In this document: one piece after another, positions 1 through 64,000 of the stretch | Layout: every line of letters begins with the position of its first letter | How positions within the stretch are numbered: position 1 is the stretch's first letter | DNA from: a virus | Length of the DNA: 64,000 bases | IMG/VR virus record: IMGVR_UViG_3300031215_000012 | Coordinates: 1-64,000 of that record | Direction: 5' to 3' (one strand) | Notes under the pieces: model-generated | Told to the model about the DNA's origin: nothing | Databases searched by the model: none | Seen by the model: only the letters and a program-made list of their open reading frames with translations | Translations under genes and position numbers: made by a program

Positions 1-1046
1 TGGTCATATATATCATAATAAATTAAAACAGTATTGAATGAAAAATCATCTGCTTCTGCAGTTGCATTCAGTTCTGAAATTGTTTGTACAGAAGTATTAT
101 TTGCTATTTTAGTATATTTAGAATTAGTCCAATCAATTACAGCGCCATCCATATCAGATAATAAAACTCTATATGGACTTGTTCCAGCCAAAGAATTAGA
201 TGCTTCAATAGTAGTGTTTGTAACTGCTCCAAAAGTGTTTTCTGTTGTATAGAAATCATTAATTGTATCAGGGAAATATGCTTTAATAGACATTCTTGGG
301 TCTGCAGGTGCAGTTCTTCCTTCAATATCATCACCATTTGTTCCATACCATTGTACAGAAGGTTCATAGTTATTATCAGATATTGTATTAAACAATACTG
401 TTGGTGTACTTCCATGTTCAGTTGGTATGTGAAGATAAACTTGTGTATATGCTTCCCCACCTCTATTAACATTATTAATTAAATCAATATCACCTAAATA
501 TTTTACAACTCTATTATATGTATTAATACTAGTATTGTTAGTATTTTGTGCTTCTTCTACAAAAAGGTTTGGTACAGTCGCATCTACATCTGTTGCGTTT
601 TCAAATCTAATTGCACCTATGTCTGCAACCCATTTCCAGAATAATCTTTCTGTAACAGATTGGTAATTAGAACTATCATATAAATTACCATTAGAATTAG
701 TTTTATTAAGAACTATATTTTCCCAGTTAAGAACATAATTCTGGAAACTATTGGCAATATAAGTATTTTCTTGTTGATTACCATTTATCATATCATCCAA
801 CACATTAGTATTAAAACTACCAAAAGGTGTTGTATTTTGTCTATTTCCTAATGATTGCCAAACAATATTGTTTGATCCATTATTTGGAATATCAACTGAT
901 GGTAAGTCTAATGCTGCGAATTTGCTAAATGTGAATCTGAAATTGTCATCACTAAAAGTTTTAGCAATATCGTTTGCTGAACTATTAAAGACAAAAATGG
1001 TACCTCCTTGTGTTCTCAAACTTCGTAATAGTGGTGTTGCTGACAT
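1..1046 (-). CDS. virion structural protein (tail/baseplate), 3' part beyond window
   Basis: The reading frame opens at ATG 1046 and stays open on the minus strand to the window edge, giving 348 visible codons; the C-terminus lies outside. The N-terminus reads MSATPLLRSLRTQGGT followed by a segment FRFTFSKFAALDLP. From memory this resembles a large structural protein found in T4-like phages, but the family name is not certain. The body is rich in N, T, S and aromatic residues, as expected for beta-rich tail proteins. It lies downstream of the wedge genes gp25, gp6 and the gp7-like gene, in the same direction, but behind two hairpins, so it probably has its own transcript. Role in tail or baseplate is inferred from position. 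Confidence 0.65.
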   Translation of the reverse strand, partial: MSATPLLRSLRTQGGTIFVFNSSANDIAKTFSDDNFRFTFSKFAALDLPSVDIPNNGSNNIVWQSLGNRQNTTPFGSFNTNVLDDMINGNQQENTYIANSFQNYVLNWENIVLNKTNSNGNLYDSSNYQSVTERLFWKWVADIGAIRFENATDVDATVPNLFVEEAQNTNNTSINTYNRVVKYLGDIDLINNVNRGGEAYTQVYLHIPTEHGSTPTVLFNTISDNNYEPSVQWYGTNGDDIEGRTAPADPRMSIKAYFPDTINDFYTTENTFGAVTNTTIEASNSLAGTSPYRVLLSDMDGAVIDWTNSKYTKIANNTSVQTISELNATAEADDFSFNTVLIYYDIYD

Positions 1047-1079
1047 ATATATTCTTTTATTTTGTATCTGATTAAATAA

Positions 1080-1117
1080 AGAAAGGGAATTGTTGGATTA
1101 GAGTCCTATCCCTTTCT
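1080..1117 (-). terminator. hairpin in leader of the first structural gene
   Basis: A 9-bp inverted repeat (AGAAAGGGA at 1080-1088, TCCCTTTCT at 1109-1117) surrounds a 20-base loop. On the minus strand it is followed by TTTATTT. It may be a second, weaker terminator behind the one at 1145-1175, or a 5' leader structure of the gene starting at 1046. Confidence 0.4.
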
Positions 1118-1144
1118 AAAATAACTTATGATATTTAATCAAAC

Positions 1145-1175
1145 AAAAAAACCCACTATTTCTAGTAGGTTTGTT
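1145..1175 (-). terminator. rho-independent terminator
   Basis: Stem AACCCACTA (1150-1158) and TAGTAGGTT (1163-1171) with a 4-base loop. Read on the minus strand it ends in a run of T. It sits about 55 bases after the stop of the 170-aa structural gene and should end the baseplate transcript. Confidence 0.7.
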
Positions 1176-1228
1176 TTGTTATTAATTTTTATGTTCTTTT
1201 AACTTAATAAATCCCACGTTTGTGTGTT

Positions 1229-1741
1229 TTATCCTAACGTTACCCAAACAGTTCCATTCCATCCTTTGAATGTTTTTGATGTGTCGTCAAATGTTATTAT
1301 ATGTGGACCTGTTGCACCTAAAACTAAATCTGTAAGTTGTGGAGTTGTCATTTTTGGAACTTCAATTGCTACGAAGTCATTTAATCCTAAAATATGATCT
1401 CCATTCGGTCCTGTTGAACCAATTGCTAATTTATCAATGATTTGAGAGTTATCACTACCCAATTCGATTGATGCTCCATCTTGTATTGCTTTGATGTTAC
1501 CTGTTTGTAAGTTAATATTACCACCTTGTACATCTATACCTGATGTACTTACTATTACTTGTTTTGTTGTAACAGTATTATCAGCACCTATGTTAGAATT
1601 ATCAAATCTACCAGTTGTTGTATTAATAATACCTAATAATTGATTGATAGCATCTGTATTAATCTTAAAGTTATCATTGATAGTTATTCTATCTGCTGAT
1701 ACTGAGTTAGTTCCCTTTAATGTTTTTATTGTTATTGCCAT
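1229..1741 (-). CDS. small virion structural / fiber-like protein
   Basis: 170 aa. The N-terminus (MAITIKTLKGTNSVSADRI) is followed by a repetitive polar region. Two short collagen-like bits (GSTGPNG, GATGPH) recall the large fiber at 20035-23565, and the C-terminus FKGWNGTVWVTLG is a W-G-x-W ending often seen in tail-fiber and surface proteins. No enzymatic motif is visible. It follows the gp7-like gene closely and precedes a terminator, so it is the last gene of the baseplate operon. A role as a short fiber or baseplate decoration is inferred from composition and context; no specific family is recognised. Confidence 0.55.
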   Translation of the reverse strand: MAITIKTLKGTNSVSADRITINDNFKINTDAINQLLGIINTTTGRFDNSNIGADNTVTTKQVIVSTSGIDVQGGNINLQTGNIKAIQDGASIELGSDNSQIIDKLAIGSTGPNGDHILGLNDFVAIEVPKMTTPQLTDLVLGATGPHIITFDDTSKTFKGWNGTVWVTLG

Positions 1742-1766
1742 TTCTAATTTGTTTTTTAATTTTTAA

Positions 1767-4700
1767 TTAGAGTACTCTAATTAATCCATTTTTTATAACG
1801 GTTTTTTTATTTCCGTTTGTGTCTTCCAATTCTAAAGATATATTATATTCTCCTTCTTCTGTGAATAAATAAACCATATATTTATTCAACCAATCAAATA
1901 CTACTTCACCTGTTTCAACTTTTGTTATTCTCCAAACTGGGTTTTTATAACCAGGCATCTTTGACATAACATAATTAAAATACACTTGTGTATAAGGTTT
2001 AATATCTCGTTGATAATAAAGAACATCTAAACTGTTCCAAGTTGCATTTGTTGTTATACTTCGAGCATATTCACCACCATATACATTATTGTATTTAATA
2101 ATGTTAATTTCATTACTTATGTAAAATCTTTTATATGCTATTATTTTTTCATCAGCAAGTGCGGTACCTCCTTGATAAGAGCGAACGATATTAAATTCCC
2201 ATTCTTGAAAGGGTGAATTTACGTTTAAATCCTCAGATAAATCCAATAAAGTTGTGATAGTTCCAGGAATAATATAAGTCATTCCATCAATTTCAATAGA
2301 ACCTCCAGTTGCTCCTGTGGCACCTGATAAAATATTATCAGTTGTATAAATATCAAATGTTGATGTTACATCACCAATTGCACCAAATCCATTTAGTGGT
2401 GTATTATAAGGTGATATTATAGCTTCATTTGTGTTAAAATAAAATCTATTAGGTGCTTCAAATTGTTTTGAAACTGCAACTATTTTATGTATAGTTGTTG
2501 CCCCATATTCTACAATTGGTCTATATTCATATATAAAACTAGATAAAATAGGATAGGTTGTTTCATCCAATGCACTTAATTGTGTTGTATAATCAATATA
2601 TACGCCTTTTTCTGTACTTGGTAATGATATATTTCTTGATAATGTTAATGTTTCTAATTCAACTCCACTTTCTCTATTAACAATTATGTCAATTGAAGTA
2701 GCACCTATATTAATATCTGTAATATAGAATTTAGTAAATGTAGGACTTAAAGTGTCCCAATATAAATGATCTGCTTCATCCCATGTAATATCATCATCAA
2801 GATTTTTCCATGTATAAGAGTTAATATCACCTTTACTTCTTAAAATTGCATCTTGATTAACTAAATTTTGATAGAATTCAACTCTATCTGTACTGTGCCA
2901 TGTTATTAAAGCGTCATTTGTTATTGTATTTGGTAAGAATGGTAAATCCCATGTACTTGCCATTTCATCCCAAGAAATATTTTCTAATTCATCCCAAGTT
3001 ACATCATGAAAATCCATTATTTTCCAAGCAGTAAAGTTTGGCATTTTTTGTTCAACTGTAATATAACTAACTTCTGTATTTCTACTAAATGATCCATACA
3101 TATCATATAAAGTCAATTCAACTGTATATTCACCTTCGTGTGGTAAATTTACTGCCCATTCCTTTAATAATCTTGGATTACCTTTTATAGATTTTTCCCA
3201 ATAAGGTGTTTCGTCAGTTGCATCTTTGTAGATATACCATTCAATTTCATAAAAATTTGAATTTCCTATATCATCCCAAGAAACACCACTAAATGGATCA
3301 TTTGCTGTTGCACCCATGTTGTATGATGCAGTTGGGAATCCGGCATCTGAAGAAAGGTCAAAATCATTATAATTATGTTTTTCGTCAAGACTGTTCCAAG
3401 TTACTTCTGTATCTTGCCATGTAATATCAAAACTTGTGTTTTTTAATAATATAGGATAACCAACAGGAATTTCTTCGTTGTTGTCTAATTCTAATACATT
3501 AAAATTTCTATCAAAGAAATATTGTAAATAAGCTTCTTTGTAATTATCCACAGGAAGATCACCATGTAAGAAATCTTGATATGATAAAACAGGAACTCCA
3601 CCTGCATAAGAACCTTGTGTTACTACTGAATCTAAAATAGCACCTGTATCGAATCTTTCAACGAATAAAATTTGATTTCCATCTAAATTTATATAGAATT
3701 GGTCAAAGGGGGCTCCTAAAGTTAGAAGTCCTTCGTATAATGCTAACATGTTGTCATTATCAGTACTTTGATATGTTGCTGTTATTTCAAATCCTACGTT
3801 ACTAACAGTATCGTATATTTTTAATGTGTTATCATAGAATGAATTTGTTAATGTAAATTCACGTACTTTTAATGTACTTGTACCATCTAAAATTAAATCA
3901 GGACCAATTTTAGCACCTACCCATTCTAAAGGTCTTAAATCTTGTATAAATCCATAAGATGATGGAAATACAGAAAATGTTGGGTTAATATTAATATCAA
4001 TACTATCAACTCTATTAAATGAATTCCAATAATTTAATTCTATTTTTGTATAATATAATGCTTCACCTACAATATCAACTATTCTACTGTTTAACGGTAA
4101 AAAGTATTTTTTTAATTTATCTTTAAGTGCGTATAGTTTTATTAAAATTTCATCAATTGTGAATTGAAAAGTTTCTTGTGTTATTGGTAAACCATCTTCA
4201 TCAAATTCACCAGTTTCTTCCGTAATTTGATAGTACATTCCAAATTTATTCGTTTTAGAATAAATTTTAGATGGGAATAAGTCGGATAATTCCTTTGTGT
4301 TATTAGAATTTAATAATACACTTTCAATATCAACAGGTCTTAATTTACCAAAGTTCTCTGAATCAACTTTTACGTTTTTCCAGTATTCTTTTATTGCTAA
4401 AGATTCAAATCCAAAATATTTTACAATATTGATTAATGCTTTGTAACTACCAAGATACGGAAAAATATTGTGAAATTCAAGTAAAAGTTCTTTTCTTTTC
4501 TTGTTTACTAAATTAAAATCAATTTCTTCCTCTTTTACATTCATTGAATCGAAGATTAAAAAATCTTTTGAATTCAATGTGTGACCCATTGTTTCTAATA
4601 ATAATGGTAATCTTGTATCTTCGGCAACAGTATCAACAAAGAAAAATACTTCACCTATTTGTTCTTTAGACATATTATCTCTAAAGTACATATTCACTTT

Positions 4701-5192
4701 ACCAACAAATGAATTTTCGTCACTTGCAGAAAATCCTATATTTGCTGTTTGATAATCTTGTCTTAAAATATTAATATCATAAGAATCTGGGATGTTTGTA
4801 TATGTGATACCACCTTTAACTACATCTGAAAATGAGGCATCATACGTAGCTTCTATCGTCATTTCTGTTTTTTTATTAATATAGTATGCATCGTTATCTA
4901 AAGTGATGCTATACACAAAGAAATTATCTTCTGCTGTTTTATCAATTTCAAAAACTATTTCACATTCATCATTAGTAATATTAGTAGGTTTTACATACAG
5001 GAATTTATTATATTCATCACTATAAACCTTTTCAAGTACAATTACTTGTTCTGATTCAATTAATTCAACAGAAACAGCCTGTTCTGCAAGGGTATAGTTT
5101 CCCCTGTACAATCCACTTGTTGAATCGTAAAATAAGTTAAGGTTATTACCTTTTTTATTGAAGAAATGTAGATTTTCCTTTTTTATAGACAT
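1767..5192 (-). CDS. large baseplate wedge protein, gp7-like by position
   Basis: 1141 aa, comparable to T4 gp7 (about 1030 aa), and placed downstream of gp25 and gp6 as in T4 wedge clusters. The first 250 residues are beta-rich. Residues about 580-1000 carry recurrent Trp/Asp motifs of the form (I/V)(T/S)WDx(L/M/A), for example VTWDEL, ISWDEM, ITWDEA, VSWDDI and TWNSL, suggesting repeated beta-sandwich units. No catalytic motif was seen. The assignment as gp7 equivalent rests on size and gene order rather than recognised sequence identity. Another large wedge-to-fiber connector is possible. Confidence 0.5.
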   Translation of the reverse strand: MSIKKENLHFFNKKGNNLNLFYDSTSGLYRGNYTLAEQAVSVELIESEQVIVLEKVYSDEYNKFLYVKPTNITNDECEIVFEIDKTAEDNFFVYSITLDNDAYYINKKTEMTIEATYDASFSDVVKGGITYTNIPDSYDINILRQDYQTANIGFSASDENSFVGKVNMYFRDNMSKEQIGEVFFFVDTVAEDTRLPLLLETMGHTLNSKDFLIFDSMNVKEEEIDFNLVNKKRKELLLEFHNIFPYLGSYKALINIVKYFGFESLAIKEYWKNVKVDSENFGKLRPVDIESVLLNSNNTKELSDLFPSKIYSKTNKFGMYYQITEETGEFDEDGLPITQETFQFTIDEILIKLYALKDKLKKYFLPLNSRIVDIVGEALYYTKIELNYWNSFNRVDSIDININPTFSVFPSSYGFIQDLRPLEWVGAKIGPDLILDGTSTLKVREFTLTNSFYDNTLKIYDTVSNVGFEITATYQSTDNDNMLALYEGLLTLGAPFDQFYINLDGNQILFVERFDTGAILDSVVTQGSYAGGVPVLSYQDFLHGDLPVDNYKEAYLQYFFDRNFNVLELDNNEEIPVGYPILLKNTSFDITWQDTEVTWNSLDEKHNYNDFDLSSDAGFPTASYNMGATANDPFSGVSWDDIGNSNFYEIEWYIYKDATDETPYWEKSIKGNPRLLKEWAVNLPHEGEYTVELTLYDMYGSFSRNTEVSYITVEQKMPNFTAWKIMDFHDVTWDELENISWDEMASTWDLPFLPNTITNDALITWHSTDRVEFYQNLVNQDAILRSKGDINSYTWKNLDDDITWDEADHLYWDTLSPTFTKFYITDINIGATSIDIIVNRESGVELETLTLSRNISLPSTEKGVYIDYTTQLSALDETTYPILSSFIYEYRPIVEYGATTIHKIVAVSKQFEAPNRFYFNTNEAIISPYNTPLNGFGAIGDVTSTFDIYTTDNILSGATGATGGSIEIDGMTYIIPGTITTLLDLSEDLNVNSPFQEWEFNIVRSYQGGTALADEKIIAYKRFYISNEINIIKYNNVYGGEYARSITTNATWNSLDVLYYQRDIKPYTQVYFNYVMSKMPGYKNPVWRITKVETGEVVFDWLNKYMVYLFTEEGEYNISLELEDTNGNKKTVIKNGLIRVL

Positions 5193-5198
5193 TTATTG

Positions 5199-5420
5199 TT
5201 ATTTATTTGGATTATCCTCTGTGTAATTATAAAGATTCTCAAGAAGTTTTACAGAATAATAGTTATTCATTTTAATCATTTCTAATTTCTTTAAAAATCC
5301 GCTCATAATTTCATTTGGTGTACCTGTTAGGTATGGGGACATAGTTTTTTCAAATATGTCTAATTCCTCTTCTTTAACAGGTTCGTATGCTTGTTGTATT
5401 TGCGATTTACTCAGTCTCAT
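5199..5420 (-). CDS. small protein between wedge genes
   Basis: 73 aa, acidic and helical (MRLSKSQIQQAYEPVKEEEL). It lies between the gp6-like and gp7-like genes with gaps of 6-8 bases, so it is almost certainly translated from the same mRNA. It has no recognised domain. A baseplate assembly or connector function is possible from context only. Confidence 0.55.
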   Translation of the reverse strand: MRLSKSQIQQAYEPVKEEELDIFEKTMSPYLTGTPNEIMSGFLKKLEMIKMNNYYSVKLLENLYNYTEDNPNK

Positions 5421-5428
5421 GATTTACC

Positions 5429-7237
5429 TTATTTTCTTGGTATTGATTCTCTAACTACGATATTTAGTGCTGATAAATTATCAGTATTTATACCGTCTAT
5501 ATATTCTATTCCATTTCTATCAAAGAATCCACCTCTAATAAGTGGTAATTCTTTATTTCCAATAACAATATCCCCAAATTCGTCTAATCCTAAGTTTGGA
5601 TTTTCTCCAGGTGTTAAAATTATTTTTTCTGTTGTTTCTATTACTGTACTATCATTCAAGTTAGGAACATCTACATTTTCTCTAACTTTGTTCAATAGGA
5701 CATTTGTAGCTTCTGTGTTATTATAATTAATGTTTTTGAAATAATATCCATTAGCAATTGCCGTTTCATTTACTTCTGAAATAAAATCAACATAAACAGA
5801 ATCTACTCCACTAACTTCTTCAATTATTTTAATAATATCAGAACGTGGAATTTTATCTCTTCTTTGTAAAGAAAGGAAATATTCACCTACTTTGTCTGTA
5901 ATTTCTGCAGAAACAACATCTTGACTTACAATATCATCAAATACTCTAATAAAAACATTTAGTGAATATCTTGTAATGATAGGGTCAATTATTTTTAATT
6001 CTGTTGAAATTAATTGTCTACCACTTTTGTTAATAACATCATATACAGCATCTTTATCTTGTTCTGTTAAGTAGAAATTATTTATATCTGTACTAAAGTA
6101 ATCTGAATTACTTTGTACTTTTCTTGTAATGTCTGGTAATAAAAATAAATATACAATATTATCATCATCTAAATATTGATCTCCAAATGTATTAAAGGCA
6201 TCTATGTAACTGAATTGGTTGTACTTAGATAAGAAATAAGTATAATTAGTAGGATTAGCAAGTACTAAACCTCTACTATTTTTATTCATTAAAAACCTTG
6301 TAAGTTCTTTATTCTCAGCGTCTGCACCCATAGTAATCTTTTTAGAAATACTAACATCAAACACTTCGTTTAGATCCAATTCGCCACCAATTCCATCAGA
6401 AACTTCATCAACAAACTCAAAAATAATAGAAGATGAGGATTCTCCGAGGTTTCCACCAGAACCACTTGAAGCAATCCAGTCGATCTGTATATTTTCACCA
6501 ACTTCTGGTATGTACCCATAATCCGGATTACCAAAATATATATCCACTCCACCATTTATTCCCGTTTTCACTAGAACCCCTTTTTCGTTCTTTTTCATGT
6601 CATAAAGGGATTCGAATTTTTTAAATTCTTGACCATTAACAGAAATAGTAACTGTATCGTTTTCAATCTGTGCGAATCTTGTTGGAATGTTGAATGATTG
6701 TAAATCAACTCCATTACCTGTAAAGTTCGATGTATTTAATTCCCCTTCTATAACTTGAAAGGACATTAAATTAGAACTTGACTTTGGAATATAGACTGAA
6801 TCAGTGTCTAATAACACTAAATAATTTTTTTGATTGTTTTTACACAACATTTTTGTGTAATTTACTATTTGAATATTAGAACCTGGAATATCATTTGCAA
6901 CTCCTGGTTTAATTTTCATTGAAATTTCTCCTTTTGCACTTATTGGTCTACTAGGATTGTGACCTGTTAGTCTTGCAAGACCTAATATAGAATTTTCTTT
7001 ATATGCTGTTAGTATGTTTCTTTCGTTTAAAGAATCTTCTAAATAGAAGTATTGTAATTTGTTTAATTCGTTTAAAACATCAATAATTTGTCCATAAGGA
7101 CTTGATGGTGAAAAGTTTAAATCTCTTTTGTCATATTCTTTAACTAGAAACGTTTCTAATTGTTGTTTTAGTTGGTCATCGAATAACCTACTCTTATCTA
7201 TAATCTTATTAACTTGGTCTTTTGCTTTCTTTGACAT
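5429..7237 (-). CDS. baseplate wedge protein gp6 (Baseplate J-like)
   Basis: 602 aa, close to T4 gp6 (660 aa). The N-terminus (about 30-100) has the conserved helical region including SPYGQIIDVLNEL and LGLARLTGHNPSRP. The middle is beta-rich, with NEVFDVSISKKITMGADAENKELTRFLMN. The C-terminal third has the gp6/gpJ-type domain around LISTELKIIDPIITRYSLNVFIRVF and a late repeat-like segment. gp6 dimers form the inner ring of the T4 baseplate. It sits just after gp25, as in many contractile tails. A TTAAATA element lies about 20 bases before its ATG. Confidence 0.8.
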   Translation of the reverse strand: MSKKAKDQVNKIIDKSRLFDDQLKQQLETFLVKEYDKRDLNFSPSSPYGQIIDVLNELNKLQYFYLEDSLNERNILTAYKENSILGLARLTGHNPSRPISAKGEISMKIKPGVANDIPGSNIQIVNYTKMLCKNNQKNYLVLLDTDSVYIPKSSSNLMSFQVIEGELNTSNFTGNGVDLQSFNIPTRFAQIENDTVTISVNGQEFKKFESLYDMKKNEKGVLVKTGINGGVDIYFGNPDYGYIPEVGENIQIDWIASSGSGGNLGESSSSIIFEFVDEVSDGIGGELDLNEVFDVSISKKITMGADAENKELTRFLMNKNSRGLVLANPTNYTYFLSKYNQFSYIDAFNTFGDQYLDDDNIVYLFLLPDITRKVQSNSDYFSTDINNFYLTEQDKDAVYDVINKSGRQLISTELKIIDPIITRYSLNVFIRVFDDIVSQDVVSAEITDKVGEYFLSLQRRDKIPRSDIIKIIEEVSGVDSVYVDFISEVNETAIANGYYFKNINYNNTEATNVLLNKVRENVDVPNLNDSTVIETTEKIILTPGENPNLGLDEFGDIVIGNKELPLIRGGFFDRNGIEYIDGINTDNLSALNIVVRESIPRK

Positions 7238-7259
7238 TTAGGAACAATTGTTTTTATAT

Positions 7260-7622
7260 TTAATTGACAACCATTCTTACTAAGTTGTCATCTTCTACTA
7301 AAATCTCAATAATTGCAGCATCGCTAGTACCTACTTTGTAGAATTCTACCTTTATTTCGTATCTGAATTCTCCAGATAATGCACAATTTCTTGAAATTTG
7401 TTGACTTATTGCTTGTACTAATTCACTTTCACCAACATTAAAGTTATGTAAATAGGATTGTAACCCAACACCATAATTAGCTCTTCCTAAAACAGTCGTT
7501 GGTGGTGTACCTAAAACCATTTCAATTTCTTGTAAAAACCCTTCAAGTTTATCGTTATTTTCTATATTGTTTTTACTATAATTGGTTTTATTAGGTCTGC
7601 GGATGTAAATATCTGTTGCCAT
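7260..7622 (-). CDS. baseplate wedge protein gp25
   Basis: 120 aa, matching T4 gp25 (132 aa). The conserved core reads EGFLQEIEMVLGTPPTTVLGRANYG, with the acidic and Pro/Gly features of the gp25/W family, followed by a beta-rich tail. gp25 starts sheath polymerisation at the baseplate. TTAAATA lies 5 bases before the ATG. The preceding small broken gene ends only three bases upstream of this start. Confidence 0.85.
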   Translation of the reverse strand: MATDIYIRRPNKTNYSKNNIENNDKLEGFLQEIEMVLGTPPTTVLGRANYGVGLQSYLHNFNVGESELVQAISQQISRNCALSGEFRYEIKVEFYKVGTSDAAIIEILVEDDNLVRMVVN

Positions 7623-7625
7623 ATC

Positions 7626-7771
7626 CTATTTAATTATTCTTTTATAGAACTTTGATTTTTTTAACTTATCTATCTTTTCTAATATTGAAGTATGTTCTTC
7701 TGAATCCATACCATCAAGTACAAATGCGGCAGCAGGGCTTTTTCCTTCGTTTAAATATTCGTTTAATCCAT
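7626..7771 (-). pseudogene. broken small gene with capsid-targeting leader
   Basis: A reading frame ending at TAG 7626-7628 encodes GLNEYLNEGKSPAAAF and about 35 further codons, a leader like those of the capsid-targeted proteins at 26-28 kb and 51-54 kb. No in-frame start is present: the nearest ATG (7771) is one base out of frame, and the frame otherwise runs in from the preceding gene across its TAG stop. One missing base after the ATG would give a normal short protein. It may be a degraded gene, a sequence error, or a stop read through from the upstream gene; the first is preferred. Confidence 0.5.
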
Positions 7772-7778
7772 CAGTGTG

Positions 7779-8549
7779 CTACATAGACCCCGTGTGGAGA
7801 AAGAAATCACTTCCACCTCTCATACTTTTAACTTCTTCTTTAACTTCATCAACTTGCTCTTTTCCTTGTTCGTAATACCTATCATAATTAATAGTTGCAT
7901 TACCAGGTAAGTTCATAGTGAAAGTACCTAAGATGTTCGCTAATTGCATTTTAGAGTGTCCTAAACAATAGTGAAAGAATAAATCTAATCCATAAAGTGC
8001 TTCTAAAGGTGCTCTAACTTCACAATCTAATAAAAAATCAGGTGAATTTTCTAAAGAACCTTTTAAGAAAAGTTTATTTGTACCTCTACTGTATGTATAT
8101 GATATTGGAAAGTTCATAATGTGATACATTAAATCTCCCCAAGAAGATGCAATAACAAATCCTAAAACTGCATCAGATTGCATAGTATCTTCAGCACCTG
8201 AAAATCCACCATTTACACCCCAGTTTGATGCTAAGTATTTATCAAAAGAAAAATCAGGATAACCATTCATTTTTCTTGATGAAACTGTATCTTTAGCAAC
8301 CGCACTTACAGAATAAATACAACTTGGTAGTGTAATCTTTCTTGTTGCTTGAAATTCTTTGTTATTTGCCCAAACTTCAGCAGGGATTGATAAGTAAATA
8401 TTATCAACACCGTCATCCCAATTTCTATGAAACCATTGAGCAGCATATTTAACAATATTATCAATTGCAGCTTCTGGAACACTGAAAGGTAGACTGCATC
8501 CAACCGTAATGGCAGTACTTAGTTCATCGTAAAATTCTCTTTTAGTCAT
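7779..8549 (-). CDS. virion-associated protein of unknown family
   Basis: 256 aa. It has a helical N-terminus (MTKREFYDELSTAITVGCSL), a middle with beta character (IPAEVWANN, RKITLPSCIYSVSAV) and a charged helical C-terminus. Position between an enzyme-like gene and gp25 inside the baseplate cluster suggests a structural or neck role, but no family was recognised. Start ATG 8549 has GTAAATA shortly upstream. The stop TAG is followed in the same frame by the capsid-targeting-like sequence described at 7626-7771. Confidence 0.55.
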   Translation of the reverse strand: MTKREFYDELSTAITVGCSLPFSVPEAAIDNIVKYAAQWFHRNWDDGVDNIYLSIPAEVWANNKEFQATRKITLPSCIYSVSAVAKDTVSSRKMNGYPDFSFDKYLASNWGVNGGFSGAEDTMQSDAVLGFVIASSWGDLMYHIMNFPISYTYSRGTNKLFLKGSLENSPDFLLDCEVRAPLEALYGLDLFFHYCLGHSKMQLANILGTFTMNLPGNATINYDRYYEQGKEQVDEVKEEVKSMRGGSDFFLHTGSM

Positions 8550-8566
8550 AATGTATTTACTTTGTT

Positions 8567-9871
8567 TTAAATTTCAGCTTCATCTAAATTTTCAACATCC
8601 TTTTCAATAATAGTTGTTGTATCTGTTATTTCACAATTAAAATGTGAACCTTTTCTGAAAATACCACCATCAATATATGAATCTTTCATCTTTACTCCAT
8701 CTAAATAACAATCTTTAAATTCCCCTCCATTGATTTCTTCGTTTTTAATTCTGCAATTTTTGAAATTAGAATTATTTACTTTAGTCATGTCTAAATCTGA
8801 ATTAGAAACAACACAATCATATAAACTTGTGTGAGTTAGTATAGTGTTTATTAATCTACAATCATATAATAATATTCCTGGGTCATCAATAGTTGTTCTT
8901 CTGATAATAAATCCTCCAATTTCAATAACAGAATTGTCAGTGTCGTAATTTATTACACCTTTCATATTAAATTTAACTTCTTTCATTCTAATTAGAATAG
9001 GATATATGTGTTTCCATACTATTGGAAAAAATAATTTTCTGGTTTCTTCGTCAACTTTTAAGTCAACTTTAAATTCAATATTCTTGAATATATTACTAAA
9101 GTTAAAATAGTTTTGTCCAGCTAAGAAAACATTTTTCTTAGGTTCTAATAAATCAATAAGTTTTTGTTTAATTTCATTTTCTTCAGTATAATATGCATCT
9201 TTGATACTATTTAAAAAGAAATCTAATAAGAAAAGTATATCTGTTTGTTGTTCTTCATATTTTCTACCTCCAATGTATCTAAATTCTAAATAATTACTTT
9301 TTAACTTTTCAAAGTTTATACCGTAGTATTTTGTCATTGGATATGTAAAACTTGTTCTATTTGTAGTTAAATTAACAAAATCAAAGTTACTATGTAGTGG
9401 TATAATATCTTTAATAGATTTTGTATATAAATTATCTTTTCTGTTTGGGAATCTTTTATATATTTCATCTTCTTCAAAATCTAATATAAATTTCAATATA
9501 TCCATATCTTGAATATATCTTGTATCAGGATAATTCAAATTTAAGTGCAACCCACATCTTTCAGTTGTTTTTACTCCTTTAGATTCTCTTATCCATCTTA
9601 AAACTTTAATTAATATTATTCGAGCATGATTATAATCCATTGGACCTGTAACAAGTTCAACAGAATGATCTCCCAATGAAAAATCTGGTTCTAATTTGAA
9701 ATGGTTGTCAGTTGGTACGAATTCAGAATGGTGTTCCTTTTCGATGTTCATTTTAACCTTTAAAAGTTTTTGTAATTCATCTTTTATAGTTCCTAAATTA
9801 AAATTAGCATCTCGTACAAACTCTATTTCAAGTCCACATTTGGCGTTGTATATTTCTTTATTGTTTTCCAT
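8567..9871 (-). CDS. amidoligase-like protein with pentapeptide-type C-terminus
   Basis: 434 aa from ATG 9871. A longer frame exists only with a TTG start inside the preceding terminator, so the ATG is preferred. The N-terminal half shows the order expected of ATP-dependent amidoligase / glutamate-cysteine-ligase-like enzymes: GLEIEF near residue 13, KLEPDFSLG then VELVTGPM near 60-80, CGLHLNLNY near 107. The C-terminal ~110 residues are a run of short repeats with regularly spaced hydrophobic/aromatic and N/C/S positions (NSNFKNC, GGEFKDCYLDG, DSYIDGG), like a pentapeptide right-handed helix. The reaction, possibly peptide-bond ligation on a virion or host substrate, is inference. It sits unexpectedly among baseplate genes. 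Confidence 0.5.
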   Translation of the reverse strand: MENNKEIYNAKCGLEIEFVRDANFNLGTIKDELQKLLKVKMNIEKEHHSEFVPTDNHFKLEPDFSLGDHSVELVTGPMDYNHARIILIKVLRWIRESKGVKTTERCGLHLNLNYPDTRYIQDMDILKFILDFEEDEIYKRFPNRKDNLYTKSIKDIIPLHSNFDFVNLTTNRTSFTYPMTKYYGINFEKLKSNYLEFRYIGGRKYEEQQTDILFLLDFFLNSIKDAYYTEENEIKQKLIDLLEPKKNVFLAGQNYFNFSNIFKNIEFKVDLKVDEETRKLFFPIVWKHIYPILIRMKEVKFNMKGVINYDTDNSVIEIGGFIIRRTTIDDPGILLYDCRLINTILTHTSLYDCVVSNSDLDMTKVNNSNFKNCRIKNEEINGGEFKDCYLDGVKMKDSYIDGGIFRKGSHFNCEITDTTTIIEKDVENLDEAEI

Positions 9872-9907
9872 TGAAATAATTATCGTTTTCTTATTTAATG
9901 TAAACAA

Positions 9908-9938
9908 AAAAAGGCAACCACGAATGATTACCTTTTCT
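9908..9938 (-). terminator. rho-independent terminator with UUCG loop
   Basis: A 10-bp stem (9911-9920 with 9925-9934, including G-U pairs) is closed by a TTCG loop on the minus strand and followed by a T run. It lies directly after the S1-domain gene and before the amidoligase-like gene. Confidence 0.75.
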
Positions 9939-9957
9939 TCTTAAATTCATTATAAAA

Positions 9958-11076
9958 TTAAACTAACTCTAAACCGTATTTGTTATCTTTATTGTCTAAA
10001 ACTTTAACGTTAACTTTTTCACCACGTTTCAATTCTTGACCTTCTTCAAGTTTACTTATGTGTATAAGTCCGGTTGCATTCTTTCCCAAAGAAATGAAAC
10101 TACCATACTTTACAGTTTTTACAACTTTTCCTTCGATTACTTCACCTTTTATGAATTTAGGTTTTGCAACTTCGTTTGGATCAACTGATAATCTTGATAA
10201 AATTATTTTCCTATTTGTAACTATTTCTTTTAAGTAGAAATCAATTTCCCTTCCCGGAGTAACTTCTCCATTATTAAATAATTCAATTAAAGCCTCGTCA
10301 AAATCATCTTTGTGAATCATTCCAGTTAAAACATCGTTAAATTCAATAAATATCCCAAATGGTTTAGTACCTGTTACTTTACCTGTATAAACAGCACCAA
10401 TTTCTAATTTTTCAATTTCTGTTGGGATTAATGTTTCAAGATATGCTCTATGTGAAACTATTAATTGGTCTTTGAACTTAGAATATCTATTTTCGTTTTT
10501 AATAGGTATTACTTTAATAGTTTTACCTATTAATGTTTGAAAGTCTATTAATTTGTTAATTCCTCCTAAACTTCCAGGCATAAATACATTCACATTTTCA
10601 ATACTAAGAACATATCCATTTTCTGTCAATGCAATAACGTTTGCATCATAGATAGAATCATTAGATGGGTCTTTCATTTCAGTATAAAGTCTATTTTTTA
10701 TAAACTCAACAACACTAGCTTTTAAATATCCTTTTGTATTTGTGATAAGTGCTTCAATTTCATCACCAATTCTATAATCTTCAGGATTAATGTTATCCTT
10801 TTCAATAGAAATATAAGCAAATTCCTTTCCTCCAATATCTAAAAGAATATCATTTTGAGAAATTTGAGAAACAAATCCAGAAATTTCTTGTCCTAATTCA
10901 TATCGAAGTGATTTTGGTAGTCTTTTGAACGTTTCATCGTAAAGTGAAAGTAGTTCTGCGGCATAAGATTCTTTAGATAAAAGTTTGCCATTTTGAAGAA
11001 ATATAGTGTTTTCTTTTTCAGTTTCAAACATTTCGATGTTTGTTGGGTCACCATAAGTTACTTTTTCGTCATTCAT
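9958..11076 (-). CDS. ribosomal protein S1-like protein, four S1 RNA-binding domains
   Basis: 372 aa. Four OB-fold S1 repeats can be traced, at about 62-115, 140-205, 225-297 and 308-372. The third (VYTGKVTGTKPFGIFIEF ... GMIHKDD) and fourth (EGKVVKTVKYGSFISLG ... GLIHISKL) are the clearest. Host S1 has six repeats, so this is a shortened version. S1 domains bind single-stranded, U/A-rich mRNA. Since genes here lack Shine-Dalgarno sites, the protein could steer host ribosomes to phage mRNAs with AT-rich leaders; that role is inference. It has its own terminator and lies inside the structural region, so it is probably made late. Confidence 0.85.
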   Translation of the reverse strand: MNDEKVTYGDPTNIEMFETEKENTIFLQNGKLLSKESYAAELLSLYDETFKRLPKSLRYELGQEISGFVSQISQNDILLDIGGKEFAYISIEKDNINPEDYRIGDEIEALITNTKGYLKASVVEFIKNRLYTEMKDPSNDSIYDANVIALTENGYVLSIENVNVFMPGSLGGINKLIDFQTLIGKTIKVIPIKNENRYSKFKDQLIVSHRAYLETLIPTEIEKLEIGAVYTGKVTGTKPFGIFIEFNDVLTGMIHKDDFDEALIELFNNGEVTPGREIDFYLKEIVTNRKIILSRLSVDPNEVAKPKFIKGEVIEGKVVKTVKYGSFISLGKNATGLIHISKLEEGQELKRGEKVNVKVLDNKDNKYGLELV

Positions 11077-11114
11077 TATTATTTTGTTTTAAAATGTTAT
11101 ACTTTATATAATCG

Positions 11115-11660
11115 TTAAGTAATCGTGAATAATGGCACTGGTAATACCAATGGTGGTGGTGGTACACCAGCAATTGCGATTCCTGTATATAAGAAATTTA
11201 AGGTCTTTGCGTGTAGTGTAAACATATTGTAAAATGCGAGTACTATTGGCTCCATCGTTGAACTATCACTTGCCGGTGGATATGGTGGTGTTGGTACCGG
11301 AACAGAACCAATTACATTTCCTAAGTTTACTAATGACATTCCAGGATGAGTTGCCGGCAATTTTAATAATGCTGGTGCCCAACAAGCAACTAAAGATGCT
11401 TCAATTGGTGTAAATATCATTGCTGGTGCCTTTGTATTGAAACATAATTCAAGTGATGCTTCGATTGCTGTTTCAACTAAAGGAAATAATTGACCTTGCC
11501 AAGCATTTCCTAAACTATCGGAACCTGCTTTACAAGCATCTTCGTATGCTGCGGCAAGTCCTACTGCCACTTCCTTTATTGTTCCTTCTTCACCTTTACT
11601 ATCGAGTGCAAGTTCATACTGATTTGTAAAAACTGCTTCTATATCTGCTTTTAATCCCAT
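11115..11660 (-). CDS. conserved-looking virion protein next to spike gene
   Basis: 181 aa. The first 110 residues are helical and Ala-rich (GLAAAYEDACKAG, LVETAIEASLELCF). The rest is Pro-rich with PVPTPPYPP and a hydrophobic ending. Its ATG overlaps the stop of the gp5-like spike gene (TAATG), implying translational coupling and a related function, for instance a spike-associated or hub protein. No family was recognised, and it lacks PAAR-type histidines. Confidence 0.5.
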   Translation of the reverse strand: MGLKADIEAVFTNQYELALDSKGEEGTIKEVAVGLAAAYEDACKAGSDSLGNAWQGQLFPLVETAIEASLELCFNTKAPAMIFTPIEASLVACWAPALLKLPATHPGMSLVNLGNVIGSVPVPTPPYPPASDSSTMEPIVLAFYNMFTLHAKTLNFLYTGIAIAGVPPPPLVLPVPLFTIT

Positions 11661-12412
11661 TATTCTAAGTCTTTATCTAAAGTTACTAATTCTGATTTGA
11701 AATCTACCCAACCAGCATCTGGGGCATCAAATGTTCCTGCTATTACACCTGCCCATCCAACACCTGCTGAAAGTGGTGTACATGGTCCAACTGGTGAATT
11801 TACAGTAACAGCACCTAATTTAGTAATAAAATCTGTAAGTAACGTTTCTAATGTGTCACCTAAAACCGCTGGTTCTAAACTTCCACCTTGTGTACCTAAA
11901 CTAATACCTTCATTTCCAATGTGTACAACTTTACCTGTTTCTCCATTCGAAAGTAATATACTTTCATCTTCATTACTGAATTGAATAAATGTTTCGTTTT
12001 TTCTTACTATAAGTCCCTGTGTTTCAGTGTAAAATATTTCGAGGGTTCTTGGATCACTTTCTTCACCAAGTCCATCTTCTCCCATTCTTTTATCATATAC
12101 GATTGACCATACTTTAGGATAGTCTTCTGCATATTCACCTAATAAATCATCATTAGTTTTTGCAATACCTGAGTAAAACGGAACATATTCATCACCGTTT
12201 TCAAAGAATACGTTACATATTTCACCTACTTTAGGAATGATAACAGTACCTGATGAAAGTTGATTGTATGGGATTGCCCAAGGAATTACTTCGTCATTCA
12301 ATTTATCAAATTTTCCAAAAACTTTGATTTTAACTCGACCAAGATTCAACACATCATTTGTATCAATAACTTCCCCTACCCAAATCGTACCTAAAGTTGT
12401 GTCTTTAAACAT
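11660..12412 (-). CDS. baseplate spike protein, gp5/GpV-like
   Basis: 250 aa. The N-terminal ~90 residues form a gp5/GpV-type OB fold (GTIWVGEVIDTNDVLNLGRVKIKVFG ending in WAIPYNQ, then VGEICNVFFENGDEYVPFYSG). This is followed by a beta-prism/needle-like segment (FIQFSNEDESILLSNG, VVHIGNEGISLG). T4 gp5 has an internal lysozyme domain; none is visible here and the length leaves no room for it. The protein would form the membrane-piercing trimer at the tail tip with the adjacent hub proteins. Confidence 0.75.
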   Translation of the reverse strand: MFKDTTLGTIWVGEVIDTNDVLNLGRVKIKVFGKFDKLNDEVIPWAIPYNQLSSGTVIIPKVGEICNVFFENGDEYVPFYSGIAKTNDDLLGEYAEDYPKVWSIVYDKRMGEDGLGEESDPRTLEIFYTETQGLIVRKNETFIQFSNEDESILLSNGETGKVVHIGNEGISLGTQGGSLEPAVLGDTLETLLTDFITKLGAVTVNSPVGPCTPLSAGVGWAGVIAGTFDAPDAGWVDFKSELVTLDKDLE

Positions 12413-12439
12413 ATTATTCTATAATTTATACTGTTTTAT

Positions 12440-13684
12440 TTAATTACTTCCTTTACCGTAAACGTTTCCTAAATTACTTTTGTTGTTACTTTTGTTGTTA
12501 CTTTTCATATTTATAACTGTATTTTGAGCACTATCAACTATTGTTGATGCGTTTATGTTTGCTAAAGAAGAAGGAGAAAATCCATAAACGTTACCTAAAA
12601 GTAAATTTGTTAGTTTATTTTTAACTAAATTTCCTGCTTTTGCTGAAACATTTGCACTTACATCGGTTGCAAGTGCAACAATAGAATCTTTAATAAAATT
12701 AGGTGATTTAGGACTATTTAAAACGTCGTCATTTATAAATAATAATTCTTTTCTCAAATAATCTTTAACATAATAGTGATTATCTTGATTACTTAATGAA
12801 TGTAAAATTCTATAAATGTTATTTTCTTCTATGTTTTGATATGAAATTTTAATTTTTTGAGCAACTTGTGTTGGTTGTGAATTTGAAATAGATGCGAATG
12901 CTTCACCAGAATCATCAGGTTGAAATTCACAATGTGTTAAATCAAAAGAAATTTGGGTTCTATCTGTCATAGAATTTACACCTAACAATTGTTCATTTAT
13001 TTCAGCTTTTTTACTTAGTGGATTTTCACTTGTAGATGGTAAATCTATTTCGTTTGCTAAATTACCTAATCTTTTTAAGTTAGTAGTTTTCAATCCAAAA
13101 TCTCTAAAATCATAAAGTTTAATTGTCATATCAAACTTTCTAAGATTATCAGGTAAAATATATCTTCTATTTACAAAATCAACTGTTATTTTTTTATATA
13201 AATCCATCAATCCAGTCATTCTTAAATCAATTGATTCTAAACAAGTTATTGTTACTTCTTTATTGAATAATGGTTTTGATATATCTCTTTTCCAAGCATC
13301 ATCTAATCCATCTATTGATTGAAAGTACCAAGGATATTCTGTATTCAATTTTATTAATAATGATTTGAAATCCAATAACATATTATATCTTGCTGTATCT
13401 CCTATTGAATCTAAGTAATAAAGGGCTGAATTAGAATTTTTCTCAGCACCTAAAAATCCAGATGCATTCATTGAACCTGCTACTGAATCTGTTTGTCCTA
13501 TACCTGTAAATAATAATTTGAATGATAAGTACGTAGGGTCTTGATACAAATGTAATTTATCTGTACTGTGTGTACTTAGTGGTTTTCTAAAGTTTTTATT
13601 TTCATTAGATTCTCCAAATATGTCTTTACCCAAAGACGAACCTCTGGACATCGCATCATTTATACCTTCATCTAATTTACCCAT
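12440..13684 (-). CDS. baseplate tail-tube initiator/junction protein, gp48/gp54-like
   Basis: 414 aa. A region at about 110-200 (YPWYFQSIDGLDDAWKRD ... VNRRYILPDNLRKFDM) resembles proteins I associate with the tube-baseplate junction of large T4-like Bacteroidetes phages. The C-terminus (about 370-410) has low-complexity Asn/Ser repeats. It sits between the spike gene and the hub gene, with a 3-base gap to the latter. The exact T4 counterpart (gp48 or gp54) cannot be decided from sequence alone. Confidence 0.5.
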   Translation of the reverse strand: MGKLDEGINDAMSRGSSLGKDIFGESNENKNFRKPLSTHSTDKLHLYQDPTYLSFKLLFTGIGQTDSVAGSMNASGFLGAEKNSNSALYYLDSIGDTARYNMLLDFKSLLIKLNTEYPWYFQSIDGLDDAWKRDISKPLFNKEVTITCLESIDLRMTGLMDLYKKITVDFVNRRYILPDNLRKFDMTIKLYDFRDFGLKTTNLKRLGNLANEIDLPSTSENPLSKKAEINEQLLGVNSMTDRTQISFDLTHCEFQPDDSGEAFASISNSQPTQVAQKIKISYQNIEENNIYRILHSLSNQDNHYYVKDYLRKELLFINDDVLNSPKSPNFIKDSIVALATDVSANVSAKAGNLVKNKLTNLLLGNVYGFSPSSLANINASTIVDSAQNTVINMKSNNKSNNKSNLGNVYGKGSN

Positions 13685-13687
13685 TTA

Positions 13688-15157
13688 TCACTTTTTATTT
13701 TTTACAATATTAGAACTTGCTGGCATTGGCCATTCCCTTCTAATTAGGTTAACTGTTTGTGAAAACCCAGAACCTCTGTTCCAATGAATAGCATAATCAC
13801 GAATTACATAAAAACCACTAACAAAACTATTTGCTACATAATTTTCTGGTCTTTCGTACATATCACCATCTTGCTCTGCTGTTGTTCCTCTTTCTTTATC
13901 TCCATTCTTCAAAGCAGCATTGTTTAATAGGTTACCATCTCTTTCGTAAATAGCAACTGGAATTCTTTTATATTTTGAAACACTACTCGATATATCTTGT
14001 AATGTTACAGTTAACCCCATCTTATTTAATTCTTCGTTGTTTTGATAATTCAAAATTTTAGAATAATTATAATTTGGGTGTAAGTTACCCTCGTTCAATG
14101 TACTAAATTGCCTACCTTGATAAATATACTTATTTTGCATTTCATAAGTTTCATCTCCAGCTTTACCTTTTAAGATAATCATATTTGATTCAGTTCCTTC
14201 TGTTGTTAATGGATCAATAAAGAATGATGTGAATTCATATAAATCCATATTCATTACTTGACTGTACCTTTTATAACCATTCGTCATCCATATTTCACCT
14301 GCTTTGTTAAACAAATTATAATCTTTGATGAAATTAGTTGTATTGTCATAGTTTGGGTGATTAGATAATAAAATTTTTGGATTTTCAGAAGTAGTACCTT
14401 CACTTTCATTACTTTTATCTTGTGTTATTGCAGAAATTAAATCAGCAATTCCATCTTCTAATGATTCATCTGTTGAAAATAATGTATTAACATTAACAAG
14501 TGTTAAGTAATAATATAAATCAACAAATGTAGTATAAAAACTTTTATCATCTTTATAGATAGTTTCAGAAGTCTTATTAATGAAATCTTTTATTGTGTTG
14601 TTTGGATTGAATCTGGGCATAGTATCATCCGTAGATGTTTCATTTGTCGCAAAACCTAATTGAACCTCATCACAGACCGCTAAAAGGTGATTGTACGAGG
14701 TGTCAGATGGATATGATAATTGTTGTTCACTAAACAAGTTAGGAACTTTCATTATTCCAGATAATTTATAAACTGATTTACCTTTAGAAGTAAACCCTCT
14801 AATTGTAAGAATGTCAAAATTAACTCTGATTTTCTTTTTAGCGTTGTTATTTCTACTACGAATGTATAATTCAATTAAATCTCCATCTTTAGGGAAATCA
14901 TTTTGAAATTGTTTAGTAATATCTTCGAATGTTAAATCAATAGTAGGTATAAATCCAGCAGTATTCACTGTGAATTTTATAATTGATTTTGCATCAAGTT
15001 CATATCCATTAATTTTCATATATGGTGAGCTATTACCCATATATTTGGATTTGTCTGCAACCGATTGATTTTCGTTTTCGTAATTACTTGTTTCGATTTG
15101 TTCTAAGACAACTGACGGTTCTTTGACCGTTAATATTTCCGCTTTGTTTGATGCCAT
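13688..15157 (-). CDS. baseplate hub protein, gp27/GpD-like
   Basis: 489 aa. The beta-rich N-terminus has SSPYMKINGYELDAKSIIKF followed by IPTIDLTFED and KDGDLIELYIRSR, which resembles the tube-like domains of gp27/GpD hubs. The middle contains helical and Y-rich segments. It lies directly between a LysM-like gene (overlapping start) and the junction protein, two genes from the gp5-like spike, as expected for the hub that carries the spike. Identification is by fold-like pattern and context rather than a unique motif. Confidence 0.55.
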   Translation of the reverse strand: MASNKAEILTVKEPSVVLEQIETSNYENENQSVADKSKYMGNSSPYMKINGYELDAKSIIKFTVNTAGFIPTIDLTFEDITKQFQNDFPKDGDLIELYIRSRNNNAKKKIRVNFDILTIRGFTSKGKSVYKLSGIMKVPNLFSEQQLSYPSDTSYNHLLAVCDEVQLGFATNETSTDDTMPRFNPNNTIKDFINKTSETIYKDDKSFYTTFVDLYYYLTLVNVNTLFSTDESLEDGIADLISAITQDKSNESEGTTSENPKILLSNHPNYDNTTNFIKDYNLFNKAGEIWMTNGYKRYSQVMNMDLYEFTSFFIDPLTTEGTESNMIILKGKAGDETYEMQNKYIYQGRQFSTLNEGNLHPNYNYSKILNYQNNEELNKMGLTVTLQDISSSVSKYKRIPVAIYERDGNLLNNAALKNGDKERGTTAEQDGDMYERPENYVANSFVSGFYVIRDYAIHWNRGSGFSQTVNLIRREWPMPASSNIVKNKK

Positions 15158-15660
15158 TATACACTAATACTGTTAGTTTCTTTATTTACCTCAATATTAG
15201 ATTCACCTGGTTTCAACTCATTTGGTTTAATGTTTACTTTAGAACCGTTTTTAATACTAGCACTAATTTTAGCAAGAGTTTCTAATCTTGATTTATCAAC
15301 TTTACTTTTCTTAGTAGAATCAATATATTTCTGTTTAGCTTCTTTTGATTCTTTATTTGGATTTTTATAGAATTTCTTTGCACCATTTAATTCTGGAATA
15401 ACTAACACATCGCTAGTTCTAACTTGTAAAGGGTCACTAAGTTCATTACATTTCATTATAATATCAACATATTCATCTGACCCATAAACAGCAAGTGAAA
15501 TTAAATCAACTCTCCTATCATATTCTGCAGTAACTTTAATTACTTTCATAACTAAAAAGTTTTCACTATTATAGTCTGGTATATAGGTTGGTTCACAAAA
15601 ATCCACTATTTCTGTTGTGTTGTCTTTACTAATCTTTATCTTTGCGTTTAGTGTGTCCAT
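15157..15660 (-). CDS. LysM-like baseplate protein, gp53-like
   Basis: 167 aa. Residues about 45-95 (YDRRVDLISLAVYGSDEY ... NELSDPLQVRTSDVLVIPEL) match the LysM-type motif found in T4 gp53 and in small baseplate proteins of contractile tails. The C-terminal 70 residues are Lys- and Ser-rich and probably flexible. Its stop overlaps the start of the hub gene, consistent with coupled synthesis of hub/wedge partners. Confidence 0.6.
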   Translation of the reverse strand: MDTLNAKIKISKDNTTEIVDFCEPTYIPDYNSENFLVMKVIKVTAEYDRRVDLISLAVYGSDEYVDIIMKCNELSDPLQVRTSDVLVIPELNGAKKFYKNPNKESKEAKQKYIDSTKKSKVDKSRLETLAKISASIKNGSKVNIKPNELKPGESNIEVNKETNSISV

Positions 15661-15684
15661 AAAGTATTTAATGTAACTAAGATA

Positions 15685-17253
15685 TTATGCAGTTGCTACG
15701 GCTGCTTGTGCAGATTGATACCTACCTTTTGCATACGCCACAGATGCATTTGCATTGTCAACGGAATCGTTTACTATTTTTGCTGGTGGTGTTAACTTTG
15801 AGGTTCCAGAACCGTTTAAATCTTTATTTCTATAATATGATTTACTTTTGAAATCTACATCACTTCCGTAGAATCTACTTCCACCAAAGTTAAACATTCT
15901 TTGTAATCCATATTTATCTCTTGGCATTGCATGTTTTAATTTAATTTCAAGTAAAACATAACTTGGTACATCATCTGCAGTAAATGGTCCTTCCATTCCC
16001 CATGAAGCATCGTCCATAATTAAATTTCCATACATCATTGTTGGGTTAAAAGGATTTCCTACTGTTAAATGCCATTCTCCTGTTGGATTTGCTGTTAATA
16101 GTGAATGTAAAGAAAACATTTCAGGTCTTCCTAATTTATCTAAACTACCACCTAACATACTTGCACCAACATTACCTGCTATTGTTTTTATTCCTTCGAA
16201 AATACCACCTTCAAAGGCACCCGAAAGTTTATCAGTAATATCTCCTATAAATGATTTTAAGAATCCACTAACATCACCATTAGCAAGTGCTTTTGAATCA
16301 CCTAATGGACCTGAAAATCCTCCACCCCCTGTGAATCTTGTTGCTCCTCCCCAAAATGGTGCTTTGTTAGTAACCATGTTCATCATGTTACCTAAAATAT
16401 CCAAGAATGCTACTTTTGTAGAAATTCCATCGTATGAACGAACGGCATATCTAAATTTAAGTGTTATATCTTGGTCAAATTTAATTCCTTTATCTCTTGT
16501 CCAAATTTTATCAACCACATCAATTGGACCCCAAACATAATTGTTTTGGTGTGTAGAATATGGATTAAAATCCGTTGCTGCTTTACCTTGTAATTTTTCT
16601 TTTGCAAATGACCCACTTGAATCAGCATTTCCTAAGAAATCTAATCCTCCCCATCCAGTTTTCGATTTGTCCATAGTTTGAATTTCACTTTGAAATTCTT
16701 TCCAAGCAAACCCGGTACTAAATGAAAATATAGATTCGAATGTATTATTTTCACCATCAATATATGATAATAAACGAGATACGTCTCTATTTGGATTATC
16801 TAAGTTATTAAGTAAATTATCATTACTTGGTTGTGGAAATCTTCTTAATGTAAGTAAGTGATTATTAGGAACTTTACCATATTGGTCAACAAATAGGAAA
16901 TCTCCCCATTTATATTGCATAGCGTGTTCAACTTCTTGTTCATTAAAAGCTGATGTTATTTGACTACCGGTTGGATTTTTATATCCTGTTGGGTTTTCCT
17001 CATTATAATATCTACTTGGTGTGTTTAAATATGAACCTTCTTCGTGTCCAGATCCTTGTTTTAAAAAATCATTGTAGTGTAAAACTGATAATGAATGTAA
17101 CATTGATTGCTTTCCCTCTAAAGGGTCTGCTTTATTACTAGTCTTACCATTTTTATCATATTTGTTACCTTCAGGAAGAGAAACAGTTCTACCTTTTATA
17201 GTATTATCAGTATAATTTGTAGAATTGTTGTTTGGATTTTCACTAAAGCTCAT
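15685..17253 (-). CDS. tail-tube initiator / baseplate protein
   Basis: 522 aa. A C-terminal part (about 375-470) containing PTGEWHLTVGNPFNPTMMYG and a following DDVPSYVLLEIKLKHAMPRDK is a pattern I associate with tail-tube terminating or initiating baseplate proteins of large phages. The middle is Gly-rich (TRFTGGGGFSGPLG). It is the first gene of the hub cluster, with TTAAATA about 20 bases upstream of ATG 17253. It is likely a paralogous partner of the 414-aa junction protein. Placement as gp48-like is tentative. Confidence 0.5.
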   Translation of the reverse strand: MSFSENPNNNSTNYTDNTIKGRTVSLPEGNKYDKNGKTSNKADPLEGKQSMLHSLSVLHYNDFLKQGSGHEEGSYLNTPSRYYNEENPTGYKNPTGSQITSAFNEQEVEHAMQYKWGDFLFVDQYGKVPNNHLLTLRRFPQPSNDNLLNNLDNPNRDVSRLLSYIDGENNTFESIFSFSTGFAWKEFQSEIQTMDKSKTGWGGLDFLGNADSSGSFAKEKLQGKAATDFNPYSTHQNNYVWGPIDVVDKIWTRDKGIKFDQDITLKFRYAVRSYDGISTKVAFLDILGNMMNMVTNKAPFWGGATRFTGGGGFSGPLGDSKALANGDVSGFLKSFIGDITDKLSGAFEGGIFEGIKTIAGNVGASMLGGSLDKLGRPEMFSLHSLLTANPTGEWHLTVGNPFNPTMMYGNLIMDDASWGMEGPFTADDVPSYVLLEIKLKHAMPRDKYGLQRMFNFGGSRFYGSDVDFKSKSYYRNKDLNGSGTSKLTPPAKIVNDSVDNANASVAYAKGRYQSAQAAVATA

Positions 17254-17306
17254 AAGTATGAAGATTTATATTATTTAATCTATCTCATTTTGATAGATAT
17301 TAATAA

Positions 17307-18131
17307 TTATTCTCTACTTTCTCTCTCTCTCCAAAGGTCACGTTTGACAAAATATTGAACATGTTTTTGACGACTCTTACTAAATTCCTTTCTTCTAGCA
17401 GGTCTGTTAAGAATATAGTCATCGAAAAAGTCATACATTGCTTGTTTAGTTTTGGTATAGTGTTCGTAATCCGGTCCCATATCTTCAATGATTTTTAAAA
17501 TCATTGGTTTGAAATCTTGAATAAATTGTTGTGTAGTTTTGACATATATTTTACTGGCGCTTTGTCTAAGATGTTTAGATAAAACTATATCATGTAGTTG
17601 TTTAAGATACTTACATGTTGCCATGAAATTCATTTTACTAAGATATGTCATTGATTCGTAATGACTATCAAAGATAAATGCTTCATTTACCCAGAATAAA
17701 AATTTGTCTGATTGATTTTTAAAGAATATTTTGTATTTTCCGTAACTGAAATCTTTGTTTTCGATTTGTTCAACTAATTCGGAATCTACAAACGAGAACA
17801 TCTTTACACCTTCGTTTAACACTGACTTTTGAATGTCATGTGACTTGATTGCTGTTTTGAACCAATTATTGTGAAAGAAATCTTTAAGTAATTCTCTTTT
17901 TTCGAATGCATTAGTAATCCTTACAACATAATCTAATGTGTGATCTGCATTTACCTTGTGTCTTAATATTTCACCTGCAAATGCTTTAATTGTGTCTGAA
18001 TTGTTGTATGAAAATAATAAAAAGTAAACTTTGTCACCTTTTTTGTAAACCTTTTCTCTTAGAATATCTGCTGAATAGATTCCTTGTTTACTTGGTTTAT
18101 ATTTTTGATCTCCACTATCTGATTTAAGCAT
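17307..18131 (-). CDS. unknown protein upstream of baseplate hub cluster
   Basis: 274 aa. The N-terminal 70 residues suggest a small SH3-like barrel (KGDKVYFLLFSYNN ... HTLDYVVRI), and the rest is helical and basic, ending in RRKEFSKSRQKHVQYFV. It overlaps the upstream gene by 73 bases in another frame, so the true start may be internal, although no ATG occurs before residue ~170. No family was recognised. Confidence 0.5.
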   Translation of the reverse strand: MLKSDSGDQKYKPSKQGIYSADILREKVYKKGDKVYFLLFSYNNSDTIKAFAGEILRHKVNADHTLDYVVRITNAFEKRELLKDFFHNNWFKTAIKSHDIQKSVLNEGVKMFSFVDSELVEQIENKDFSYGKYKIFFKNQSDKFLFWVNEAFIFDSHYESMTYLSKMNFMATCKYLKQLHDIVLSKHLRQSASKIYVKTTQQFIQDFKPMILKIIEDMGPDYEHYTKTKQAMYDFFDDYILNRPARRKEFSKSRQKHVQYFVKRDLWRERESRE

Positions 18132-18493
18132 TCTGTGTCTAATGGTTTAGGTTCATCTAAGTTGCATATTTGAATATCTAATGCAACTTCTAATTTATCT
18201 GTGTAATTTTCAATAGTACCAATAAAGTTTTCTAAAATTACATTATCCAAAGTATCTGTGTAATAAAAAATACTATGATACTTTGGATTATGTAAATTTG
18301 ATATTGAATCGAATAATTTATTGAATAATTCACACTCCAGAACACTATTACTCTTAGATTCTCCGAAAAGAATATATTTTTCTTGTTGATTCAATAAATC
18401 AACATAAGATACAGATAGACTTCCAGGTTTCTTTTTAATAAAGTCCTTAAAAGTTGTGTGTTCCTTTGTGTGTATTATAAAAAAATTGTTCAT
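18059..18493 (-). CDS. hypothetical protein
   Basis: 144 aa (MNNFFIIHTKEHTTFKDF), mixed alpha/beta with acidic character and no recognised domain. Its start overlaps the stop of the 83-aa gene upstream (ATGA-type junction), and its end overlaps the next gene, so it belongs to a tightly packed operon leading into the hub cluster. Confidence 0.5.
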   Translation of the reverse strand: MNNFFIIHTKEHTTFKDFIKKKPGSLSVSYVDLLNQQEKYILFGESKSNSVLECELFNKLFDSISNLHNPKYHSIFYYTDTLDNVILENFIGTIENYTDKLEVALDIQICNLDEPKPLDTECLNQIVEIKNINQVNKESIQQIF

Positions 18494-18744
18494 TATAAAT
18501 CTTCTGGTGTAAATTCATCTTCGTTTTCAACTAATTCATTATCAAGTACTGCTGTTTCTGTATCATGTACAGTTACACCATTATTTTCTAATAATTCTTT
18601 TTGTAAAGCTTCATTTTGTTCTTTACCCATGTTTGCAATAGAAGTTTTCACTTCTAAATATTCGGCTTTACTCATTAAACCTTTTTCCCATTCTCTTTTG
18701 GCATTGTTTACAAACATTCGCCTTTGTTGTCTTGTTGTGTTCAT
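18493..18744 (-). CDS. small acidic hypothetical protein
   Basis: 83 aa. It has a basic N-terminus (MNTTRQQRRMF), a helical centre and a very acidic end (ENEDEFTPEDL). Stop and start overlap with the next gene. It could be a tail-assembly helper by position, but nothing specific is recognisable. Confidence 0.5.
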   Translation of the reverse strand: MNTTRQQRRMFVNNAKREWEKGLMSKAEYLEVKTSIANMGKEQNEALQKELLENNGVTVHDTETAVLDNELVENEDEFTPEDL

Positions 18745-18755
18745 ATTTATTTGTT

Positions 18756-19331
18756 TTAATCTACGTTATTTACTTCTGTTAATTCTTCGGTCTCTAATAT
18801 TGGTTGAGGGAATTTATGTAATAAATATTGCTCAATGCACCCTGTAATTACATCTTCTGTCAATTGTTGACGTACATAATCTTTTAGTGATTCAAATAGT
18901 TCATCACCATATAATTCTAAAAGCATTTTTATTTTTTTTTCTGAAATAAAATCGAAATCTATTTCAATGTTCAATTGCATTTTAGAATCTCTGTTTGCTT
19001 TGTCTAAAATATCAAACCCAAATGTATTTGTTGGTTTAGGTGTTTGAATAACCTCTGGTGTTAAATGTGCAGATTGATTAAATTCGGGTGGAATTTCTTT
19101 ACTTTCTTCTTTTTTTGATAAATGTTTAATAACATCTTCGGCTTGTGCAACTCCAATCAAAATCATCATTTCGTTGATTACATGACCATTAATTCTTCCA
19201 CCACCTTCAAAATTGACCCAAACAAATTCACCTTGAACATCAACATCTTTAATTATTTCTTGGGTTCCTTCCTTTTCACCTTTGATCCATTCAAGAATCA
19301 TCAAAGGTACTAGTTCATCAGGTTTCATCAT
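18756..19331 (-). CDS. hypothetical protein
   Basis: 191 aa. The N-terminal ~60 residues have beta character (IIKDVDVQGEFVWVNFEGGG), and there are acidic helices from 115 to 170. It heads the operon 19331 to 17307. The 89 bases upstream are extremely AT-rich with TATAATATATAATAG-like stretches, a plausible promoter zone. No family was recognised. Confidence 0.5.
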   Translation of the reverse strand: MMKPDELVPLMILEWIKGEKEGTQEIIKDVDVQGEFVWVNFEGGGRINGHVINEMMILIGVAQAEDVIKHLSKKEESKEIPPEFNQSAHLTPEVIQTPKPTNTFGFDILDKANRDSKMQLNIEIDFDFISEKKIKMLLELYGDELFESLKDYVRQQLTEDVITGCIEQYLLHKFPQPILETEELTEVNNVD

Positions 19332-19420
19332 GTTACTATAAATTTAAATGTATATTAATTAAATGATAAAAATATAAGAAATATTTTACTTATCATTATA
19401 TAATATATAATAGTACTAAA

Positions 19421-20014
19421 TTAATAGTTATTTGATATGTAGTCGTTTATATCTACCATAAAATTATCTTTCACTTGTTGTGTAAATGAACCAATAACTT
19501 CAATCGTTTCAAGATACCATTTAGCACTTTTCCAATCACCAGAAATTAAAGCCTGTTTCATATCTTTAGTTTTATAATCAATTTCAAATACTTCTTGTTC
19601 AGTTTTAGTACCTGATGATATATCATAAACTAATGATGCTCTTTTCAATCTATAATAGTTTGTACCATCAATAATCTTTTGGTTATAACTATCGTCTATT
19701 CTTTCTAATGTTTCATTAGGGAAATTCATTTTTTCTAATCTAATCTTATTTGAATAATCTAAATTTAAAAATTTATCATTTCCTAATTCGTCACTTTCTA
19801 TAATTGTAATTAATTTACTAATTACAGGTCCTCCTTTTACTATTTCACCATTCAATTCGATGGTTAATGTGTTATTTTTAACTAAATCAAATAAAGTAGT
19901 AAAATTATCTTCTTGTAAACAAGATATATTAACTAAATCTATTTTTTCATTATTAAAATCTTGGGTATCTATTGTTGTAACCCCTGGTTCTGTTTTATAA
20001 ATCGTATAGTTCAT
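19421..20014 (-). CDS. hypothetical protein following the collagen-like fiber
   Basis: 197 aa, beta-rich first half and helical second half (DMKQALISGDWKSAKWYLETIEV). It starts 20 bases after the fiber gene stop and is probably co-transcribed with it. Such positions often hold fiber chaperones or attachment proteins, but there is no sequence support for that here. Confidence 0.5.
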   Translation of the reverse strand: MNYTIYKTEPGVTTIDTQDFNNEKIDLVNISCLQEDNFTTLFDLVKNNTLTIELNGEIVKGGPVISKLITIIESDELGNDKFLNLDYSNKIRLEKMNFPNETLERIDDSYNQKIIDGTNYYRLKRASLVYDISSGTKTEQEVFEIDYKTKDMKQALISGDWKSAKWYLETIEVIGSFTQQVKDNFMVDINDYISNNY

Positions 20015-20034
20015 AATTATAATTTATTATTTTA

Positions 20035-23000
20035 TTATTTTATTACTTTTACAGTAAAGGTAGATGATGCTGCAATACTTATATATGATGTTACTCTATT
20101 AACAACTGTTACTGTATTATTAGATGCACAATATGCTATTGCATTATATTCAGACCCTGCAACATCTAAATTACTACAAACATCTTCATCTGGTTGTACT
20201 ATACAGAAATCTCCAACTACTGCTCCTGTTACAGTAACAGAATAAGCATAATCCGTGTTTCCAGACCAAGAAACTTCTACAATTGTTTTGTCAGCAGATA
20301 ATATTGTTGATCCACCAGATCCTGTAGCACCTTGTGGTCCTGTAGCGCCTTGTGGTCCTGTAGCACCAACACCTAAATCAGTTCTATATTTTATTTCACC
20401 TGAAATTGCATCAATTACAGCAACTCTTGTATCACCTGTTGCACCTGCAACAGCTCCTTGTGTGAAGTATTTACCAGTAACTATCATATTAACATTATAT
20501 GTTGCACCATATACATTTACGTATGGTATTCCATCAGCGGCAACATTTAAGTCTAATGTAAGTATTTCTTCAAATGCACTACCATCTAATCTAGCAGAAA
20601 CAAGACTAGTACTATTATCATACATATTAATTGAATTAATTTCTTGTGATGAACTATTTGTTCTTCTCAATTCAATTAATGGGTCTGCAATTGATAAATA
20701 TCCAGACAATAAAGTATTGTTTGTAGGATCTGTGAAATACTTTCGTAATAGTACAGTACCAGGTGATAATTGAACATCTGCAACTGTTGTTGCGGTTGTT
20801 CCACCTGTATCATGATATAATGATTTCATTGATAATGTTGCCCCTGACCCTGATAGTTCAGTACCAAAATTTATTGCCGGTTTTGACTGTAAATTAAATG
20901 CATTTGGTGATAATAGAAGGTTACTTAAAGTATTATCATCAATATAGTTTTCTAACTCAATTATAGAATTAGAAACTTGTATTTTTCTATAAGAATCATC
21001 AGAAATAGTAGTATTTGTCCATCTAGCATCATTTGTTGAATTAAACCATTCTGCTGTATTAGAACTATCTTCATTTACTATTCTACTTCTATTATATGCA
21101 AAATTCCATAGTTGAATCACAGAACCAACTTTAGATTCACCTCTGTTGATGAAATATCCATTTCCACCAGACCCTCCTATTTCATATCCTGATTTAAAAA
21201 ATCCGTCTATTCCTGTTGCTCCACCTAAAAAATGAACATCGTTCACTCCAGTTACTCCATAATCTTGAACAACTATTTTAGAAATTCCAGAATCTTGAGA
21301 GGCACTAACATCTGCAACTTCTTGTAAATTTTGATTCCCTGATGCACCTATTTCACCTTGTGGTCCTGTTGCACCTTGTGGTCCTGTTGCACCTTGTGGT
21401 CCTGCAACGGTTGAATCTGCTCCTGTTACACCTTGTACTCCTTGAATACCTTGTGCTCCTGTTACACCTTGTGCTCCTGTTGGACCTTGTGCTCCTGTTG
21501 GACCTGTTACACCTTGAACACCTTGTACTCCTTGAATACCTTGTGCTCCTGTTACACCTTGTGCTCCTGTTGGACCTGTTACACCTTGTGCTCCTGTTAC
21601 ACCTTGAACACCTTGAATACCTTGTGCTCCTGTTGGACCTGTTACACCTTGTACTCCTTGAACACCTTGTGCTCCTGTTACACCTTGTACTCCTTGAACA
21701 CCTTGTGCTCCTGTTGGACCTGTTGCTCCTTTATCTCCTGTTAATCCAGTTGCCCCAATAGGCCCTTGTATATTTGAATCTGCTCCTGTTGCTCCTGTTG
21801 CCCCATCAGTTCCTGTTGGACCTGTTGCCCCTGTTGCCCCTGTTGCCCCTGTTGGACCTGTTGGACCTGTTGCCCCTCTTTGTGCAATGGCAATTGGTGT
21901 TCCAAATTTTGCTGGAGTACCTGTACTATCATAAGAACATCTAAATGTTACGTTTGAAATATCATCTGATATTGCATTAACTTCTATATAAATTCTATCA
22001 CTATCAATAATATCAACATCGTTACCAATAATAATTTGAGCAGTTATTGTTTGTATAACTGTTGTACTTGTAATGGTTATACTATCAGTATTTGCAACCG
22101 GTGTTTTTAATCCTGTTGCACCTAATATTCCAATTTCAACATTAAAAACTGCTCTATCATTGTTTATATTAATTTTACCATATAATGTAACATCAATTAC
22201 ACCAGAAGGTAAAACTGTAAGGTTTAATTCTCCAAAATCAAAAACATTTGCCCATTCACCTACAAATACTGGACTTGTTCCACTATTTGCAACTACATCA
22301 ATTTCTGTTGCAACTCCAGATGTTGGGTAATCTCTATCTATATCTTCAAATCCAGTTGCACCAACGACAGTTGTAGATTTTAAATAATTTAAACTTAATG
22401 CTGCAATCGGACCTGTTGCTCCTGTTGGACCTGTTGTCCCTGTTGGACCTGTAATACTTATACCAATTGGTCCTTGTAATCCTGTTGCTCCTGTTGCTCC
22501 ATCTGTTCCTGCTTGTCCAACTGGTCCTTGTGGTCCTTGTTGTCCTGTTGCTCCTGTTAATCCTGGCAATCCCTCAGCCCCTGTTGGTCCTGTTGGTCCC
22601 ACTGGTCCTCCAGATGGTCCTGTAACACCAGATTCTCCTGTTGCTCCTGTAATCCCTGTTGCTCCAGATTCTCCTGTTGCTCCTGTAATCCCTGTTGCTC
22701 CTGTTTCTCCTGGGATAGTAGTTCCCATAATAATCCAATTATTGGCTGCTGATGTAGTTGCTGCTGAAGATTCATAAACCGGTGGTTTAATTGCAATAAT
22801 TCCAGAATATTTAGTATAAGAAAGAACTTCTGAAATTTGATATTCAGAAGGATTTGAGGCTTTTGCGATATGGATATAAGAACCAACAACAAATGCTGTT
22901 GCATACCCATCTATTACCACATTTGGTCTTAAAGTAAAAGTAATATTACCTGTATTCTTTAGTGCAAATGCTGATGTGCTTGTTCCATATAAACCTTCTC

Positions 23001-23565
23001 CATCTCCTGTTGCCCCTTGTACACCTTGCACACCTTGTAACCCTTGTGGACCTGTTGCCCCTGTTGGTCCCACTACTGATGAATCTGCACCAGTAGCACC
23101 TGTAACACCAAATCCTGTTGCACCTGTAGCACCGATTGGTCCCGGAACAGTAGACGCTGGTCCTGAATTTCCTGTATCACCTTTTACTCCTGTTGGTCCT
23201 GTTATCCCTTGAATACCTTGAATACCTTGAATACCTTGAATACCTTGAATACCTTGAATACCTTGAATACCTGTTGGTCCTTGAATACCTGTTGGTCCTG
23301 TTGGGCCTTGAATTCCGGGTACACTTGAACCACCAGCTCCAATTTTTGTCCATTGGTTTGCATCAAAAGTTAATGATTGAACATCATTTTTTGCTTTATA
23401 GAAATATAGTCCGGCAGTTGCACCAAAACTTGTATCATTATACAATACAACCATATCTTGTTTGTATTCATAATTCGCTCTCCATTCTTCTGCATATCTA
23501 AAGTTATCATCTAATTGATTGTGATTTAGTGGTGAATTTTGTTCTCCTCTATAATTTATGCTCAT
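20035..23565 (-). CDS. collagen-like tail fiber protein
   Basis: 1176 aa. The N-terminal ~80 residues ([19 protein letters not shown]) form the attachment part. Three blocks of Gly-X-Y triplets follow, rich in GATGPTG and GIQG/GVQG units, at about 87-190, 285-400 and 570-750, separated by beta-rich globular segments; a short GATGPQ block recurs near 1100 before the C-terminal ~70-residue domain. Collagen-like triplets form trimeric rods in phage fibers. At 22.0-23.3 kb and 21.4-21.9 kb the DNA is highly repetitive, so the number of triplets can vary by recombination. It is the likely receptor-binding fiber or a long tail/head fiber. Confidence 0.8.
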
Positions 23566-23665
23566 TTTGGTTATTTATTTTTATACTTAAAAGTATATCC
23601 TTTGGATTTTTTTATTTTAGCGTTAAGACAAAATCCAATTGACGTTGTATTAATATTTAATTGTA

Positions 23666-24193
23666 TCAAAAATCGTTTTCGATTGAATCTTTTATTCTTG
23701 GAATGTTATCCACATAATTTGGGTCAACATAACAAGCGTCAACATACGAACTAAGTCTTGTGTTCGCTAAATCAATATTTCTTTCTAAATTTGATATTAG
23801 AGATTCCTTCAAGTACTCTTTGTATTTACTTTTATCAAATTCATAAAAATCATTTCTACTATAATCGAAATTAGTTTTGTTTCTAATCTTTGGATTTTTA
23901 CTTGTAATGTTATAGTAAAAAAATTCAGATGCATAGTTAACTACTGTGTTTTCGAACTTAATATTTTCAATAAAACAATAATCCCCAACCGCACAATATC
24001 GAGTTGGTCTGAAATCGTCCAGATTTACTTTATTTTGTTGGTAAAATTCATCTAATGTTTTGTAACTTTTAAAGTATGATCCATTACGTTGTTTTTTAAC
24101 CATTTTAAGGTTAATATTTTTTGCAATAAATCCATCGGTTTCTAAACCTTTAAGGAAATTGTAGATATTCTCTACTAATGTTATATCTAGCAC
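23666..24193 (-). CDS. hypothetical protein with GTG start
   Basis: 175 aa. The frame starts with GTG at 24193, 15 bases after a TTAAATA element; the first in-frame ATG would remove 30 residues. It is rich in Asn, Asp, Tyr and Lys with scattered Cys (RYCAVGDYCFIEN). It is followed by about 100 bases with no gene and then the fiber. No recognised domain. Confidence 0.5.
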   Translation of the reverse strand: MLDITLVENIYNFLKGLETDGFIAKNINLKMVKKQRNGSYFKSYKTLDEFYQQNKVNLDDFRPTRYCAVGDYCFIENIKFENTVVNYASEFFYYNITSKNPKIRNKTNFDYSRNDFYEFDKSKYKEYLKESLISNLERNIDLANTRLSSYVDACYVDPNYVDNIPRIKDSIENDF

Positions 24194-24226
24194 ACGATTT
24201 CTTTTTTATTATTTAATCAAACGAAA

Positions 24227-24254
24227 AAACCCTATCAAATTAATGATAGGGTTT
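24227..24254 (-). terminator. rho-independent terminator
   Basis: Perfect inverted repeat AAACCCTATCA / TGATAGGGTTT with loop AATTAA, followed on the minus strand by TTTTTT. It ends the glycosyltransferase transcript. The same core recurs at 29518-29548 and in altered form at 61784-61815. Confidence 0.85.
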
Positions 24255-24278
24255 AATTGTGCATACAAGGTGTGTAAT

Positions 24279-24485
24279 TTATTCTATTTGTTGTAAAAAT
24301 AATATTTCTAATTCATTATGAGATTCTTCGTCTAACATTATATATGCGGATTCCTCAGATTTTACCAACCAAGTATTTTTATCATTACCTTCAACATCTT
24401 TTTCATTTATTCTAAGAAATTCTTGTTCATCGTGAAACAATGTATATCTTGTTAAATGTTCTACTTTTTTTATTATCATAACCAA
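24279..24485 (-). CDS. small hypothetical protein after glycosyltransferase
   Basis: 68 aa, acidic (RINEKDVEGNDKNTWLVKSEE), ending just before a terminator. It overlaps the end of the glycosyltransferase gene by 10 bases, so it is coupled to it. No domain recognised. Confidence 0.45.
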   Translation of the reverse strand: MVMIIKKVEHLTRYTLFHDEQEFLRINEKDVEGNDKNTWLVKSEESAYIMLDEESHNELEILFLQQIE

Positions 24486-25162
24486 TTTAGTTTTTGTTTA
24501 AGTTCTCTAATTTTTTTTATATCTAATTTATAAGAATTGTTTAATATATTTTGTTTGTGTCTATTTCCAGATATATTAGAATCGTGGAAAATATAAATAT
24601 ATAATTCTGGTTCAAATTGAGTTTTGTAATTATAATCTGATATTAATGTCAGCAAAACTGGAGTATCTTCTCCTTTATTAAGGTTTTTATATCTTGGCAT
24701 AATTTCCCTTTTTACAAATAGAGAACCTTCCCATCCTTCTAATCTTTCGTAAGATAATTTTATTTCTTGATATTTATCTGAAAATATAATTAAACTTCTT
24801 AATGCAGTTGCTTCGAGATCATATTCAAGACAATAGTTAAGTTGACTTTCAATTCTATTTTCTGCAAAATAATCATCGTCATCCCAAATACAAATCCAAT
24901 CCCCTGTTGCGTTCATAATAGCATAGTTTCTAATCGCACCCAAATACATACCGTCATCTTCTATAAACTTAAAGATTTTAATATTATTTTCGTCTAATCT
25001 TTCTTTTTGTGCTTTTAAATACTTTTCTGTGTGAGTATCTGTATTATAATAAACAATGATTAGTTCTTTGTTTTCGTGTGTTTGTGCAATAAAGTAATTA
25101 ATACATTTAACTAAATGTTCTACTCTATTCTTAGTTATTGTAATACATGATATTTTATTCAT
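24476..25162 (-). CDS. glycosyltransferase family 2 (GT-A fold)
   Basis: 228 aa. A typical GT2 N-terminus (ISCITITKNRVEHLVKCINYF) is followed by the acidic metal/nucleotide-sugar motif WDDDDYF at about 93-99. The acceptor region is less conserved. It would transfer a sugar from a nucleotide donor. It overlaps the GT32-like gene upstream by 8 bases; the two probably act in one pathway modifying the virion, phage DNA or host surface glycans. Lack of a membrane segment suggests a cytoplasmic enzyme. Confidence 0.8.
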   Translation of the reverse strand: MNKISCITITKNRVEHLVKCINYFIAQTHENKELIIVYYNTDTHTEKYLKAQKERLDENNIKIFKFIEDDGMYLGAIRNYAIMNATGDWICIWDDDDYFAENRIESQLNYCLEYDLEATALRSLIIFSDKYQEIKLSYERLEGWEGSLFVKREIMPRYKNLNKGEDTPVLLTLISDYNYKTQFEPELYIYIFHDSNISGNRHKQNILNNSYKLDIKKIRELKQKLNWL

Positions 25163-25856
25163 TCTTAAAAAATTTACTGTTGTATGAATCTAATTCAATA
25201 TTGTTTGTTTTTTTATAATTGTTCCAATAATGAATACCTATTGAATTTTTTGTTGATACTAATTGATTTATTCTTTTTTTATCCCAAGGATAATATGGAC
25301 ACATTTCACTAAAGGATAATAATCGCAATCTATCACTACTTTTATATGAACCATCTGATATTTTTTGTATGGAGAATTTACCAAATATTTTTTCTGCTGT
25401 TTTACCCCACCATTGTGGTGGAACCCAACTATCAATATCTAAATCATCTTTCTTGTTGTAATTATTATATACATCTAATAGACTTTTTATAAATCTACTT
25501 CGTGGTATAGTACCTATAAAAAAACTACTAATATAATAATCTGTTTCTTTAGGTAATATTAATTCAAACGAATTCCATTCTTTAGGAATTGGTTTAATTA
25601 GTTCAACATCTGTGTCTATATAAATCCCACCTTCTTTATAAAGAACACAAAGTCTAATATAATCAGCAACTGCCCAATATAACTTCTTTTCCATACAAAC
25701 TTCTAAGAAATCATTAGTGGGTACATCCTTTTCTGACCAAAATTTAACTTTATAGTCTTTATTGTTTTTTTCGGTAGTTTCCTTCCATTGTTTTTCTATT
25801 TCTGGTATTGTGTCATATTCACCAACCCAAATATAATGTAATTTCTTTGGAATCAT
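25155..25856 (-). CDS. glycosyltransferase with DXD motif (GT32/OCH1-like)
   Basis: 233 aa. It starts with IPKKLHYIWVG, the hallmark of GT32-type enzymes, and has the AVADYIRLCVLYKEGGIYIDTDVE block with D81-x-D83 as the metal-binding DXD. Near the end the motif IGIHYWNNY resembles the family's C-terminal H-x-W. It probably adds a hexose. It is the first gene of a two-enzyme operon. Confidence 0.85.
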   Translation of the reverse strand: MIPKKLHYIWVGEYDTIPEIEKQWKETTEKNNKDYKVKFWSEKDVPTNDFLEVCMEKKLYWAVADYIRLCVLYKEGGIYIDTDVELIKPIPKEWNSFELILPKETDYYISSFFIGTIPRSRFIKSLLDVYNNYNKKDDLDIDSWVPPQWWGKTAEKIFGKFSIQKISDGSYKSSDRLRLLSFSEMCPYYPWDKKRINQLVSTKNSIGIHYWNNYKKTNNIELDSYNSKFFKNE

Positions 25857-25915
25857 TAAAATAAGTTTTTCGTAATGACTGTTTATTATTAAATGTAAAA
25901 AAATGTTGATATATT

Positions 25916-26227
25916 TTAAACGAATGGGTTATTGTGACTAACTAAAGTTTTAAACATAGTTTCATATACACCAATTTTATTATCTATTGCAGTATAAATA
26001 TCATCTGGTAGTTCGAACCACTCACCATGTACTCTATAATCTTTATAATATTGATGTAAATTTCTTTCTACTTTAGATGCGTGTTCAACTTCCCTTTCAT
26101 ATAAAAGAGTGAGTTTAGAACTGGACCCAGTTTGTAATTGTTTAACCCTCTTTGTTGCATTTTTACTGATGCCAATTTTAATATGGTCGTTGTCTTCGTT
26201 AAGTATCAAATAAATGCTTCGTGTCAT
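25916..26227 (-). CDS. T5orf172/MUG113-type GIY-YIG family protein
   Basis: 103 aa. The fold signature IYLILNEDNDHIKIGIS, then a conserved Arg in NATKRVKQLQTG, then EHASKVERNLHQYY and GEWFELP matches the T5orf172/MUG113 branch of the GIY-YIG superfamily. These are small nuclease-like proteins of uncertain role in phages. TTAAATA lies 5 bases before ATG 26227. It follows a terminator, so it is independently transcribed. Confidence 0.75.
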   Translation of the reverse strand: MTRSIYLILNEDNDHIKIGISKNATKRVKQLQTGSSSKLTLLYEREVEHASKVERNLHQYYKDYRVHGEWFELPDDIYTAIDNKIGVYETMFKTLVSHNNPFV

Positions 26228-26302
26228 GAATTTATTTAATGCCCTAAAAAAAGTCTATTCAGAAACTAGTTTTTGTTTTCGCTTTTACTTCTTTTTGAGC
26301 AA

Positions 26303-26340
26303 AAAGTAAGGGGAAATAGTAGCGATACATTTCCCCTTTA
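26303..26340 (-). terminator. terminator hairpin
   Basis: GGGGAAAT (26310-26317) pairs with ATTTCCCC (26329-26336) around an 11-base loop. On the minus strand it is followed by TTACTTTTT. The 50 bases on its 3'-UTR side also contain a small TGGT-TTCG-ACCA hairpin. It ends the transcript of the 218-aa capsid-targeted gene. Confidence 0.7.
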
Positions 26341-26388
26341 AACATGGTCGAAACCACACCGGTCCTAAAAATCGGTTTGTATTAAATA

Positions 26389-27045
26389 TTATTTTACTTT
26401 TGTGAATTTTTCAGGTCTTCCTGCCCATGTCATTAGACCATTCTTTTTATCTTGCCATTCAATATGGATCATATCAAATGATGGCCTTCTTTTACCACCA
26501 ATAAACATTCCAGGAATGTCTTTATGTATTTCTGTAACTTTTGCTTCTTGTCTTTTAGTGACATCTGCAGTTACTTTATCACCAACTTTAAAATCATCAA
26601 CTTTTGATTCGTTTAGGTTTTCTTTAAGTTTTGCTAATTTTTTCTTAGCTTCCTCTATATCACCTTGAATCAATTTCTTTCTTTTAGGGTTTTCTTCATG
26701 ACTTAAATCATTATTAAGGTCAATAATATATTGTGACATATTATTCATATCTCTTTGTTTTCCTTCGTTTACGGATTCTTCTAAACCTGCAATTCTAACA
26801 TTAACCTCGGAATCTTTCCAATATTTCCAATGTTTACCTTTAGGAGTTTTCTTATCGAACTTATCAACTAAGTCATCAATTCCAGTTGAATAAGAATTAC
26901 CTACTATCATAAGTTTTTTCAATTCATCAACAGAAACCTCTTTAACTTCTTTTTTGTTCTTGTCTAAGATAGTAAATTTTTTACCATCAGAAGATTTGAT
27001 ATAATGATCCATACCTTCATTTAAAAATTCGTTTAGTCCTTTCAT
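26389..27045 (-). CDS. capsid-targeted protein, MKGLNEFLNE leader
   Basis: 218 aa, starting MKGLNEFLNEG. In T4 the leader MKTYQEFIAEA routes internal proteins into the prohead and is removed by protease gp21, which cuts after L/I-x-E; here the cut would fall after FLNE before G11. The mature part has two possible KOW/SH3-like stretches (KKFTILDKNKKEVKEVS at about 20-38 and VGDKVTADVTKRQ at about 150) linked by a charged helix. Function of the mature part is unknown; packaging and injection with DNA is inferred from the leader. Confidence 0.7.
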   Translation of the reverse strand: MKGLNEFLNEGMDHYIKSSDGKKFTILDKNKKEVKEVSVDELKKLMIVGNSYSTGIDDLVDKFDKKTPKGKHWKYWKDSEVNVRIAGLEESVNEGKQRDMNNMSQYIIDLNNDLSHEENPKRKKLIQGDIEEAKKKLAKLKENLNESKVDDFKVGDKVTADVTKRQEAKVTEIHKDIPGMFIGGKRRPSFDMIHIEWQDKKNGLMTWAGRPEKFTKVK

Positions 27046-27067
27046 TTGTATATATTTCTTTTCTTAT

Positions 27068-27346
27068 TTAACCTTCTAAATTGTGATATATTTCTTCTAA
27101 TGATGTTTTTTCCGTGATTAAATCAGATGATTTATTCCATTTAATACCTCTTTCGTTGAGAACCCCAACAAATCCACTACAAACTTTATTTGGATTGCTA
27201 TGACAAGCCCAAACTTTACCTGTTTCTTGTTGCCATTTCAACATATTACTATATGACGGTAAACAACCATACGAATCTACCAGTTCTCCCTCTTCTGTGT
27301 GAGGATGAATGGGACAACTTTTGCATTGACCTTTGTAATTACACAT
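27068..27346 (-). CDS. small cysteine-rich protein
   Basis: 92 aa with about eight Cys, including MCNYKGQCKSCPIHPH at the N-terminus and a further WACHSNPNKVCSGF segment. The spacing suggests a metal-binding (zinc or iron-sulfur) site, though the arrangement fits no family I can name. It starts one base after the stop of the 87-aa gene and shares its promoter. Confidence 0.6.
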   Translation of the reverse strand: MCNYKGQCKSCPIHPHTEEGELVDSYGCLPSYSNMLKWQQETGKVWACHSNPNKVCSGFVGVLNERGIKWNKSSDLITEKTSLEEIYHNLEG

Positions 27347-27347
27347 A

Positions 27348-27611
27348 TTATTTGATTATTTGGTTATACATATCTGCTGCTATATTAGCAATTTCACTCT
27401 TAAATGCTACTTTTATATCTTTTGGTAGATGTCCAGCATATTTTTCAACAACTGAGTGTGCCCTTAATCCCATAATCATACCATTGGCATTTTCTTTGGA
27501 ATCATGTAAACTTACAGCCACATAACCGGATTTTATCAGTTTATTGACATTAGATTTGACGACTTTTATTGCAGTGAACTCTCCGTTCTTTGATATTACA
27601 CAATATTTCAT
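27348..27611 (-). CDS. small hypothetical protein behind an early promoter
   Basis: 87 aa, basic alpha/beta protein (MKYCVISKNGEFTAIKVV). It is the first gene behind the promoter at 27660-27690. No domain recognised. Confidence 0.5.
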   Translation of the reverse strand: MKYCVISKNGEFTAIKVVKSNVNKLIKSGYVAVSLHDSKENANGMIMGLRAHSVVEKYAGHLPKDIKVAFKSEIANIAADMYNQIIK

Positions 27612-27659
27612 AGTAGTAATTTAAGTTAAACGTGGTAAGGTTTATCCCCACCGACAACA

Positions 27660-27690
27660 CTAAGATAAACAATAAAACCGATAAATCAAA
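27660..27690 (-). promoter_or_regulatory. Bacteroidetes-type promoter (phage early class)
   Basis: On the minus strand TTTG (27687-27690), 19 bases, then TATCTTAG (27660-27667), followed by a conserved leader TGTTGTCGGTGGGGAT. The -33 TTTG lies inside the loop of the terminator at 27673-27704, so termination and re-initiation are combined in one element. Similar sites occur at 29465, 43999, 45428 and 58754. Confidence 0.65.
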
Positions 27691-27704
27691 GAAATATCGG
27701 TTTT
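27673..27704 (-). terminator. terminator overlapping a promoter
   Basis: AAAACCGATA (27673-27682) pairs with TATCGGTTTT (27695-27704), followed by T-rich sequence on the minus strand. It ends the transcript of the 81-aa capsid-targeted gene and contains the -33 element of the next promoter. Confidence 0.75.
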
Positions 27705-27708
27705 ATTT

Positions 27709-27795
27709 TCAAACTATTTTAAGTATTATGACTTTTTCAAGTTCTTGATACTTTGCTTTGTCCACTTTTACACTTTCACTTGAACCATCATTCAA
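27709..27795 (-). pseudogene. fragment resembling the end of a capsid-targeting leader plus short tail
   Basis: Directly after the TAA of the 81-aa gene, in the same frame, a TTG-started frame encodes NDGSSESVKVDKAKYQELEK and eight further residues. LNDG is similar to the LNEG at the end of the capsid-targeting leaders. It may be a remnant of a fused or neighbouring gene, or a short TTG-started peptide. Weak evidence. Confidence 0.25.
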
Positions 27796-28041
27796 TTATA
27801 ATCCTTCTTTTAGTCCGTCTATTTCTTTTTTAGTAGATGGTGCTATCTCAGCATCCTTGTGTTTCTTTGGATTGTATTTTACCAATTCATCAACATTAAC
27901 GTTTCCATCAGCATCAGTTTTCACTTCACCCTTTTCTTCTCCTAATCTAACAATACCAACAGTATTTGTTCTTGTGTTGTAAACAACGGCACCTACTTTG
28001 AAACCTTTACTCTCGTTTAAAAATTCACTTATTCCTTTCAT
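27796..28041 (-). CDS. capsid-targeted small protein, MKGISEFLNE leader
   Basis: 81 aa. The leader MKGISEFLNES fits the T4-type capsid-targeting consensus with a predicted cut after E9. The mature part starts KGFKVGAVVYNTRTNTVGIV, an SH3/KOW-like beta segment, followed by a charged tail. A doubled TTAAATA stretch precedes the ATG, the nearer copy about 20 bases upstream. Function of the mature peptide is unknown. Confidence 0.65.
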   Translation of the reverse strand: MKGISEFLNESKGFKVGAVVYNTRTNTVGIVRLGEEKGEVKTDADGNVNVDELVKYNPKKHKDAEIAPSTKKEIDGLKEGL

Positions 28042-28095
28042 GTGTATAATTTATTTTTTTTATTTAATTTATTTAATCTATTTAATCCACAAGGA

Positions 28096-28641
28096 TTATT
28101 TTATTTTCCTGTATATGATGTCAAGTTCACCATATTTCGCTGCAAACTTCCCACCTTCATCATATTGTGGATCAAATGCATCTCTATCATATTCTTTAAA
28201 TCCTAAACTTGAATACAAGTCAGATAATTTAGGAATATCAAAATGGTCTAAGAATGTTCCACCATTTGCAATGGCAGTTTTCATCAAATCAACACCGATT
28301 CCTCTTATACTTGGTTCGTTGTTGTGTACTGCAACAATATCAGCATATTTTCCATCTTTTTTCTTCAAAGCAAATCCAATGTTGTAACCTTTCAATTTGA
28401 AAAGTTTCATTTTCTTTAACTCACCAACACTATAATCTGTAAGCATTTCTTTGTGTTTTGATTTACTCAATGAATCCTTGAATTCCTTTGCTCCTGTTTC
28501 AAATTCACCTTTCTTTAACATGTCTAATATCACTGGGTCTGCTTTACCTTCATCTAATGTAAGAAAATCTTCCATCATCATGTGTAATGCAACTCTATTC
28601 TGAAATTTATGTGTTTCTACTACTTGTTGTATGTTTTTCAT
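28096..28641 (-). CDS. GNAT-like acetyltransferase fold protein with possible processing site
   Basis: 181 aa. Residues about 80-180 have the alternating strand/helix pattern and the late G-I-G-x-D-L-M segment (RGIGVDLMKTAIANGG) followed by SDLYSSLGFKEYDRDAF, typical of GNAT acetyltransferases. The N-terminus MKNIQQVVETHKFQ does not fit the short leader, but FLTLDEG at about 26-32 matches the prohead-protease pattern L-x-E before G, so a longer leader could be removed. It lies among capsid-targeted genes. Substrate unknown. Confidence 0.55.
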   Translation of the reverse strand: MKNIQQVVETHKFQNRVALHMMMEDFLTLDEGKADPVILDMLKKGEFETGAKEFKDSLSKSKHKEMLTDYSVGELKKMKLFKLKGYNIGFALKKKDGKYADIVAVHNNEPSIRGIGVDLMKTAIANGGTFLDHFDIPKLSDLYSSLGFKEYDRDAFDPQYDEGGKFAAKYGELDIIYRKIK

Positions 28642-29430
28642 CTATATAAATATATTTTTCATTACTCTATTTAATTCAAGTAATTTGATATAATTCACAT
28701 TGTCACCATCAATGAATAGTTTTCTATTCACTTCAATCATTATACTATTAATATTAACATTTTTCTTGTAATATTTCAATGGTACAATAGTTCCACCATA
28801 AGGATTATTAATCTTTACAGAATATCCTAATCCTTCGAAATATGTTTTTAATTTCGTTGTTAACCATTCTGGTGTATGAAAATCATCAGTTCCTAAACAA
28901 ATATCTGGTCTATTATGTTCTTTAATCAAATCTGTTTCAAATGGTGTATCACTAAAAGAATGACAATCAATAATAGTTGCAACCCCTTGATTGTCTAATG
29001 CTTCTTCAACCGCATTGTTCAATTCAGTGTGGTGAGCGTTATAAACCACTTGTACGGCATTTTTGATTGCTTCTGTACGCAAATCTCTTCCATCATCTGT
29101 TTTCGTGTAGAAGAACCCTCTACCACAATCAAACATCACTTCATCAGCATCTGGAAGTCTTTCGACATCACAAAATATTCTATTGTATGGGAATTGTACC
29201 TTTTTTACATCTATTCCTATGTCAAAAATGACATCGGTACCAATATCTGTTAGTTTCACAATTTCTTTATTGATCTCTTCGTTTGAGATCAAATAATCGT
29301 GTCTTGTTGGAATATTCACACTTGCATGTGGAATATGGAATACTAAACTTTTCCTAAAATCATAAGAAAGGAAGTCATCATCCAATAGTGACAATCCGTG
29401 GATTGTTGTGTTTTTTATATCTTTATTCAT
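28642..29430 (-). CDS. N-formylglutamate amidohydrolase-like protein
   Basis: 262 aa. Matches the FGase family: VFHIPHASVNIPTR at about 30-43, the metal-site segment ATIIDCHSFSD at about 151-161, and near the end SIMIEVNRKLF preceded by YGGTIVPLKYYK. Family members hydrolyse N-formyl-L-glutamate or act as related zinc amidases. Phage copies are uncommon and the substrate here may be different, for example a peptidoglycan or modified amino acid. It has its own promoter (29465-29496). Confidence 0.8.
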   Translation of the reverse strand: MNKDIKNTTIHGLSLLDDDFLSYDFRKSLVFHIPHASVNIPTRHDYLISNEEINKEIVKLTDIGTDVIFDIGIDVKKVQFPYNRIFCDVERLPDADEVMFDCGRGFFYTKTDDGRDLRTEAIKNAVQVVYNAHHTELNNAVEEALDNQGVATIIDCHSFSDTPFETDLIKEHNRPDICLGTDDFHTPEWLTTKLKTYFEGLGYSVKINNPYGGTIVPLKYYKKNVNINSIMIEVNRKLFIDGDNVNYIKLLELNRVMKNIFI

Positions 29431-29464
29431 AGTTTCTCTCTTGTTTAAGTGTGAACATCACACC

Positions 29465-29496
29465 CTAATATACTAATTAAATTCGATAAAACCTAA
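29465..29496 (-). promoter_or_regulatory. promoter, variant early class
   Basis: On the minus strand TTAG (29493-29496), 20 bases, TATATTAG (29465-29472), then a GGTGTGATG leader. The start codon of the FGase-like gene is 35 bases downstream. Confidence 0.5.
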
Positions 29497-29517
29497 TTTT
29501 ATTTTAATTATTTTCAA

Positions 29518-29548
29518 AAAAACCCTATCAAGTTAATGATAGGGTTAA
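29518..29548 (-). terminator. rho-independent terminator after nrdA
   Basis: AACCCTATCA (29521-29530) pairs with TGATAGGGTT (29537-29546); on the minus strand the stem is followed by seven T. It ends the ribonucleotide reductase transcript. Confidence 0.85.
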
Positions 29549-29570
29549 GTTATTTGTATTTAATTAGTTA

Positions 29571-30707
29571 CTAAGCACCACATCCACCACCACCAAGAGC
29601 ACAACTATCACCAGAATTGTTACCACCATCAAAAATAGATGATGTATTAACAACTTTAGCTTCACTAATATTATCTGACGCTGAAAGTTTCTTATTCCCA
29701 GTAATTTTAGATTTTGTTCTTGTGTAATATGCACCTGTTTTTAATCCTTGTTTCCAAGCATACATTAACGCACTTGAAATCTTAGAGTATTTAGCATCTG
29801 GGTGATAAACATTCAATGATTGTGATTGGTCAACATATTTATTTCTAATAACAGACAAATCTAATAATACTTTTTGAGATATTTCCCATACAGTTTTGTA
29901 TCTAAATCTTACATCTTCTGGTATTTCAATAATATCTTGTACACTACCTTCTTTTGATATAATCTTATTTCTAATATCCTCAGACCATAAATCTAATTCG
30001 ATTAGTTCCTTAACAAGGTATTTGTTTACTACTATAAATTCTCCATCTCCAACCATTCTTGTGAATACATTAGATGTAATAGGTTCGAAACATTCGAATG
30101 CTCCCAATAATATAGCACTTGATGCTGTTGGCATTAATGCCAATAACAATGAATTTTTCATTGGTATCGGTTTTCCTGGTTCTAATGGTGACCATCCTTC
30201 TATGTAAGTTTCACCTTTTGAATACTTAGAACCTTCCCAAGCAGGATAATTTTCGCCAGTTTCAACAGCAAGATTCATACTTTCTGTAAGTGCCGCCTTG
30301 TACATTGCTTCAAATATCTGTTCATTCCATACTTTTGCTTCTTCTGATTCAAAAGATATTTTCTTTTTTGCAAAGAAATCTGCTAATCCGGCAACACCAA
30401 TTGCAATTGCTCTTTGTTCTTCACCAGCTTTTTTACTCCAATCATCAGACCATTTGTTGTTATTGATAACTTGGTTTAATGCTCTAACTAATACTTTAAC
30501 AGATTTTGCAATTGACTTAATGTTATCGTGTTCTGCTAAGTTTACTGATGCAAGTGTACATTGTGGTGTATATTCTGGTTTTGATGCTTGCATAATCTCA
30601 ATACAGTTATGTACTAATATATCATTAGCATAAAAGTTGTGATTACTCTGAACGGTTATATCATAAACTTGTTCAGTTTTTTTAAGTTTTTTTATTTTTA
30701 GTCCCAT
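29571..30707 (-). CDS. nrdA: split-intein C-part fused to C-terminal half of ribonucleotide reductase NrdA
   Basis: 378 aa. Residues 1-34 are an intein C-fragment with block F (VYDITVQSNHNFYAND) and block G ending VHN before Cys35. The remaining 344 residues are NrdA: C35-I-E matches the N-L-C-x-E active-site strand, so Cys35 becomes the thiyl-radical cysteine (Cys439 in E. coli numbering). TPQCTLASVNL supplies a second active-site Cys, PTASSA is the conserved loop, and the C-terminus ends with the redox tail CALGGGGCGA. A Met directly at the start of the intein C-part is what natural split inteins show. It must be spliced in trans to the N-half encoded at 30956-32443. Confidence 0.9.
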   Translation of the reverse strand: MGLKIKKLKKTEQVYDITVQSNHNFYANDILVHNCIEIMQASKPEYTPQCTLASVNLAEHDNIKSIAKSVKVLVRALNQVINNNKWSDDWSKKAGEEQRAIAIGVAGLADFFAKKKISFESEEAKVWNEQIFEAMYKAALTESMNLAVETGENYPAWEGSKYSKGETYIEGWSPLEPGKPIPMKNSLLLALMPTASSAILLGAFECFEPITSNVFTRMVGDGEFIVVNKYLVKELIELDLWSEDIRNKIISKEGSVQDIIEIPEDVRFRYKTVWEISQKVLLDLSVIRNKYVDQSQSLNVYHPDAKYSKISSALMYAWKQGLKTGAYYTRTKSKITGNKKLSASDNISEAKVVNTSSIFDGGNNSGDSCALGGGGCGA

Positions 30708-30939
30708 AATAATTTAAAATATTATATTTAATTTGTTTCACATCAGAAAGTATATCTTCTAAATATACATATTTCCATTTTTTAATATTGCAGTATTTAA
30801 TACCTGCTTCTTTTTTTAGTTGTTCGTTTTTATATCCATCTTCTCCATTAACAAACCCTTTAATGTCTAATAAGTATTTTTTGTCATCTATTATTAAAAG
30901 AAAATCTGGTAAATAATATATATTATCTTCTTTTTTCAA
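30682..30939 (-). CDS. nuclease-like ORF inserted between the NrdA split-intein halves
   Basis: 85 aa from a TTG start; no ATG is available upstream. LPDFLLIIDDKKYLLDIKGF has the PD-(n)-DxK spacing of the PD-(D/E)XK nuclease fold, followed by GYKNEQLKKEAGIKY, a typical helix. It overlaps the downstream intein C-part by 26 bases and is separated from the N-half by 16 bases. Free-standing endonuclease genes between split-intein halves are known as 'fractured genes'. It is short and could be decayed. Alternatively, one-base changes on each side would fuse all three frames into one intein with an internal nuclease. Confidence 0.55.
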   Translation of the reverse strand: MKKEDNIYYLPDFLLIIDDKKYLLDIKGFVNGEDGYKNEQLKKEAGIKYCNIKKWKYVYLEDILSDVKQIKYNILNYYGTKNKKT

Positions 30940-30955
30940 AACAGAACAAACAAAC

Positions 30956-32443
30956 TTATGAGTTGCTAACTATGTCTAAGACATCATATTCTAATAAGTC
31001 TTTTGCCATGACATATCCACGATTCTTTGTGAAAATTTTATGTTCTGGTGTACATCTTATCGTCTTACCCGTGTCCTCGTCCTCTATTTCCATAATTTTT
31101 GCATCTTCATTCATAAGAGCACCTGCAGTTATTAATTTATATTCTACTGTGTCTTTTTGAATGTCTTTTGATTTCACAAATATTTGTTCTCCTTGGTTGT
31201 ATAATTCAACTATTTCAGAAATCTCCATTTTTTTGTAGATATTATTAATCTTTACCTCTAATATAGAATCACCTGACAAACAAAGATTACTTTGTGCAAT
31301 AACACCAATGTTATCTTGCATGTTGATTTTATTTGCATTGTCCTTATAAAATACATAAGGTGTTCCTGATTCAACTTGTGAACGAATGATTGCATCCCAT
31401 ATTTTTCTTGGGTCAATTTGTGTTCCAATACCTAAATCAATTGCTTTTTGATAGTGTTCTTTGAATTCAACACCGTGGATTTCGTGAAACGCTGTTAAAC
31501 CGTTTTCTTTGATTTCATTAGGACAAAATAAGTAATAAGGTGTTCCATTACTTAATGCTTCCATAAAAACATCATCAATAGTAACTGCAGTAAACAAATC
31601 TCTTGCTCTGTTTAGTTCTTCTCCAATTGGCAATCTTAGTTCTAAGAATTCTAAAATATCTCTGTGCCAAGTTGATAAGTATAATGCACACGAACCAGAA
31701 CGATTTCCTTGTTTATAGAATCTCATGTGAGATTGAACCATGTCAGCGAACCTTACAACACCACCAGCATATCCTTTGAATGATTTAACAAGACTTCTTG
31801 AACTTCTTATCCTGTCGATATTCAATCCAATTCCAGAACCCTCTTTTGACCCGTGTGAAATCTTATCAAGTGTTTCATTAATACCTTCAATAGAATCATC
31901 TTTAAGTGTTGTAAGGTTACAAGAAATTAATCCATTTCTACCGTCAATACCCGCGTTTGATAAAATAGGTGTTGCAAAGTTTATTTTCTTTTCATATAAT
32001 TCATCTAACAACATTCTTCTTTCTTTGAATGAATTTGGCCATAAATGTGTTGCAACCCTGTTGTGCATCATTGATGGTATTTCTACTGGTGTTCCTTTGT
32101 CACCTTTTTTAGAATATTTTGTAAGAAATGTAGAAGCAGCAAACGAATCAAATTTATCATCTACTAATTTGTGTTCTACCTCTAACAATTTAGATTGTCT
32201 TGAAATAAGAATTCTCCCACCTAATAATGCATAATCAGGGTGTTCAATCTGCAAATCAGCAGCTTGGAAGGCAATGATTTCATCAATGTCTGTTGCTGTC
32301 ATACCATCTGTAATGTGTGGTACAACTCTTTGAAATAACTTATCAGGGTTAACTTGCAATCCTTTAGATTGTTGTTTAAGTCTTGTTAAGATTTTATTTG
32401 GTTGAAACGATTGTCGTTTTCCAGACCTTTTTATGATTTTCAT
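30956..32443 (-). CDS. nrdA: N-terminal half of ribonucleotide reductase NrdA fused to split-intein N-part
   Basis: 495 aa. Residues 1-387 are class I NrdA: ATP-cone region (about 1-90), SCNLTTLKDD with the redox Cys near 175, and HGSKEGSGIGLNIDRIRS. At SNL the protein passes into an intein at Cys388, with block A (CLSGDSILEV) and block B (KTIRCTPEHKIFT), ending after 108 intein residues. The junction SNL/C is the catalytic strand, so no active enzyme can form without splicing. Joined with 29571-30707 the spliced protein would be 731 aa, near E. coli NrdA (761 aa). NrdB lies just upstream. Confidence 0.9.
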   Translation of the reverse strand: MKIIKRSGKRQSFQPNKILTRLKQQSKGLQVNPDKLFQRVVPHITDGMTATDIDEIIAFQAADLQIEHPDYALLGGRILISRQSKLLEVEHKLVDDKFDSFAASTFLTKYSKKGDKGTPVEIPSMMHNRVATHLWPNSFKERRMLLDELYEKKINFATPILSNAGIDGRNGLISCNLTTLKDDSIEGINETLDKISHGSKEGSGIGLNIDRIRSSRSLVKSFKGYAGGVVRFADMVQSHMRFYKQGNRSGSCALYLSTWHRDILEFLELRLPIGEELNRARDLFTAVTIDDVFMEALSNGTPYYLFCPNEIKENGLTAFHEIHGVEFKEHYQKAIDLGIGTQIDPRKIWDAIIRSQVESGTPYVFYKDNANKINMQDNIGVIAQSNLCLSGDSILEVKINNIYKKMEISEIVELYNQGEQIFVKSKDIQKDTVEYKLITAGALMNEDAKIMEIEDEDTGKTIRCTPEHKIFTKNRGYVMAKDLLEYDVLDIVSNS

Positions 32444-32512
32444 AATATTTTATATTAAATTTATTTTTTGGTTTTTTGATGTGGTTATAGAAAGTAGTAG
32501 TACCAATATTCA

Positions 32513-33469
32513 TTAGAATTCATCATCAAATATACCTTCGTTTGTAGTTGGTATATCAACTCTTGTGTAACCTCCACCTGTTCTTCTTTCAAAGAAATTG
32601 TTTTTGTTATCTAACCCTATTTTTTTCATATAATCTAATGGGTTTCTTGTTTTGAAATGTATATCATCTGTGAAATCGTTCATAACAACATCAACAACAA
32701 ATTCAACGTATTGTAACATCATTTCTTTTGTTAAACCGGGTAACCCATCAGGTAAACTTTCTTGTACAAATCTTTTTTCTGTTTCATAACATGATAATAT
32801 GATTTCAGTAATTCTTTCTTTAGATGGTTTGAATTCATCTTTAACATATTTCTTGAACATTTGTAGTGCGAATTCATAGTGGAAACTTTCATCTTTAAGA
32901 ATCAATGTATTCATCTCAGCAAGTCCAGGCATCTTGTTTCTACTTCTGAAATAAAATACACCAGCGAATACAGATGAAAATGCAATACCTTCAACACAAG
33001 CGAACGCTATAAGTTTTTCAACAAATGTACCGTTGTTTAACCAACTTTCAGCCCATTCTGCTTTTTCTCTAACTGCCACATTAGTTTTCATTGAATCAAA
33101 TAATTCAGCTTGTTCTGCTGGGTCTTTGATATACGTATCAATCAATAATGAATATCCATTTGCATGAACTTGTTCCATAAATGCTTGATGTGTATAGTAA
33201 TACTTTGCTTCTTCAATATCAACAGCATCTATTACATTAGAACAAAGGTTTTCTATTACCAATCCATCTGAAATTGTGAAAAATGCTAAAATGTTTTTTA
33301 GATAAAATTTTTCGTCATTACTTAACTCATCGTATTTGTCTTGTGCAAGGTTAACTTCTTCAGCAACCCATGTTTGTTTTTCAGCAGACTTATAAGCATC
33401 CCATAAGTCTTGATTTTTAATTGGGAAAATTGAATATCTCTTTTCCGTGTCTGAATTTTTTAAGTACAT
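32513..33469 (-). CDS. nrdB: class I ribonucleotide reductase small subunit NrdB
   Basis: 318 aa. All di-metal ligands are visible: Asp68, Glu99 and His102 (EQVHANGY), Glu160, Glu194 and His197 (KDESFHYEF). Tyr106 is placed four residues after the first His, as the radical tyrosine of class Ia enzymes. The C-terminal tail VDIPTTNEGIFDDEF is the expected NrdA-binding peptide. It is transcribed ahead of nrdA and supplies dNTPs for phage DNA synthesis. Confidence 0.92.
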   Translation of the reverse strand: MYLKNSDTEKRYSIFPIKNQDLWDAYKSAEKQTWVAEEVNLAQDKYDELSNDEKFYLKNILAFFTISDGLVIENLCSNVIDAVDIEEAKYYYTHQAFMEQVHANGYSLLIDTYIKDPAEQAELFDSMKTNVAVREKAEWAESWLNNGTFVEKLIAFACVEGIAFSSVFAGVFYFRSRNKMPGLAEMNTLILKDESFHYEFALQMFKKYVKDEFKPSKERITEIILSCYETEKRFVQESLPDGLPGLTKEMMLQYVEFVVDVVMNDFTDDIHFKTRNPLDYMKKIGLDNKNNFFERRTGGGYTRVDIPTTNEGIFDDEF

Positions 33470-33493
33470 ATTTTTTCTTTTTTTTTAATCGAA

Positions 33494-33739
33494 TTAATTC
33501 GACATTACAATTTTTTGAATTAGTTGAACAACTACATCTGGTGTTGAATCATACTTATCTCTAAGTTCATCAAGAAATTTCAATTCCGATTCTCTGGCGT
33601 TTTCAAGTTCTTTAAGTTCATAAGTAATTTTATTATTTAGTTCATATAATTCATCTTTATACTTTGATACTTTTTCTGCTCGGTTTCTATATTCCTGAGC
33701 AAATTTTAATACTCTTTGTTCGTCTTCTTTACTTATCAT
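33494..33739 (-). CDS. small coiled-coil protein
   Basis: 81 aa from ATG 33739, placed right after the stop of the nuclease gene; a longer frame from ATG 33763 overlaps that gene by 20 bases. Almost entirely helical and charged (KDELYELNNKITYELKELEN). It lies between the nuclease and nrdB genes. Function unknown. Confidence 0.5.
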   Translation of the reverse strand: MISKEDEQRVLKFAQEYRNRAEKVSKYKDELYELNNKITYELKELENARESELKFLDELRDKYDSTPDVVVQLIQKIVMSN

Positions 33740-33743
33740 ACTA

Positions 33744-34610
33744 TTATTTGTTAAATGATGCAAATGCTTCGTTTATTTCCCCACTCAGATCAGTACATTT
33801 TATGAACTCATCTGTTTTTCTTTTGTATTTTTCACTCGATGTGCTTATAATCCAACATTCACCTGGTTTTAATCCTGTTAATTCACAAGCCATTTTTTGA
33901 TACCCATATAATTGTGCTGAATATTTTGAGTGATTACAATCTGGTTGGTTTTGAAATGGGTGATACATTTTTTTACCCATGAATCCTGACATATCAATTT
34001 TTTTATTCGTTTTATAATCTAAAACATGAATAATTCCTTTATCAAAGATAGGTAAATCAATTAATCCACAAAGTTCTTTTTCATGATTCCATACCATTAT
34101 TTCTGGAACTACGCAAACATCGTCTTTTGTAATATCAAGGATTGTTTTATTCATATATGGATAGTATTTACCATTCCAAGTAATTCCATTTTCAATTACG
34201 TCTTTTTCTCTCAAGTCGTGTTCAATGGACCCATCTGTACTGGACTTTTCCCATTGGTCAAGATAAATCTGTCTTTGTTCTGGAAGTTTCTTTGATAAAA
34301 CATCATTGTGTTTACACAATTTATCATAGAATAAATGAATTTTTGTCCACGATGTTCTACTTGGTTCGTGTAATTTACTTGTAATCAATGCTTTAAGTTT
34401 TTTCAGATCATTTACAGGTAAATGGTCTTTTATTGCCTTGTATCTTGCAGTCTTTTCAGCATCAAATTTTTCATAAAACCCCCCAAGAAACGTTGTCATC
34501 CCTGTGTATTTCACACCATCTGCATTATAATATGCGTGTTCTTTTTCATAGAATATTAATCCTCCCCTATCTCTAAGGTCAATGTCTCTGCTTGGTAAAA
34601 TATTACTCAT
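33744..34610 (-). CDS. PD-(D/E)XK nuclease, RecB/Cas4-like
   Basis: 288 aa. The nuclease core is complete: His131 in GSIEHDLRE, Glu170 in VVPEIMVW, Asp185 in CGLIDLPIF, Asp198-Tyr-Lys200 in HVLDYKTNK, and QLYGYQKM (233-240) as the motif IV helix. This is the order of RecB/lambda-exonuclease/Cas4-like proteins. It could act in recombination or end processing during phage replication. It overlaps the next gene upstream by 4 bases. No iron-sulfur cysteines are evident. Confidence 0.8.
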   Translation of the reverse strand: MSNILPSRDIDLRDRGGLIFYEKEHAYYNADGVKYTGMTTFLGGFYEKFDAEKTARYKAIKDHLPVNDLKKLKALITSKLHEPSRTSWTKIHLFYDKLCKHNDVLSKKLPEQRQIYLDQWEKSSTDGSIEHDLREKDVIENGITWNGKYYPYMNKTILDITKDDVCVVPEIMVWNHEKELCGLIDLPIFDKGIIHVLDYKTNKKIDMSGFMGKKMYHPFQNQPDCNHSKYSAQLYGYQKMACELTGLKPGECWIISTSSEKYKRKTDEFIKCTDLSGEINEAFASFNK

Positions 34611-34837
34611 TTATTTATTTCTTTAGTGAAAAATGTACAAAACTTAAAGAATTGATTTGTTGATAAATTAGTGTCTAAGGATTCAAATACTTTTCTACTT
34701 TTCATTCGTTTCTTATCATCAGAAACTAATATATAGTATTTATTGTTCCTTTTAACCATCTTTATACCAACACCGTTGTTTGTTACAAATTCGATTAATG
34801 CGTCGTCTTTAATTTTGTTTTTTGATGAATTCTTCAT
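34607..34837 (-). CDS. small basic hypothetical protein
   Basis: 76 aa, Lys- and Asn-rich (KMVKRNNKYYILVSDDKKRMK). It overlaps both neighbours by a few bases, so it is part of the 35183-32513 operon. No domain recognised. Confidence 0.5.
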   Translation of the reverse strand: MKNSSKNKIKDDALIEFVTNNGVGIKMVKRNNKYYILVSDDKKRMKSRKVFESLDTNLSTNQFFKFCTFFTKEINK

Positions 34838-35183
34838 TTGTCTTTTCTATTGATTTTGAAATAACCTCTTGAAATCTATTTAACTCTTCTTTCATAGCGT
34901 CCATCATCACTAAATTGTCATCGAATTTTAGTACTTCAAACATTTCAATCATTGTTGATAGTTTAGTTACTAAGATTATAAAATCAATTTTATTCTTATC
35001 AATAACTTCAAGCATATCTGTGTCTCCATTTTCTTGAAATATTTGAAGTTTAAATGTTATTTTTTCTATTGATTCTTTAATTGGTGATGATTTGATAACT
35101 CCTTCTAAATATTTTGTTAAAATTGATCCAGTGAATGCTCCTTCTATGTCGCCATTTTCGGTTTTCATGTGTGTTTGTTTCAT
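34809..35183 (-). CDS. hypothetical helical protein at the divergent terL boundary
   Basis: 124 aa, mostly helical (LVTKLSTMIEMFEVLKFDD). A second start (Met6) is possible. It is the first gene of the minus-strand nucleotide-metabolism operon; the 74-base region to terL must carry divergent promoters. No family recognised. Confidence 0.5.
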   Translation of the reverse strand: MKQTHMKTENGDIEGAFTGSILTKYLEGVIKSSPIKESIEKITFKLQIFQENGDTDMLEVIDKNKIDFIILVTKLSTMIEMFEVLKFDDNLVMMDAMKEELNRFQEVISKSIEKTNEEFIKKQN

Positions 35184-35246
35184 ATAATATTAAAGTTTAA
35201 AAATGACTTTAATATTTTAATTTATAGTGTGAAATATTTAATAAAG

Positions 35247-35253
35247 TTAAATA
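35247..35253 (+). promoter_or_regulatory. TTAAATA element, putative phage late promoter
   Basis: TTAAATA lies 5 bases before the ATG of terL. The same heptamer at the same distance precedes the plus-strand genes at 44082 and 54353, and at 7 bases the endonuclease at 35869. On the minus strand it precedes many virion genes, usually by 5 or about 20 bases. T4-type late promoters have TATAAATA. Confidence 0.5.
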
Positions 35254-35257
35254 TAAT

Positions 35258-35821
35258 ATGGCAAAAGAGAAAATAGCTTGGATGGATAAAGATTTCGTCC
35301 CAACATTCGGGGAGGAATTTAACAATGTAGTAGAACCAGAATTTGATGCTGATATTTGGACAACAGAACTCGTAGATAAACTACTTGATAAAGTAGAAAA
35401 TTATGGGTTAGATTTGAATAAATCTAAAAATCCTTTCTTTGAGAAAAACCCTCAATTGAGAAAAGGTCGCGTTGCTTTTCAAATGACAAACATGGAACTT
35501 GATGAATTTAAAAAGTGTAGAAAAGATATTTTACATTTTGCGAATAATTACGTACAACTTATGACACCAAAGGGTATTGGACATATTAAGTTGTACCCAT
35601 ATCAAGAAGAAATGTTGTTAAACTATCAATCAGGTAAAAACAATATTGTAGTAGGGTCAAGACAAATTGGAAAATGTTTTTTTTCTAATACTCAGATAGT
35701 TACGAAACAATTTGGTACTATTCCCATCTATAAATTATGGTGGAAAGTCATAAAGAAAAAAACGATACTTGATTATTGTAAGTATCGTTTATATTGTCTT
35801 TATGACTGGTTAGAAAAATAA
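35258..35821 (+). CDS. terL: N-terminal part of large terminase fused to split-intein N-part
   Basis: 187 aa. Residues 1-139 are the start of a T4 gp17-like packaging ATPase, including LYPYQEEMLLNYQ (adenine-binding region) and the P-loop VGSRQIGK at 132-139. At Cys140 the sequence becomes an intein block A (CFFSNTQIVTKQFGTIPIYKL) and stops after 48 intein residues, before any block B. The P-loop Thr is missing and is supplied by the other half at 37538-39484. The break between blocks A and B matches the unusual short-N split inteins known from other phage terminases. Confidence 0.9.
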   Translation: MAKEKIAWMDKDFVPTFGEEFNNVVEPEFDADIWTTELVDKLLDKVENYGLDLNKSKNPFFEKNPQLRKGRVAFQMTNMELDEFKKCRKDILHFANNYVQLMTPKGIGHIKLYPYQEEMLLNYQSGKNNIVVGSRQIGKCFFSNTQIVTKQFGTIPIYKLWWKVIKKKTILDYCKYRLYCLYDWLEK

Positions 35822-35868
35822 ATGTCAATATCTATCACATCTGCGGAATTGTTGATTAAATATAGTAT

Positions 35869-37557
35869 ATGATAACAAATGAAGATATTGCTGGTTATAT
35901 TCTTAAATATTCTATAACCGAACCCACATGTGTTAATTGTGGTTGCTCAACTATTAAAAGAAACAAAACAGGCAAATTACAACCTCCAAGTACATTAAAA
36001 TCTACTTGTTCTAGACTATGTGCAAAAGAATATTCTATTACCAATAGAATTAAAGAAGATACTAAGTCCGCTATTGAATATTTAGAAAGTAACAAATTAG
36101 AATATATAAATGATGCTATTTCTATTTATATACACAAATCTAATATGTTATCATATCCAAAATGTACATCTTGTGGTTCAGACAATATGTATATATATAA
36201 AGAATTGACAAATGGTGATAGAGTAGTCACTAGCATTAAAAAATATTGCTCTAATAGTTGTAGTTCTAAAAATACATCAGTCGACAGATTACAAAAAGCA
36301 AAAGTAACTAATTTATTAAAATATGGTGTTGATAACCCCATGAAATCTGAATTGATTAAAGAAAAGGTAAAACAATCTAATATTGAGAAATACGGGGTTG
36401 ATAATCCTATGAAGAATCCAAACATCTCCAATAAAAGTTCTACTAGAAAAAGGGAATTGTTTAATGTAGAAGAACATCGAGAAAAAATAAAAAATAGACT
36501 AGAACACCAAAGACTAGAACAAATAACAAATTGGGACAATATTTTAAAAGATAAAAACATATCAGTTTCTTCATATACAAACGCCAGTCACTCTATACAA
36601 TTGCAATGCAACTCCTGTTCTACAGTGTCCGATTGGTCAGTTTCACATTTACACAAATTGAAACATTTGGATTTTGCTCCTTGTAAAAAATGCAATTCTA
36701 ATAAATTAGGTGGCGGTAAATATTCAAAAATACACTTGAAAGTAGTTGATTTTTTAAAAGAACACAATATAGATTTCGTTGAAAATACTTTTATACTAGG
36801 CAATAGAGAAATTGACATTTATATACCAAATATGAATATTGGGTTTGAAATTAATGGGTTATATTGGCACTCATCAGAAAGATTAGGTAAAGAGTATCAC
36901 AAAATGAAAACTTTACTAGCAAAAGATATAGGTATAAAATTGATTCATTTATGGGAGGATGATATAAACTATAAATTCGAGATAGTTAAATCTATGATAC
37001 TAAATACTATTGGTAAATCTAAAAGGATATTTGCTAGAAATACTACAGTAGTAGAATTATCCAATAACATTACTACTAGTTTTCTAAAAGAAAATCATAT
37101 ACAAGGTACTTGTAATAGTAAGACTAGATTAGGTCTTATATATGATAAGAAAATAGTTGCTATTATGACTTTTGGTAAAAATAGATTTGAAAATGGTAGT
37201 ACAGAACTTATCCGATTTTGTAATATTCTAAACACTACTGTAGTAGGTGGAGCTAGCAAGTTACTTAAATATTATACCAGAAACTTTAAATACGAAAGAA
37301 TAATAAGTTTTTCTAATTCTGACTTCTCTGATGGTAATCTTTATAATAAACTTGGATTCGATTTCATCAAAGATACTCCACCAACTTTGTATTGGACGAA
37401 ACACGGAATACGAGAAAATAGAATGAAATACCAAAAGCACAAGTTAGATATACAACCACATGAAGAAAATTTAACAGCATCTGAAATAATGAAAAGTAGA
37501 GGATTTTTTACTATACATGGAGTAGGTAATAAAAAATATGAATATAATGAGAAATAA
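35869..37557 (+). CDS. Vsr-like (EDxHD) homing endonuclease in the terL split-intein gap
   Basis: 562 aa. The N-terminus has zinc-ribbon-like CxxC pairs (21-51, 99-131), then two YGVDNPMK repeats (152-182) resembling nuclease-associated modules, another CxxC pair (247-276), and the catalytic region REIDIYIP (313-320), GFEINGLYWHSS (326-336), EYHK and IHLWEDD (360-365). That order fits the EDxHD family of free-standing homing endonucleases found in fractured genes and relatives such as I-Bth0305I. The C-terminal 190 residues likely bind target DNA. It starts behind its own TTAAATA and overlaps the terL C-half start by 20 bases. Confidence 0.85.
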   Translation: MITNEDIAGYILKYSITEPTCVNCGCSTIKRNKTGKLQPPSTLKSTCSRLCAKEYSITNRIKEDTKSAIEYLESNKLEYINDAISIYIHKSNMLSYPKCTSCGSDNMYIYKELTNGDRVVTSIKKYCSNSCSSKNTSVDRLQKAKVTNLLKYGVDNPMKSELIKEKVKQSNIEKYGVDNPMKNPNISNKSSTRKRELFNVEEHREKIKNRLEHQRLEQITNWDNILKDKNISVSSYTNASHSIQLQCNSCSTVSDWSVSHLHKLKHLDFAPCKKCNSNKLGGGKYSKIHLKVVDFLKEHNIDFVENTFILGNREIDIYIPNMNIGFEINGLYWHSSERLGKEYHKMKTLLAKDIGIKLIHLWEDDINYKFEIVKSMILNTIGKSKRIFARNTTVVELSNNITTSFLKENHIQGTCNSKTRLGLIYDKKIVAIMTFGKNRFENGSTELIRFCNILNTTVVGGASKLLKYYTRNFKYERIISFSNSDFSDGNLYNKLGFDFIKDTPPTLYWTKHGIRENRMKYQKHKLDIQPHEENLTASEIMKSRGFFTIHGVGNKKYEYNEK

Positions 37558-39484
37558 ATTACAATTACTGGTTATATTTTTAATCTCCAAAATAGAGAAG
37601 TACCAATATAGAAATTTGGAATTGGACGAAAACCATATAAACAAGAAAATAATAGATTCATTTGAATTAGATGATATTCAAGTAGAATCTGATGCTGGTT
37701 GGGTTCCCGCATCTCACTTACATTGTACACAACCATATAAGGTTTACAAAGTAGAATTAGAAAACGGGTTATTCTTAGAATGTGCTGATAATCACATTGT
37801 ATTTACAAGTACGTTAGAAGAAAAATTTGTAAAGGATTTAACAACTAAAGATATTCTTTTTACTAAAGATGGTCCCGCTAAAGTTAAATCAATATCAAGT
37901 TTACCTATTAGTGTTGGTATGTTTGATTTAACTATTGATACTCCAGAACACCGATACTATACGAATGGTATATTAAGTCACAATACCGTTGTTGCTGGTA
38001 TTTTCTTAACTTGGTTCTTAATTTTTCACAAGGATAAAAATATAATGTTAGCAGCAAATAAAGGTGATACAGCAAAAGAAATATTAGACAAAGTAAAGAG
38101 TATTATTGCATACCTACCATTCTGGTTAAAACCTGGACTATTCACATGGAACATGTTCAGTATTATGACTGATGCAGGGTCAAGAATACTAGCAACAACG
38201 ACAACTGCTAAGGCAGCGATTGGTTATTCTATTCACTTATTATTTTTAGATGAGTTTGCCCACGTTAACGAGAACATTCAAAGAAGTTTCTGGGATAACA
38301 TTTATCCGGTAATGGCGGCTGATCCAAACGCAAAACTTATAATAACAAGTACCCCAAATGGTTACGAATTATTCCAAGAATTGTATCAATTTGCTGTTGA
38401 TGGTAGAAATGGATTTAATCACATGTTAATTCCTTGGACTGATGTTCCGGGAAGAGATGAAAGTTGGGCAGATCAACAAATTGCGGTTATGGGTGAAGAT
38501 GCCTTTAATGAACAATTTGCTTGTGCATTCCAAAGAAGTGATTTATTGTTACTTTCTGCAAATGAATTAAAAGCATTAAGAGGTAACAGAAAAGAATTTA
38601 TATCTCACGAATTTGAAATATTTGAAAAATACAATATATCTTACGATAATTTATTATTTCGTGAAGATTACAACATAGAAAATTTAAAACGAGATAAAAT
38701 AATAGTAAGTGTTGATTTAGCTGAGGGTCTTGGTAAAGATTATATTGTAATGCAAATATTCAAATTAACACCAAAGAGAGAACTTGATATTTTTATTCAT
38801 GATAGTGAAATATTTCAATTAGACAAACACTTTGTACTTGACCAAATTGGTTTATATCGAGATAATCTAACAAGTATTGAAGATTTTGCTAAACTTTTCT
38901 ATAATATGTTTTTCACAGGAAAAATTATAAACATTGATAATGTTAAAGCGGTTGTCGAATGGAATACTTATGGTAGTTATTTTGACCAATTACTTAAAAC
39001 AATGTACGGAGGTGATTTATATGAAGATGCTGTATATCTTAAAACCTTTCATAGAAAAGGTGCCAAGTCAAAAAGAAATGGTATTAGACAAGGTTTAGAC
39101 AAAGGTAAAAACTGTGCGGAGGTTAAGAACCTGATTAAACAAGGTATAATTCAAATCTATGATAAATGGTCAAGTGATGAATTTAGTCACTTTACAAGAA
39201 ACAAAAGAGGGTCTTATGAAGCTAGTACAGGACATGATGATATGGTTATGGCTTGTGTTAACGTTGTTGAGATGTATAGAGATACATATTACCTTGATAT
39301 GGTTGCGGAAGCATACGAACTCCTTGAAGAGGTTGTAAAAAATGAGATTATGAGTTTAATTAATAATGGAAGTGCTCCAGATGATTCAACAGACTTTTTA
39401 GCAGAAGGTATGGGTGAAAATGAATTTGGTCAAGGTAGTGGCTTATTTGATGCTATGAATGACAAAATGGACGGATGGTTATAA
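37538..39484 (+). CDS. terL: split-intein C-part fused to C-terminal part of large terminase
   Basis: 648 aa (second Met at residue 4 also possible). Residues 1-149 are the intein C-part: block B-like GLFLECADNHIVFT, block F MFDLTIDTPEHRYYTNG and block G ending SHN149. The extein begins at Thr150, the P-loop Thr that completes GK/T. Then follow Walker B LLFLDEF (Asp238-Glu239), ITSTPNG, and the nuclease acids in VSVDLAEG, VVEWNTYG and GHDDMVMA. The reconstituted terminase would be 638 aa (T4 gp17: 610 aa). It cuts and packages DNA at the portal. Confidence 0.92.
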   Translation: MNIMRNKLQLLVIFLISKIEKYQYRNLELDENHINKKIIDSFELDDIQVESDAGWVPASHLHCTQPYKVYKVELENGLFLECADNHIVFTSTLEEKFVKDLTTKDILFTKDGPAKVKSISSLPISVGMFDLTIDTPEHRYYTNGILSHNTVVAGIFLTWFLIFHKDKNIMLAANKGDTAKEILDKVKSIIAYLPFWLKPGLFTWNMFSIMTDAGSRILATTTTAKAAIGYSIHLLFLDEFAHVNENIQRSFWDNIYPVMAADPNAKLIITSTPNGYELFQELYQFAVDGRNGFNHMLIPWTDVPGRDESWADQQIAVMGEDAFNEQFACAFQRSDLLLLSANELKALRGNRKEFISHEFEIFEKYNISYDNLLFREDYNIENLKRDKIIVSVDLAEGLGKDYIVMQIFKLTPKRELDIFIHDSEIFQLDKHFVLDQIGLYRDNLTSIEDFAKLFYNMFFTGKIINIDNVKAVVEWNTYGSYFDQLLKTMYGGDLYEDAVYLKTFHRKGAKSKRNGIRQGLDKGKNCAEVKNLIKQGIIQIYDKWSSDEFSHFTRNKRGSYEASTGHDDMVMACVNVVEMYRDTYYLDMVAEAYELLEEVVKNEIMSLINNGSAPDDSTDFLAEGMGENEFGQGSGLFDAMNDKMDGWL

Positions 39485-39486
39485 AA

Positions 39487-39518
39487 CAAAAAAGGGGAAA
39501 ATTAATTCCCCTTTTTTT
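39487..39518. terminator. bidirectional terminator between convergent genes
   Basis: AAAAAGGGGAA and TTCCCCTTTTT form a near-perfect stem with A and T runs on both sides, between the end of terL (plus) and the 462-aa capsid-targeted gene (minus). Confidence 0.85.
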
Positions 39519-40905
39519 ATTTCTTGAATAAATTCTTAAAATTAGGTGTTGCCACTGCTTGAAATTGTGGATTTGCTGTATAACTTCCTTTATATCGAAT
39601 TTCAATATTAATAATTGGTTTGTTATCTGAGGTTATTGTAAAGAATACTTTTGCTGCATTAGTTCCATCTTCCCATGCATTCTTTTTACCTTTAGTTTTG
39701 ACCATTTTTAAATCAGAATTGAATAATGTTGTCAATACTTCAATGATTGAATTCAAATCTTTAGTTTCAGACTTTTCAACTTGAATAGTTTTACCATTAA
39801 ATCTTCCAATACCTGTTGATAGATAAAATACAAATTCATCGGCATTTACCATATCACTTAGATCTGTTCGAAATAACAATTCTAAAAATTGTTTTGTGAA
39901 TTTATCTGTATAATTTGGTAAATTTTCACCAATAAACTTAAAGAAATTATTATCTGTTGATTTAAGATACATTCCCATTTGTTTTTGAGAAATATCAGAA
40001 ATTAATTTTTTCTTTTCAGATTCAGATTTTTTATTTATTTCTAAATCTTTTAGTTTATAGTGTTTTTTTAATGTGTTATCAAAAAATATTTCCTTTTGAT
40101 TTTCTACATTTTCTATAAAAGAGTCCTCTAATACATTTTTAAGTACAGACTTACTACCAGTAATAGGTTTATTAATCAATGTTGGATCAACATCTTTACT
40201 TTTTGCTTTCTTTTTTAATGATATACCTAAAAATTTACCATCTGAACCTTCAACAACAATATCAGAAGAATTATAATCTCTAATATTAGAAACAGGAGGA
40301 TTAAACTTTTCTATTCGTTTATCCCATTTTTGACCAGTCCAAAACACATTCTTAGGAGTTGTAAGGTCTAAAATACTATTTGATGAGCTTATTGCTGTTG
40401 CAAGGTCATTATAGTTTTTATCATATTGTTCTAATAGTTTACCTTGTCCTGAAACTCCTATAATAGAACCAAAACTTTCTTTTGCTTGTTTAATAATTTC
40501 ATTTGCTTCTTCAATTGTCAATTCACTTTTATACTGTTTACCAATAAGTACTAAAGACGCAACCATTAATTCTTGGGTAGATGTACTTATTTTATCTCCT
40601 TGACTACCAATAGAACCCATACCAAATGTGATATTAGTTTTACTATATTCATTATCAGCAAACCATTTAGATATTTCTTCTTCTAAATCTTTTGCTCTTA
40701 TTTTCAATTGTCCTGATGCATTTGAAACTAATGGAATATCCTTAAACCCATATCCTTTTATCAATGCAAGTAATCCTCTAATTATTTCAACATCTGGTTT
40801 TAATTTAACCTTATTGAGATCAGATTCATCATTAATTGCAATATTATAAGCATTTGATTCATTGAGAGTTAAATTCTCATTTAAAAAATGTCTAAAGTCT
40901 TTCAT
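39517..40905 (-). CDS. large capsid-targeted protein, possible packaged nuclease
   Basis: 462 aa. The leader MKDFRHFLNENLTLNES contains two predicted prohead-protease sites (FLNE before N; TLNE before S). The mature part of ~440 residues includes a segment at about 215-240, SSDIVVEGSDGKFLGISLKKK in outline, with Asp, a strand and S-x-K, which resembles the D...(D/E/S)xK core of restriction-type nucleases; this is weak. It is the largest of the leader-bearing proteins and the last gene of its cluster. Delivery with DNA and an early role in the cell are inferred from the leader only. Confidence 0.6.
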   Translation of the reverse strand: MKDFRHFLNENLTLNESNAYNIAINDESDLNKVKLKPDVEIIRGLLALIKGYGFKDIPLVSNASGQLKIRAKDLEEEISKWFADNEYSKTNITFGMGSIGSQGDKISTSTQELMVASLVLIGKQYKSELTIEEANEIIKQAKESFGSIIGVSGQGKLLEQYDKNYNDLATAISSSNSILDLTTPKNVFWTGQKWDKRIEKFNPPVSNIRDYNSSDIVVEGSDGKFLGISLKKKAKSKDVDPTLINKPITGSKSVLKNVLEDSFIENVENQKEIFFDNTLKKHYKLKDLEINKKSESEKKKLISDISQKQMGMYLKSTDNNFFKFIGENLPNYTDKFTKQFLELLFRTDLSDMVNADEFVFYLSTGIGRFNGKTIQVEKSETKDLNSIIEVLTTLFNSDLKMVKTKGKKNAWEDGTNAAKVFFTITSDNKPIINIEIRYKGSYTANPQFQAVATPNFKNLFKK

Positions 40906-40913
40906 TTATCTTG

Positions 40914-41411
40914 TTATTTTTTAATTTCATTTAGTGCTTCCATTGTGAATAAAGAAACCATTTCTGTTGCACTTTTATCTTCTAATAATACTAAATTATC
41001 CATTGTAGGTGTTTTATACTTAAAAGTATCAACATCTGTTAAATTCTTTTCAATGATTTTATCATTTTCATCAACGTTTATAGTAACAGCAGTTTCAAAT
41101 TCAACACTAAATCCATAAGATTCATCTTTATATTCAACTTCAAAGAATGGTAATACTGTAAATGAATTATATTCATCATATAATAAATTTTCAGAAACAT
41201 ATTGTTTTAAAGTTGTTTTATAACTTGTAACAAAATCAACATCATCAAGCATCTTAGTAAATTGCTCTTCGTTATTAGTTTCATCATCCTCTGGTGTGGT
41301 AGGTTTATCGTCTGCGGTTGCACCAGTTTCTTCAGTAGGACTATCTGATGCAAATGTATCATCTTCCTTTTCTGCTTCTAATATGCGTTTAAAATATTTT
41401 AGTTCTTTCAT
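40914..41411 (-). CDS. acidic protein, possible capsid core component
   Basis: 165 aa. The N-terminus MKELKYFKRILEAEKED is a looser version of the leader with ILE before A. Residues 20-55 are strongly acidic and Pro/Thr-rich, like scaffolding or core proteins. The second half is a beta-rich domain (FEVEYKDESYGFSVEFETAVT). It lies 8 bases upstream of the 462-aa gene in transcription order. Confidence 0.5.
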   Translation of the reverse strand: MKELKYFKRILEAEKEDDTFASDSPTEETGATADDKPTTPEDDETNNEEQFTKMLDDVDFVTSYKTTLKQYVSENLLYDEYNSFTVLPFFEVEYKDESYGFSVEFETAVTINVDENDKIIEKNLTDVDTFKYKTPTMDNLVLLEDKSATEMVSLFTMEALNEIKK

Positions 41412-41434
41412 GTTTAATCTATATTAATTTTTAA

Positions 41435-41701
41435 TTACATTTTTGCATTTCTATCATTTTGTGCTTTAATTTCATCAGGGTCTTCGTTTTCTGCCCACAC
41501 ATAACTTCTTGCGGTAGATTGTTCTTCAAACGAACAATTTAAAAACCTATTACTGAATTGTGCCATACAATAATCATCAAGTGCTTTTCTATCTGCTGGT
41601 TTCATATCATTATAAACAGCTCTTTTGTCAGCATCTTGTGTATAAGATTTTCCAACCATCATAGTTGAACCTTCGGTCATAAATGATTTATACTTTTTCA
41701 T
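41435..41701 (-). CDS. capsid-targeted small protein, MKKYKSFMTEG leader
   Basis: 88 aa. MKKYKSFMTEG closely parallels the T4 leader MKTYQEFIAEA, with a predicted cut after FMTE before G. The mature part is helical and polar (DMKPADRKALDDYCMAQF). Function unknown. Its start overlaps the end of the membrane-protein gene upstream. Confidence 0.65.
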   Translation of the reverse strand: MKKYKSFMTEGSTMMVGKSYTQDADKRAVYNDMKPADRKALDDYCMAQFSNRFLNCSFEEQSTARSYVWAENEDPDEIKAQNDRNAKM

Positions 41702-41993
41702 TTGTAATTTCTTTATTTTCTATAATCTTATTAACTTTAGATTCGTTTGCTTTATAAATACCTAATAATGTAAGTTGATGTGCTAACCACATTCCTAATA
41801 TTGTAATGTGTTCCCAAGGTATAATATGAACATTTCCTTGATTCCATTGAACAATGGAATTAACAACTTCAATTAATATTGCAATTACACCAAAAAGGAA
41901 AATAATCATTTGCATATTCAAGGCAAGGATTCTTGATGAAGATGGTTTACCTTCTTTGTAAATTGATTCCTTTATTAATTCTTTGATGTTCAT
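41688..41993 (-). CDS. two-helix membrane protein, holin-like topology
   Basis: 101 aa. Two hydrophobic segments (about 26-46 MIIFLFGVIAILIEVV and 60-85 HITILGMWLAHQLTLLG) are flanked by charged ends. The N-terminus MNIKELIKESIYKEGKPSS includes YKE before G, faintly like the leader. Size and topology fit a holin or small membrane effector. The M15-type peptidase lies 3.5 kb away. Function uncertain. Confidence 0.5.
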   Translation of the reverse strand: MNIKELIKESIYKEGKPSSSRILALNMQMIIFLFGVIAILIEVVNSIVQWNQGNVHIIPWEHITILGMWLAHQLTLLGIYKANESKVNKIIENKEITNEKV

Positions 41994-42004
41994 TACATAA
42001 TCTA

Positions 42005-42232
42005 TTATTTTTTAGGTTCTATCCAGTCTAACTTTACAACTTCAACTGGAGATATGCTCAATTTAGAATCAATTGCTCTAATTTTAACTCTACCACCATC
42101 TGGATTTTCAATTAGTTCATAAGTGAAATCGTTTTTTGGGTCATCAGAAAATTCTACTTTGATAGTAACCTTGTCACCTTTTTTAAAGTTAGGTGTCTTT
42201 GCTTCGTTTAATATGTCGTTTAGTGATTTCAT
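42005..42232 (-). CDS. capsid-targeted small protein, MKSLNDILNEA leader
   Basis: 75 aa. MKSLNDILNEA gives a predicted cut after ILNE before A. The mature 65 residues start KTPNFKKGDKVTIKVEF, a basic SH3/KOW-like beta domain, as in two other leader-bearing proteins of this window. It may bind nucleic acid; that is inference. Confidence 0.65.
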   Translation of the reverse strand: MKSLNDILNEAKTPNFKKGDKVTIKVEFSDDPKNDFTYELIENPDGGRVKIRAIDSKLSISPVEVVKLDWIEPKK

Positions 42233-42237
42233 AATAT

Positions 42238-42840
42238 TTATTTTTTTTTCCCTGCTATTGTTGTTCCTTCCCGAGGACTATCATAATCTCTTAGAGTAAT
42301 CTTCCATTGTCTTACTTGACCTAAATTTACTCCTAAATCTTTAGATTTAATTCTCAATTCTCTTTTAAAAATCTTAAAAATTTTGTCAGCAAGAGGTCTT
42401 GATGACCCTTCTTTTCCAAATAGTGATTCAGTTGTTTCTCTAACAACCTTTGCACTATTTTTCATTTTCTTAGTTTGTCTAATTTTTCTTTCGTTTAATT
42501 GAGATTCATCTAAATCATCGTCTTCAATATCTTCTTCGTCAGGAATATCAAGGACAACTTCAATTTCAATGTTGTTTTCATCATCTTCTGCATCCTTTTC
42601 CATATCTATCAATCTTGTATAATAATCTGGAATTTCTGCAAGATGGTCTTTTGTAATTTCTTCTGCTTTGTTTTCATCATCAGTGTGTTCCATTTCAACT
42701 TCAATACCCATATTAAATTCTTTTTGTAAGTCTTTAATATCGACATTATGTTTCTTAGCAATATCTGATAATGACATATCATCTGATTCTCCACCTTTTA
42801 ATTGGTCTTTTTCATTTAAGAAATGTTTAACACTTTTCAT
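42238..42840 (-). CDS. capsid-targeted protein, MKSVKHFLNEK leader
   Basis: 200 aa. MKSVKHFLNEK leader with predicted cut after FLNE. The mature part has a very acidic stretch (about 85-115, DDENNIEIEVVLDIPDEED) followed by ESQLNERK, another possible protease site, and a basic C-terminal half with RELRIKSKDLGVN. The acidic-basic layout is like T4 core or internal proteins. Function unknown. Confidence 0.6.
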   Translation of the reverse strand: MKSVKHFLNEKDQLKGGESDDMSLSDIAKKHNVDIKDLQKEFNMGIEVEMEHTDDENKAEEITKDHLAEIPDYYTRLIDMEKDAEDDENNIEIEVVLDIPDEEDIEDDDLDESQLNERKIRQTKKMKNSAKVVRETTESLFGKEGSSRPLADKIFKIFKRELRIKSKDLGVNLGQVRQWKITLRDYDSPREGTTIAGKKK

Positions 42841-42865
42841 TTAACCTTTTTATTTTGTATTATAT

Positions 42866-43453
42866 TTACTCGCCTTCTTTCTCCTCTTCAATATCCTCAC
42901 AATGTTCTTCAGCGTCTAAATCATTCAATAAAGATTTTGCGTTTGTGTAAACTTTATTTTCACCTGCTTTAACTTCAATTGTCCTATCAACAACCATTGC
43001 TGCTGGTAATTCACCTTGCATTCTTCTAAATTCTTCTTGCATTGATATAACATGTAGTTGAACATTCTTTAACATGTCAATGATGTTACTTTGTAATTGT
43101 CCAGCAACTTCAAATAAACGTGGATTCATATCCCCACCATCAATACCATTTACAATGACATCAATCATGTGTTCTGCAATTCTAATCTGTCTAAACAAAG
43201 ATTTGATGTTACCTGTTGTAACTGCTGCCTTTGCTGCCATAAACTCATTCTTGGAAAGTATCTTGGCATCAAAATATAATTTCATACAAGATAATACGAT
43301 TTTTTGTGCTTTTGTTTTTGTTTGCTCATTGACTTGATGCATATCAATAGGGTCAATCCTATCAATAACTAATTCTGGAAATCCCTCTGTTGGATCAGAA
43401 TCATTGATTAGTCCATCAATCTCGTTTCTTAAATAGTCTTTATCTGATTTCAT
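42866..43453 (-). CDS. helical protein, possible small terminase
   Basis: 195 aa. The central region (about 60-145) is strongly helical, with a long amphipathic stretch ending MQEEFRRMQGELP, consistent with an oligomerising coiled coil. The tail is acidic (EEHCEDIEEEKEGE). T4 gp16 (164 aa) has a similar layout, and no other small terminase candidate lies next to terL. This is an inference from shape and size; the Cys near the C-terminus and the gene order do not prove it. Confidence 0.35.
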   Translation of the reverse strand: MKSDKDYLRNEIDGLINDSDPTEGFPELVIDRIDPIDMHQVNEQTKTKAQKIVLSCMKLYFDAKILSKNEFMAAKAAVTTGNIKSLFRQIRIAEHMIDVIVNGIDGGDMNPRLFEVAGQLQSNIIDMLKNVQLHVISMQEEFRRMQGELPAAMVVDRTIEVKAGENKVYTNAKSLLNDLDAEEHCEDIEEEKEGE

Positions 43454-43508
43454 ATTATAGTTTTTATTATAAACTATTTAATGTTCTACAAACAACAGTA
43501 TTAGGGTC

Positions 43509-43728
43509 TTAGTAACTTTGGTCACAAGGTCTACTGTCACATGTTTCACATTCACAAGGTGAATAACTACAACAATCAAAGGCATTTCCATTCCGCTGGA
43601 ATTTCTTTGAACATCATATTACCATCATCGTAATAACCTAACAATATGTCAAGAAGTCTTGCTTTCCTTTTTAAGGAATCAATATCTGATAATACTTTGT
43701 CTAAACTCGGTGTTACTTCTAAATCCAT
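43509..43728 (-). pseudogene. small gene with +1 frame break and Cys-rich end
   Basis: An ATG at 43728 (overlapping the previous stop) opens a 50-aa frame (MDLEVTPSLDKVLSDIDSLK) ending at TGA 43576-43578. One frame over, without its own start codon, lies GNAFDCCSYSPCECETCDSR and PCDQSY up to TAA 43509. The Cys pattern looks like a real protein end. Skipping or deleting one base near 43570-43590 joins the two into about 70 aa. It could be a sequencing indel, a decayed gene or a genuine +1 frameshift. Confidence 0.4.
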
Positions 43729-43955
43729 TATGCTTTATATCTTTTATAATAGTTTCCTGTTTGTTTCTTTTCTATTTTATTAACATCTTCATAAGACAGT
43801 AATAATCCAAATACACACATTGAAAACAATACCGTACAAGAAACAAAATTCAATGCTGGAATATCAGCAAAATACAATTCCATTAGTTTGATTGTTGCAA
43901 ACAAAGAAATTAACAATTGTACGATTCTTCTTAATCCTAATTTTAACTTTTCCAT
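43728..43955 (-). CDS. small membrane protein with two helices
   Basis: 75 aa. Two hydrophobic segments (about 11-28 and 36-55: LNFVSCTVLFSMCVFGLLL) and a basic C-terminus. It lies directly behind the promoter at 43999-44030, so it is probably an early membrane protein, perhaps for exclusion or lysis control. No family recognised. Confidence 0.5.
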   Translation of the reverse strand: MEKLKLGLRRIVQLLISLFATIKLMELYFADIPALNFVSCTVLFSMCVFGLLLSYEDVNKIEKKQTGNYYKRYKA

Positions 43956-43998
43956 AGTAGTTGATTTAGTTATATTGATGACTCCTTCACCAACAAAT

Positions 43999-44030
43999 AC
44001 AAGATACGAAATTAATTTGACATAAACTAA
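43999..44030 (-). promoter_or_regulatory. promoter, early class
   Basis: On the minus strand TTAG (44027-44030), 20 bases, TATCTTGT (43999-44006), then ATTTGTTGGTGAAGGAG, the same leader as at 45428 and 58754. Confidence 0.55.
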
Positions 44031-44081
44031 TTTTTGCCAGTATTTATTTTTACTGGCGTTTATTAGATTGTTAAATACTTT

Positions 44082-44270
44082 ATGAAAAACTTACAATATT
44101 TCCTTAATGAAGAACAAGAAGAACAAGAAGAACCAACAACTGCTGAAAAGATAGTTGATGATGGTATCGACAAAGACGAAAAGAAACAAATAGAAGAAGA
44201 TGCTGAAGAAGCAAAAAGAATTGCTGCAGACATTATCAAATCTAAAGAAAAAAACGGTAAAGAAGACTAA
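44082..44270 (+). CDS. acidic capsid-targeted minigene on the plus strand
   Basis: 62 aa starting MKNLQYFLNEE, then almost only E, D, K and A (QEEQEEPTTAEKIVDDG). Predicted cut after FLNE. TTAAATA lies 5 bases before the ATG. It is one of two near-twin plus-strand genes (other at 54353-54565) facing against the main direction. Its last 3 bases overlap the end of the minus-strand nucleotidyltransferase gene. Likely a prohead core or internal peptide. Confidence 0.65.
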   Translation: MKNLQYFLNEEQEEQEEPTTAEKIVDDGIDKDEKKQIEEDAEEAKRIAADIIKSKEKNGKED

Positions 44271-44965
44271 CCAATTTCATCTACAATTGCTTTAATAGTT
44301 TTTAATGATAAAGTTTCTTTACTAATCTTTAAAATATCTACAACTTTGTTAATCTTTAGTTGTCTTTTACTATCTTTTGGACACAATTCAACAAATTGAC
44401 TTCTTAAATTGTTATAAACACTTCTGTATTTTGTGTCGATTGCGTTCCACAATTCTTCACGTTCTAATTCTTCACCCAATTTATATAAATCTTTCAATAT
44501 CCAATTCATTGCAGCGTAATCTACAATTTTACCTTCCAAGGCAACTTGAGTTCCAATATCTCTGATCCGTAATGAATGAAAAATAGACTTCAATGCTAAT
44601 TTTTTGTCATAATCAGCTGCAACTATCAATTTCTTCTTACCTTTAACGAAACTATTGTCTGATACGGTGCTTATAGACTTACGTAATCGAACTTTATCAA
44701 GGATATGTGTAAAGTGTACACTTTCTTTTAAAATGTGCTTAGATGGCAAGAAAACACATTCTAATGCTTGTATGTCTTGATTTAACAACAATTGTTCAAA
44801 TTGTGCAACTGTAACATGATGAATATCTATACTTTCAGATTCAGTAAATGTCTTTTGAATCACATAATAATCTTCATCACTATCTTTATTATTAGTTCCA
44901 TATACATGTGAACCAAATCTATACATATTTAAGGTGTTTTCTGATTTTAATATTTTATCTATCAT
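44267..44965 (-). CDS. nucleotidyltransferase (Pol-beta fold)
   Basis: 232 aa from ATG 44965, preferred because an 11-codon longer frame overlaps the upstream gene. Residues about 15-33 (MYRFGSHVYGTNNKDSDEDYYV) hold the G-S-x-x-x-G-x6-D-x-D signature of minimal nucleotidyltransferases, with a helical C-terminal half. Such proteins add nucleotides to small molecules, RNA or proteins. The substrate cannot be told. It shares the promoter at 45428 with the DUF551-like gene. Confidence 0.75.
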   Translation of the reverse strand: MIDKILKSENTLNMYRFGSHVYGTNNKDSDEDYYVIQKTFTESESIDIHHVTVAQFEQLLLNQDIQALECVFLPSKHILKESVHFTHILDKVRLRKSISTVSDNSFVKGKKKLIVAADYDKKLALKSIFHSLRIRDIGTQVALEGKIVDYAAMNWILKDLYKLGEELEREELWNAIDTKYRSVYNNLRSQFVELCPKDSKRQLKINKVVDILKISKETLSLKTIKAIVDEIG

Positions 44966-44972
44966 TTTCAAT

Positions 44973-45239
44973 TTATTTGTTAGGTAAATTAATTTCATCT
45001 GTTGGACACCAATGTGTTGGAACTAAATCAAAATATCTAGTACCACTACAACACTGATTATCTTCTCCGGTGTTTTCATCACCAATCCATCCTTGAAATT
45101 TGAATGATTTTGATTCACCTTTAAAAGTGGTTATTCCTGTTACACTAGTGGTTGCAATTTCAGTACCATCAGTAACTAAATATGTTTTAAATCCTTCTGT
45201 TGGAAATCCAACATCTTTTATACTTCTCCAATTTATCAT
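44973..45239 (-). CDS. DUF551-like small protein
   Basis: 88 aa. INWRSIKDVGFPTEGFKTYLV at the start, and PTHWCPTDEINLP at the end, follow the DUF551 pattern (W-x-S/P-hxD-x-x-P ... THW-x-P), a family common in phages with no known function. A Cys-Cys pair lies near residue 63. Confidence 0.6.
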   Translation of the reverse strand: MINWRSIKDVGFPTEGFKTYLVTDGTEIATTSVTGITTFKGESKSFKFQGWIGDENTGEDNQCCSGTRYFDLVPTHWCPTDEINLPNK

Positions 45240-45243
45240 AATT

Positions 45244-45381
45244 TTAGTCTAAATATGTTATTTCTTCTTCTAATTTATCAACAACTTATCCAATCTATTT
45301 GATTTGATAAAGTGATGTGTTACTATTTTCAACCATATACATGATTTCTGCAACTAATTCTAATGCTCTCGATTCTGACAT
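45244..45381 (-). pseudogene. short frame with two in-frame stops
   Basis: From ATG 45381 a 28-aa frame (MSESRALELVAEIMYMVENS) ends at TAG 45295-45297; the same frame continues past this stop and a TAA (45289-45291) with VVDKLEEEITYLD, ending just before the DUF551-like gene. It may be a decayed gene or a 28-aa peptide. Low confidence. Confidence 0.25.
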
Positions 45382-45427
45382 AATTTATTTTTAAGTTACA
45401 TTGGTAATAACTCCCTCACCAACAATA

Positions 45428-45459
45428 CTAAGATACTAAAAAACCCCCAATAAAACAAA
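45428..45459 (-). promoter_or_regulatory. Bacteroidetes-type promoter (phage early class)
   Basis: On the minus strand TTTG (45456-45459), 20 bases, TATCTTAG (45428-45435), then TATTGTTGGTGAGGGAG. The -33 lies in the loop of the terminator at 45441-45472. It drives the DUF551-like and nucleotidyltransferase genes. Confidence 0.7.
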
Positions 45460-45472
45460 TTATTAGGGGTTT
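45441..45472 (-). terminator. terminator overlapping a promoter
   Basis: AAACCCCCAATAA (45441-45453) pairs with TTATTAGGGGTTT (45460-45472) around loop AACAAA, followed by a T run on the minus strand. It ends the transcript of the M15-type peptidase. Confidence 0.8.
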
Positions 45473-45492
45473 ATTTTCAATTTATTTTAATA

Positions 45493-45945
45493 TTATATAT
45501 CAAATGAATAAACTTGTTCTTCTTGGTCAATATCTGCCATAATATCAAGGTGTACCCAACTAATAGGTTTACCATTAATATTTCTTTCTAATCTTATCTT
45601 ACAAGGAAATAGATTAGTATTGTTATTAATCCATTCTCTAACTTCTACTGCTGTCATTCCTTCAACATCAAAATCTAATGCTTTACCAAACATGTGTGCT
45701 GAAAGATAAACTCGTGTTTTCTTTTTAACTAAAGAACTCATATTGTGTCGTAACCCTCTTTGTGACAAAGTTCCACCAAATATCCAAGTGTTTACAGTAA
45801 TAGGTTTACCTATTCCTTCTCTAATCACAAGTAAACAAGATAATATATCTTTATCTATAAATTTCCAAGAATTTTCTTTGTGTATATCATATACAGCTTT
45901 ATCTACTAATTCTTCTATTCTAAAATAATCTTTTATTGTTTTCAT
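45493..45945 (-). CDS. M15-type (D-Ala-D-Ala carboxypeptidase-like) peptidase, putative endolysin
   Basis: 150 aa from ATG 45945; the longer frame from 46041 runs into the preceding gene. It shows SQRGLR (61-66), SAHMFGKALDFD (82-93) and SWVHLDI (129-135), giving the zinc ligands His84, Asp91 and His132 of the M15 fold. The length fits M15A-like phage enzymes that cut peptidoglycan cross-links. It has no signal peptide, so it would need a holin. It follows a structural gene and is likely late. Confidence 0.75.
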   Translation of the reverse strand: MKTIKDYFRIEELVDKAVYDIHKENSWKFIDKDILSCLLVIREGIGKPITVNTWIFGGTLSQRGLRHNMSSLVKKKTRVYLSAHMFGKALDFDVEGMTAVEVREWINNNTNLFPCKIRLERNINGKPISWVHLDIMADIDQEEQVYSFDI

Positions 45946-45970
45946 AACATTTTTTATTTTTATAATCAAT

Positions 45971-47665
45971 TTAACGCGAAGGAAGTCTATCCATATATAA
46001 TAATGGAAAACACGAATCAATAATATAAGCATTACCATCATCTGGAAAGACTATTTTTGTAAACAACACTGACTGATTTTCTAAGGTTACTGGTCTTTTC
46101 AAGAATCTTATACTTGCAATTCTATCTCCACTATTCATTAATACTGGTTTCCAATCTCCATTAAGAGATTCTGGTATTGCAACTTTACAATCAAACAATA
46201 TACTCATTTTAGTTGTTTTTTTGCTAATATCAGCACGTTCCCAAACTCTTAACGTCAAAGTATTGTCTATATTATTTCTACCAATATAATAAGCGTACCA
46301 ATCATTCAATGGAACATTAACACCAAATTCTTTATTTGCAATTCTTATCTTTGTTATCAATGCACCTGATACTAATATTTCTATTTTAACGCCACCTCTA
46401 AACAACTCTCTCCAAGTGGCTTCTTGATTAGTTGGTCTTATCATTGCATTATACCAAAACATTATACTAAGGTTCTCACTTGTATCAATAGTGTCTTGAT
46501 ATGTTATTAATTCCGTTGCCGTTGGACCGTATGCAGTTCCACCATTAGCTGATGTTGCACCGGCAATTACTACTGAACCATCATTGAATTTTAAATCATA
46601 GTGAAATTTACTAAAAACGGTGAAATAATTATCAATATTTTCTTCTTTAATCCCATTAATTTCCCATTCAAGGTTTACTGATTCTCTCACTTTATCACTT
46701 AAATTAACATTTCTCGTTGCATATTGTTGTTCTTTAACAATATCTGCTTCTTCTATTTCTCTTTCTTTTTCAAACCCAGCACTTTCAAAGTTCAATGTTA
46801 ATTCATTAATGGTTGCTTGTAAATCATCATCTTTAATAATACTATCAGATTCATTCCACTTTGTAAGTGTTCCTTTCCACCATATTGATTGACGCATAAA
46901 TTCCTTTGCTTCTTGTACAGAATTAATTCTATACATTCTACCCTCCAAAGGAAAATACAAGAAATCCTTTTCTGCAGGTTGTTCGTATGTACCGAATGCA
47001 GTCCAAAATCCTTCTTTAGATATTTGAAATTCTAATTCATCAGCAAAATCAATATCAAATTCAGTAAATTGAAAGTCACCAGTACCAAAGTCATTGTCCG
47101 GGACAGCAACTTTGATTTGTTTACATTCTCTTACTTCTAATAGTGAATATTCTTTGAATACAACATCTCTACTTTGTTCAATTGGGTCACACTTGAAATA
47201 TATTACTGGCCAACCATATCTATTAAACACTGCCTTTGACATCTTTTCCCAGATACCAACACTCGCTAATGCATTTGCATACTCATATTGTCCACCTAGT
47301 CCACATTCAACAAGAAATGAATCTTCACTGTACTTAATTATTGAACATTTACAATCTCCTAATAATTCTCCACCTTCCCATTCAACATCTAATCCTTTAA
47401 AATTCCAACTTGTATCTGATTTAACCCTGAATCCAAACCATATCAACTCATCTGGGTTTACGTTCCAATCTGGCCACGATACCCATTCACTCCATATATT
47501 ACCATCGTTTGAATATCTATATTCAATTACAATGTTCTTTGCACTATCACCTAATGCAACTATACTTGTTAATCTGTCTAAGTCTTTAATTGGCGTATCA
47601 AGTTCTAGTAATACGAACTCTTCACATTTAACGGATTTATTTGTTTCTATTTTATATGTTGACAT
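45971..47665 (-). CDS. virion structural protein with lectin-like C-terminal domain
   Basis: 564 aa. The N-terminal half is Trp- and Asp-rich beta (SNDGNIWSEWVSWPDWNV). Residues about 370-560 suggest a concanavalin/LamG-like domain (NLSIMFWYNAMIRP, KIRIANKEFGVNV, LTLRVWERAD). A TTAAATA element lies about 20 bases before the ATG, as for other late genes. It probably belongs to the baseplate or tail periphery and may bind carbohydrate. The exact T4 counterpart is unknown. Confidence 0.55.
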   Translation of the reverse strand: MSTYKIETNKSVKCEEFVLLELDTPIKDLDRLTSIVALGDSAKNIVIEYRYSNDGNIWSEWVSWPDWNVNPDELIWFGFRVKSDTSWNFKGLDVEWEGGELLGDCKCSIIKYSEDSFLVECGLGGQYEYANALASVGIWEKMSKAVFNRYGWPVIYFKCDPIEQSRDVVFKEYSLLEVRECKQIKVAVPDNDFGTGDFQFTEFDIDFADELEFQISKEGFWTAFGTYEQPAEKDFLYFPLEGRMYRINSVQEAKEFMRQSIWWKGTLTKWNESDSIIKDDDLQATINELTLNFESAGFEKEREIEEADIVKEQQYATRNVNLSDKVRESVNLEWEINGIKEENIDNYFTVFSKFHYDLKFNDGSVVIAGATSANGGTAYGPTATELITYQDTIDTSENLSIMFWYNAMIRPTNQEATWRELFRGGVKIEILVSGALITKIRIANKEFGVNVPLNDWYAYYIGRNNIDNTLTLRVWERADISKKTTKMSILFDCKVAIPESLNGDWKPVLMNSGDRIASIRFLKRPVTLENQSVLFTKIVFPDDGNAYIIDSCFPLLYMDRLPSR

Positions 47666-47697
47666 TTAAGAATATTTCTTTTCTTATTTAATTAGAA

Positions 47698-48151
47698 CTA
47701 TAATTGATTCTTTTTGTATATTCTTACTTTACCTGTAATGTTCTTACAATTATCATTACTGATTAATTTGAAATCTGACATTTCTTCTATTGTTGGTATC
47801 TTAGAATCTGTTCTAATTACTACATATTCAGTAGAACGTTTAAAACATTCCTTTAGAACGTTAATAGTAGAATCTGGTAATAAACACTTAAAAACTCTTT
47901 TTTGCTGTTTCCACAGATATGTCTTGCATTTCAAAACCATGTACTAACGATGCACCTTGTTTAGCAAATTCTAATGATACAAGTCCTTCTGCACAACCTA
48001 AATCAAGAACGGATTTCCCTTTAACTTCATCCAGAAGAAACTCAAACCCTGTAATACGTTCTTTAATATCCGTACCTTTCCTGCGCCCTTTTATTCCAAA
48101 TTCATCTGAGGAATAATATGTTTGTTTACTGTCTTTACTATAAATATACAT
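47698..48151 (-). pseudogene. SAM-dependent methyltransferase remnant, frame-broken and shortened
   Basis: From ATG 48151 a class I methyltransferase start with motif I (VLDLGCAEGLVSLEFAKQG) runs to a TAA at about 47888; the following frame has CFKRSTEYVVIRTDSKIPTI and a C-terminal end like that of methyltransferases. Removing one A from the A6 run near 47903 joins them into about 150 aa, but some 50-60 residues expected between motif I and the late strand are absent. It is probably inactive. It lies at the end of the glycan cluster. Confidence 0.55.
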
Positions 48152-48755
48152 CTTTCAATTTATTTTTTATGTTTGTTATTGCGTGTGGTTTATCCTTACA
48201 AAGATACATCACATCAATGTTATTAGCTTTTAATTTAGATAAGAATGTTTCTTTTTGTGTTTCAGATATACCTATTTTGTGTATGTCCGCTAATGATCCA
48301 CTAAAAATATCAACCTGTTTGTCGATTCCAGAATCTATAAGTGAATTGAATACCTTTATTTCTGCACCTTCGATATTCATACGAATAATATTAATAGTGT
48401 CTTTAAAATCAGGTATATTAGATTCAATCCATTTAGATATGTCTACCATTTCAACAACTACATTGTTATCTGATAAATTTACTTTAGTATCTATAATTGA
48501 ATGTCCTTCTGGACCCTTTCTACTTAAATGTAACTTAATGCTTCCATCTTCATCAGAAACAGCAGTGTTCATAATTTTAACCTTGTTGTTATCTTTAAAT
48601 TTGTTTTTGATATTTTCAAAGTACGGTGGATATGCTTCAAACCCATATACATTATAATTTTCAATACCCAATTCATCGAATGCGTTTATCATCCAATTCA
48701 TTTCTGTTGCTTCGTATAATCCAAAGTCTAGGTAATTTATTTTCTTATTTTTCAT
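48138..48755 (-). CDS. FkbM-family methyltransferase
   Basis: 205 aa. INYLDFGLYEATEMNWM, then VYGFEAYPPYFENI (SAM acidic strand), then VSDEDGSIKLHLS and INIIRMNIEGAEIKVFNSLI match FkbM-type O-methyltransferases. Together with neighbouring glycosyltransferases it likely methylates a sugar on a glycan. It overlaps both neighbours by about 10 bases. Confidence 0.75.
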   Translation of the reverse strand: MKNKKINYLDFGLYEATEMNWMINAFDELGIENYNVYGFEAYPPYFENIKNKFKDNNKVKIMNTAVSDEDGSIKLHLSRKGPEGHSIIDTKVNLSDNNVVVEMVDISKWIESNIPDFKDTINIIRMNIEGAEIKVFNSLIDSGIDKQVDIFSGSLADIHKIGISETQKETFLSKLKANNIDVMYLCKDKPHAITNIKNKLKDVYL

Positions 48756-49608
48756 AACTTATTAATTTGTCTAATATTTCGTTTATCTTATCTGTTGATT
48801 TGTGGTGTGCCATTGTAAATTCCAAACAGTTATATGCTATTTTATTTAGTTCATCTTCATTATTCAGATAGTGTTGTATTTGTTGTTTCAAGTAGTCAAG
48901 GTTGTTCATGTCGTAATAAACGATATGTTCACAATCAATGAACTTATTTTTGAATGATGTTTGCATTTCATCACAAAAAACTAATGCCTTAGATGAACAA
49001 GCCTCAAATAATCTATAATCACCTTCCCAATCATCTGGGTTACATGTAACTATTATCTTTGACCTTCTCATCATATTGTAGTATTTGGATTGAATTGTAT
49101 TTCTACCGATTCTCCCCATATCACCAACAGTACCTACAAATATTTCATTGTCATTGAAATTGTTCTTGATGAAATTTGCAATCGTTTTTCTGTTTCTAAA
49201 CCCACTATTGGTTTTAAAAAATACTGAAATATCAATATCCTTAACGAAATTTGCAGTTTTAACCTCTTGTACTATGTCATCTTTTACACAATACGAAATT
49301 GAATATACATTATCTTCTTTATAAGCATCTTTCAAATTTCGTTTAAAATACATCAAGCATTTTTTACCTTCCTTGTTCAAATGTTGAACATCACTATAAT
49401 CAACATAAACCGTCTTGTTAGGATATTTTATGTTATATTCAGAATTGATATTACCTTCGCCTATGATGATGTATTCAGATTCTTCCTCAGAAACAACCTG
49501 GATTCTGTCGTTATTGACAATACCAGGGTGAATTATGTTTTTCATCTCACTTCCAAATCTGTGGTCATCTACTTTAGGTAAGTGTATCTTAACCTTTCTC
49601 AAACTCAT
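48745..49608 (-). CDS. glycosyltransferase, GT-B/CgeB-like
   Basis: 287 aa. The C-terminal part has YYNMMRRSKIIVTCNPDDWEGDYRLFEACSSKA in outline, the nucleotide-sugar binding pattern of GT4/CgeB-like enzymes (small residue-rich loop, then E-A-C). The N-terminal half would hold the acceptor domain. It overlaps the sulfotransferase gene upstream and the FkbM gene downstream. Confidence 0.65.
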   Translation of the reverse strand: MSLRKVKIHLPKVDDHRFGSEMKNIIHPGIVNNDRIQVVSEEESEYIIIGEGNINSEYNIKYPNKTVYVDYSDVQHLNKEGKKCLMYFKRNLKDAYKEDNVYSISYCVKDDIVQEVKTANFVKDIDISVFFKTNSGFRNRKTIANFIKNNFNDNEIFVGTVGDMGRIGRNTIQSKYYNMMRRSKIIVTCNPDDWEGDYRLFEACSSKALVFCDEMQTSFKNKFIDCEHIVYYDMNNLDYLKQQIQHYLNNEDELNKIAYNCLEFTMAHHKSTDKINEILDKLISYEK

Positions 49609-50161
49609 AATCGAAAGTTTTAATGTATTTTGCGTAATATTGTTGTACTATTTCTATTGATTCTGCATTGTAGTATTCACTATAATGTTTGTGCTTAGTA
49701 GAATATAAGTATTCTAATTCTTCATCTACTCCTATGCGTTTACTAACATTTTCCCAGTCTTCTTGTAAATTTTCAAATCTACCGACAAAATCCATAACAT
49801 TATTCCCATCTAATTTCATCAAATCAATTTGATTAGGCCAAATGTTAAACAATTTATCATTAATGAATGTTGTTTTGATCCATTCATCGAAACTCTTGTC
49901 TTTCCAATTTGCTTGAACACCTCTACCTGGTCTTATTTGAACACCACAAAAATACAATGATAGAATCCTATCCCATGGATTTCTTATAATAGTAAACTTG
50001 AAATAATCATCAAATTTATCACCTAATTCTGATTTCATTTCTTGTATATTAGAGTGCTTTTTTGAATTACTATTCATATATGCACTAAGTGTTGAATTAA
50101 TACTGGTTCCTCCTGTTTTTGGTAAGTGTAGGAATAAAAACTTTTTTGTGTGTGAAATCAT
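49589..50161 (-). CDS. sulfotransferase (carbohydrate type)
   Basis: 190 aa. The PAPS 5'-phosphosulfate loop FLHLPKTGGTSIN (about 10-22) and the 3'-phosphate segment TIIRNPWDRILSLY (about 57-70) are both present, as in Sulfotransfer_2 enzymes that sulfate sugars. The C-terminal Tyr-rich helix is typical. It would transfer sulfate from host PAPS to a glycan. Overlapping starts and stops tie it to the flanking glycosyltransferases. Confidence 0.8.
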   Translation of the reverse strand: MISHTKKFLFLHLPKTGGTSINSTLSAYMNSNSKKHSNIQEMKSELGDKFDDYFKFTIIRNPWDRILSLYFCGVQIRPGRGVQANWKDKSFDEWIKTTFINDKLFNIWPNQIDLMKLDGNNVMDFVGRFENLQEDWENVSKRIGVDEELEYLYSTKHKHYSEYYNAESIEIVQQYYAKYIKTFDYEFEKG

Positions 50162-50820
50162 CCGTGTTTTATGTGTGTCGTTAATATAAAATATTTAGTG
50201 TATATAGTATTCCAATCTAATGTTGATATGTTCAATGGGTTTTTCCAAAGAACATAAGGAAAACTAACTTGGTCTCTAATTGAATGTTTAAGAATCTCAT
50301 TAACCCATTGTTCTGAAAAGGATTCCAGTTTTTTAGATTTTAAGTTTCGATATTGAAATCCACATGAATATAATCCAAAATGTTTTGGCATACCCTCTTT
50401 CTCATAAGATATAACTTGATTAGTAATTTCATCTTTGTTTCCCCTGTTGAATGATATACAGGCACCAGCTTCTTGAAACAAACAGTCTCTTACTCTATGT
50501 AACGCTAAGTTAATATCAGCATCTTTGTCAATAAATTCATCTTCTAATTTATTCAAATCGTAAATGATATGTGCATTTGCATCAATATGAATAGAAATGT
50601 CATATTCACCTAAGAATTTGTGTGGATTTAACTTATATGTTCTTGCTAATTTATATGGACTTAGATTTTCTTTGTTTTCAACTAATCTAATTTTCCATGT
50701 GCTCGATACCAGCGTAGTGTCATCTGTGAAACACACATAATCCCAACCTTCTGTTATTACTGCAGGTTCTATAAGATTATCATATCCACCTGTTAGTACT
50801 GTAAATATTACTTTTTTCAT
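50158..50820 (-). CDS. glycosyltransferase, DUF616/TOD1-MUCI70-like
   Basis: 220 aa. FTVLTGGYDNLIEP at the N-terminus, KLNPHKFLGEYDISIHIDAN in the centre with an acidic D-x-N near 82, then RDQVSFPYVLWK towards the end correspond to the DUF616 glycosyltransferase-like family. It overlaps the next gene by 4 bases. Donor and acceptor are unknown. Confidence 0.7.
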   Translation of the reverse strand: MKKVIFTVLTGGYDNLIEPAVITEGWDYVCFTDDTTLVSSTWKIRLVENKENLSPYKLARTYKLNPHKFLGEYDISIHIDANAHIIYDLNKLEDEFIDKDADINLALHRVRDCLFQEAGACISFNRGNKDEITNQVISYEKEGMPKHFGLYSCGFQYRNLKSKKLESFSEQWVNEILKHSIRDQVSFPYVLWKNPLNISTLDWNTIYTKYFILTTHIKHG

Positions 50821-51344
50821 TAATATATTTTGTTGATGAATTTCTTAACCTCGTTGTTGTAAAATCGGGTTATTTCAATACCCTTTTCAATTTTCATCCC
50901 ACTTCTTGTGTGCAATGACTTTGCAATACCCTCTTCATCTCTAAATGAACAAACTATTTGTGGATTCTCTAAAAGTGGCCACCAAAAATCAATTAATAAA
51001 CACATTCTTGGGTCTTTGATTCCCAATGTCTTATCTCCTGCTTCTTTGTACATATCAGATAAAATACCCTTTGCATATTCTACTAATGATTGACCATTAT
51101 CTAACTGTGTTTTGTTAAGTCTGTCAATATCCATAACTATTGGATTATCCCAAGATGCACCTTGACTTGATAACATCAAATCATTAAACAAAACTATTCG
51201 TCTATCTTCAAAGAATCCTTTTGGATTGTCATGTGCTGGTGGTATAAACCACTTGTCAGACCCTAAGTAACATTCACCATGTAAAGTTCTGGCAAGTAAA
51301 GAAGTGGCGCTTCTATGCATCCCTAATATAACTATTGTTTTCAT
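50820..51344 (-). CDS. sulfotransferase family protein
   Basis: 174 aa. P-loop-like GMHRSATSLLARTLH (8-22), then GIKDPRMCLL around 108-117 and VCSFRDEEGIAKSL correspond to the PAPS-binding elements of bacterial sulfotransferases. It is the first gene of a six-gene glycan operon (51344 to 47698) that contains two sulfotransferases. A second substrate position on the same glycan is plausible. Confidence 0.75.
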   Translation of the reverse strand: MKTIVILGMHRSATSLLARTLHGECYLGSDKWFIPPAHDNPKGFFEDRRIVLFNDLMLSSQGASWDNPIVMDIDRLNKTQLDNGQSLVEYAKGILSDMYKEAGDKTLGIKDPRMCLLIDFWWPLLENPQIVCSFRDEEGIAKSLHTRSGMKIEKGIEITRFYNNEVKKFINKIY

Positions 51345-51406
51345 TCTGTGGGGTTATAGGTTATTTACTACTCTTAAAATGAGTAGATTATACTATTTAA
51401 AAACAA

Positions 51407-51440
51407 AAAAGAGGACAATATTTTATTATTGTCCTCTTTT
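51407..51440. terminator. bidirectional-type terminator
   Basis: Perfect 14-bp stem AAAAGAGGACAATA / TATTGTCCTCTTTT with loop TTTTAT and A/T runs on both sides. It ends the transcript of the capsid-targeted cluster before the glycan operon. Confidence 0.88.
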
Positions 51441-51488
51441 AAATAGCGTTCTGGTCTATTATATTGATTTTCTAAGTCTATTCAAAAT

Positions 51489-51668
51489 CTATTGTTGATT
51501 ATCAGAACCCTTACTTGACATAATTGCATCTGCTAACCATTCTTTAGCTTCTTTTTTGTCTTTTACGTCTTTATTGAACTTAATAATAGCTTTGACTAAA
51601 TAATCATCTCCATCTGTTACTACCTCTGCTTCAATTTCAACATCATCAACATCTGGTTTTCCTGCCAT
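51489..51668 (-). CDS. small acidic hypothetical protein
   Basis: 59 aa. ATG 51668 overlaps the TGA of the upstream gene (TGAATG), indicating coupling. Acidic N-terminal half (PDVDDVEIEAEVVTDGDD), Lys-rich helix, end SSKGSDNQQ. It lacks the leader of its neighbours. No domain recognised. Confidence 0.55.
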   Translation of the reverse strand: MAGKPDVDDVEIEAEVVTDGDDYLVKAIIKFNKDVKDKKEAKEWLADAIMSSKGSDNQQ

Positions 51669-52064
51669 TCATTTTTCATCTTTAAAAGTTTTAACAAAAT
51701 CAGATAATTGTTTCTTATTATATTCAAACCTACTATCTTCATTTACATCAGACTTTAATGAAATTAATGATGTTGCCATATCACCAATAGCTAATGTAAT
51801 TGATGATCTGTAATATAAGTAATATTTTACACCTTTTGGATTTTCTGAATCCTGTAAAATAATTCTCTCAACTTTTGCCTTACCTACTTTAGTTCTCCCT
51901 TTACTAACCTTAAAGGTTTTTGTAGTTAATCCACTCCAAGGAGAATCAAAGGTTGCTGTTACATTGTCGCCTTTTTCTAAATTATTATAAATAGCAATTA
52001 ATTCATCCTTCGCCATTTTGTCTTTATGACTACTCTCGTTTAATATTTCTTGATATGATTTCAT
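51669..52064 (-). CDS. capsid-targeted protein, MKSYQEILNES leader
   Basis: 131 aa. MKSYQEILNES is the closest match here to the T4 leader MKTYQEFIAEA, with a cut predicted after ILNE before S. The mature 120 residues have basic beta elements (TTKTFKVSKGRTKVGKAKVE) and a helical end. Function unknown; it should be delivered with phage DNA if the leader works as in T4. Confidence 0.7.
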   Translation of the reverse strand: MKSYQEILNESSHKDKMAKDELIAIYNNLEKGDNVTATFDSPWSGLTTKTFKVSKGRTKVGKAKVERIILQDSENPKGVKYYLYYRSSITLAIGDMATSLISLKSDVNEDSRFEYNKKQLSDFVKTFKDEK

Positions 52065-52075
52065 ATTATTTTATT

Positions 52076-52381
52076 TTATTTTTTTCCTTTACCAACTTCC
52101 CATCCAGATTTAATTGCATTGAAAAATTCAATTTTCTTTTCAGCACTTAACTTTGCTGGAGAATCTGTATCAAATTCTTTCAATGTATCTTCAAAGTACA
52201 CTTTGTATTCTTTTTGTAATGGACTTAACTCTTTTTCAAGTAATCCATAAGACATCTCTAAATCAAAAGATTCTTTAAGTTCTGCAACTTCTTTTTCATC
52301 ATGATTTTCTATTTCTTTAATTATTAAATTAAGTCCTTCATTAAGTCTTCCTTCTTTTATAAAATCTTTTAATTTGCTCAT
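52076..52381 (-). CDS. capsid-targeted helical protein, MSKLKDFIKEG leader
   Basis: 101 aa. The leader MSKLKDFIKEG and the following RLNEG give two predicted cuts (after FIKE and after RLNE). The rest is charged and helical (ENHDEKEVAELKESFDLEM). It starts 7 bases after the stop of the broken gene upstream. Confidence 0.6.
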   Translation of the reverse strand: MSKLKDFIKEGRLNEGLNLIIKEIENHDEKEVAELKESFDLEMSYGLLEKELSPLQKEYKVYFEDTLKEFDTDSPAKLSAEKKIEFFNAIKSGWEVGKGKK

Positions 52382-52387
52382 TATTTC

Positions 52388-52595
52388 TTATTTATTTTTC
52401 AAACCAGATAAAAATCTAGTAAGTATTTGTTGATATTCTTTTTTATCCTTAGTTAAGGTACTATCTTTAAGTTTAAAAATCTCTATTTTTCAATGATTTA
52501 GAATCTTCTTTAGGTACGAAAAAATCTATACCACCTTTTGTAAGGAATCCAGTATCTAATTTTCCTTCGTTTAAATATTCATTTAATGATTTCCT
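52388..52595 (-). pseudogene. broken capsid-targeted gene (start and frame damaged)
   Basis: Right after the 127-aa gene, the frame reads RKSLNEYLNEGKLDTGFL, a normal leader whose first codon is AGG (52593-52595) instead of ATG. After about 33 codons it stops. Removing one A from the A5 run at 52486-52490 continues it in frame as EIFKLKDSTLTKDKKEYQQ and a further 12 codons to TAA 52388. Two separate lesions favour real decay over a single sequencing error. Confidence 0.6.
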
Positions 52596-52597
52596 GT

Positions 52598-52981
52598 TTA
52601 TATCTTTATAATTTTTTGATTAGCACCAACTCGAAAATCACCTCTGTATAATGTTATAACAACAAACTTTAATTCATCCTTAACAACATTCATAACACCA
52701 ACAACTGTTAACCCATCAGATTCTCTTTGTAATATAAATCTATCCTTTTCGATGTCCATTTCATCCTTAACCAATTCGTCAATAATTTCCTCTGTTGCTT
52801 TACTAATAACACCATTGACCTCTTTAAAATTAATAGGTTCGTAAGCTGCATTTCCATCCTTGTCTTTTCTGTTAAGTCTTTCAATAGCATGAGTTGTTGA
52901 TAATATATCAATATCAAATTTAATCTTTCTAACAATTTTTCCTTCTGACTTTTCGTTTAATATATCTTGATAACTTTTCAT
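52598..52981 (-). CDS. capsid-targeted protein, MKSYQDILNEK leader
   Basis: 127 aa. MKSYQDILNEK leader; TTAAATA lies 20 bases upstream of the ATG. The mature part starts SEGKIVRKIKFDIDIL and contains a helical middle followed by beta strands (LTVVGVMNVVKDELKFVVITLY). It resembles its neighbours only in the leader. Function unknown. Confidence 0.65.
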   Translation of the reverse strand: MKSYQDILNEKSEGKIVRKIKFDIDILSTTHAIERLNRKDKDGNAAYEPINFKEVNGVISKATEEIIDELVKDEMDIEKDRFILQRESDGLTVVGVMNVVKDELKFVVITLYRGDFRVGANQKIIKI

Positions 52982-53010
52982 CTAATAAATTTCTTTCCTT
53001 ATTTAATACT

Positions 53011-53042
53011 AAAAAAGACAACCATTTCTGATTGTCTTTATT
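53011..53042 (-). terminator. terminator hairpin
   Basis: AAAGACAA (53014-53021) pairs with TTGTCTTT (53032-53039), with a T run on the minus strand. It follows the truncated FVFGSN-type gene. Confidence 0.7.
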
Positions 53043-53044
53043 CA

Positions 53045-53237
53045 TTAGTTTAATATCTTTTGCCAAAATTTACTTGGTAAATGTATATTCTTTATTTTCT
53101 CTGCATCCTTAAACAAAGGTGCAACTTGTTTAGGTTTTAGCTGCTCCTAATCCATGTCTGCCACTTTCATTACTACCAAATACAAATATGTGATTTGGAG
53201 GTAATATGTGGTTCATATCATCTGTTACTCGTTTCAT
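53045..53237 (-). pseudogene. remnant of an FVFGSN-motif phage protein
   Basis: From ATG 53237 the frame reads NHIFVFGSNESGRHGLGAAK, a motif of a widespread phage protein, then meets a TAA. Removing one A from the A4 run near 53125 continues with PKQVAPLFKDAEKIKNIHLP to TAA 53045. Even so, the joined product (~62 aa) lacks most of the ~100 further residues usual in the family, so an internal deletion is likely. Confidence 0.5.
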
Positions 53238-54070
53238 GATTGTCTTTTTATATATTCGTTAAGACTTTCGCTATTTCTTCCTCTTTCATCAGGGTACAAC
53301 ATATAAACAAATTGACTTTGATAAATCTCCTTTGTATCTATATCCATAATACTTACTTTACCATCATAAGCAGCATTTGTGTCCATTGCAAAAACATTAG
53401 TAATCTTTTGTGGTTTAAATTGATGTTCCTTTTCTGACATCAAATACCCAACACCACTATGACCCAAATAAATCTCCTTATATCTATTATCAACCCATTT
53501 TCTATCGTTTCTGTGTCTTGCAGCTTCACTAATCAAATTCCTATCCCATATAAATAACTCAGTGTTATTATTTTCAACTAACTTATCCATGTGATACAAT
53601 TTATTAGGAATTCCAGCATGTGCAAATATTATAGGTAATTCTTCGTTTTCGTCTTGTAAAGAATAATATAACAATCCACTTTTCAAGAATTCTAAGTACT
53701 TAGAATTTTGATTCTCATAAGTTCCTAATGATTTAATAGTAGACTCTCCACCTTGAGTAATCCACATTGGAATTTGATATGCCTCATTACCTCTCATAGT
53801 TTCGCCATTATAATACTCCATGCTCCATTCGTCATGATTTCCAAGTAGATAGATTAAATTTTTAATCTTTAATAATTCATCTATCACTTCTTTAGATTGG
53901 GACCAACCATCCAGAACATCACCTAAACAAAATAATACATCGTTATTGTAGTCAAAGTTAGCTTTTTCTAATGCTTGTTTCATAGCGATAAATCCACCAT
54001 GTACATCTCCCATTACAAATCTTCTACCTTTGAAGTTTGGTTTAGTGTAATCGTTCTTATTTGTCTTCAT
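53234..54070 (-). CDS. metallophosphoesterase (PPP-type serine/threonine phosphatase)
   Basis: 278 aa. The full PPP signature is present: GDVHGG (21-26), GDVLDG (50-55), GNHDE (77-81), and FAHAG (about 170). This is the lambda/bacterial PP2A-like group. It probably dephosphorylates protein or Ap4A-type substrates. The C-terminus ends ESLNEYIKRQS, which faintly resembles the capsid leader but is at the wrong end. Its TGA overlaps the next start (ATGA). Confidence 0.85.
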   Translation of the reverse strand: MKTNKNDYTKPNFKGRRFVMGDVHGGFIAMKQALEKANFDYNNDVLFCLGDVLDGWSQSKEVIDELLKIKNLIYLLGNHDEWSMEYYNGETMRGNEAYQIPMWITQGGESTIKSLGTYENQNSKYLEFLKSGLLYYSLQDENEELPIIFAHAGIPNKLYHMDKLVENNNTELFIWDRNLISEAARHRNDRKWVDNRYKEIYLGHSGVGYLMSEKEHQFKPQKITNVFAMDTNAAYDGKVSIMDIDTKEIYQSQFVYMLYPDERGRNSESLNEYIKRQS

Positions 54071-54352
54071 ATATATATATATTTTTAAATTGTTCTTGAT
54101 TAATAAAATTAAATCCTATTTGTACATTTTATAAAAACATTTTGTTCTTATATTTTAATTCAAAGTTCTTTTCTCCTAATTAACGTTTCAATTCATTTTC
54201 CTTTTCTGTTGCTAATATTATCTTTAATGCCATATCATTTCTGTTTTACCTGTTCTCTATATATTACCCTTGGAGTATTTATACATTTATTAAATGCCCT
54301 ATTGACCATTTTTATTTTATTAACTCTATTTATTTTCAAGATTAAATAATAT
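54071..54352. other. gene-poor spacer
   Basis: 282 bases of AT-rich DNA between a minus-strand phosphatase gene and a plus-strand minigene. A 17-codon minus-strand scrap (MALKIILATEKENELKR, near 54180-54230) looks like the end of a lost gene. Divergent promoters for both flanking genes should be here: TTAAATA at 54342-54348 for the plus strand. Nothing else was recognised. Confidence 0.4.
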
Positions 54353-54565
54353 ATGAAAAATTTACAATACTTCCTTAATGAAGATGCTGATTCAAATTTA
54401 GCTTCTCTTAAGCAACTTACAATTTCAAAGACTAACGAAAAAGGTCAAACGAAAAAAACTGTGCATAAAGCTGGTAACGATAAAACTGTTGAAGATGCAG
54501 AAGAAGCTGGAGAATCTGGAGAACATGAAGAAGATGAAAAATCTGACACAAAAAAAGAGGATTAA
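54353..54565 (+). CDS. acidic capsid-targeted minigene on the plus strand
   Basis: 70 aa starting MKNLQYFLNEDADSN, the near twin of the gene at 44082-44270; the first 10 residues are identical. The rest is acidic and helical (EDAEEAGESGEHEEDE). TTAAATA lies 5 bases before the ATG. Likely a core or internal peptide cut after FLNE. Confidence 0.65.
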   Translation: MKNLQYFLNEDADSNLASLKQLTISKTNEKGQTKKTVHKAGNDKTVEDAEEAGESGEHEEDEKSDTKKED

Positions 54566-54577
54566 AAAATCCTCTTA
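54554..54577 (-). terminator. terminator for the cupin gene
   Basis: AAGAGGATT / AATCCTCTT with loop AAAA; on the minus strand it is followed by a run of T. It lies between convergent genes and overlaps the stop of the plus-strand minigene. Confidence 0.75.
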
Positions 54578-54597
54578 AATTAATTAAACCCAATTCC

Positions 54598-55128
54598 TTA
54601 TTTGGCTTTAAAACTATTTTTTGTTCCAACTAATTGTCTAGCTATCTCTTTCTCTGTGTTTGTTATCTTTAAATTGTTTTTGTTACTACTGAACATTATG
54701 TATAAATAACATTCCTGTGTAGTTGTTGCGATATGATGTATCGCATTCTTTGGAATTATAAAGGTATCTCCTTTAGATAATTTAGTATCTGTCGTCTTAT
54801 CATAACATTCTCCATCTAAAATCATCATAACTTCCCATTCTGTACTATGATAATGTGGAGACAAGTAACTATGTTGACCGTAATGCACTAATAAGGACTT
54901 GTAATCGTCTCCAGTGTGTAAACCCATTGTATGTACACCATTTGCTATTGGGTCACTTAATTCAACCCATTTGTTCTTAATAGTTTCAATTTTATGAGAA
55001 CTAATATCAGGACATTGAATTGTAATATTTGTTATAATATCTCGCACTCTTGATAGGGATTCTTTTGCTTCCTCGTATGTATTGTGTTTTTTGTTTGTGA
55101 ACAATACCTCAAATATAGTTGATTCCAT
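54598..55128 (-). CDS. cupin-domain protein
   Basis: 176 aa. Residues about 95-150 have the two cupin motifs: HYHSTEWEVMMILDGE (with two His and Glu as metal ligands) and GDTFIIPKNAIHHIA. Single-domain cupins include sugar epimerases, isomerases and dioxygenases. With the nearby glycan genes a sugar-modifying role is possible, but not shown. TTAAATA lies about 18 bases upstream. Confidence 0.75.
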   Translation of the reverse strand: MESTIFEVLFTNKKHNTYEEAKESLSRVRDIITNITIQCPDISSHKIETIKNKWVELSDPIANGVHTMGLHTGDDYKSLLVHYGQHSYLSPHYHSTEWEVMMILDGECYDKTTDTKLSKGDTFIIPKNAIHHIATTTQECYLYIMFSSNKNNLKITNTEKEIARQLVGTKNSFKAK

Positions 55129-55209
55129 TTAGTTCATTCTTTTTTTATTTAATCTACTAAAAAACAACACGTTAAAATATTATTTTTATTCGATTAGTGG
55201 TATTGTTTA

Positions 55210-55452
55210 TTATTTAATTTTACCTTTTATTTCGTTAAGTAAATTTAAACACTTTTCTTTAAATTCTCTATCCCCTTCTCCCAATTCTTTTGCTTTATTT
55301 TCCCATAATGTTGTCAATTTGATAACATCTTGAGCTAATCCAGATTTTTCATCTTCTGATTTTACTAATCTACGTTGTAACCAGAAAATTACCACTCCCA
55401 TGATAATAACCATACCAAGTTGTTCGAATAACCATCTTGTTATTTCATCCAT
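55210..55452 (-). CDS. small membrane-anchored coiled-coil protein, holin-like
   Basis: 80 aa. One hydrophobic helix near the N-terminus (LGMVIIMGVVIFWLQRRL) followed by a charged helical tail. The layout resembles BhlA/UviB-type holin-like proteins or an i-spanin. Which one cannot be decided. Confidence 0.45.
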   Translation of the reverse strand: MDEITRWLFEQLGMVIIMGVVIFWLQRRLVKSEDEKSGLAQDVIKLTTLWENKAKELGEGDREFKEKCLNLLNEIKGKIK

Positions 55453-55549
55453 TAGTCTGTTTGATTTTTTTTATTAACTTATTTAATCAACATAAATATC
55501 AATACTACGTTACTTATAAAGAAATTATATAAAAAATGGAAACGAATTA

Positions 55550-55705
55550 TTATACAACATATAAATCATATAAATTTTTTATACTAACAAGAATTAATAA
55601 TGCAGCAAGAATATGTGTCAAAATTGTTGCTTCGTTTCCTTTTTTTGCAACTATAATTCCAGTGTATAATACTAATAAAAAATAAAGGGTGTCAATAACT
55701 ATCAT
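55550..55705 (-). CDS. 51-aa membrane protein
   Basis: ATG 55705 overlaps the stop of the next gene upstream (ATGA). Two hydrophobic stretches (IDTLYFLLVLYTGIIVA and ILTHILAALLILVSI) separated by KKGNEAT. Too short for most annotation cut-offs but with a clear coupled start. Function unknown. Confidence 0.55.
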   Translation of the reverse strand: MIVIDTLYFLLVLYTGIIVAKKGNEATILTHILAALLILVSIKNLYDLYVV

Positions 55706-56034
55706 ATTCTTTTAAATTTTAACTCAAATGTTACTTTACTTACATCTTCTACACTAAAAACACCAATCACCTCTGTGTTCTTGTATTTCTCCAAGTCAAC
55801 CCAAATCTGATCCATAAATAATATAGCATCTTTATATATAAACTGCAAGTTACTTACCTCTATTTGCTTTGAACCTAAATTAGTAATAGTCCTATTGTAC
55901 TTAACGCCATCTCTATTATATTCATTACCATAAACCAATTCGTCAGAATTCTTAATGTCCTTAGTTAATAATTCCATCTTATTCTCTTCACCTGGAATAT
56001 AAATCCTATGTATCTCAAAATAAATATACCTCAT
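55702..56034 (-). CDS. hypothetical protein
   Basis: 110 aa, beta-rich, aromatic (MRYIYFEIHRIYIPGEE; SNLQFIYKDAILFMDQIWVD). Coupled to the 51-aa membrane protein. No domain recognised. Confidence 0.5.
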   Translation of the reverse strand: MRYIYFEIHRIYIPGEENKMELLTKDIKNSDELVYGNEYNRDGVKYNRTITNLGSKQIEVSNLQFIYKDAILFMDQIWVDLEKYKNTEVIGVFSVEDVSKVTFELKFKRI

Positions 56035-56074
56035 AATTAATTGTTTTTAAACTCACTAAATTAATCTTCTTAAT

Positions 56075-56308
56075 TTATAACATTTTTTGTACTAAACTAC
56101 TAGCACTTTTAATTAATTTATTAACATCACCACCAACATTATATGCAAATCTATAATAATAACTATTATACATATAGGTCGCTGTTCTACATCTCCTATT
56201 ACGCATCATAATAGTGTTAAAATCATCTTCTGTGTGCTTAAACATAGGTTCATCCTTTACTAAGGTCAATACAACACCATGACATTTGATCTCTTTAGGT
56301 ATCTCCAT
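56075..56308 (-). CDS. small hypothetical protein
   Basis: 77 aa with a Tyr- and Arg-rich centre (RNRRCRTATYMYNSYYYRF). It follows the TM/coiled-coil gene by 7 bases. No domain recognised. Confidence 0.45.
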   Translation of the reverse strand: MEIPKEIKCHGVVLTLVKDEPMFKHTEDDFNTIMMRNRRCRTATYMYNSYYYRFAYNVGGDVNKLIKSASSLVQKML

Positions 56309-56315
56309 TTATTAA

Positions 56316-56699
56316 CTATCCTTTGTAATTAGTAATTATAACTCTTGGTACTCTATTCTTAGACGATTCTAACTTCTGCTCTAATAATGCAATAGTTACC
56401 TTCTGCTCCAATAATATAACCTGTAAATCATATATATCATCATTACTCTCATTGATAACAGTTGTTGCCGATTTTGTCCATTCAACTAATCCCACAATAT
56501 CATTAAGCATTTTCTCCTTATTCCTATTGTAAACTTCAGATATATCTGTCGTCCATTTACTTAACTCATTCACTTTATCTCGCAATGTATTATGTTCAAC
56601 CAATGTACTTTGGTTTACCTTCTTATTTGTACTTATCACATACATTGTTATAAAAAATAATACTGCTAATACTGCTATTCCTACTAATGTTGCTCCCAT
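56316..56699 (-). CDS. membrane-anchored coiled-coil protein
   Basis: 127 aa. N-terminal membrane helix (LVGIAVLAVLFFITMYVI), then a long charged coiled coil to the end. Spanin-like or membrane-organising role is possible; no family recognised. Confidence 0.5.
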   Translation of the reverse strand: MGATLVGIAVLAVLFFITMYVISTNKKVNQSTLVEHNTLRDKVNELSKWTTDISEVYNRNKEKMLNDIVGLVEWTKSATTVINESNDDIYDLQVILLEQKVTIALLEQKLESSKNRVPRVIITNYKG

Positions 56700-56733
56700 A
56701 ATTTTAAATTTTAATTGTTTTTAATTGTGTTTA

Positions 56734-57163
56734 TTACTTCGCAGATTCTTTTAAAAATAAATACGATTTATTGTACTTCTGTATTCGCAATATATCCTTA
56801 TCACGTACTCCCTTCAATCTGGTAATCTTTGAATTTATGCTCCAAATCTCGCAACTTTACTTCTCTAGATAAAACATTCTGTGAAATCTTCTTAATATAT
56901 TCATCATAAGAATCTTCTTCTATATGAGTAAGAACACCTATTGCTTTTACAATTAATACAGAAAATCCTTCTTCTAATAACATATCCAACGTCCAATCCG
57001 TATCTTCAACCAAATCATGTAAAACCGCCACAATCATTGCATCTTCTCCTAAATGTCGTACCCTATCCATTACCCATAAACAATGTAGAATATAAGGACT
57101 CCCAGACTTATCTTGTACCCTACTAAAAGCTACACTCGCAATCTCAATTGCTCTTCCTAACAT
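56734..57163 (-). pseudogene. HD-domain phosphohydrolase, small alarmone hydrolase-like, with frame break
   Basis: From ATG 57163 an HD-fold enzyme of the ppGpp-hydrolase (RelA/SpoT/MESH1) type is read: His27, HD at 49-50, ED at 53-54 (VAVLHDLVEDTDW), LTH, and VKLRDLEH. Right after LEH one extra A (56834-56836) shifts the frame to a TGA. Removing it restores the family's NSKITRLKG followed by VRDKDILRIQKYNKSYLFL to TAA 56734, total about 142 aa. A functional enzyme could lower (p)ppGpp during infection. Either a very recent mutation or a sequencing error. Confidence 0.7.
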
Positions 57164-57196
57164 ATTTCTCTTTTTTTAAATTTTAAATTTCCGCAC

Positions 57197-57511
57197 TTAA
57201 TCTCTTTTTTTAAATAACCACTTAATCCAATACCATAAGTCAAACTCCTTCTCTATAATCTTAATGAACATTATACAGGGATAGAAAACCATCCATAGTA
57301 TATCAATTAGTAAATCAAACATTGAATAAAACAAATTAATACCAAACTTCTTACGATGCCTAAATAACCAATCAGATACTTTATCTTTCCATGATGGATA
57401 TTCTATACGCATATCTATTATAAAATATATTATAGTACTAAGAATCCATAACCAAACTATAATTATCCAGTCATTAACTATAAAATCATATAAAATCTTT
57501 AATATCTCCAT
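57197..57511 (-). CDS. membrane protein with two to three helices
   Basis: 104 aa, Trp- and Ile-rich (NDWIIIVWLWILSTIIYFII; LLIDILWMVFYPCIMFI), with a basic loop of KDKVSDWLFRHRKKFG. Early-region membrane protein, function unknown. Confidence 0.5.
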   Translation of the reverse strand: MEILKILYDFIVNDWIIIVWLWILSTIIYFIIDMRIEYPSWKDKVSDWLFRHRKKFGINLFYSMFDLLIDILWMVFYPCIMFIKIIEKEFDLWYWIKWLFKKRD

Positions 57512-57520
57512 AACTTCTTT

Positions 57521-57631
57521 TTAATGTATTACTCCTCTATTAATTCCTTCTGTTACTTCATCTTCTAATTCTCTATGTAAATCACTTTCTCTTATCAATT
57601 TAGATGATATATCATTCAATTTATAATTCAT
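57521..57631 (-). CDS. 36-aa peptide
   Basis: ATG 57631 to TAA 57521 encodes MNYKLNDISSKLIRESDLHR and 16 more residues, charged and helical. It fits exactly between two genes on the same strand with short gaps. Function unknown. Confidence 0.4.
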   Translation of the reverse strand: MNYKLNDISSKLIRESDLHRELEDEVTEGINRGVIH

Positions 57632-57648
57632 ATCTTATTTTTTAGTTT

Positions 57649-57999
57649 CTATTTACACTCATTTCTATTAAACATACTTTTCAATTTATCACGTTTTTCA
57701 TCATATATAAGAGAATTGTTATAATCCTCTAAGGTTCTTGTCGCATAAGTCTTTATAAAGTCACAATCAATATCTTTGTCTAAACTTACACTGTATATAT
57801 CCTGCATTACTTTAACTAATTTATTCTTAGTCCAAAATATAAAGTATTTTACTTCCTTTTGAACGAATATATCTACTTCTATACTATCCATCCAAGAGTG
57901 TTTATCATATTCAACAGTAATAACTAATGGAGTTCCATCTTTATCTTTAAATTCAGTATATGAAATCATATCTATTTTGTTTAGATTACTAATATACAA
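57649..57999 (-). CDS. hypothetical protein
   Basis: 116 aa; Met11 is an alternative start. Beta-rich first half (LVITVEYDKHSWMDSIEVDIF), helical second half. The 190 bases upstream (58000-58191) hold no gene; a promoter is likely there, but no clear consensus was seen. Confidence 0.45.
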   Translation of the reverse strand: MYISNLNKIDMISYTEFKDKDGTPLVITVEYDKHSWMDSIEVDIFVQKEVKYFIFWTKNKLVKVMQDIYSVSLDKDIDCDFIKTYATRTLEDYNNSLIYDEKRDKLKSMFNRNECK

Positions 58000-58191
58000 C
58001 TTTATTTTTGATTATACAAGTAAGTACTTGAATATCTTTTCTCTTGTTCTCTTGTATATTCCTATGAAGGAGTTTTTAGAGTACAGTAAGTACATCTATT
58101 AAATGTTAATTTACAATGGTTTATTTGCTTTAATGTAATAAATATTATATCTATTCACTGTAAACATTACAAAATTCTTGTATATAATATA

Positions 58192-58461
58192 CTAAATGTG
58201 AATGTCATCTCTAATAATCATATAATCAAAGTAACTAAACTTATTAACTAATATATTCTTATAATTTAATACAGAACTATGTAAATCTAATCCACAATTT
58301 GTAAATAATTTTATATTTGTAGAACCTAAAAAGCTAATAATCTGTTCTAAATTGTCTTTAGTAATGACTTCAATATCTTCTGTGTAATATAAAATATTAA
58401 ACCCGGATTCTACTTCATAAATCTCTAATGGGCCTTTAAGTCCTAAGTATAATTTTTTCAT
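58192..58461 (-). CDS. hypothetical protein
   Basis: 89 aa (MKKLYLGLKGPLEIYEVESG), alpha/beta, no recognised domain. Co-transcribed with the 79-aa gene 11 bases upstream. Confidence 0.45.
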   Translation of the reverse strand: MKKLYLGLKGPLEIYEVESGFNILYYTEDIEVITKDNLEQIISFLGSTNIKLFTNCGLDLHSSVLNYKNILVNKFSYFDYMIIRDDIHI

Positions 58462-58472
58462 AACTATTTATT

Positions 58473-58712
58473 TTAAAATGGTAAATCTAATGCAACTAAC
58501 ATGATGTGGTTTACAGGCAATTGAAATTGTTCCATGAGATCAATCATTCTACCTTTAGTCATTTTAGTTAAGAAAGTACATTCATCAACTTCGAGAGTTT
58601 CAAATCCATTCTCATCAAGACCATTAAACACTTGGAAGAAGTATCCAGTAACCTCATCGTAACCGTATGCTATATCTTTTTCTTTTGTAATTTGTATAGT
58701 GTATCTGCTCAT
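58473..58712 (-). CDS. hypothetical protein behind an early promoter
   Basis: 79 aa (RYTIQITKEKDIAYGYDEVT). First gene behind the promoter at 58754-58785, so probably expressed early. No domain recognised. Confidence 0.45.
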   Translation of the reverse strand: MSRYTIQITKEKDIAYGYDEVTGYFFQVFNGLDENGFETLEVDECTFLTKMTKGRMIDLMEQFQLPVNHIMLVALDLPF

Positions 58713-58753
58713 AAATTTATTTTAATATTAATTACCTCACCTCATCAACAATA

Positions 58754-58785
58754 CTAAGATACGAATAATAAATGACAATAACAAA
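58754..58785 (-). promoter_or_regulatory. Bacteroidetes-type promoter (phage early class)
   Basis: On the minus strand TTTG (58782-58785), 20 bases, TATCTTAG (58754-58761), then TATTGTTGATGAGGTGAGG. Spacing and leader match 45428-45459. The 170 bases between this site and the helicase stop hold only two 22-24-codon scraps. Confidence 0.7.
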
Positions 58786-58954
58786 TAATTAGGTGTTTAT
58801 TTTGAGAATATAAATCTCATGATAGCGAAGAATTGGTTCTCAAATTTTCGTAATTCTCATCTGGTTTTGCGTCCTTTATATCCATTTGGTTTTATCCTGT
58901 TTAAGTCTTTGGTGTGTAGTATCAGAATTAGATGTATTCCATTTCCTATTCATC

Positions 58955-61513
58955 TCAAGAGAACTCACCTAAATAAGCTGGCGAGTAGGTTCTAGTCTTC
59001 TTTGGGTTATCTTTGATGTAATCTTTTACTAATTGGTAGTATTCTTTTTCTGAGTTGACTCCTTCGTGTTTTCTATGTGGATTCGAAAATAATTTTAATT
59101 CTGAGTTAACCTTTCTATATTTTACAAATTTACCTTGACTTATTAATTCGTTGTTTATACATATCTGAAAGGTTTCTTCAGGTGTTGGTTGGTTAATACC
59201 TAATTCATTTTTAACCAATTTCCAGTATTCAGCGTCAGTGTTAACGCTATCGTACTTTTGATATGGGGCGATATGTAAATTTAGTTTTGGGTTATCTTTC
59301 CTATACTTAATATAGTTATCTCTACTAATTAATTCGTTATTGATACATATTTTAAATGTTTCTTCAGGTGATAATAAATCATTATTAATACCTAAAGTAT
59401 CTTTGACCAATTTCCAATAATCTTTACTAGTATTCACGTTACCATATTTTTTATATGGGTTAGCGTGTAAATTTAATTTTGGATTACGTTCTCTATATTT
59501 ATTATATAACGTAATTGTCGTCAATCGGTTCTCGACACATATTTTGAAGGTTTCTTCGGGTGGAATGAATTTATAGTTAACGTCCAATACTTCTTTAATT
59601 AATTCCCAATATTCTTTACTAGTCTTTAACCCCTCATGCTTAGTGTGTGGTACTGAGGGTAAATTCAAATCACTACCTTTTCTATGTTTAGTGTATTTAG
59701 GTTCACTAGTTAATTCATTATCAAGACATATCTGGAAGGTTTCTTCAGGTGATAAAATATTAACACTCAATTTATATTTTACTAGTTCCCAATATTCATG
59801 ACTTGTATTAACACCGTTATGTCTCAGGTAAGGGTTTGATGATATATTTAAATTAGGGTTAGTTTTTCTATGTTTAGTGTATTTAGGTTCACTAATTAAT
59901 ACATTATCTACACATATCTGAAATGTTTCTTCAGGTGACATAAGTTCACTATTCACATCCCTCAAAACATCACGAAGATTACTAGTTGCGTATCTAGTAA
60001 TAAGTCCATATAATTCATCCTTAGTATTAAAGAAAGCTCCTGAATATAACATTGTTTCCATTAATAAACAATCATCAACCTTATCATTACTCTTCTCTAT
60101 ACTAATAACATAATCATTACCAACCAATTTATCAACCCATTCATCATAACTATCACTAGTTATCTCATATACATTTTCATCTACCTTAACACTAACATTG
60201 AAATCATCATTATTAACTAAGTCAGAAACACTAACAGGTTTATCTTCTGATTTAATAATAATAGTATTATCACATATATCATTAGTCACATGAGACTTTT
60301 TAGCACAATACGATTTAACGCTACCAACACCACTTACTGGTTTCTTAATAACATCAGGTTTGAATGTTGGTACTGAGAAGTTATTACCGTTGAAATTCTC
60401 ATAATGTTCCTGCTTTAATAACATCAATACCGCAGTCATCACATGAACATATACATCGGCTGAATTCCCATTGTTAGGAACTACTTTAATATACCTCTTA
60501 TCAATAGCATCAGTTCTCTTTCTAATTGCTCTAGAATATCTTTGATAAAGTGTATCAATGTTCTTAGTATATGTCAAATCAATAATAGAAACATTCGGGT
60601 CATCAAAACCTTCAGTTGCTCTAGCAACTACAATTAATACTACGTTATCAATTCCCGTATATCCATCCTTAAACTTAACTATGTTAGATGAATCTTTATC
60701 CGTTTGAGAATGTGATGTATAATTAATAACACCCCTAGCGTTTAGATATGTTTCAATCTCATCAGCTTGGTTAATTCTTTTAACATAGATAATAACCTTT
60801 CCAAAATCTCCTACTAATACAGATTCTAATACTACTATATTATTAGTTAATTTATTTTGAGATTTCTCTATTACTTCTCCGTTCTGATTATAATCTTCCA
60901 ATGTTAAATGGACATCATTCGATACAATATCTAATTCAATATCCGTATCATATTGACCACTATGAACCGATTCTATTAGTGAAGCTGAAATATATGTACC
61001 TCTAATCTCACCATCGTCAACTCTCTGCTTAAATATTGCTGGTGACCCAGTTAATAATAGATGGTTACCATCAATATAGTTATAAGATATTTCATCCATA
61101 CTATCAGTACCCTCATAGAATTTATGTGCTTCATCAACCACCAAGTAATCGAACTTACCATATAAATCAACACACTCGCCCATTTGCTTTGTGTTTTGGT
61201 AAATCATTATTTGTACTGACTTACTTGGTTCATATAACGATAAGTTTGATGTGTCATATACTGATACCTCATCAATACCTACTATATCACATACCGAATC
61301 ATAGAATTGTCTTTTAAGTACATTAGTCCCATGAACCGAACACAATATTCGCTTACCTCTAGATATTAACTCTTTGATTATGAACGCCGTCATGAAGGTT
61401 TTACCTGCGTTAGGTGCTGCTGCTAAGAGTACGTGCGTTTTATCAATATTGTCTAATACGAAGGTTGTAGCTTCTTCTTGATACCCATATAATTTAATAG
61501 TTTCTTTAGTCAT
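58955..61513 (-). CDS. SF2 helicase with five C-terminal repeats
   Basis: 852 aa. Residues 1-370 are a DEAD/DEAH-type helicase: Walker A APNAGKT (33-39), DEAH (127-130), TGSPA (motif III), and YQRYSRAIRKR (motif VI). A linker follows, then from about 530 to 840 five tandem units of 55-62 residues with PEETF(Q/K)IC, a Tyr-x-(K/E)-(H/Y)-R core, N-x-L then (N/H)P, and EYWxLVK. The units resemble short DNA-binding repeats attached to phage integrases and homing enzymes; this link is by eye. It may unwind or remodel DNA at specific sites. Confidence 0.8.
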   Translation of the reverse strand: MTKETIKLYGYQEEATTFVLDNIDKTHVLLAAAPNAGKTFMTAFIIKELISRGKRILCSVHGTNVLKRQFYDSVCDIVGIDEVSVYDTSNLSLYEPSKSVQIMIYQNTKQMGECVDLYGKFDYLVVDEAHKFYEGTDSMDEISYNYIDGNHLLLTGSPAIFKQRVDDGEIRGTYISASLIESVHSGQYDTDIELDIVSNDVHLTLEDYNQNGEVIEKSQNKLTNNIVVLESVLVGDFGKVIIYVKRINQADEIETYLNARGVINYTSHSQTDKDSSNIVKFKDGYTGIDNVVLIVVARATEGFDDPNVSIIDLTYTKNIDTLYQRYSRAIRKRTDAIDKRYIKVVPNNGNSADVYVHVMTAVLMLLKQEHYENFNGNNFSVPTFKPDVIKKPVSGVGSVKSYCAKKSHVTNDICDNTIIIKSEDKPVSVSDLVNNDDFNVSVKVDENVYEITSDSYDEWVDKLVGNDYVISIEKSNDKVDDCLLMETMLYSGAFFNTKDELYGLITRYATSNLRDVLRDVNSELMSPEETFQICVDNVLISEPKYTKHRKTNPNLNISSNPYLRHNGVNTSHEYWELVKYKLSVNILSPEETFQICLDNELTSEPKYTKHRKGSDLNLPSVPHTKHEGLKTSKEYWELIKEVLDVNYKFIPPEETFKICVENRLTTITLYNKYRERNPKLNLHANPYKKYGNVNTSKDYWKLVKDTLGINNDLLSPEETFKICINNELISRDNYIKYRKDNPKLNLHIAPYQKYDSVNTDAEYWKLVKNELGINQPTPEETFQICINNELISQGKFVKYRKVNSELKLFSNPHRKHEGVNSEKEYYQLVKDYIKDNPKKTRTYSPAYLGEFS

Positions 61514-61564
61514 AATGTAAATGTACGTATTATTTCTTTAATATCAAAATTTTTCTTTGATTAA

Positions 61565-61651
61565 TTATAAACTATTATCTTTAATGAACGTCTTAATATT
61601 CATATTAAGTCCATGTATAGCATCTTCAAATCCAAATCTTTTATTATTCAT
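61565..61651 (-). pseudogene. N-terminal fragment of a duplicated small gene
   Basis: MNNKRFGFEDAIHGLNMNIK and 8 more codons to TAA. The first 21 codons match the broken gene at 63054-63211, then diverge. A duplicated, truncated copy. Confidence 0.5.
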
Positions 61652-61662
61652 ATAAATATTTA
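61589..61662. repeat. direct repeat A, copy 1
   Basis: 74 bases nearly identical (one mismatch) to 63149-63222, in the same orientation. Encodes the N-terminal part of the small duplicated gene. Confidence 0.85.
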
Positions 61663-61695
61663 GAAATAGTGTAAAAGGTGATATTTATCCTACTT

Positions 61696-61754
61696 TTATA
61701 ATTTACTCTTTTATTTAAAAAATCTAATATTTGATTGCATCAACATAAATAAAC
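61696..61754. repeat. direct repeat B, copy 1
   Basis: About 59 bases nearly identical (a few mismatches) to 63026-63084, same orientation. Encodes the C-terminal part of the small duplicated gene. Order of A and B is inverted relative to the second pair. Confidence 0.8.
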
Positions 61755-61780
61755 CTACTAGTGTGTTTAAAATAATAAAC
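61724..61780 (-). pseudogene. C-terminal fragment of the duplicated small gene
   Basis: The frame KHTSRFIYVDAIKY ends at TAG 61724; it matches the end KHTDKFIYIDAIKY of the copy at 63054-63211. No start codon. Confidence 0.45.
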
Positions 61781-61783
61781 AAA

Positions 61784-61815
61784 AAATCTCCTACCAAATT
61801 AATGATAAGAGATTT
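61784..61815 (-). terminator. terminator after TM2-like gene
   Basis: AAATCTC / GAGATTT stem, extended by CTA / TAA, with the loop CCAAATTAATG-A that also occurs in the terminators at 24227 and 29518. T run on the minus strand. Confidence 0.7.
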
Positions 61816-61829
61816 AATATTTAATTTTA

Positions 61830-62105
61830 TTACAAACCTAACATTGCAATATCTTTATGGTTTAATCCAATTTCAAAAGCAATCTTTTTATTATATTCTT
61901 TCATTTTACCATTTAATGTAAATAAACGATATATTGTCCATAAACTTGCACCACCAAGTGTGCAATAGAATAATATTTGTTTCCCCATTGCACCCATAGA
62001 ACCGTATGACCAACCGAAGAATAAAAATAATATCCATATTTTTCCTGTGTCTAATTTTCTACCATTAAATATTGCTATTTTATCACTACTACTGTATTCA
62101 CTCAT
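61830..62105 (-). CDS. TM2-domain-like membrane protein
   Basis: 91 aa. Two hydrophobic segments with the TM2-like pattern W-x-x-G-x-x-G (LFLFFGWSYGSMGAMG) then ILFYCTLGGASLWTIYRLFTLNG, ending in the charged tail KMKEYNKKIAFEIG. Such proteins are common in Bacteroidetes genomes. It follows the lipoprotein gene by 32 bases and likely shares its promoter. Confidence 0.65.
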   Translation of the reverse strand: MSEYSSSDKIAIFNGRKLDTGKIWILFLFFGWSYGSMGAMGKQILFYCTLGGASLWTIYRLFTLNGKMKEYNKKIAFEIGLNHKDIAMLGL

Positions 62106-62137
62106 TTTTTTATATTTTATGTTTAACTCTTAATAAT

Positions 62138-62944
62138 TTACTTACTTAACTTAACTAACGCATTATCTAATTTATTGGGGTCTAATTTAAATAGATATGT
62201 ACTACCACTGTACTTTGATAACTCTTTAATATAAACTTTAACCTCTTTATTTTTTTTAAGGATATTAAAAAATTCTTTATCTTCAAAAATAAATCTATCA
62301 CTGTATAATAATATAGTCTCATCATACACAATACTATCAGTAGAACTATCTTTCACCTTTATTGAATATCGCCCCATATCATTCACAGTCGCTTTCACTT
62401 TTGAACTACCATATTCAAATAAAAATAATTGAAGTACCTCTTTATCAGTTACTAACACATTTACTGATAATTTGTTATTATCCGTAGCTGAATTACTAAA
62501 AGAACCTTTAGTCTCCTGTGATACATAACCCGATTTTGTTTCTTCTTTAAACTCATCAACGAAATAATTAACCTTCCAATTCCCCATTTTTTCATATTCT
62601 AAGGCTTTTGCGATTGAATCCGTTATATGAAGTTTATTTAAAGAATCTAATTTATTCTTTTCTTCAATTTCATTTCGTTCAATTATAATATTAGCTTCAT
62701 CGAAAATATTAGAAGCACTCATACCATTAAGTCTATTTAAGACCATAGGTATGTTTAGAAACCCCCCATCTTCTTCAATTACCACTGAAATTGAACGCTG
62801 AAGTGAATCTGATTTAGATTTAGAAAATCCACTCTTAATTTCTTCTAGTGATGATTTATATGTTATCATATTCGTTCCATCAATTTTTTGACTACAGCTA
62901 AATAATGCAACCATTAATCCTAATCCTAATAATACCTTTTTCAT
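62138..62944 (-). CDS. phage-encoded lipoprotein
   Basis: 268 aa from ATG 62944; a longer frame adds 24 basic residues that would spoil the signal peptide. MKKVLLGLGLMVALFSCSQK is a textbook lipoprotein signal with lipobox L-F-S-C and cleavage before Cys. The mature domain is polar with helices and strands and no known fold. It would be anchored on the host envelope. Behind a host-like promoter, it would be made at once on infection, so superinfection exclusion or envelope modification is a reasonable guess. Confidence 0.75.
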   Translation of the reverse strand: MKKVLLGLGLMVALFSCSQKIDGTNMITYKSSLEEIKSGFSKSKSDSLQRSISVVIEEDGGFLNIPMVLNRLNGMSASNIFDEANIIIERNEIEEKNKLDSLNKLHITDSIAKALEYEKMGNWKVNYFVDEFKEETKSGYVSQETKGSFSNSATDNNKLSVNVLVTDKEVLQLFLFEYGSSKVKATVNDMGRYSIKVKDSSTDSIVYDETILLYSDRFIFEDKEFFNILKKNKEVKVYIKELSKYSGSTYLFKLDPNKLDNALVKLSK

Positions 62945-62985
62945 AATTTTAATTTGTTTTTTGTTTTTAATTGTTTTTATTTTAA

Positions 62986-63017
62986 CAAAGATACAACATT
63001 TATTCTGTTCTACCAAA
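62986..63017 (-). promoter_or_regulatory. consensus Bacteroidetes promoter
   Basis: On the minus strand TTTG (63014-63017), 20 bases, TATCTTTG (62986-62993): an exact match to the host primary sigma factor consensus TTTG-N~20-TAnnTTTG. The lipoprotein ATG is 42 bases downstream. Confidence 0.8.
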
Positions 63018-63025
63018 TTTATTTC

Positions 63026-63084
63026 TTATAATTTAATCTTTTATTTAAAAAATCTAATATTTGATTGCATCAATATAAATAAAC
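63026..63084. repeat. direct repeat B, copy 2
   Basis: Partner of 61696-61754; lies inside the 3' part of the broken gene 63054-63211. Confidence 0.8.
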
Positions 63085-63211
63085 TTATCGGTATGCTTAA
63101 TGTCACCACTAATGTTAAACCCAGCTTTCTCTAGTAATTCTTGTAACACGTCTTAATATTCATATTAAGTCCATGTATAGCGTCTTCAAATCCAAATCTT
63201 TTATTATTCAT
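63054..63211 (-). pseudogene. small duplicated gene with frame break
   Basis: From ATG 63211 the frame MNNKRFGFEDAIHGLNMNIK runs to an early TAG; in another frame LQELLEKAGFNISGDIKHTD and a dozen more residues follow to TAG 63054. One missing base near 63150 would join them to a 52-aa protein. The start overlaps the stop of the 101-aa gene. Confidence 0.55.
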
Positions 63212-63222
63212 ATAAATATTTA
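63149..63222. repeat. direct repeat A, copy 2
   Basis: Partner of 61589-61662, one mismatch in 74 bases. Confidence 0.85.
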
Positions 63223-63509
63223 TATGAATAATGTGTTTCTTTTTCAGCAGTTTCTAAATCAGTAAAGAAGTTGTTAAGTATTCTTACTGGTTTACCTCCA
63301 TATTCTACGAGAACGAATTCAAAATCTTTTGAATCAATGAAAACGTTAGTGATAGTATCAATAAAAGGAACAGAAAGTATTTTCACAGGACTAGGTGTAA
63401 CTCCTCTGTTGTTAGCAGGAGCGGCTCTTTCGTTAGTATTAATAAATATACCAAAACTGTTATCTTTAGGGTAAAGTGTTTTACCTATGTGTGAAATATT
63501 TGCTTTCAT
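63204..63509 (-). CDS. hypothetical protein, tandem paralog 1
   Basis: 101 aa. It shares MKxNISHIGKTLYPKDNS, NERAxPANNRG and PSPVKILSVPF with the next gene and differs mainly in the C-terminal 40 residues. A beta-rich compact domain is likely. Stop-start overlap with its paralog. Function unknown. Confidence 0.6.
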   Translation of the reverse strand: MKANISHIGKTLYPKDNSFGIFINTNERAAPANNRGVTPSPVKILSVPFIDTITNVFIDSKDFEFVLVEYGGKPVRILNNFFTDLETAEKETHYSYKYLYE

Positions 63510-63823
63510 TAGAATGTCTTAATAGGTTTCATTTTTTCTTTGTCAATTTCAGTACTCTTTTCTGCGTGTTCTAAATTATCAAAGAAGGAATTAATAATTC
63601 TTACTTCTGAACCTTGATATTCTACAAGAACAAATTCATGTTTACCAGTAAATTCAAATGATTCTATTACAGTAGTAAAAGGAACAGATAGTATTTTAAC
63701 TGGACTTGGTATTTCTCCTCTGTTGTTAGCAGGAGTGGCTCTTTCGTTAGTATGAATGAATATACAATAGCTGTTATCTTTAGGGTAAAGTGTTTTACCT
63801 ATGTGTGAAATGTTTACTTTCAT
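63509..63823 (-). CDS. hypothetical protein, tandem paralog 2
   Basis: 104 aa, about 60 percent identical to the neighbouring 101-aa protein by eye over the first 60 residues. The two arose by tandem duplication. Its ATG overlaps the stop of an 18-codon upstream frame (TAATG). Function unknown. Confidence 0.6.
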   Translation of the reverse strand: MKVNISHIGKTLYPKDNSYCIFIHTNERATPANNRGEIPSPVKILSVPFTTVIESFEFTGKHEFVLVEYQGSEVRIINSFFDNLEHAEKSTEIDKEKMKPIKTF

Positions 63824-63868
63824 TAGTTACAGTTATTAAGGTTATTGTTAATAAATTTTATTTTTTCT

Positions 63869-64000
63869 TTATTTGTTTTCATTATTATTAGATTTTAGTA
63901 ATAATAGTTTAGTGTATAATTTCAAAGGAACATTTAATTGGATACCTCCTGTGTTCTGTACGTTGAAATTTATATTACTTTTAACTGTTTGTATTTCTGT
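63869..64000 (-). CDS. partial CDS running in from beyond the right edge
   Basis: 43 codons visible, ending LKLYTKLLLLKSNNNENK at TAA 63869-63871. The start is outside. The visible part has NVQNTGGIQLNVPL, beta-like. Too little to identify. Confidence 0.45.
   Translation of the reverse strand, partial: TEIQTVKSNINFNVQNTGGIQLNVPLKLYTKLLLLKSNNNENK

What the first reader, a model, noticed from the sequence alone, without database searches (positions are those of the whole stretch)
35258..39484. Large terminase is a fractured gene: atypically split intein plus Vsr-like homing endonuclease
Seen: terL stops 48 codons after an intein Cys placed between the P-loop Lys and Thr. A 562-aa ORF with an EDxHD-type nuclease core follows, and the next ORF carries intein blocks B, F and G, then Thr and the rest of the terminase. 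The split lies between blocks A and B, giving a short N-part and a ~149-aa C-part, as in the atypically split TerL inteins reported from metagenomes. Packaging would need trans-splicing at the ATP site.
Basis: partly seen in the sequence, partly recalled or inferred. Interest (0 to 1): 0.9.

Follow-up and report, generated by a model that had tools for sequence, protein, structure and literature searches.

The report
Phage packaging gene split by intein
A phage's essential DNA-packaging motor gene is broken in two by a selfish DNA-cutting gene, and the two protein halves very probably find each other through matching helices and splice themselves together; relatives preserve nearly every stage by which such a split arises and then outlives the selfish gene.

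Summary
Confirmed. terL is broken between the Walker A Lys and Thr (GK|T): 139-aa N-extein + 48-aa IntN (35258-35821), a 562-aa endonuclease gene (35869-37557), then IntC + 499-aa C-extein (37538/37547-39484). It is not a misassembly: independent contigs carry the same break, four close relatives carry an intact, intein-free terL, and the spliced product (638 aa) aligns end to end with them (72%). An intron is unlikely: no Rfam hit, and in relatives the halves lie 11-191 bp, or 11-12 kb (genes on both strands), apart. It is a 'fractured gene' of the known kind; the atypically split inteins VidaL and Cat, and gp41-1, are its nearest solved relatives. What differs: the Walker A site with +1 Thr, and conserved amphipathic helices on both fragments at the split point, absent from those structures. 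In a contiguous relative the two helices are one long predicted helix (AlphaFold2, pLDDT 88). At least 490 relatives in viral contigs; those examined include contiguous, HEG-split (two HEG families, both strands), HEG-decayed, HEG-free and relocated-half states; the split outlived the HEG about eight times. Splicing, docking and cleavage are inferred, not shown. A second, canonical split intein breaks nrdA in the same window.

The parts
35258..35674 (+). terL N-extein, 139 aa, ends SRQIGK (Walker A up to Lys)
35675..35821 (+). IntN, 48 aa from Cys1, plus stop codon
35762..35818 (+). IntN tail TILDYCKYRLYCLYDWLEK: conserved amphipathic helix at the split point (putative docking helix)
35760..35790 (+). 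11-bp inverted repeat (AAACGATACTT/AAGTATCGTTT) inside the IntN tail; L002 keeps it with one change on both arms
35869..37557 (+). Homing-endonuclease-like gene, 562 aa (phrog_3339 / phrog_559 family)
36295..36498 (+). DUF7487 region of the endonuclease (KYGVDNPM repeats)
36727..37011 (+). EDxHD/Vsr-like nuclease core (residues about 287-381)
37021..37554 (+). C-terminal Mom-like / GNAT-fold domain of the endonuclease
37547..37645 (+). IntC head MRNKLQLLVIFLISKIEKYQYRNLELDENHIN: conserved amphipathic helix; its ATG overlaps the HEG stop (ORF may open at 37538)
37646..37984 (+). IntC splicing core with blocks B, F and G, ending SHN
37985..39484 (+). terL C-extein, 499 aa, begins Thr(+1)-VVAG, plus stop codon

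Best explanation
terL is a fractured gene. Two polypeptides are made: TerL-N with IntN, and IntC with TerL-C. IntN and IntC associate, fold into a Hint domain and ligate Lys139 to Thr by class 1 protein trans-splicing (Cys1, C-terminal Asn, Thr+1), which restores the Walker A motif and only then gives an active packaging ATPase. The amphipathic IntN tail and IntC head, which form one continuous helix in a contiguous relative, probably act as the first docking interface. The gene between the halves is an EDxHD/Vsr-like homing endonuclease that probably spreads the 2.3-kb cassette (35675-37984) into intein-free terL, or itself into contiguous inteins, by cutting and co-conversion. Shown by sequence: anatomy, empty sites, conservation, contiguous/split counterparts, loss of HEG without loss of split. 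Inferred: splicing, docking role of the helices, DNA cutting and homing.
For: Empty sites at exactly GK|T in L004-L007 and an intact 637-aa TerL aligning with the 638-aa spliced product; same break in L002, L003, L008. All intein catalytic positions kept; model of contiguous relative L017 has pLDDT 88 and its best PDB matches are the inteins VidaL, gp41-1 and Cat. Both halves under purifying selection, docking segments included (pooled dN/dS 0.39 tail, 0.23 head, 0.18 IntC core, 0.07 C-extein; near saturation, overlapping pairs). Helices more amphipathic than all 300 shuffles. Split kept where no HEG remains: gaps of 11-224 bp, with about 8 independent changes on the TerL tree. Halves 12.4 kb apart with genes on both strands in LR756501, and about 11.2 kb apart in an independent contig. 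Contiguous/split counterparts: L026 contiguous and L020 split with HEG are mostly 92-100% identical in terL except beside the HEG, where L020 is 95% identical to contiguous L025 instead, as expected of co-conversion. window/L002: IntN DNA 87.5% vs N-extein 72%.
Against: No splicing, expression or cleavage data exist. The pairing geometry of the helices in the split protein is not modelled: two chains could not be folded together, and in the contiguous model they form one helix rather than a hairpin. The IntC scans partly used the head motif as a pattern, so the share of relatives that have the helix is not measured. The direction of change (contiguous to split or back) is not proven for each pair.
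Confidence: 0.85

Rival explanations
1. An RNA intron (group I or II) carrying the endonuclease interrupts a contiguous intein; RNA splicing rejoins the message.
For: Jug phages have terL split by group I introns, with metatranscriptome support for splicing (PMC12363816); ICP1 terL is RNA-spliced (PMC10448857).
Against: No group I or II intron among Rfam matches up to E 10 at the locus, and none at gathering threshold in the window or ten relatives. Relatives have 11-191 bp between the halves, too short for a group I intron, or 11-12 kb with genes on both strands. Both protein ends at the break are conserved and close with stop and start codons.
Confidence: 0.05
2. A decaying, non-functional terL; the phage uses another terminase or is defective.
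For: The break removes an intact Walker A motif from either half.
Against: Purifying selection on all parts; no stops or frameshifts; the same architecture kept over wide divergence; only one terminase match in the 66,965-base record.
Confidence: 0.03
3. The conserved helices at the break are merely the ends of an old helical insertion with no docking role; the intein associates through its Hint core alone, as VidaL and Cat do.
For: VidaL and Cat associate without such helices (PMC11766414 describes clustered hydrophobic contacts for Cat). The tail has the highest dN/dS of the segments tested.
Against: Both ends are conserved as amphipathic helices after HEG loss and even after the halves moved apart.
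Confidence: 0.3

Closest known systems
Fractured genes (Dassa et al. 2009, NAR 37:2560; cited in PMC6892783 and PMC10448857; paper itself not held, content from memory)
   Same: A phage enzyme gene broken by a split intein with a free-standing endonuclease gene between the halves; Vsr-related endonuclease.
   Different: Here terL at Walker A; helical split interface; relatives show contiguous, HEG-decayed, HEG-free and relocated states.
Atypically split inteins AceL-TerL, GOS-TerL, Cat, VidaL
   Same: Split between blocks A and B, short IntN, long IntC; core homologous (VidaL E 9e-9 and Cat E 1.5e-6 by fold; both about 1e-9 by profile).
   Different: Known IntN 15-37 aa and Cat IntC 104 aa (PMC11766414, PMC12707363) against 48 and 146; GOS-TerL uses Ser1/Cys+1 against Cys1/Thr+1; no helical head in VidaL, Cat or gp41-1.
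Contiguous TerL inteins of Ackermannviridae and Campylobacter phage CP220
   Same: Mini-inteins in TerL; in the Ackermannviridae at the same GK|T site.
   Different: Contiguous, no helical insertion between blocks A and B.
I-Bth0305I and the EDxHD/Vsr-like homing endonucleases; Klebsiella phage Muenster 'homing endonuclease EDxHD'
   Same: Nuclease core.
   Different: 562 aa, with DUF7487 region and a C-terminal Mom-like domain; no target known.
Split PolB intein with HEG in Pseudomonas phage MIJ3 (PMC6892783)
   Same: Split intein with an endonuclease gene between the halves in a cultured phage.
   Different: PolB rather than TerL, and canonical-type IntN that includes blocks B and N4.

Membership tests
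Intein (Hint, class 1) | Cys/Ser1, block B His, block F, C-terminal Asn, Cys/Ser/Thr +1 | tested here: met
   C1, H in ADNH, MFD, SHN and T+1 present and conserved
Intein (Hint, class 1) | Hint fold | tested here: met
   Contiguous relative L017 modelled at pLDDT 88; top PDB matches are inteins
Intein (Hint, class 1) | Precise insertion, with intein-free alleles | tested here: met
   L004-L007 read ...QIGK|TVVAG...
Intein (Hint, class 1) | Splicing activity | not testable with these tools
   needs expression
Atypically split intein (AceL/GOS/VidaL/Cat) | Split between blocks A and B | tested here: met
Atypically split intein (AceL/GOS/VidaL/Cat) | IntN of about 15-37 aa with no extra interface | tested here: not met
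   48-aa IntN with helical tail; IntC has a ~33-aa head absent from VidaL and Cat
Fractured gene (Dassa 2009) | Conserved gene broken by a split intein with a free-standing endonuclease gene between the halves | tested here: met
EDxHD / Vsr-like homing endonuclease | Homologous nuclease core | tested here: met
   Profile A9 to 3r3p E 6e-4; phrog_3339 'homing endonuclease' E 7e-104
EDxHD / Vsr-like homing endonuclease | Site-specific cleavage of the uninvaded allele | not testable with these tools
   co-conversion pattern in L020/L025/L026 is indirect support
Group I / II intron | Ribozyme match at the break | tested here: not met

The most novel reading that the evidence does not exclude
A large, undescribed class of naturally split TerL inteins in uncultivated phages, born when endonuclease genes inserted into a helix inside a contiguous intein; the two half-helices became a dedicated docking interface, so the split persists after the endonuclease dies, through endonuclease turnover, and even after the gene halves move 11-12 kb apart.
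Probability: 0.6. Interest if true: 0.72.

Novelty: new variant of a known kind. Interest (0 to 1): 0.62.

Why it matters
How split inteins arise has been argued from finished examples. Here one homologous site shows intein-free, contiguous, HEG-split, HEG-decayed, HEG-free and relocated-half states, so the path and its one-way character can be tested on natural pairs such as L026/L020. If the paired helices dock the fragments, they are natural, sequence-diverse heterodimerising split inteins with Thr+1 that could be screened for fast, orthogonal trans-splicing. It also means that a phage's packaging motor, and here its nrdA too, depends on protein trans-splicing.

Tried and rejected
Misassembly: rejected by independent contigs. 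Intron: rejected (short gaps). Helical hairpin in the contiguous intein: the model gives one long helix after a short one, so 'hairpin' was dropped. MAFFT alignments that mixed IntN and IntC fragments misplaced the fragments (A6, A7) and were not used for folding. The HEG profile scan found little, probably because its chosen patterns were too narrow. The HEG model is weak overall (pLDDT 64); only its C-terminal part was interpreted, and there with independent sequence support. The AceL/GOS/Cat source papers and Dassa 2009 are not held.

Full report
What is there. The plus-strand cluster 35258-39484 holds three open frames. The first is 139 aa of terminase ending at SRQIGK plus 48 aa of intein from Cys1. 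The second is a 562-aa endonuclease. The third opens at 37538, or at 37547 by comparison with relatives, carries intein blocks B, F and G ending SHN, then Thr and 499 aa of terminase. The joined exteins give 638 aa, align end to end with an intact 637-aa TerL from a relative (72%), and match T4 gp17 without interruption across GK|T (E 2e-48).

Not an artefact. A scan of viral contigs found the same break in L002 (3300037245), L003 (3300009149) and L008 (3300024262; three differences from L003 over 7.4 kb), and intact intein-free terL in L004-L007. A second scan with the C-extein found no further close relatives. On the TerL tree the intein-free rows form one clade beside the fractured ones. 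The empty site reads QIGK|TVVAG in all four.

The intein family. A profile of IntC found 490 confirmed relatives in viral contigs, of which the best 80 were fetched. Of 78 classified, 61 are split with both halves near, 3 contiguous, 12 without an N half in the fetched flank and 2 truncated. The 50 distinct IntN sequences all end in a tail of the type TFLEKIKxxLYKLLxxL by eye (47 fit a strict pattern), and 60 of 62 distinct IntC sequences fit a head pattern of the type KKILKxIIxFLIxLIEKYEYRNL. Both are more amphipathic than all 300 shuffles and evolve under constraint (pooled dN/dS 0.39 and 0.23; synonymous sites are near saturation and pairs overlap, so these are rough). Caution: one of the two search patterns was the head itself.

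Structure. AlphaFold2 on the contiguous relative L017 (194 aa, mean pLDDT 88) gives helix 21-34, one long helix 37-68, then the Hint sheet. The point where split relatives are broken lies near residue 52, in the middle of the long helix. The nearest solved structures are VidaL, gp41-1 and Cat. A profile comparison aligns those only from profile position 34-44 onward, so they lack the head. The known atypical inteins have IntN of 15-37 aa, Cat's IntC has 104 aa, and GOS-TerL uses Ser1/Cys+1 (PMC11766414, PMC12707363). Here IntN is 48 aa, IntC 146 aa and the residues are Cys1/Thr+1. Among phage records the core is found in contiguous TerL inteins of cultured phages without the head; the head was seen only in uncultured huge-phage genomes (LR756500, LR756501, LR756503).

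Stages of one history. (a) Intein-free: L004-L007. (b) Contiguous with the long helix: L017, L025, L026. (c) Split by an endonuclease gene: most carry a ~320-380-aa Vsr-like gene (35 ORFs in one similarity cluster). The window, L002, L029, L036, L084, L087 and L099 carry the larger family of the window, on the opposite strand in L029 and L087. In L003 the smaller type lies on the opposite strand beside scraps of the window's family. (d) Endonuclease decayed: L021 (61-aa remnant), L100/L104/L105 (IntN fused to the last ~21 codons of a dead endonuclease), L060, L088, L119. (e) No endonuclease: L065 (11 bp between the halves), L124 (18), L075 (42), L062, L089, L053, L042, L073, L054. The tree needs about eight separate changes for this state. 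(f) Halves apart: LR756501 has 12.4 kb and about a dozen ORFs on both strands between them and no endonuclease match; a separate 152,665-base contig has about 11.2 kb.

A natural before-and-after set. L020 (split with endonuclease) and L026 (contiguous) are mostly 92-100% identical along terL. Beside the endonuclease their identity falls to 67%, while L020 is there 95% identical to L025, which differs from it by 20-40% over most of the rest. This is what co-conversion around a homing event would leave, although loss of the endonuclease by recombination in L026 is not excluded. In the window and L002, IntN DNA is 87.5% identical against 72% for the adjacent N-extein, again consistent with exchange of the intein on its own.

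The endonuclease. The family profile hits I-Bth0305I (3r3p) at E 6e-4 over the E..NG.YW core; PHROGs name it homing endonuclease. Its C-terminal 178 aa match a Mom-like DNA modification family (phrog_1384, E 1.3e-6), and the model of that part matches phage Mu Mom (E 5e-7). Whether this domain modifies DNA is unknown.

Mechanism. The most likely reading is trans-splicing of two translation products, with the helices as first contact. Shown: anatomy, empty sites, conservation, persistence without the endonuclease, distant halves. Inferred: splicing, docking, DNA cutting, homing. The intron rival is disfavoured by absence of any ribozyme match and by gaps too short or too complex for cis RNA splicing, but group I introns do split terL in other phages (PMC12363816, PMC10448857), so a transcript check is worth making.

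Novelty. The arrangement (fractured gene, atypically split intein, Vsr-like endonuclease) is known. The Walker A site with Thr+1, the helical split interface, and the full set of stages at one site were not found in the literature held, which lacks the key 2009-2018 papers; their content is quoted from reviews or from memory. I rate it a new variant of a known kind.

Elsewhere in the window. nrdA is also split by an intein, of canonical type: IntN about 104 aa (30956-32443, minus) and IntC 34 aa (29571-30707, minus), with a 248-bp gap holding a start-less 90-aa frame that weakly resembles TnsA-type endonucleases (E 4e-4, below Pfam's cut-off). This may be a second locus where the split outlived its endonuclease.

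Noticed in passing
window 29571-32443 (-): nrdA (RNR large subunit) is broken by a canonical split intein (IntN ~104 aa, IntC 34 aa, Cys+1); the 248-bp gap holds a start-less frame weakly like TnsA-type endonucleases, a possible dead HEG. Two trans-splicing proteins in one phage.
   Followed up: partly
window 37021-37554 (+): C-terminal domain of the endonuclease resembles Mu Mom / GNAT fold by sequence (phrog_1384, E 1.3e-6) and structure (8bv8, E 5e-7): a nuclease fused to a DNA-modification-like domain.
   Followed up: partly
window 35760-35790 (+): Perfect 11-bp inverted repeat inside the IntN tail; L002 has the same hairpin with one pair changed on both sides. Not seen in other relatives; could be a terminator, a regulatory hairpin or an endonuclease site.
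   Followed up: partly
window 35258-39484: The terL cluster appears to be the only plus-strand operon among minus-strand genes in the window.
   Followed up: no
window 35245-35257 and 35856-35868: TTAAATATA lies about 11-13 bases before both terL and the endonuclease start; four of its five copies in the window precede large ORFs: a possible promoter or leader motif.
   Followed up: partly
L002 4168-4322: A terminator-like hairpin (GGAAA...TTTCCTTTTT) lies between the IntN gene and the endonuclease, suggesting separate transcription.
   Followed up: no
L003 4618-6472: A Vsr-like endonuclease on the opposite strand, scraps of the window's endonuclease family, and a duplicated IntC start: layered invasions at one site.
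   Followed up: partly
L031-L034, C-terminal TerL ORF: TerL C ORF of 1115 aa against about 740 in neighbours: a further insertion, perhaps a second intein.
   Followed up: no
L133 3718-5631: A split intein in a helicase-like gene of a Clostridia MAG contig at NVGK|C, related to this IntC core but without the helical head.
   Followed up: no
L130-L132: Firmicutes MAG contigs hold TerL inteins with Ser+1 (GK|S) in split-with-HEG, contiguous and split-without-HEG forms.
   Followed up: partly
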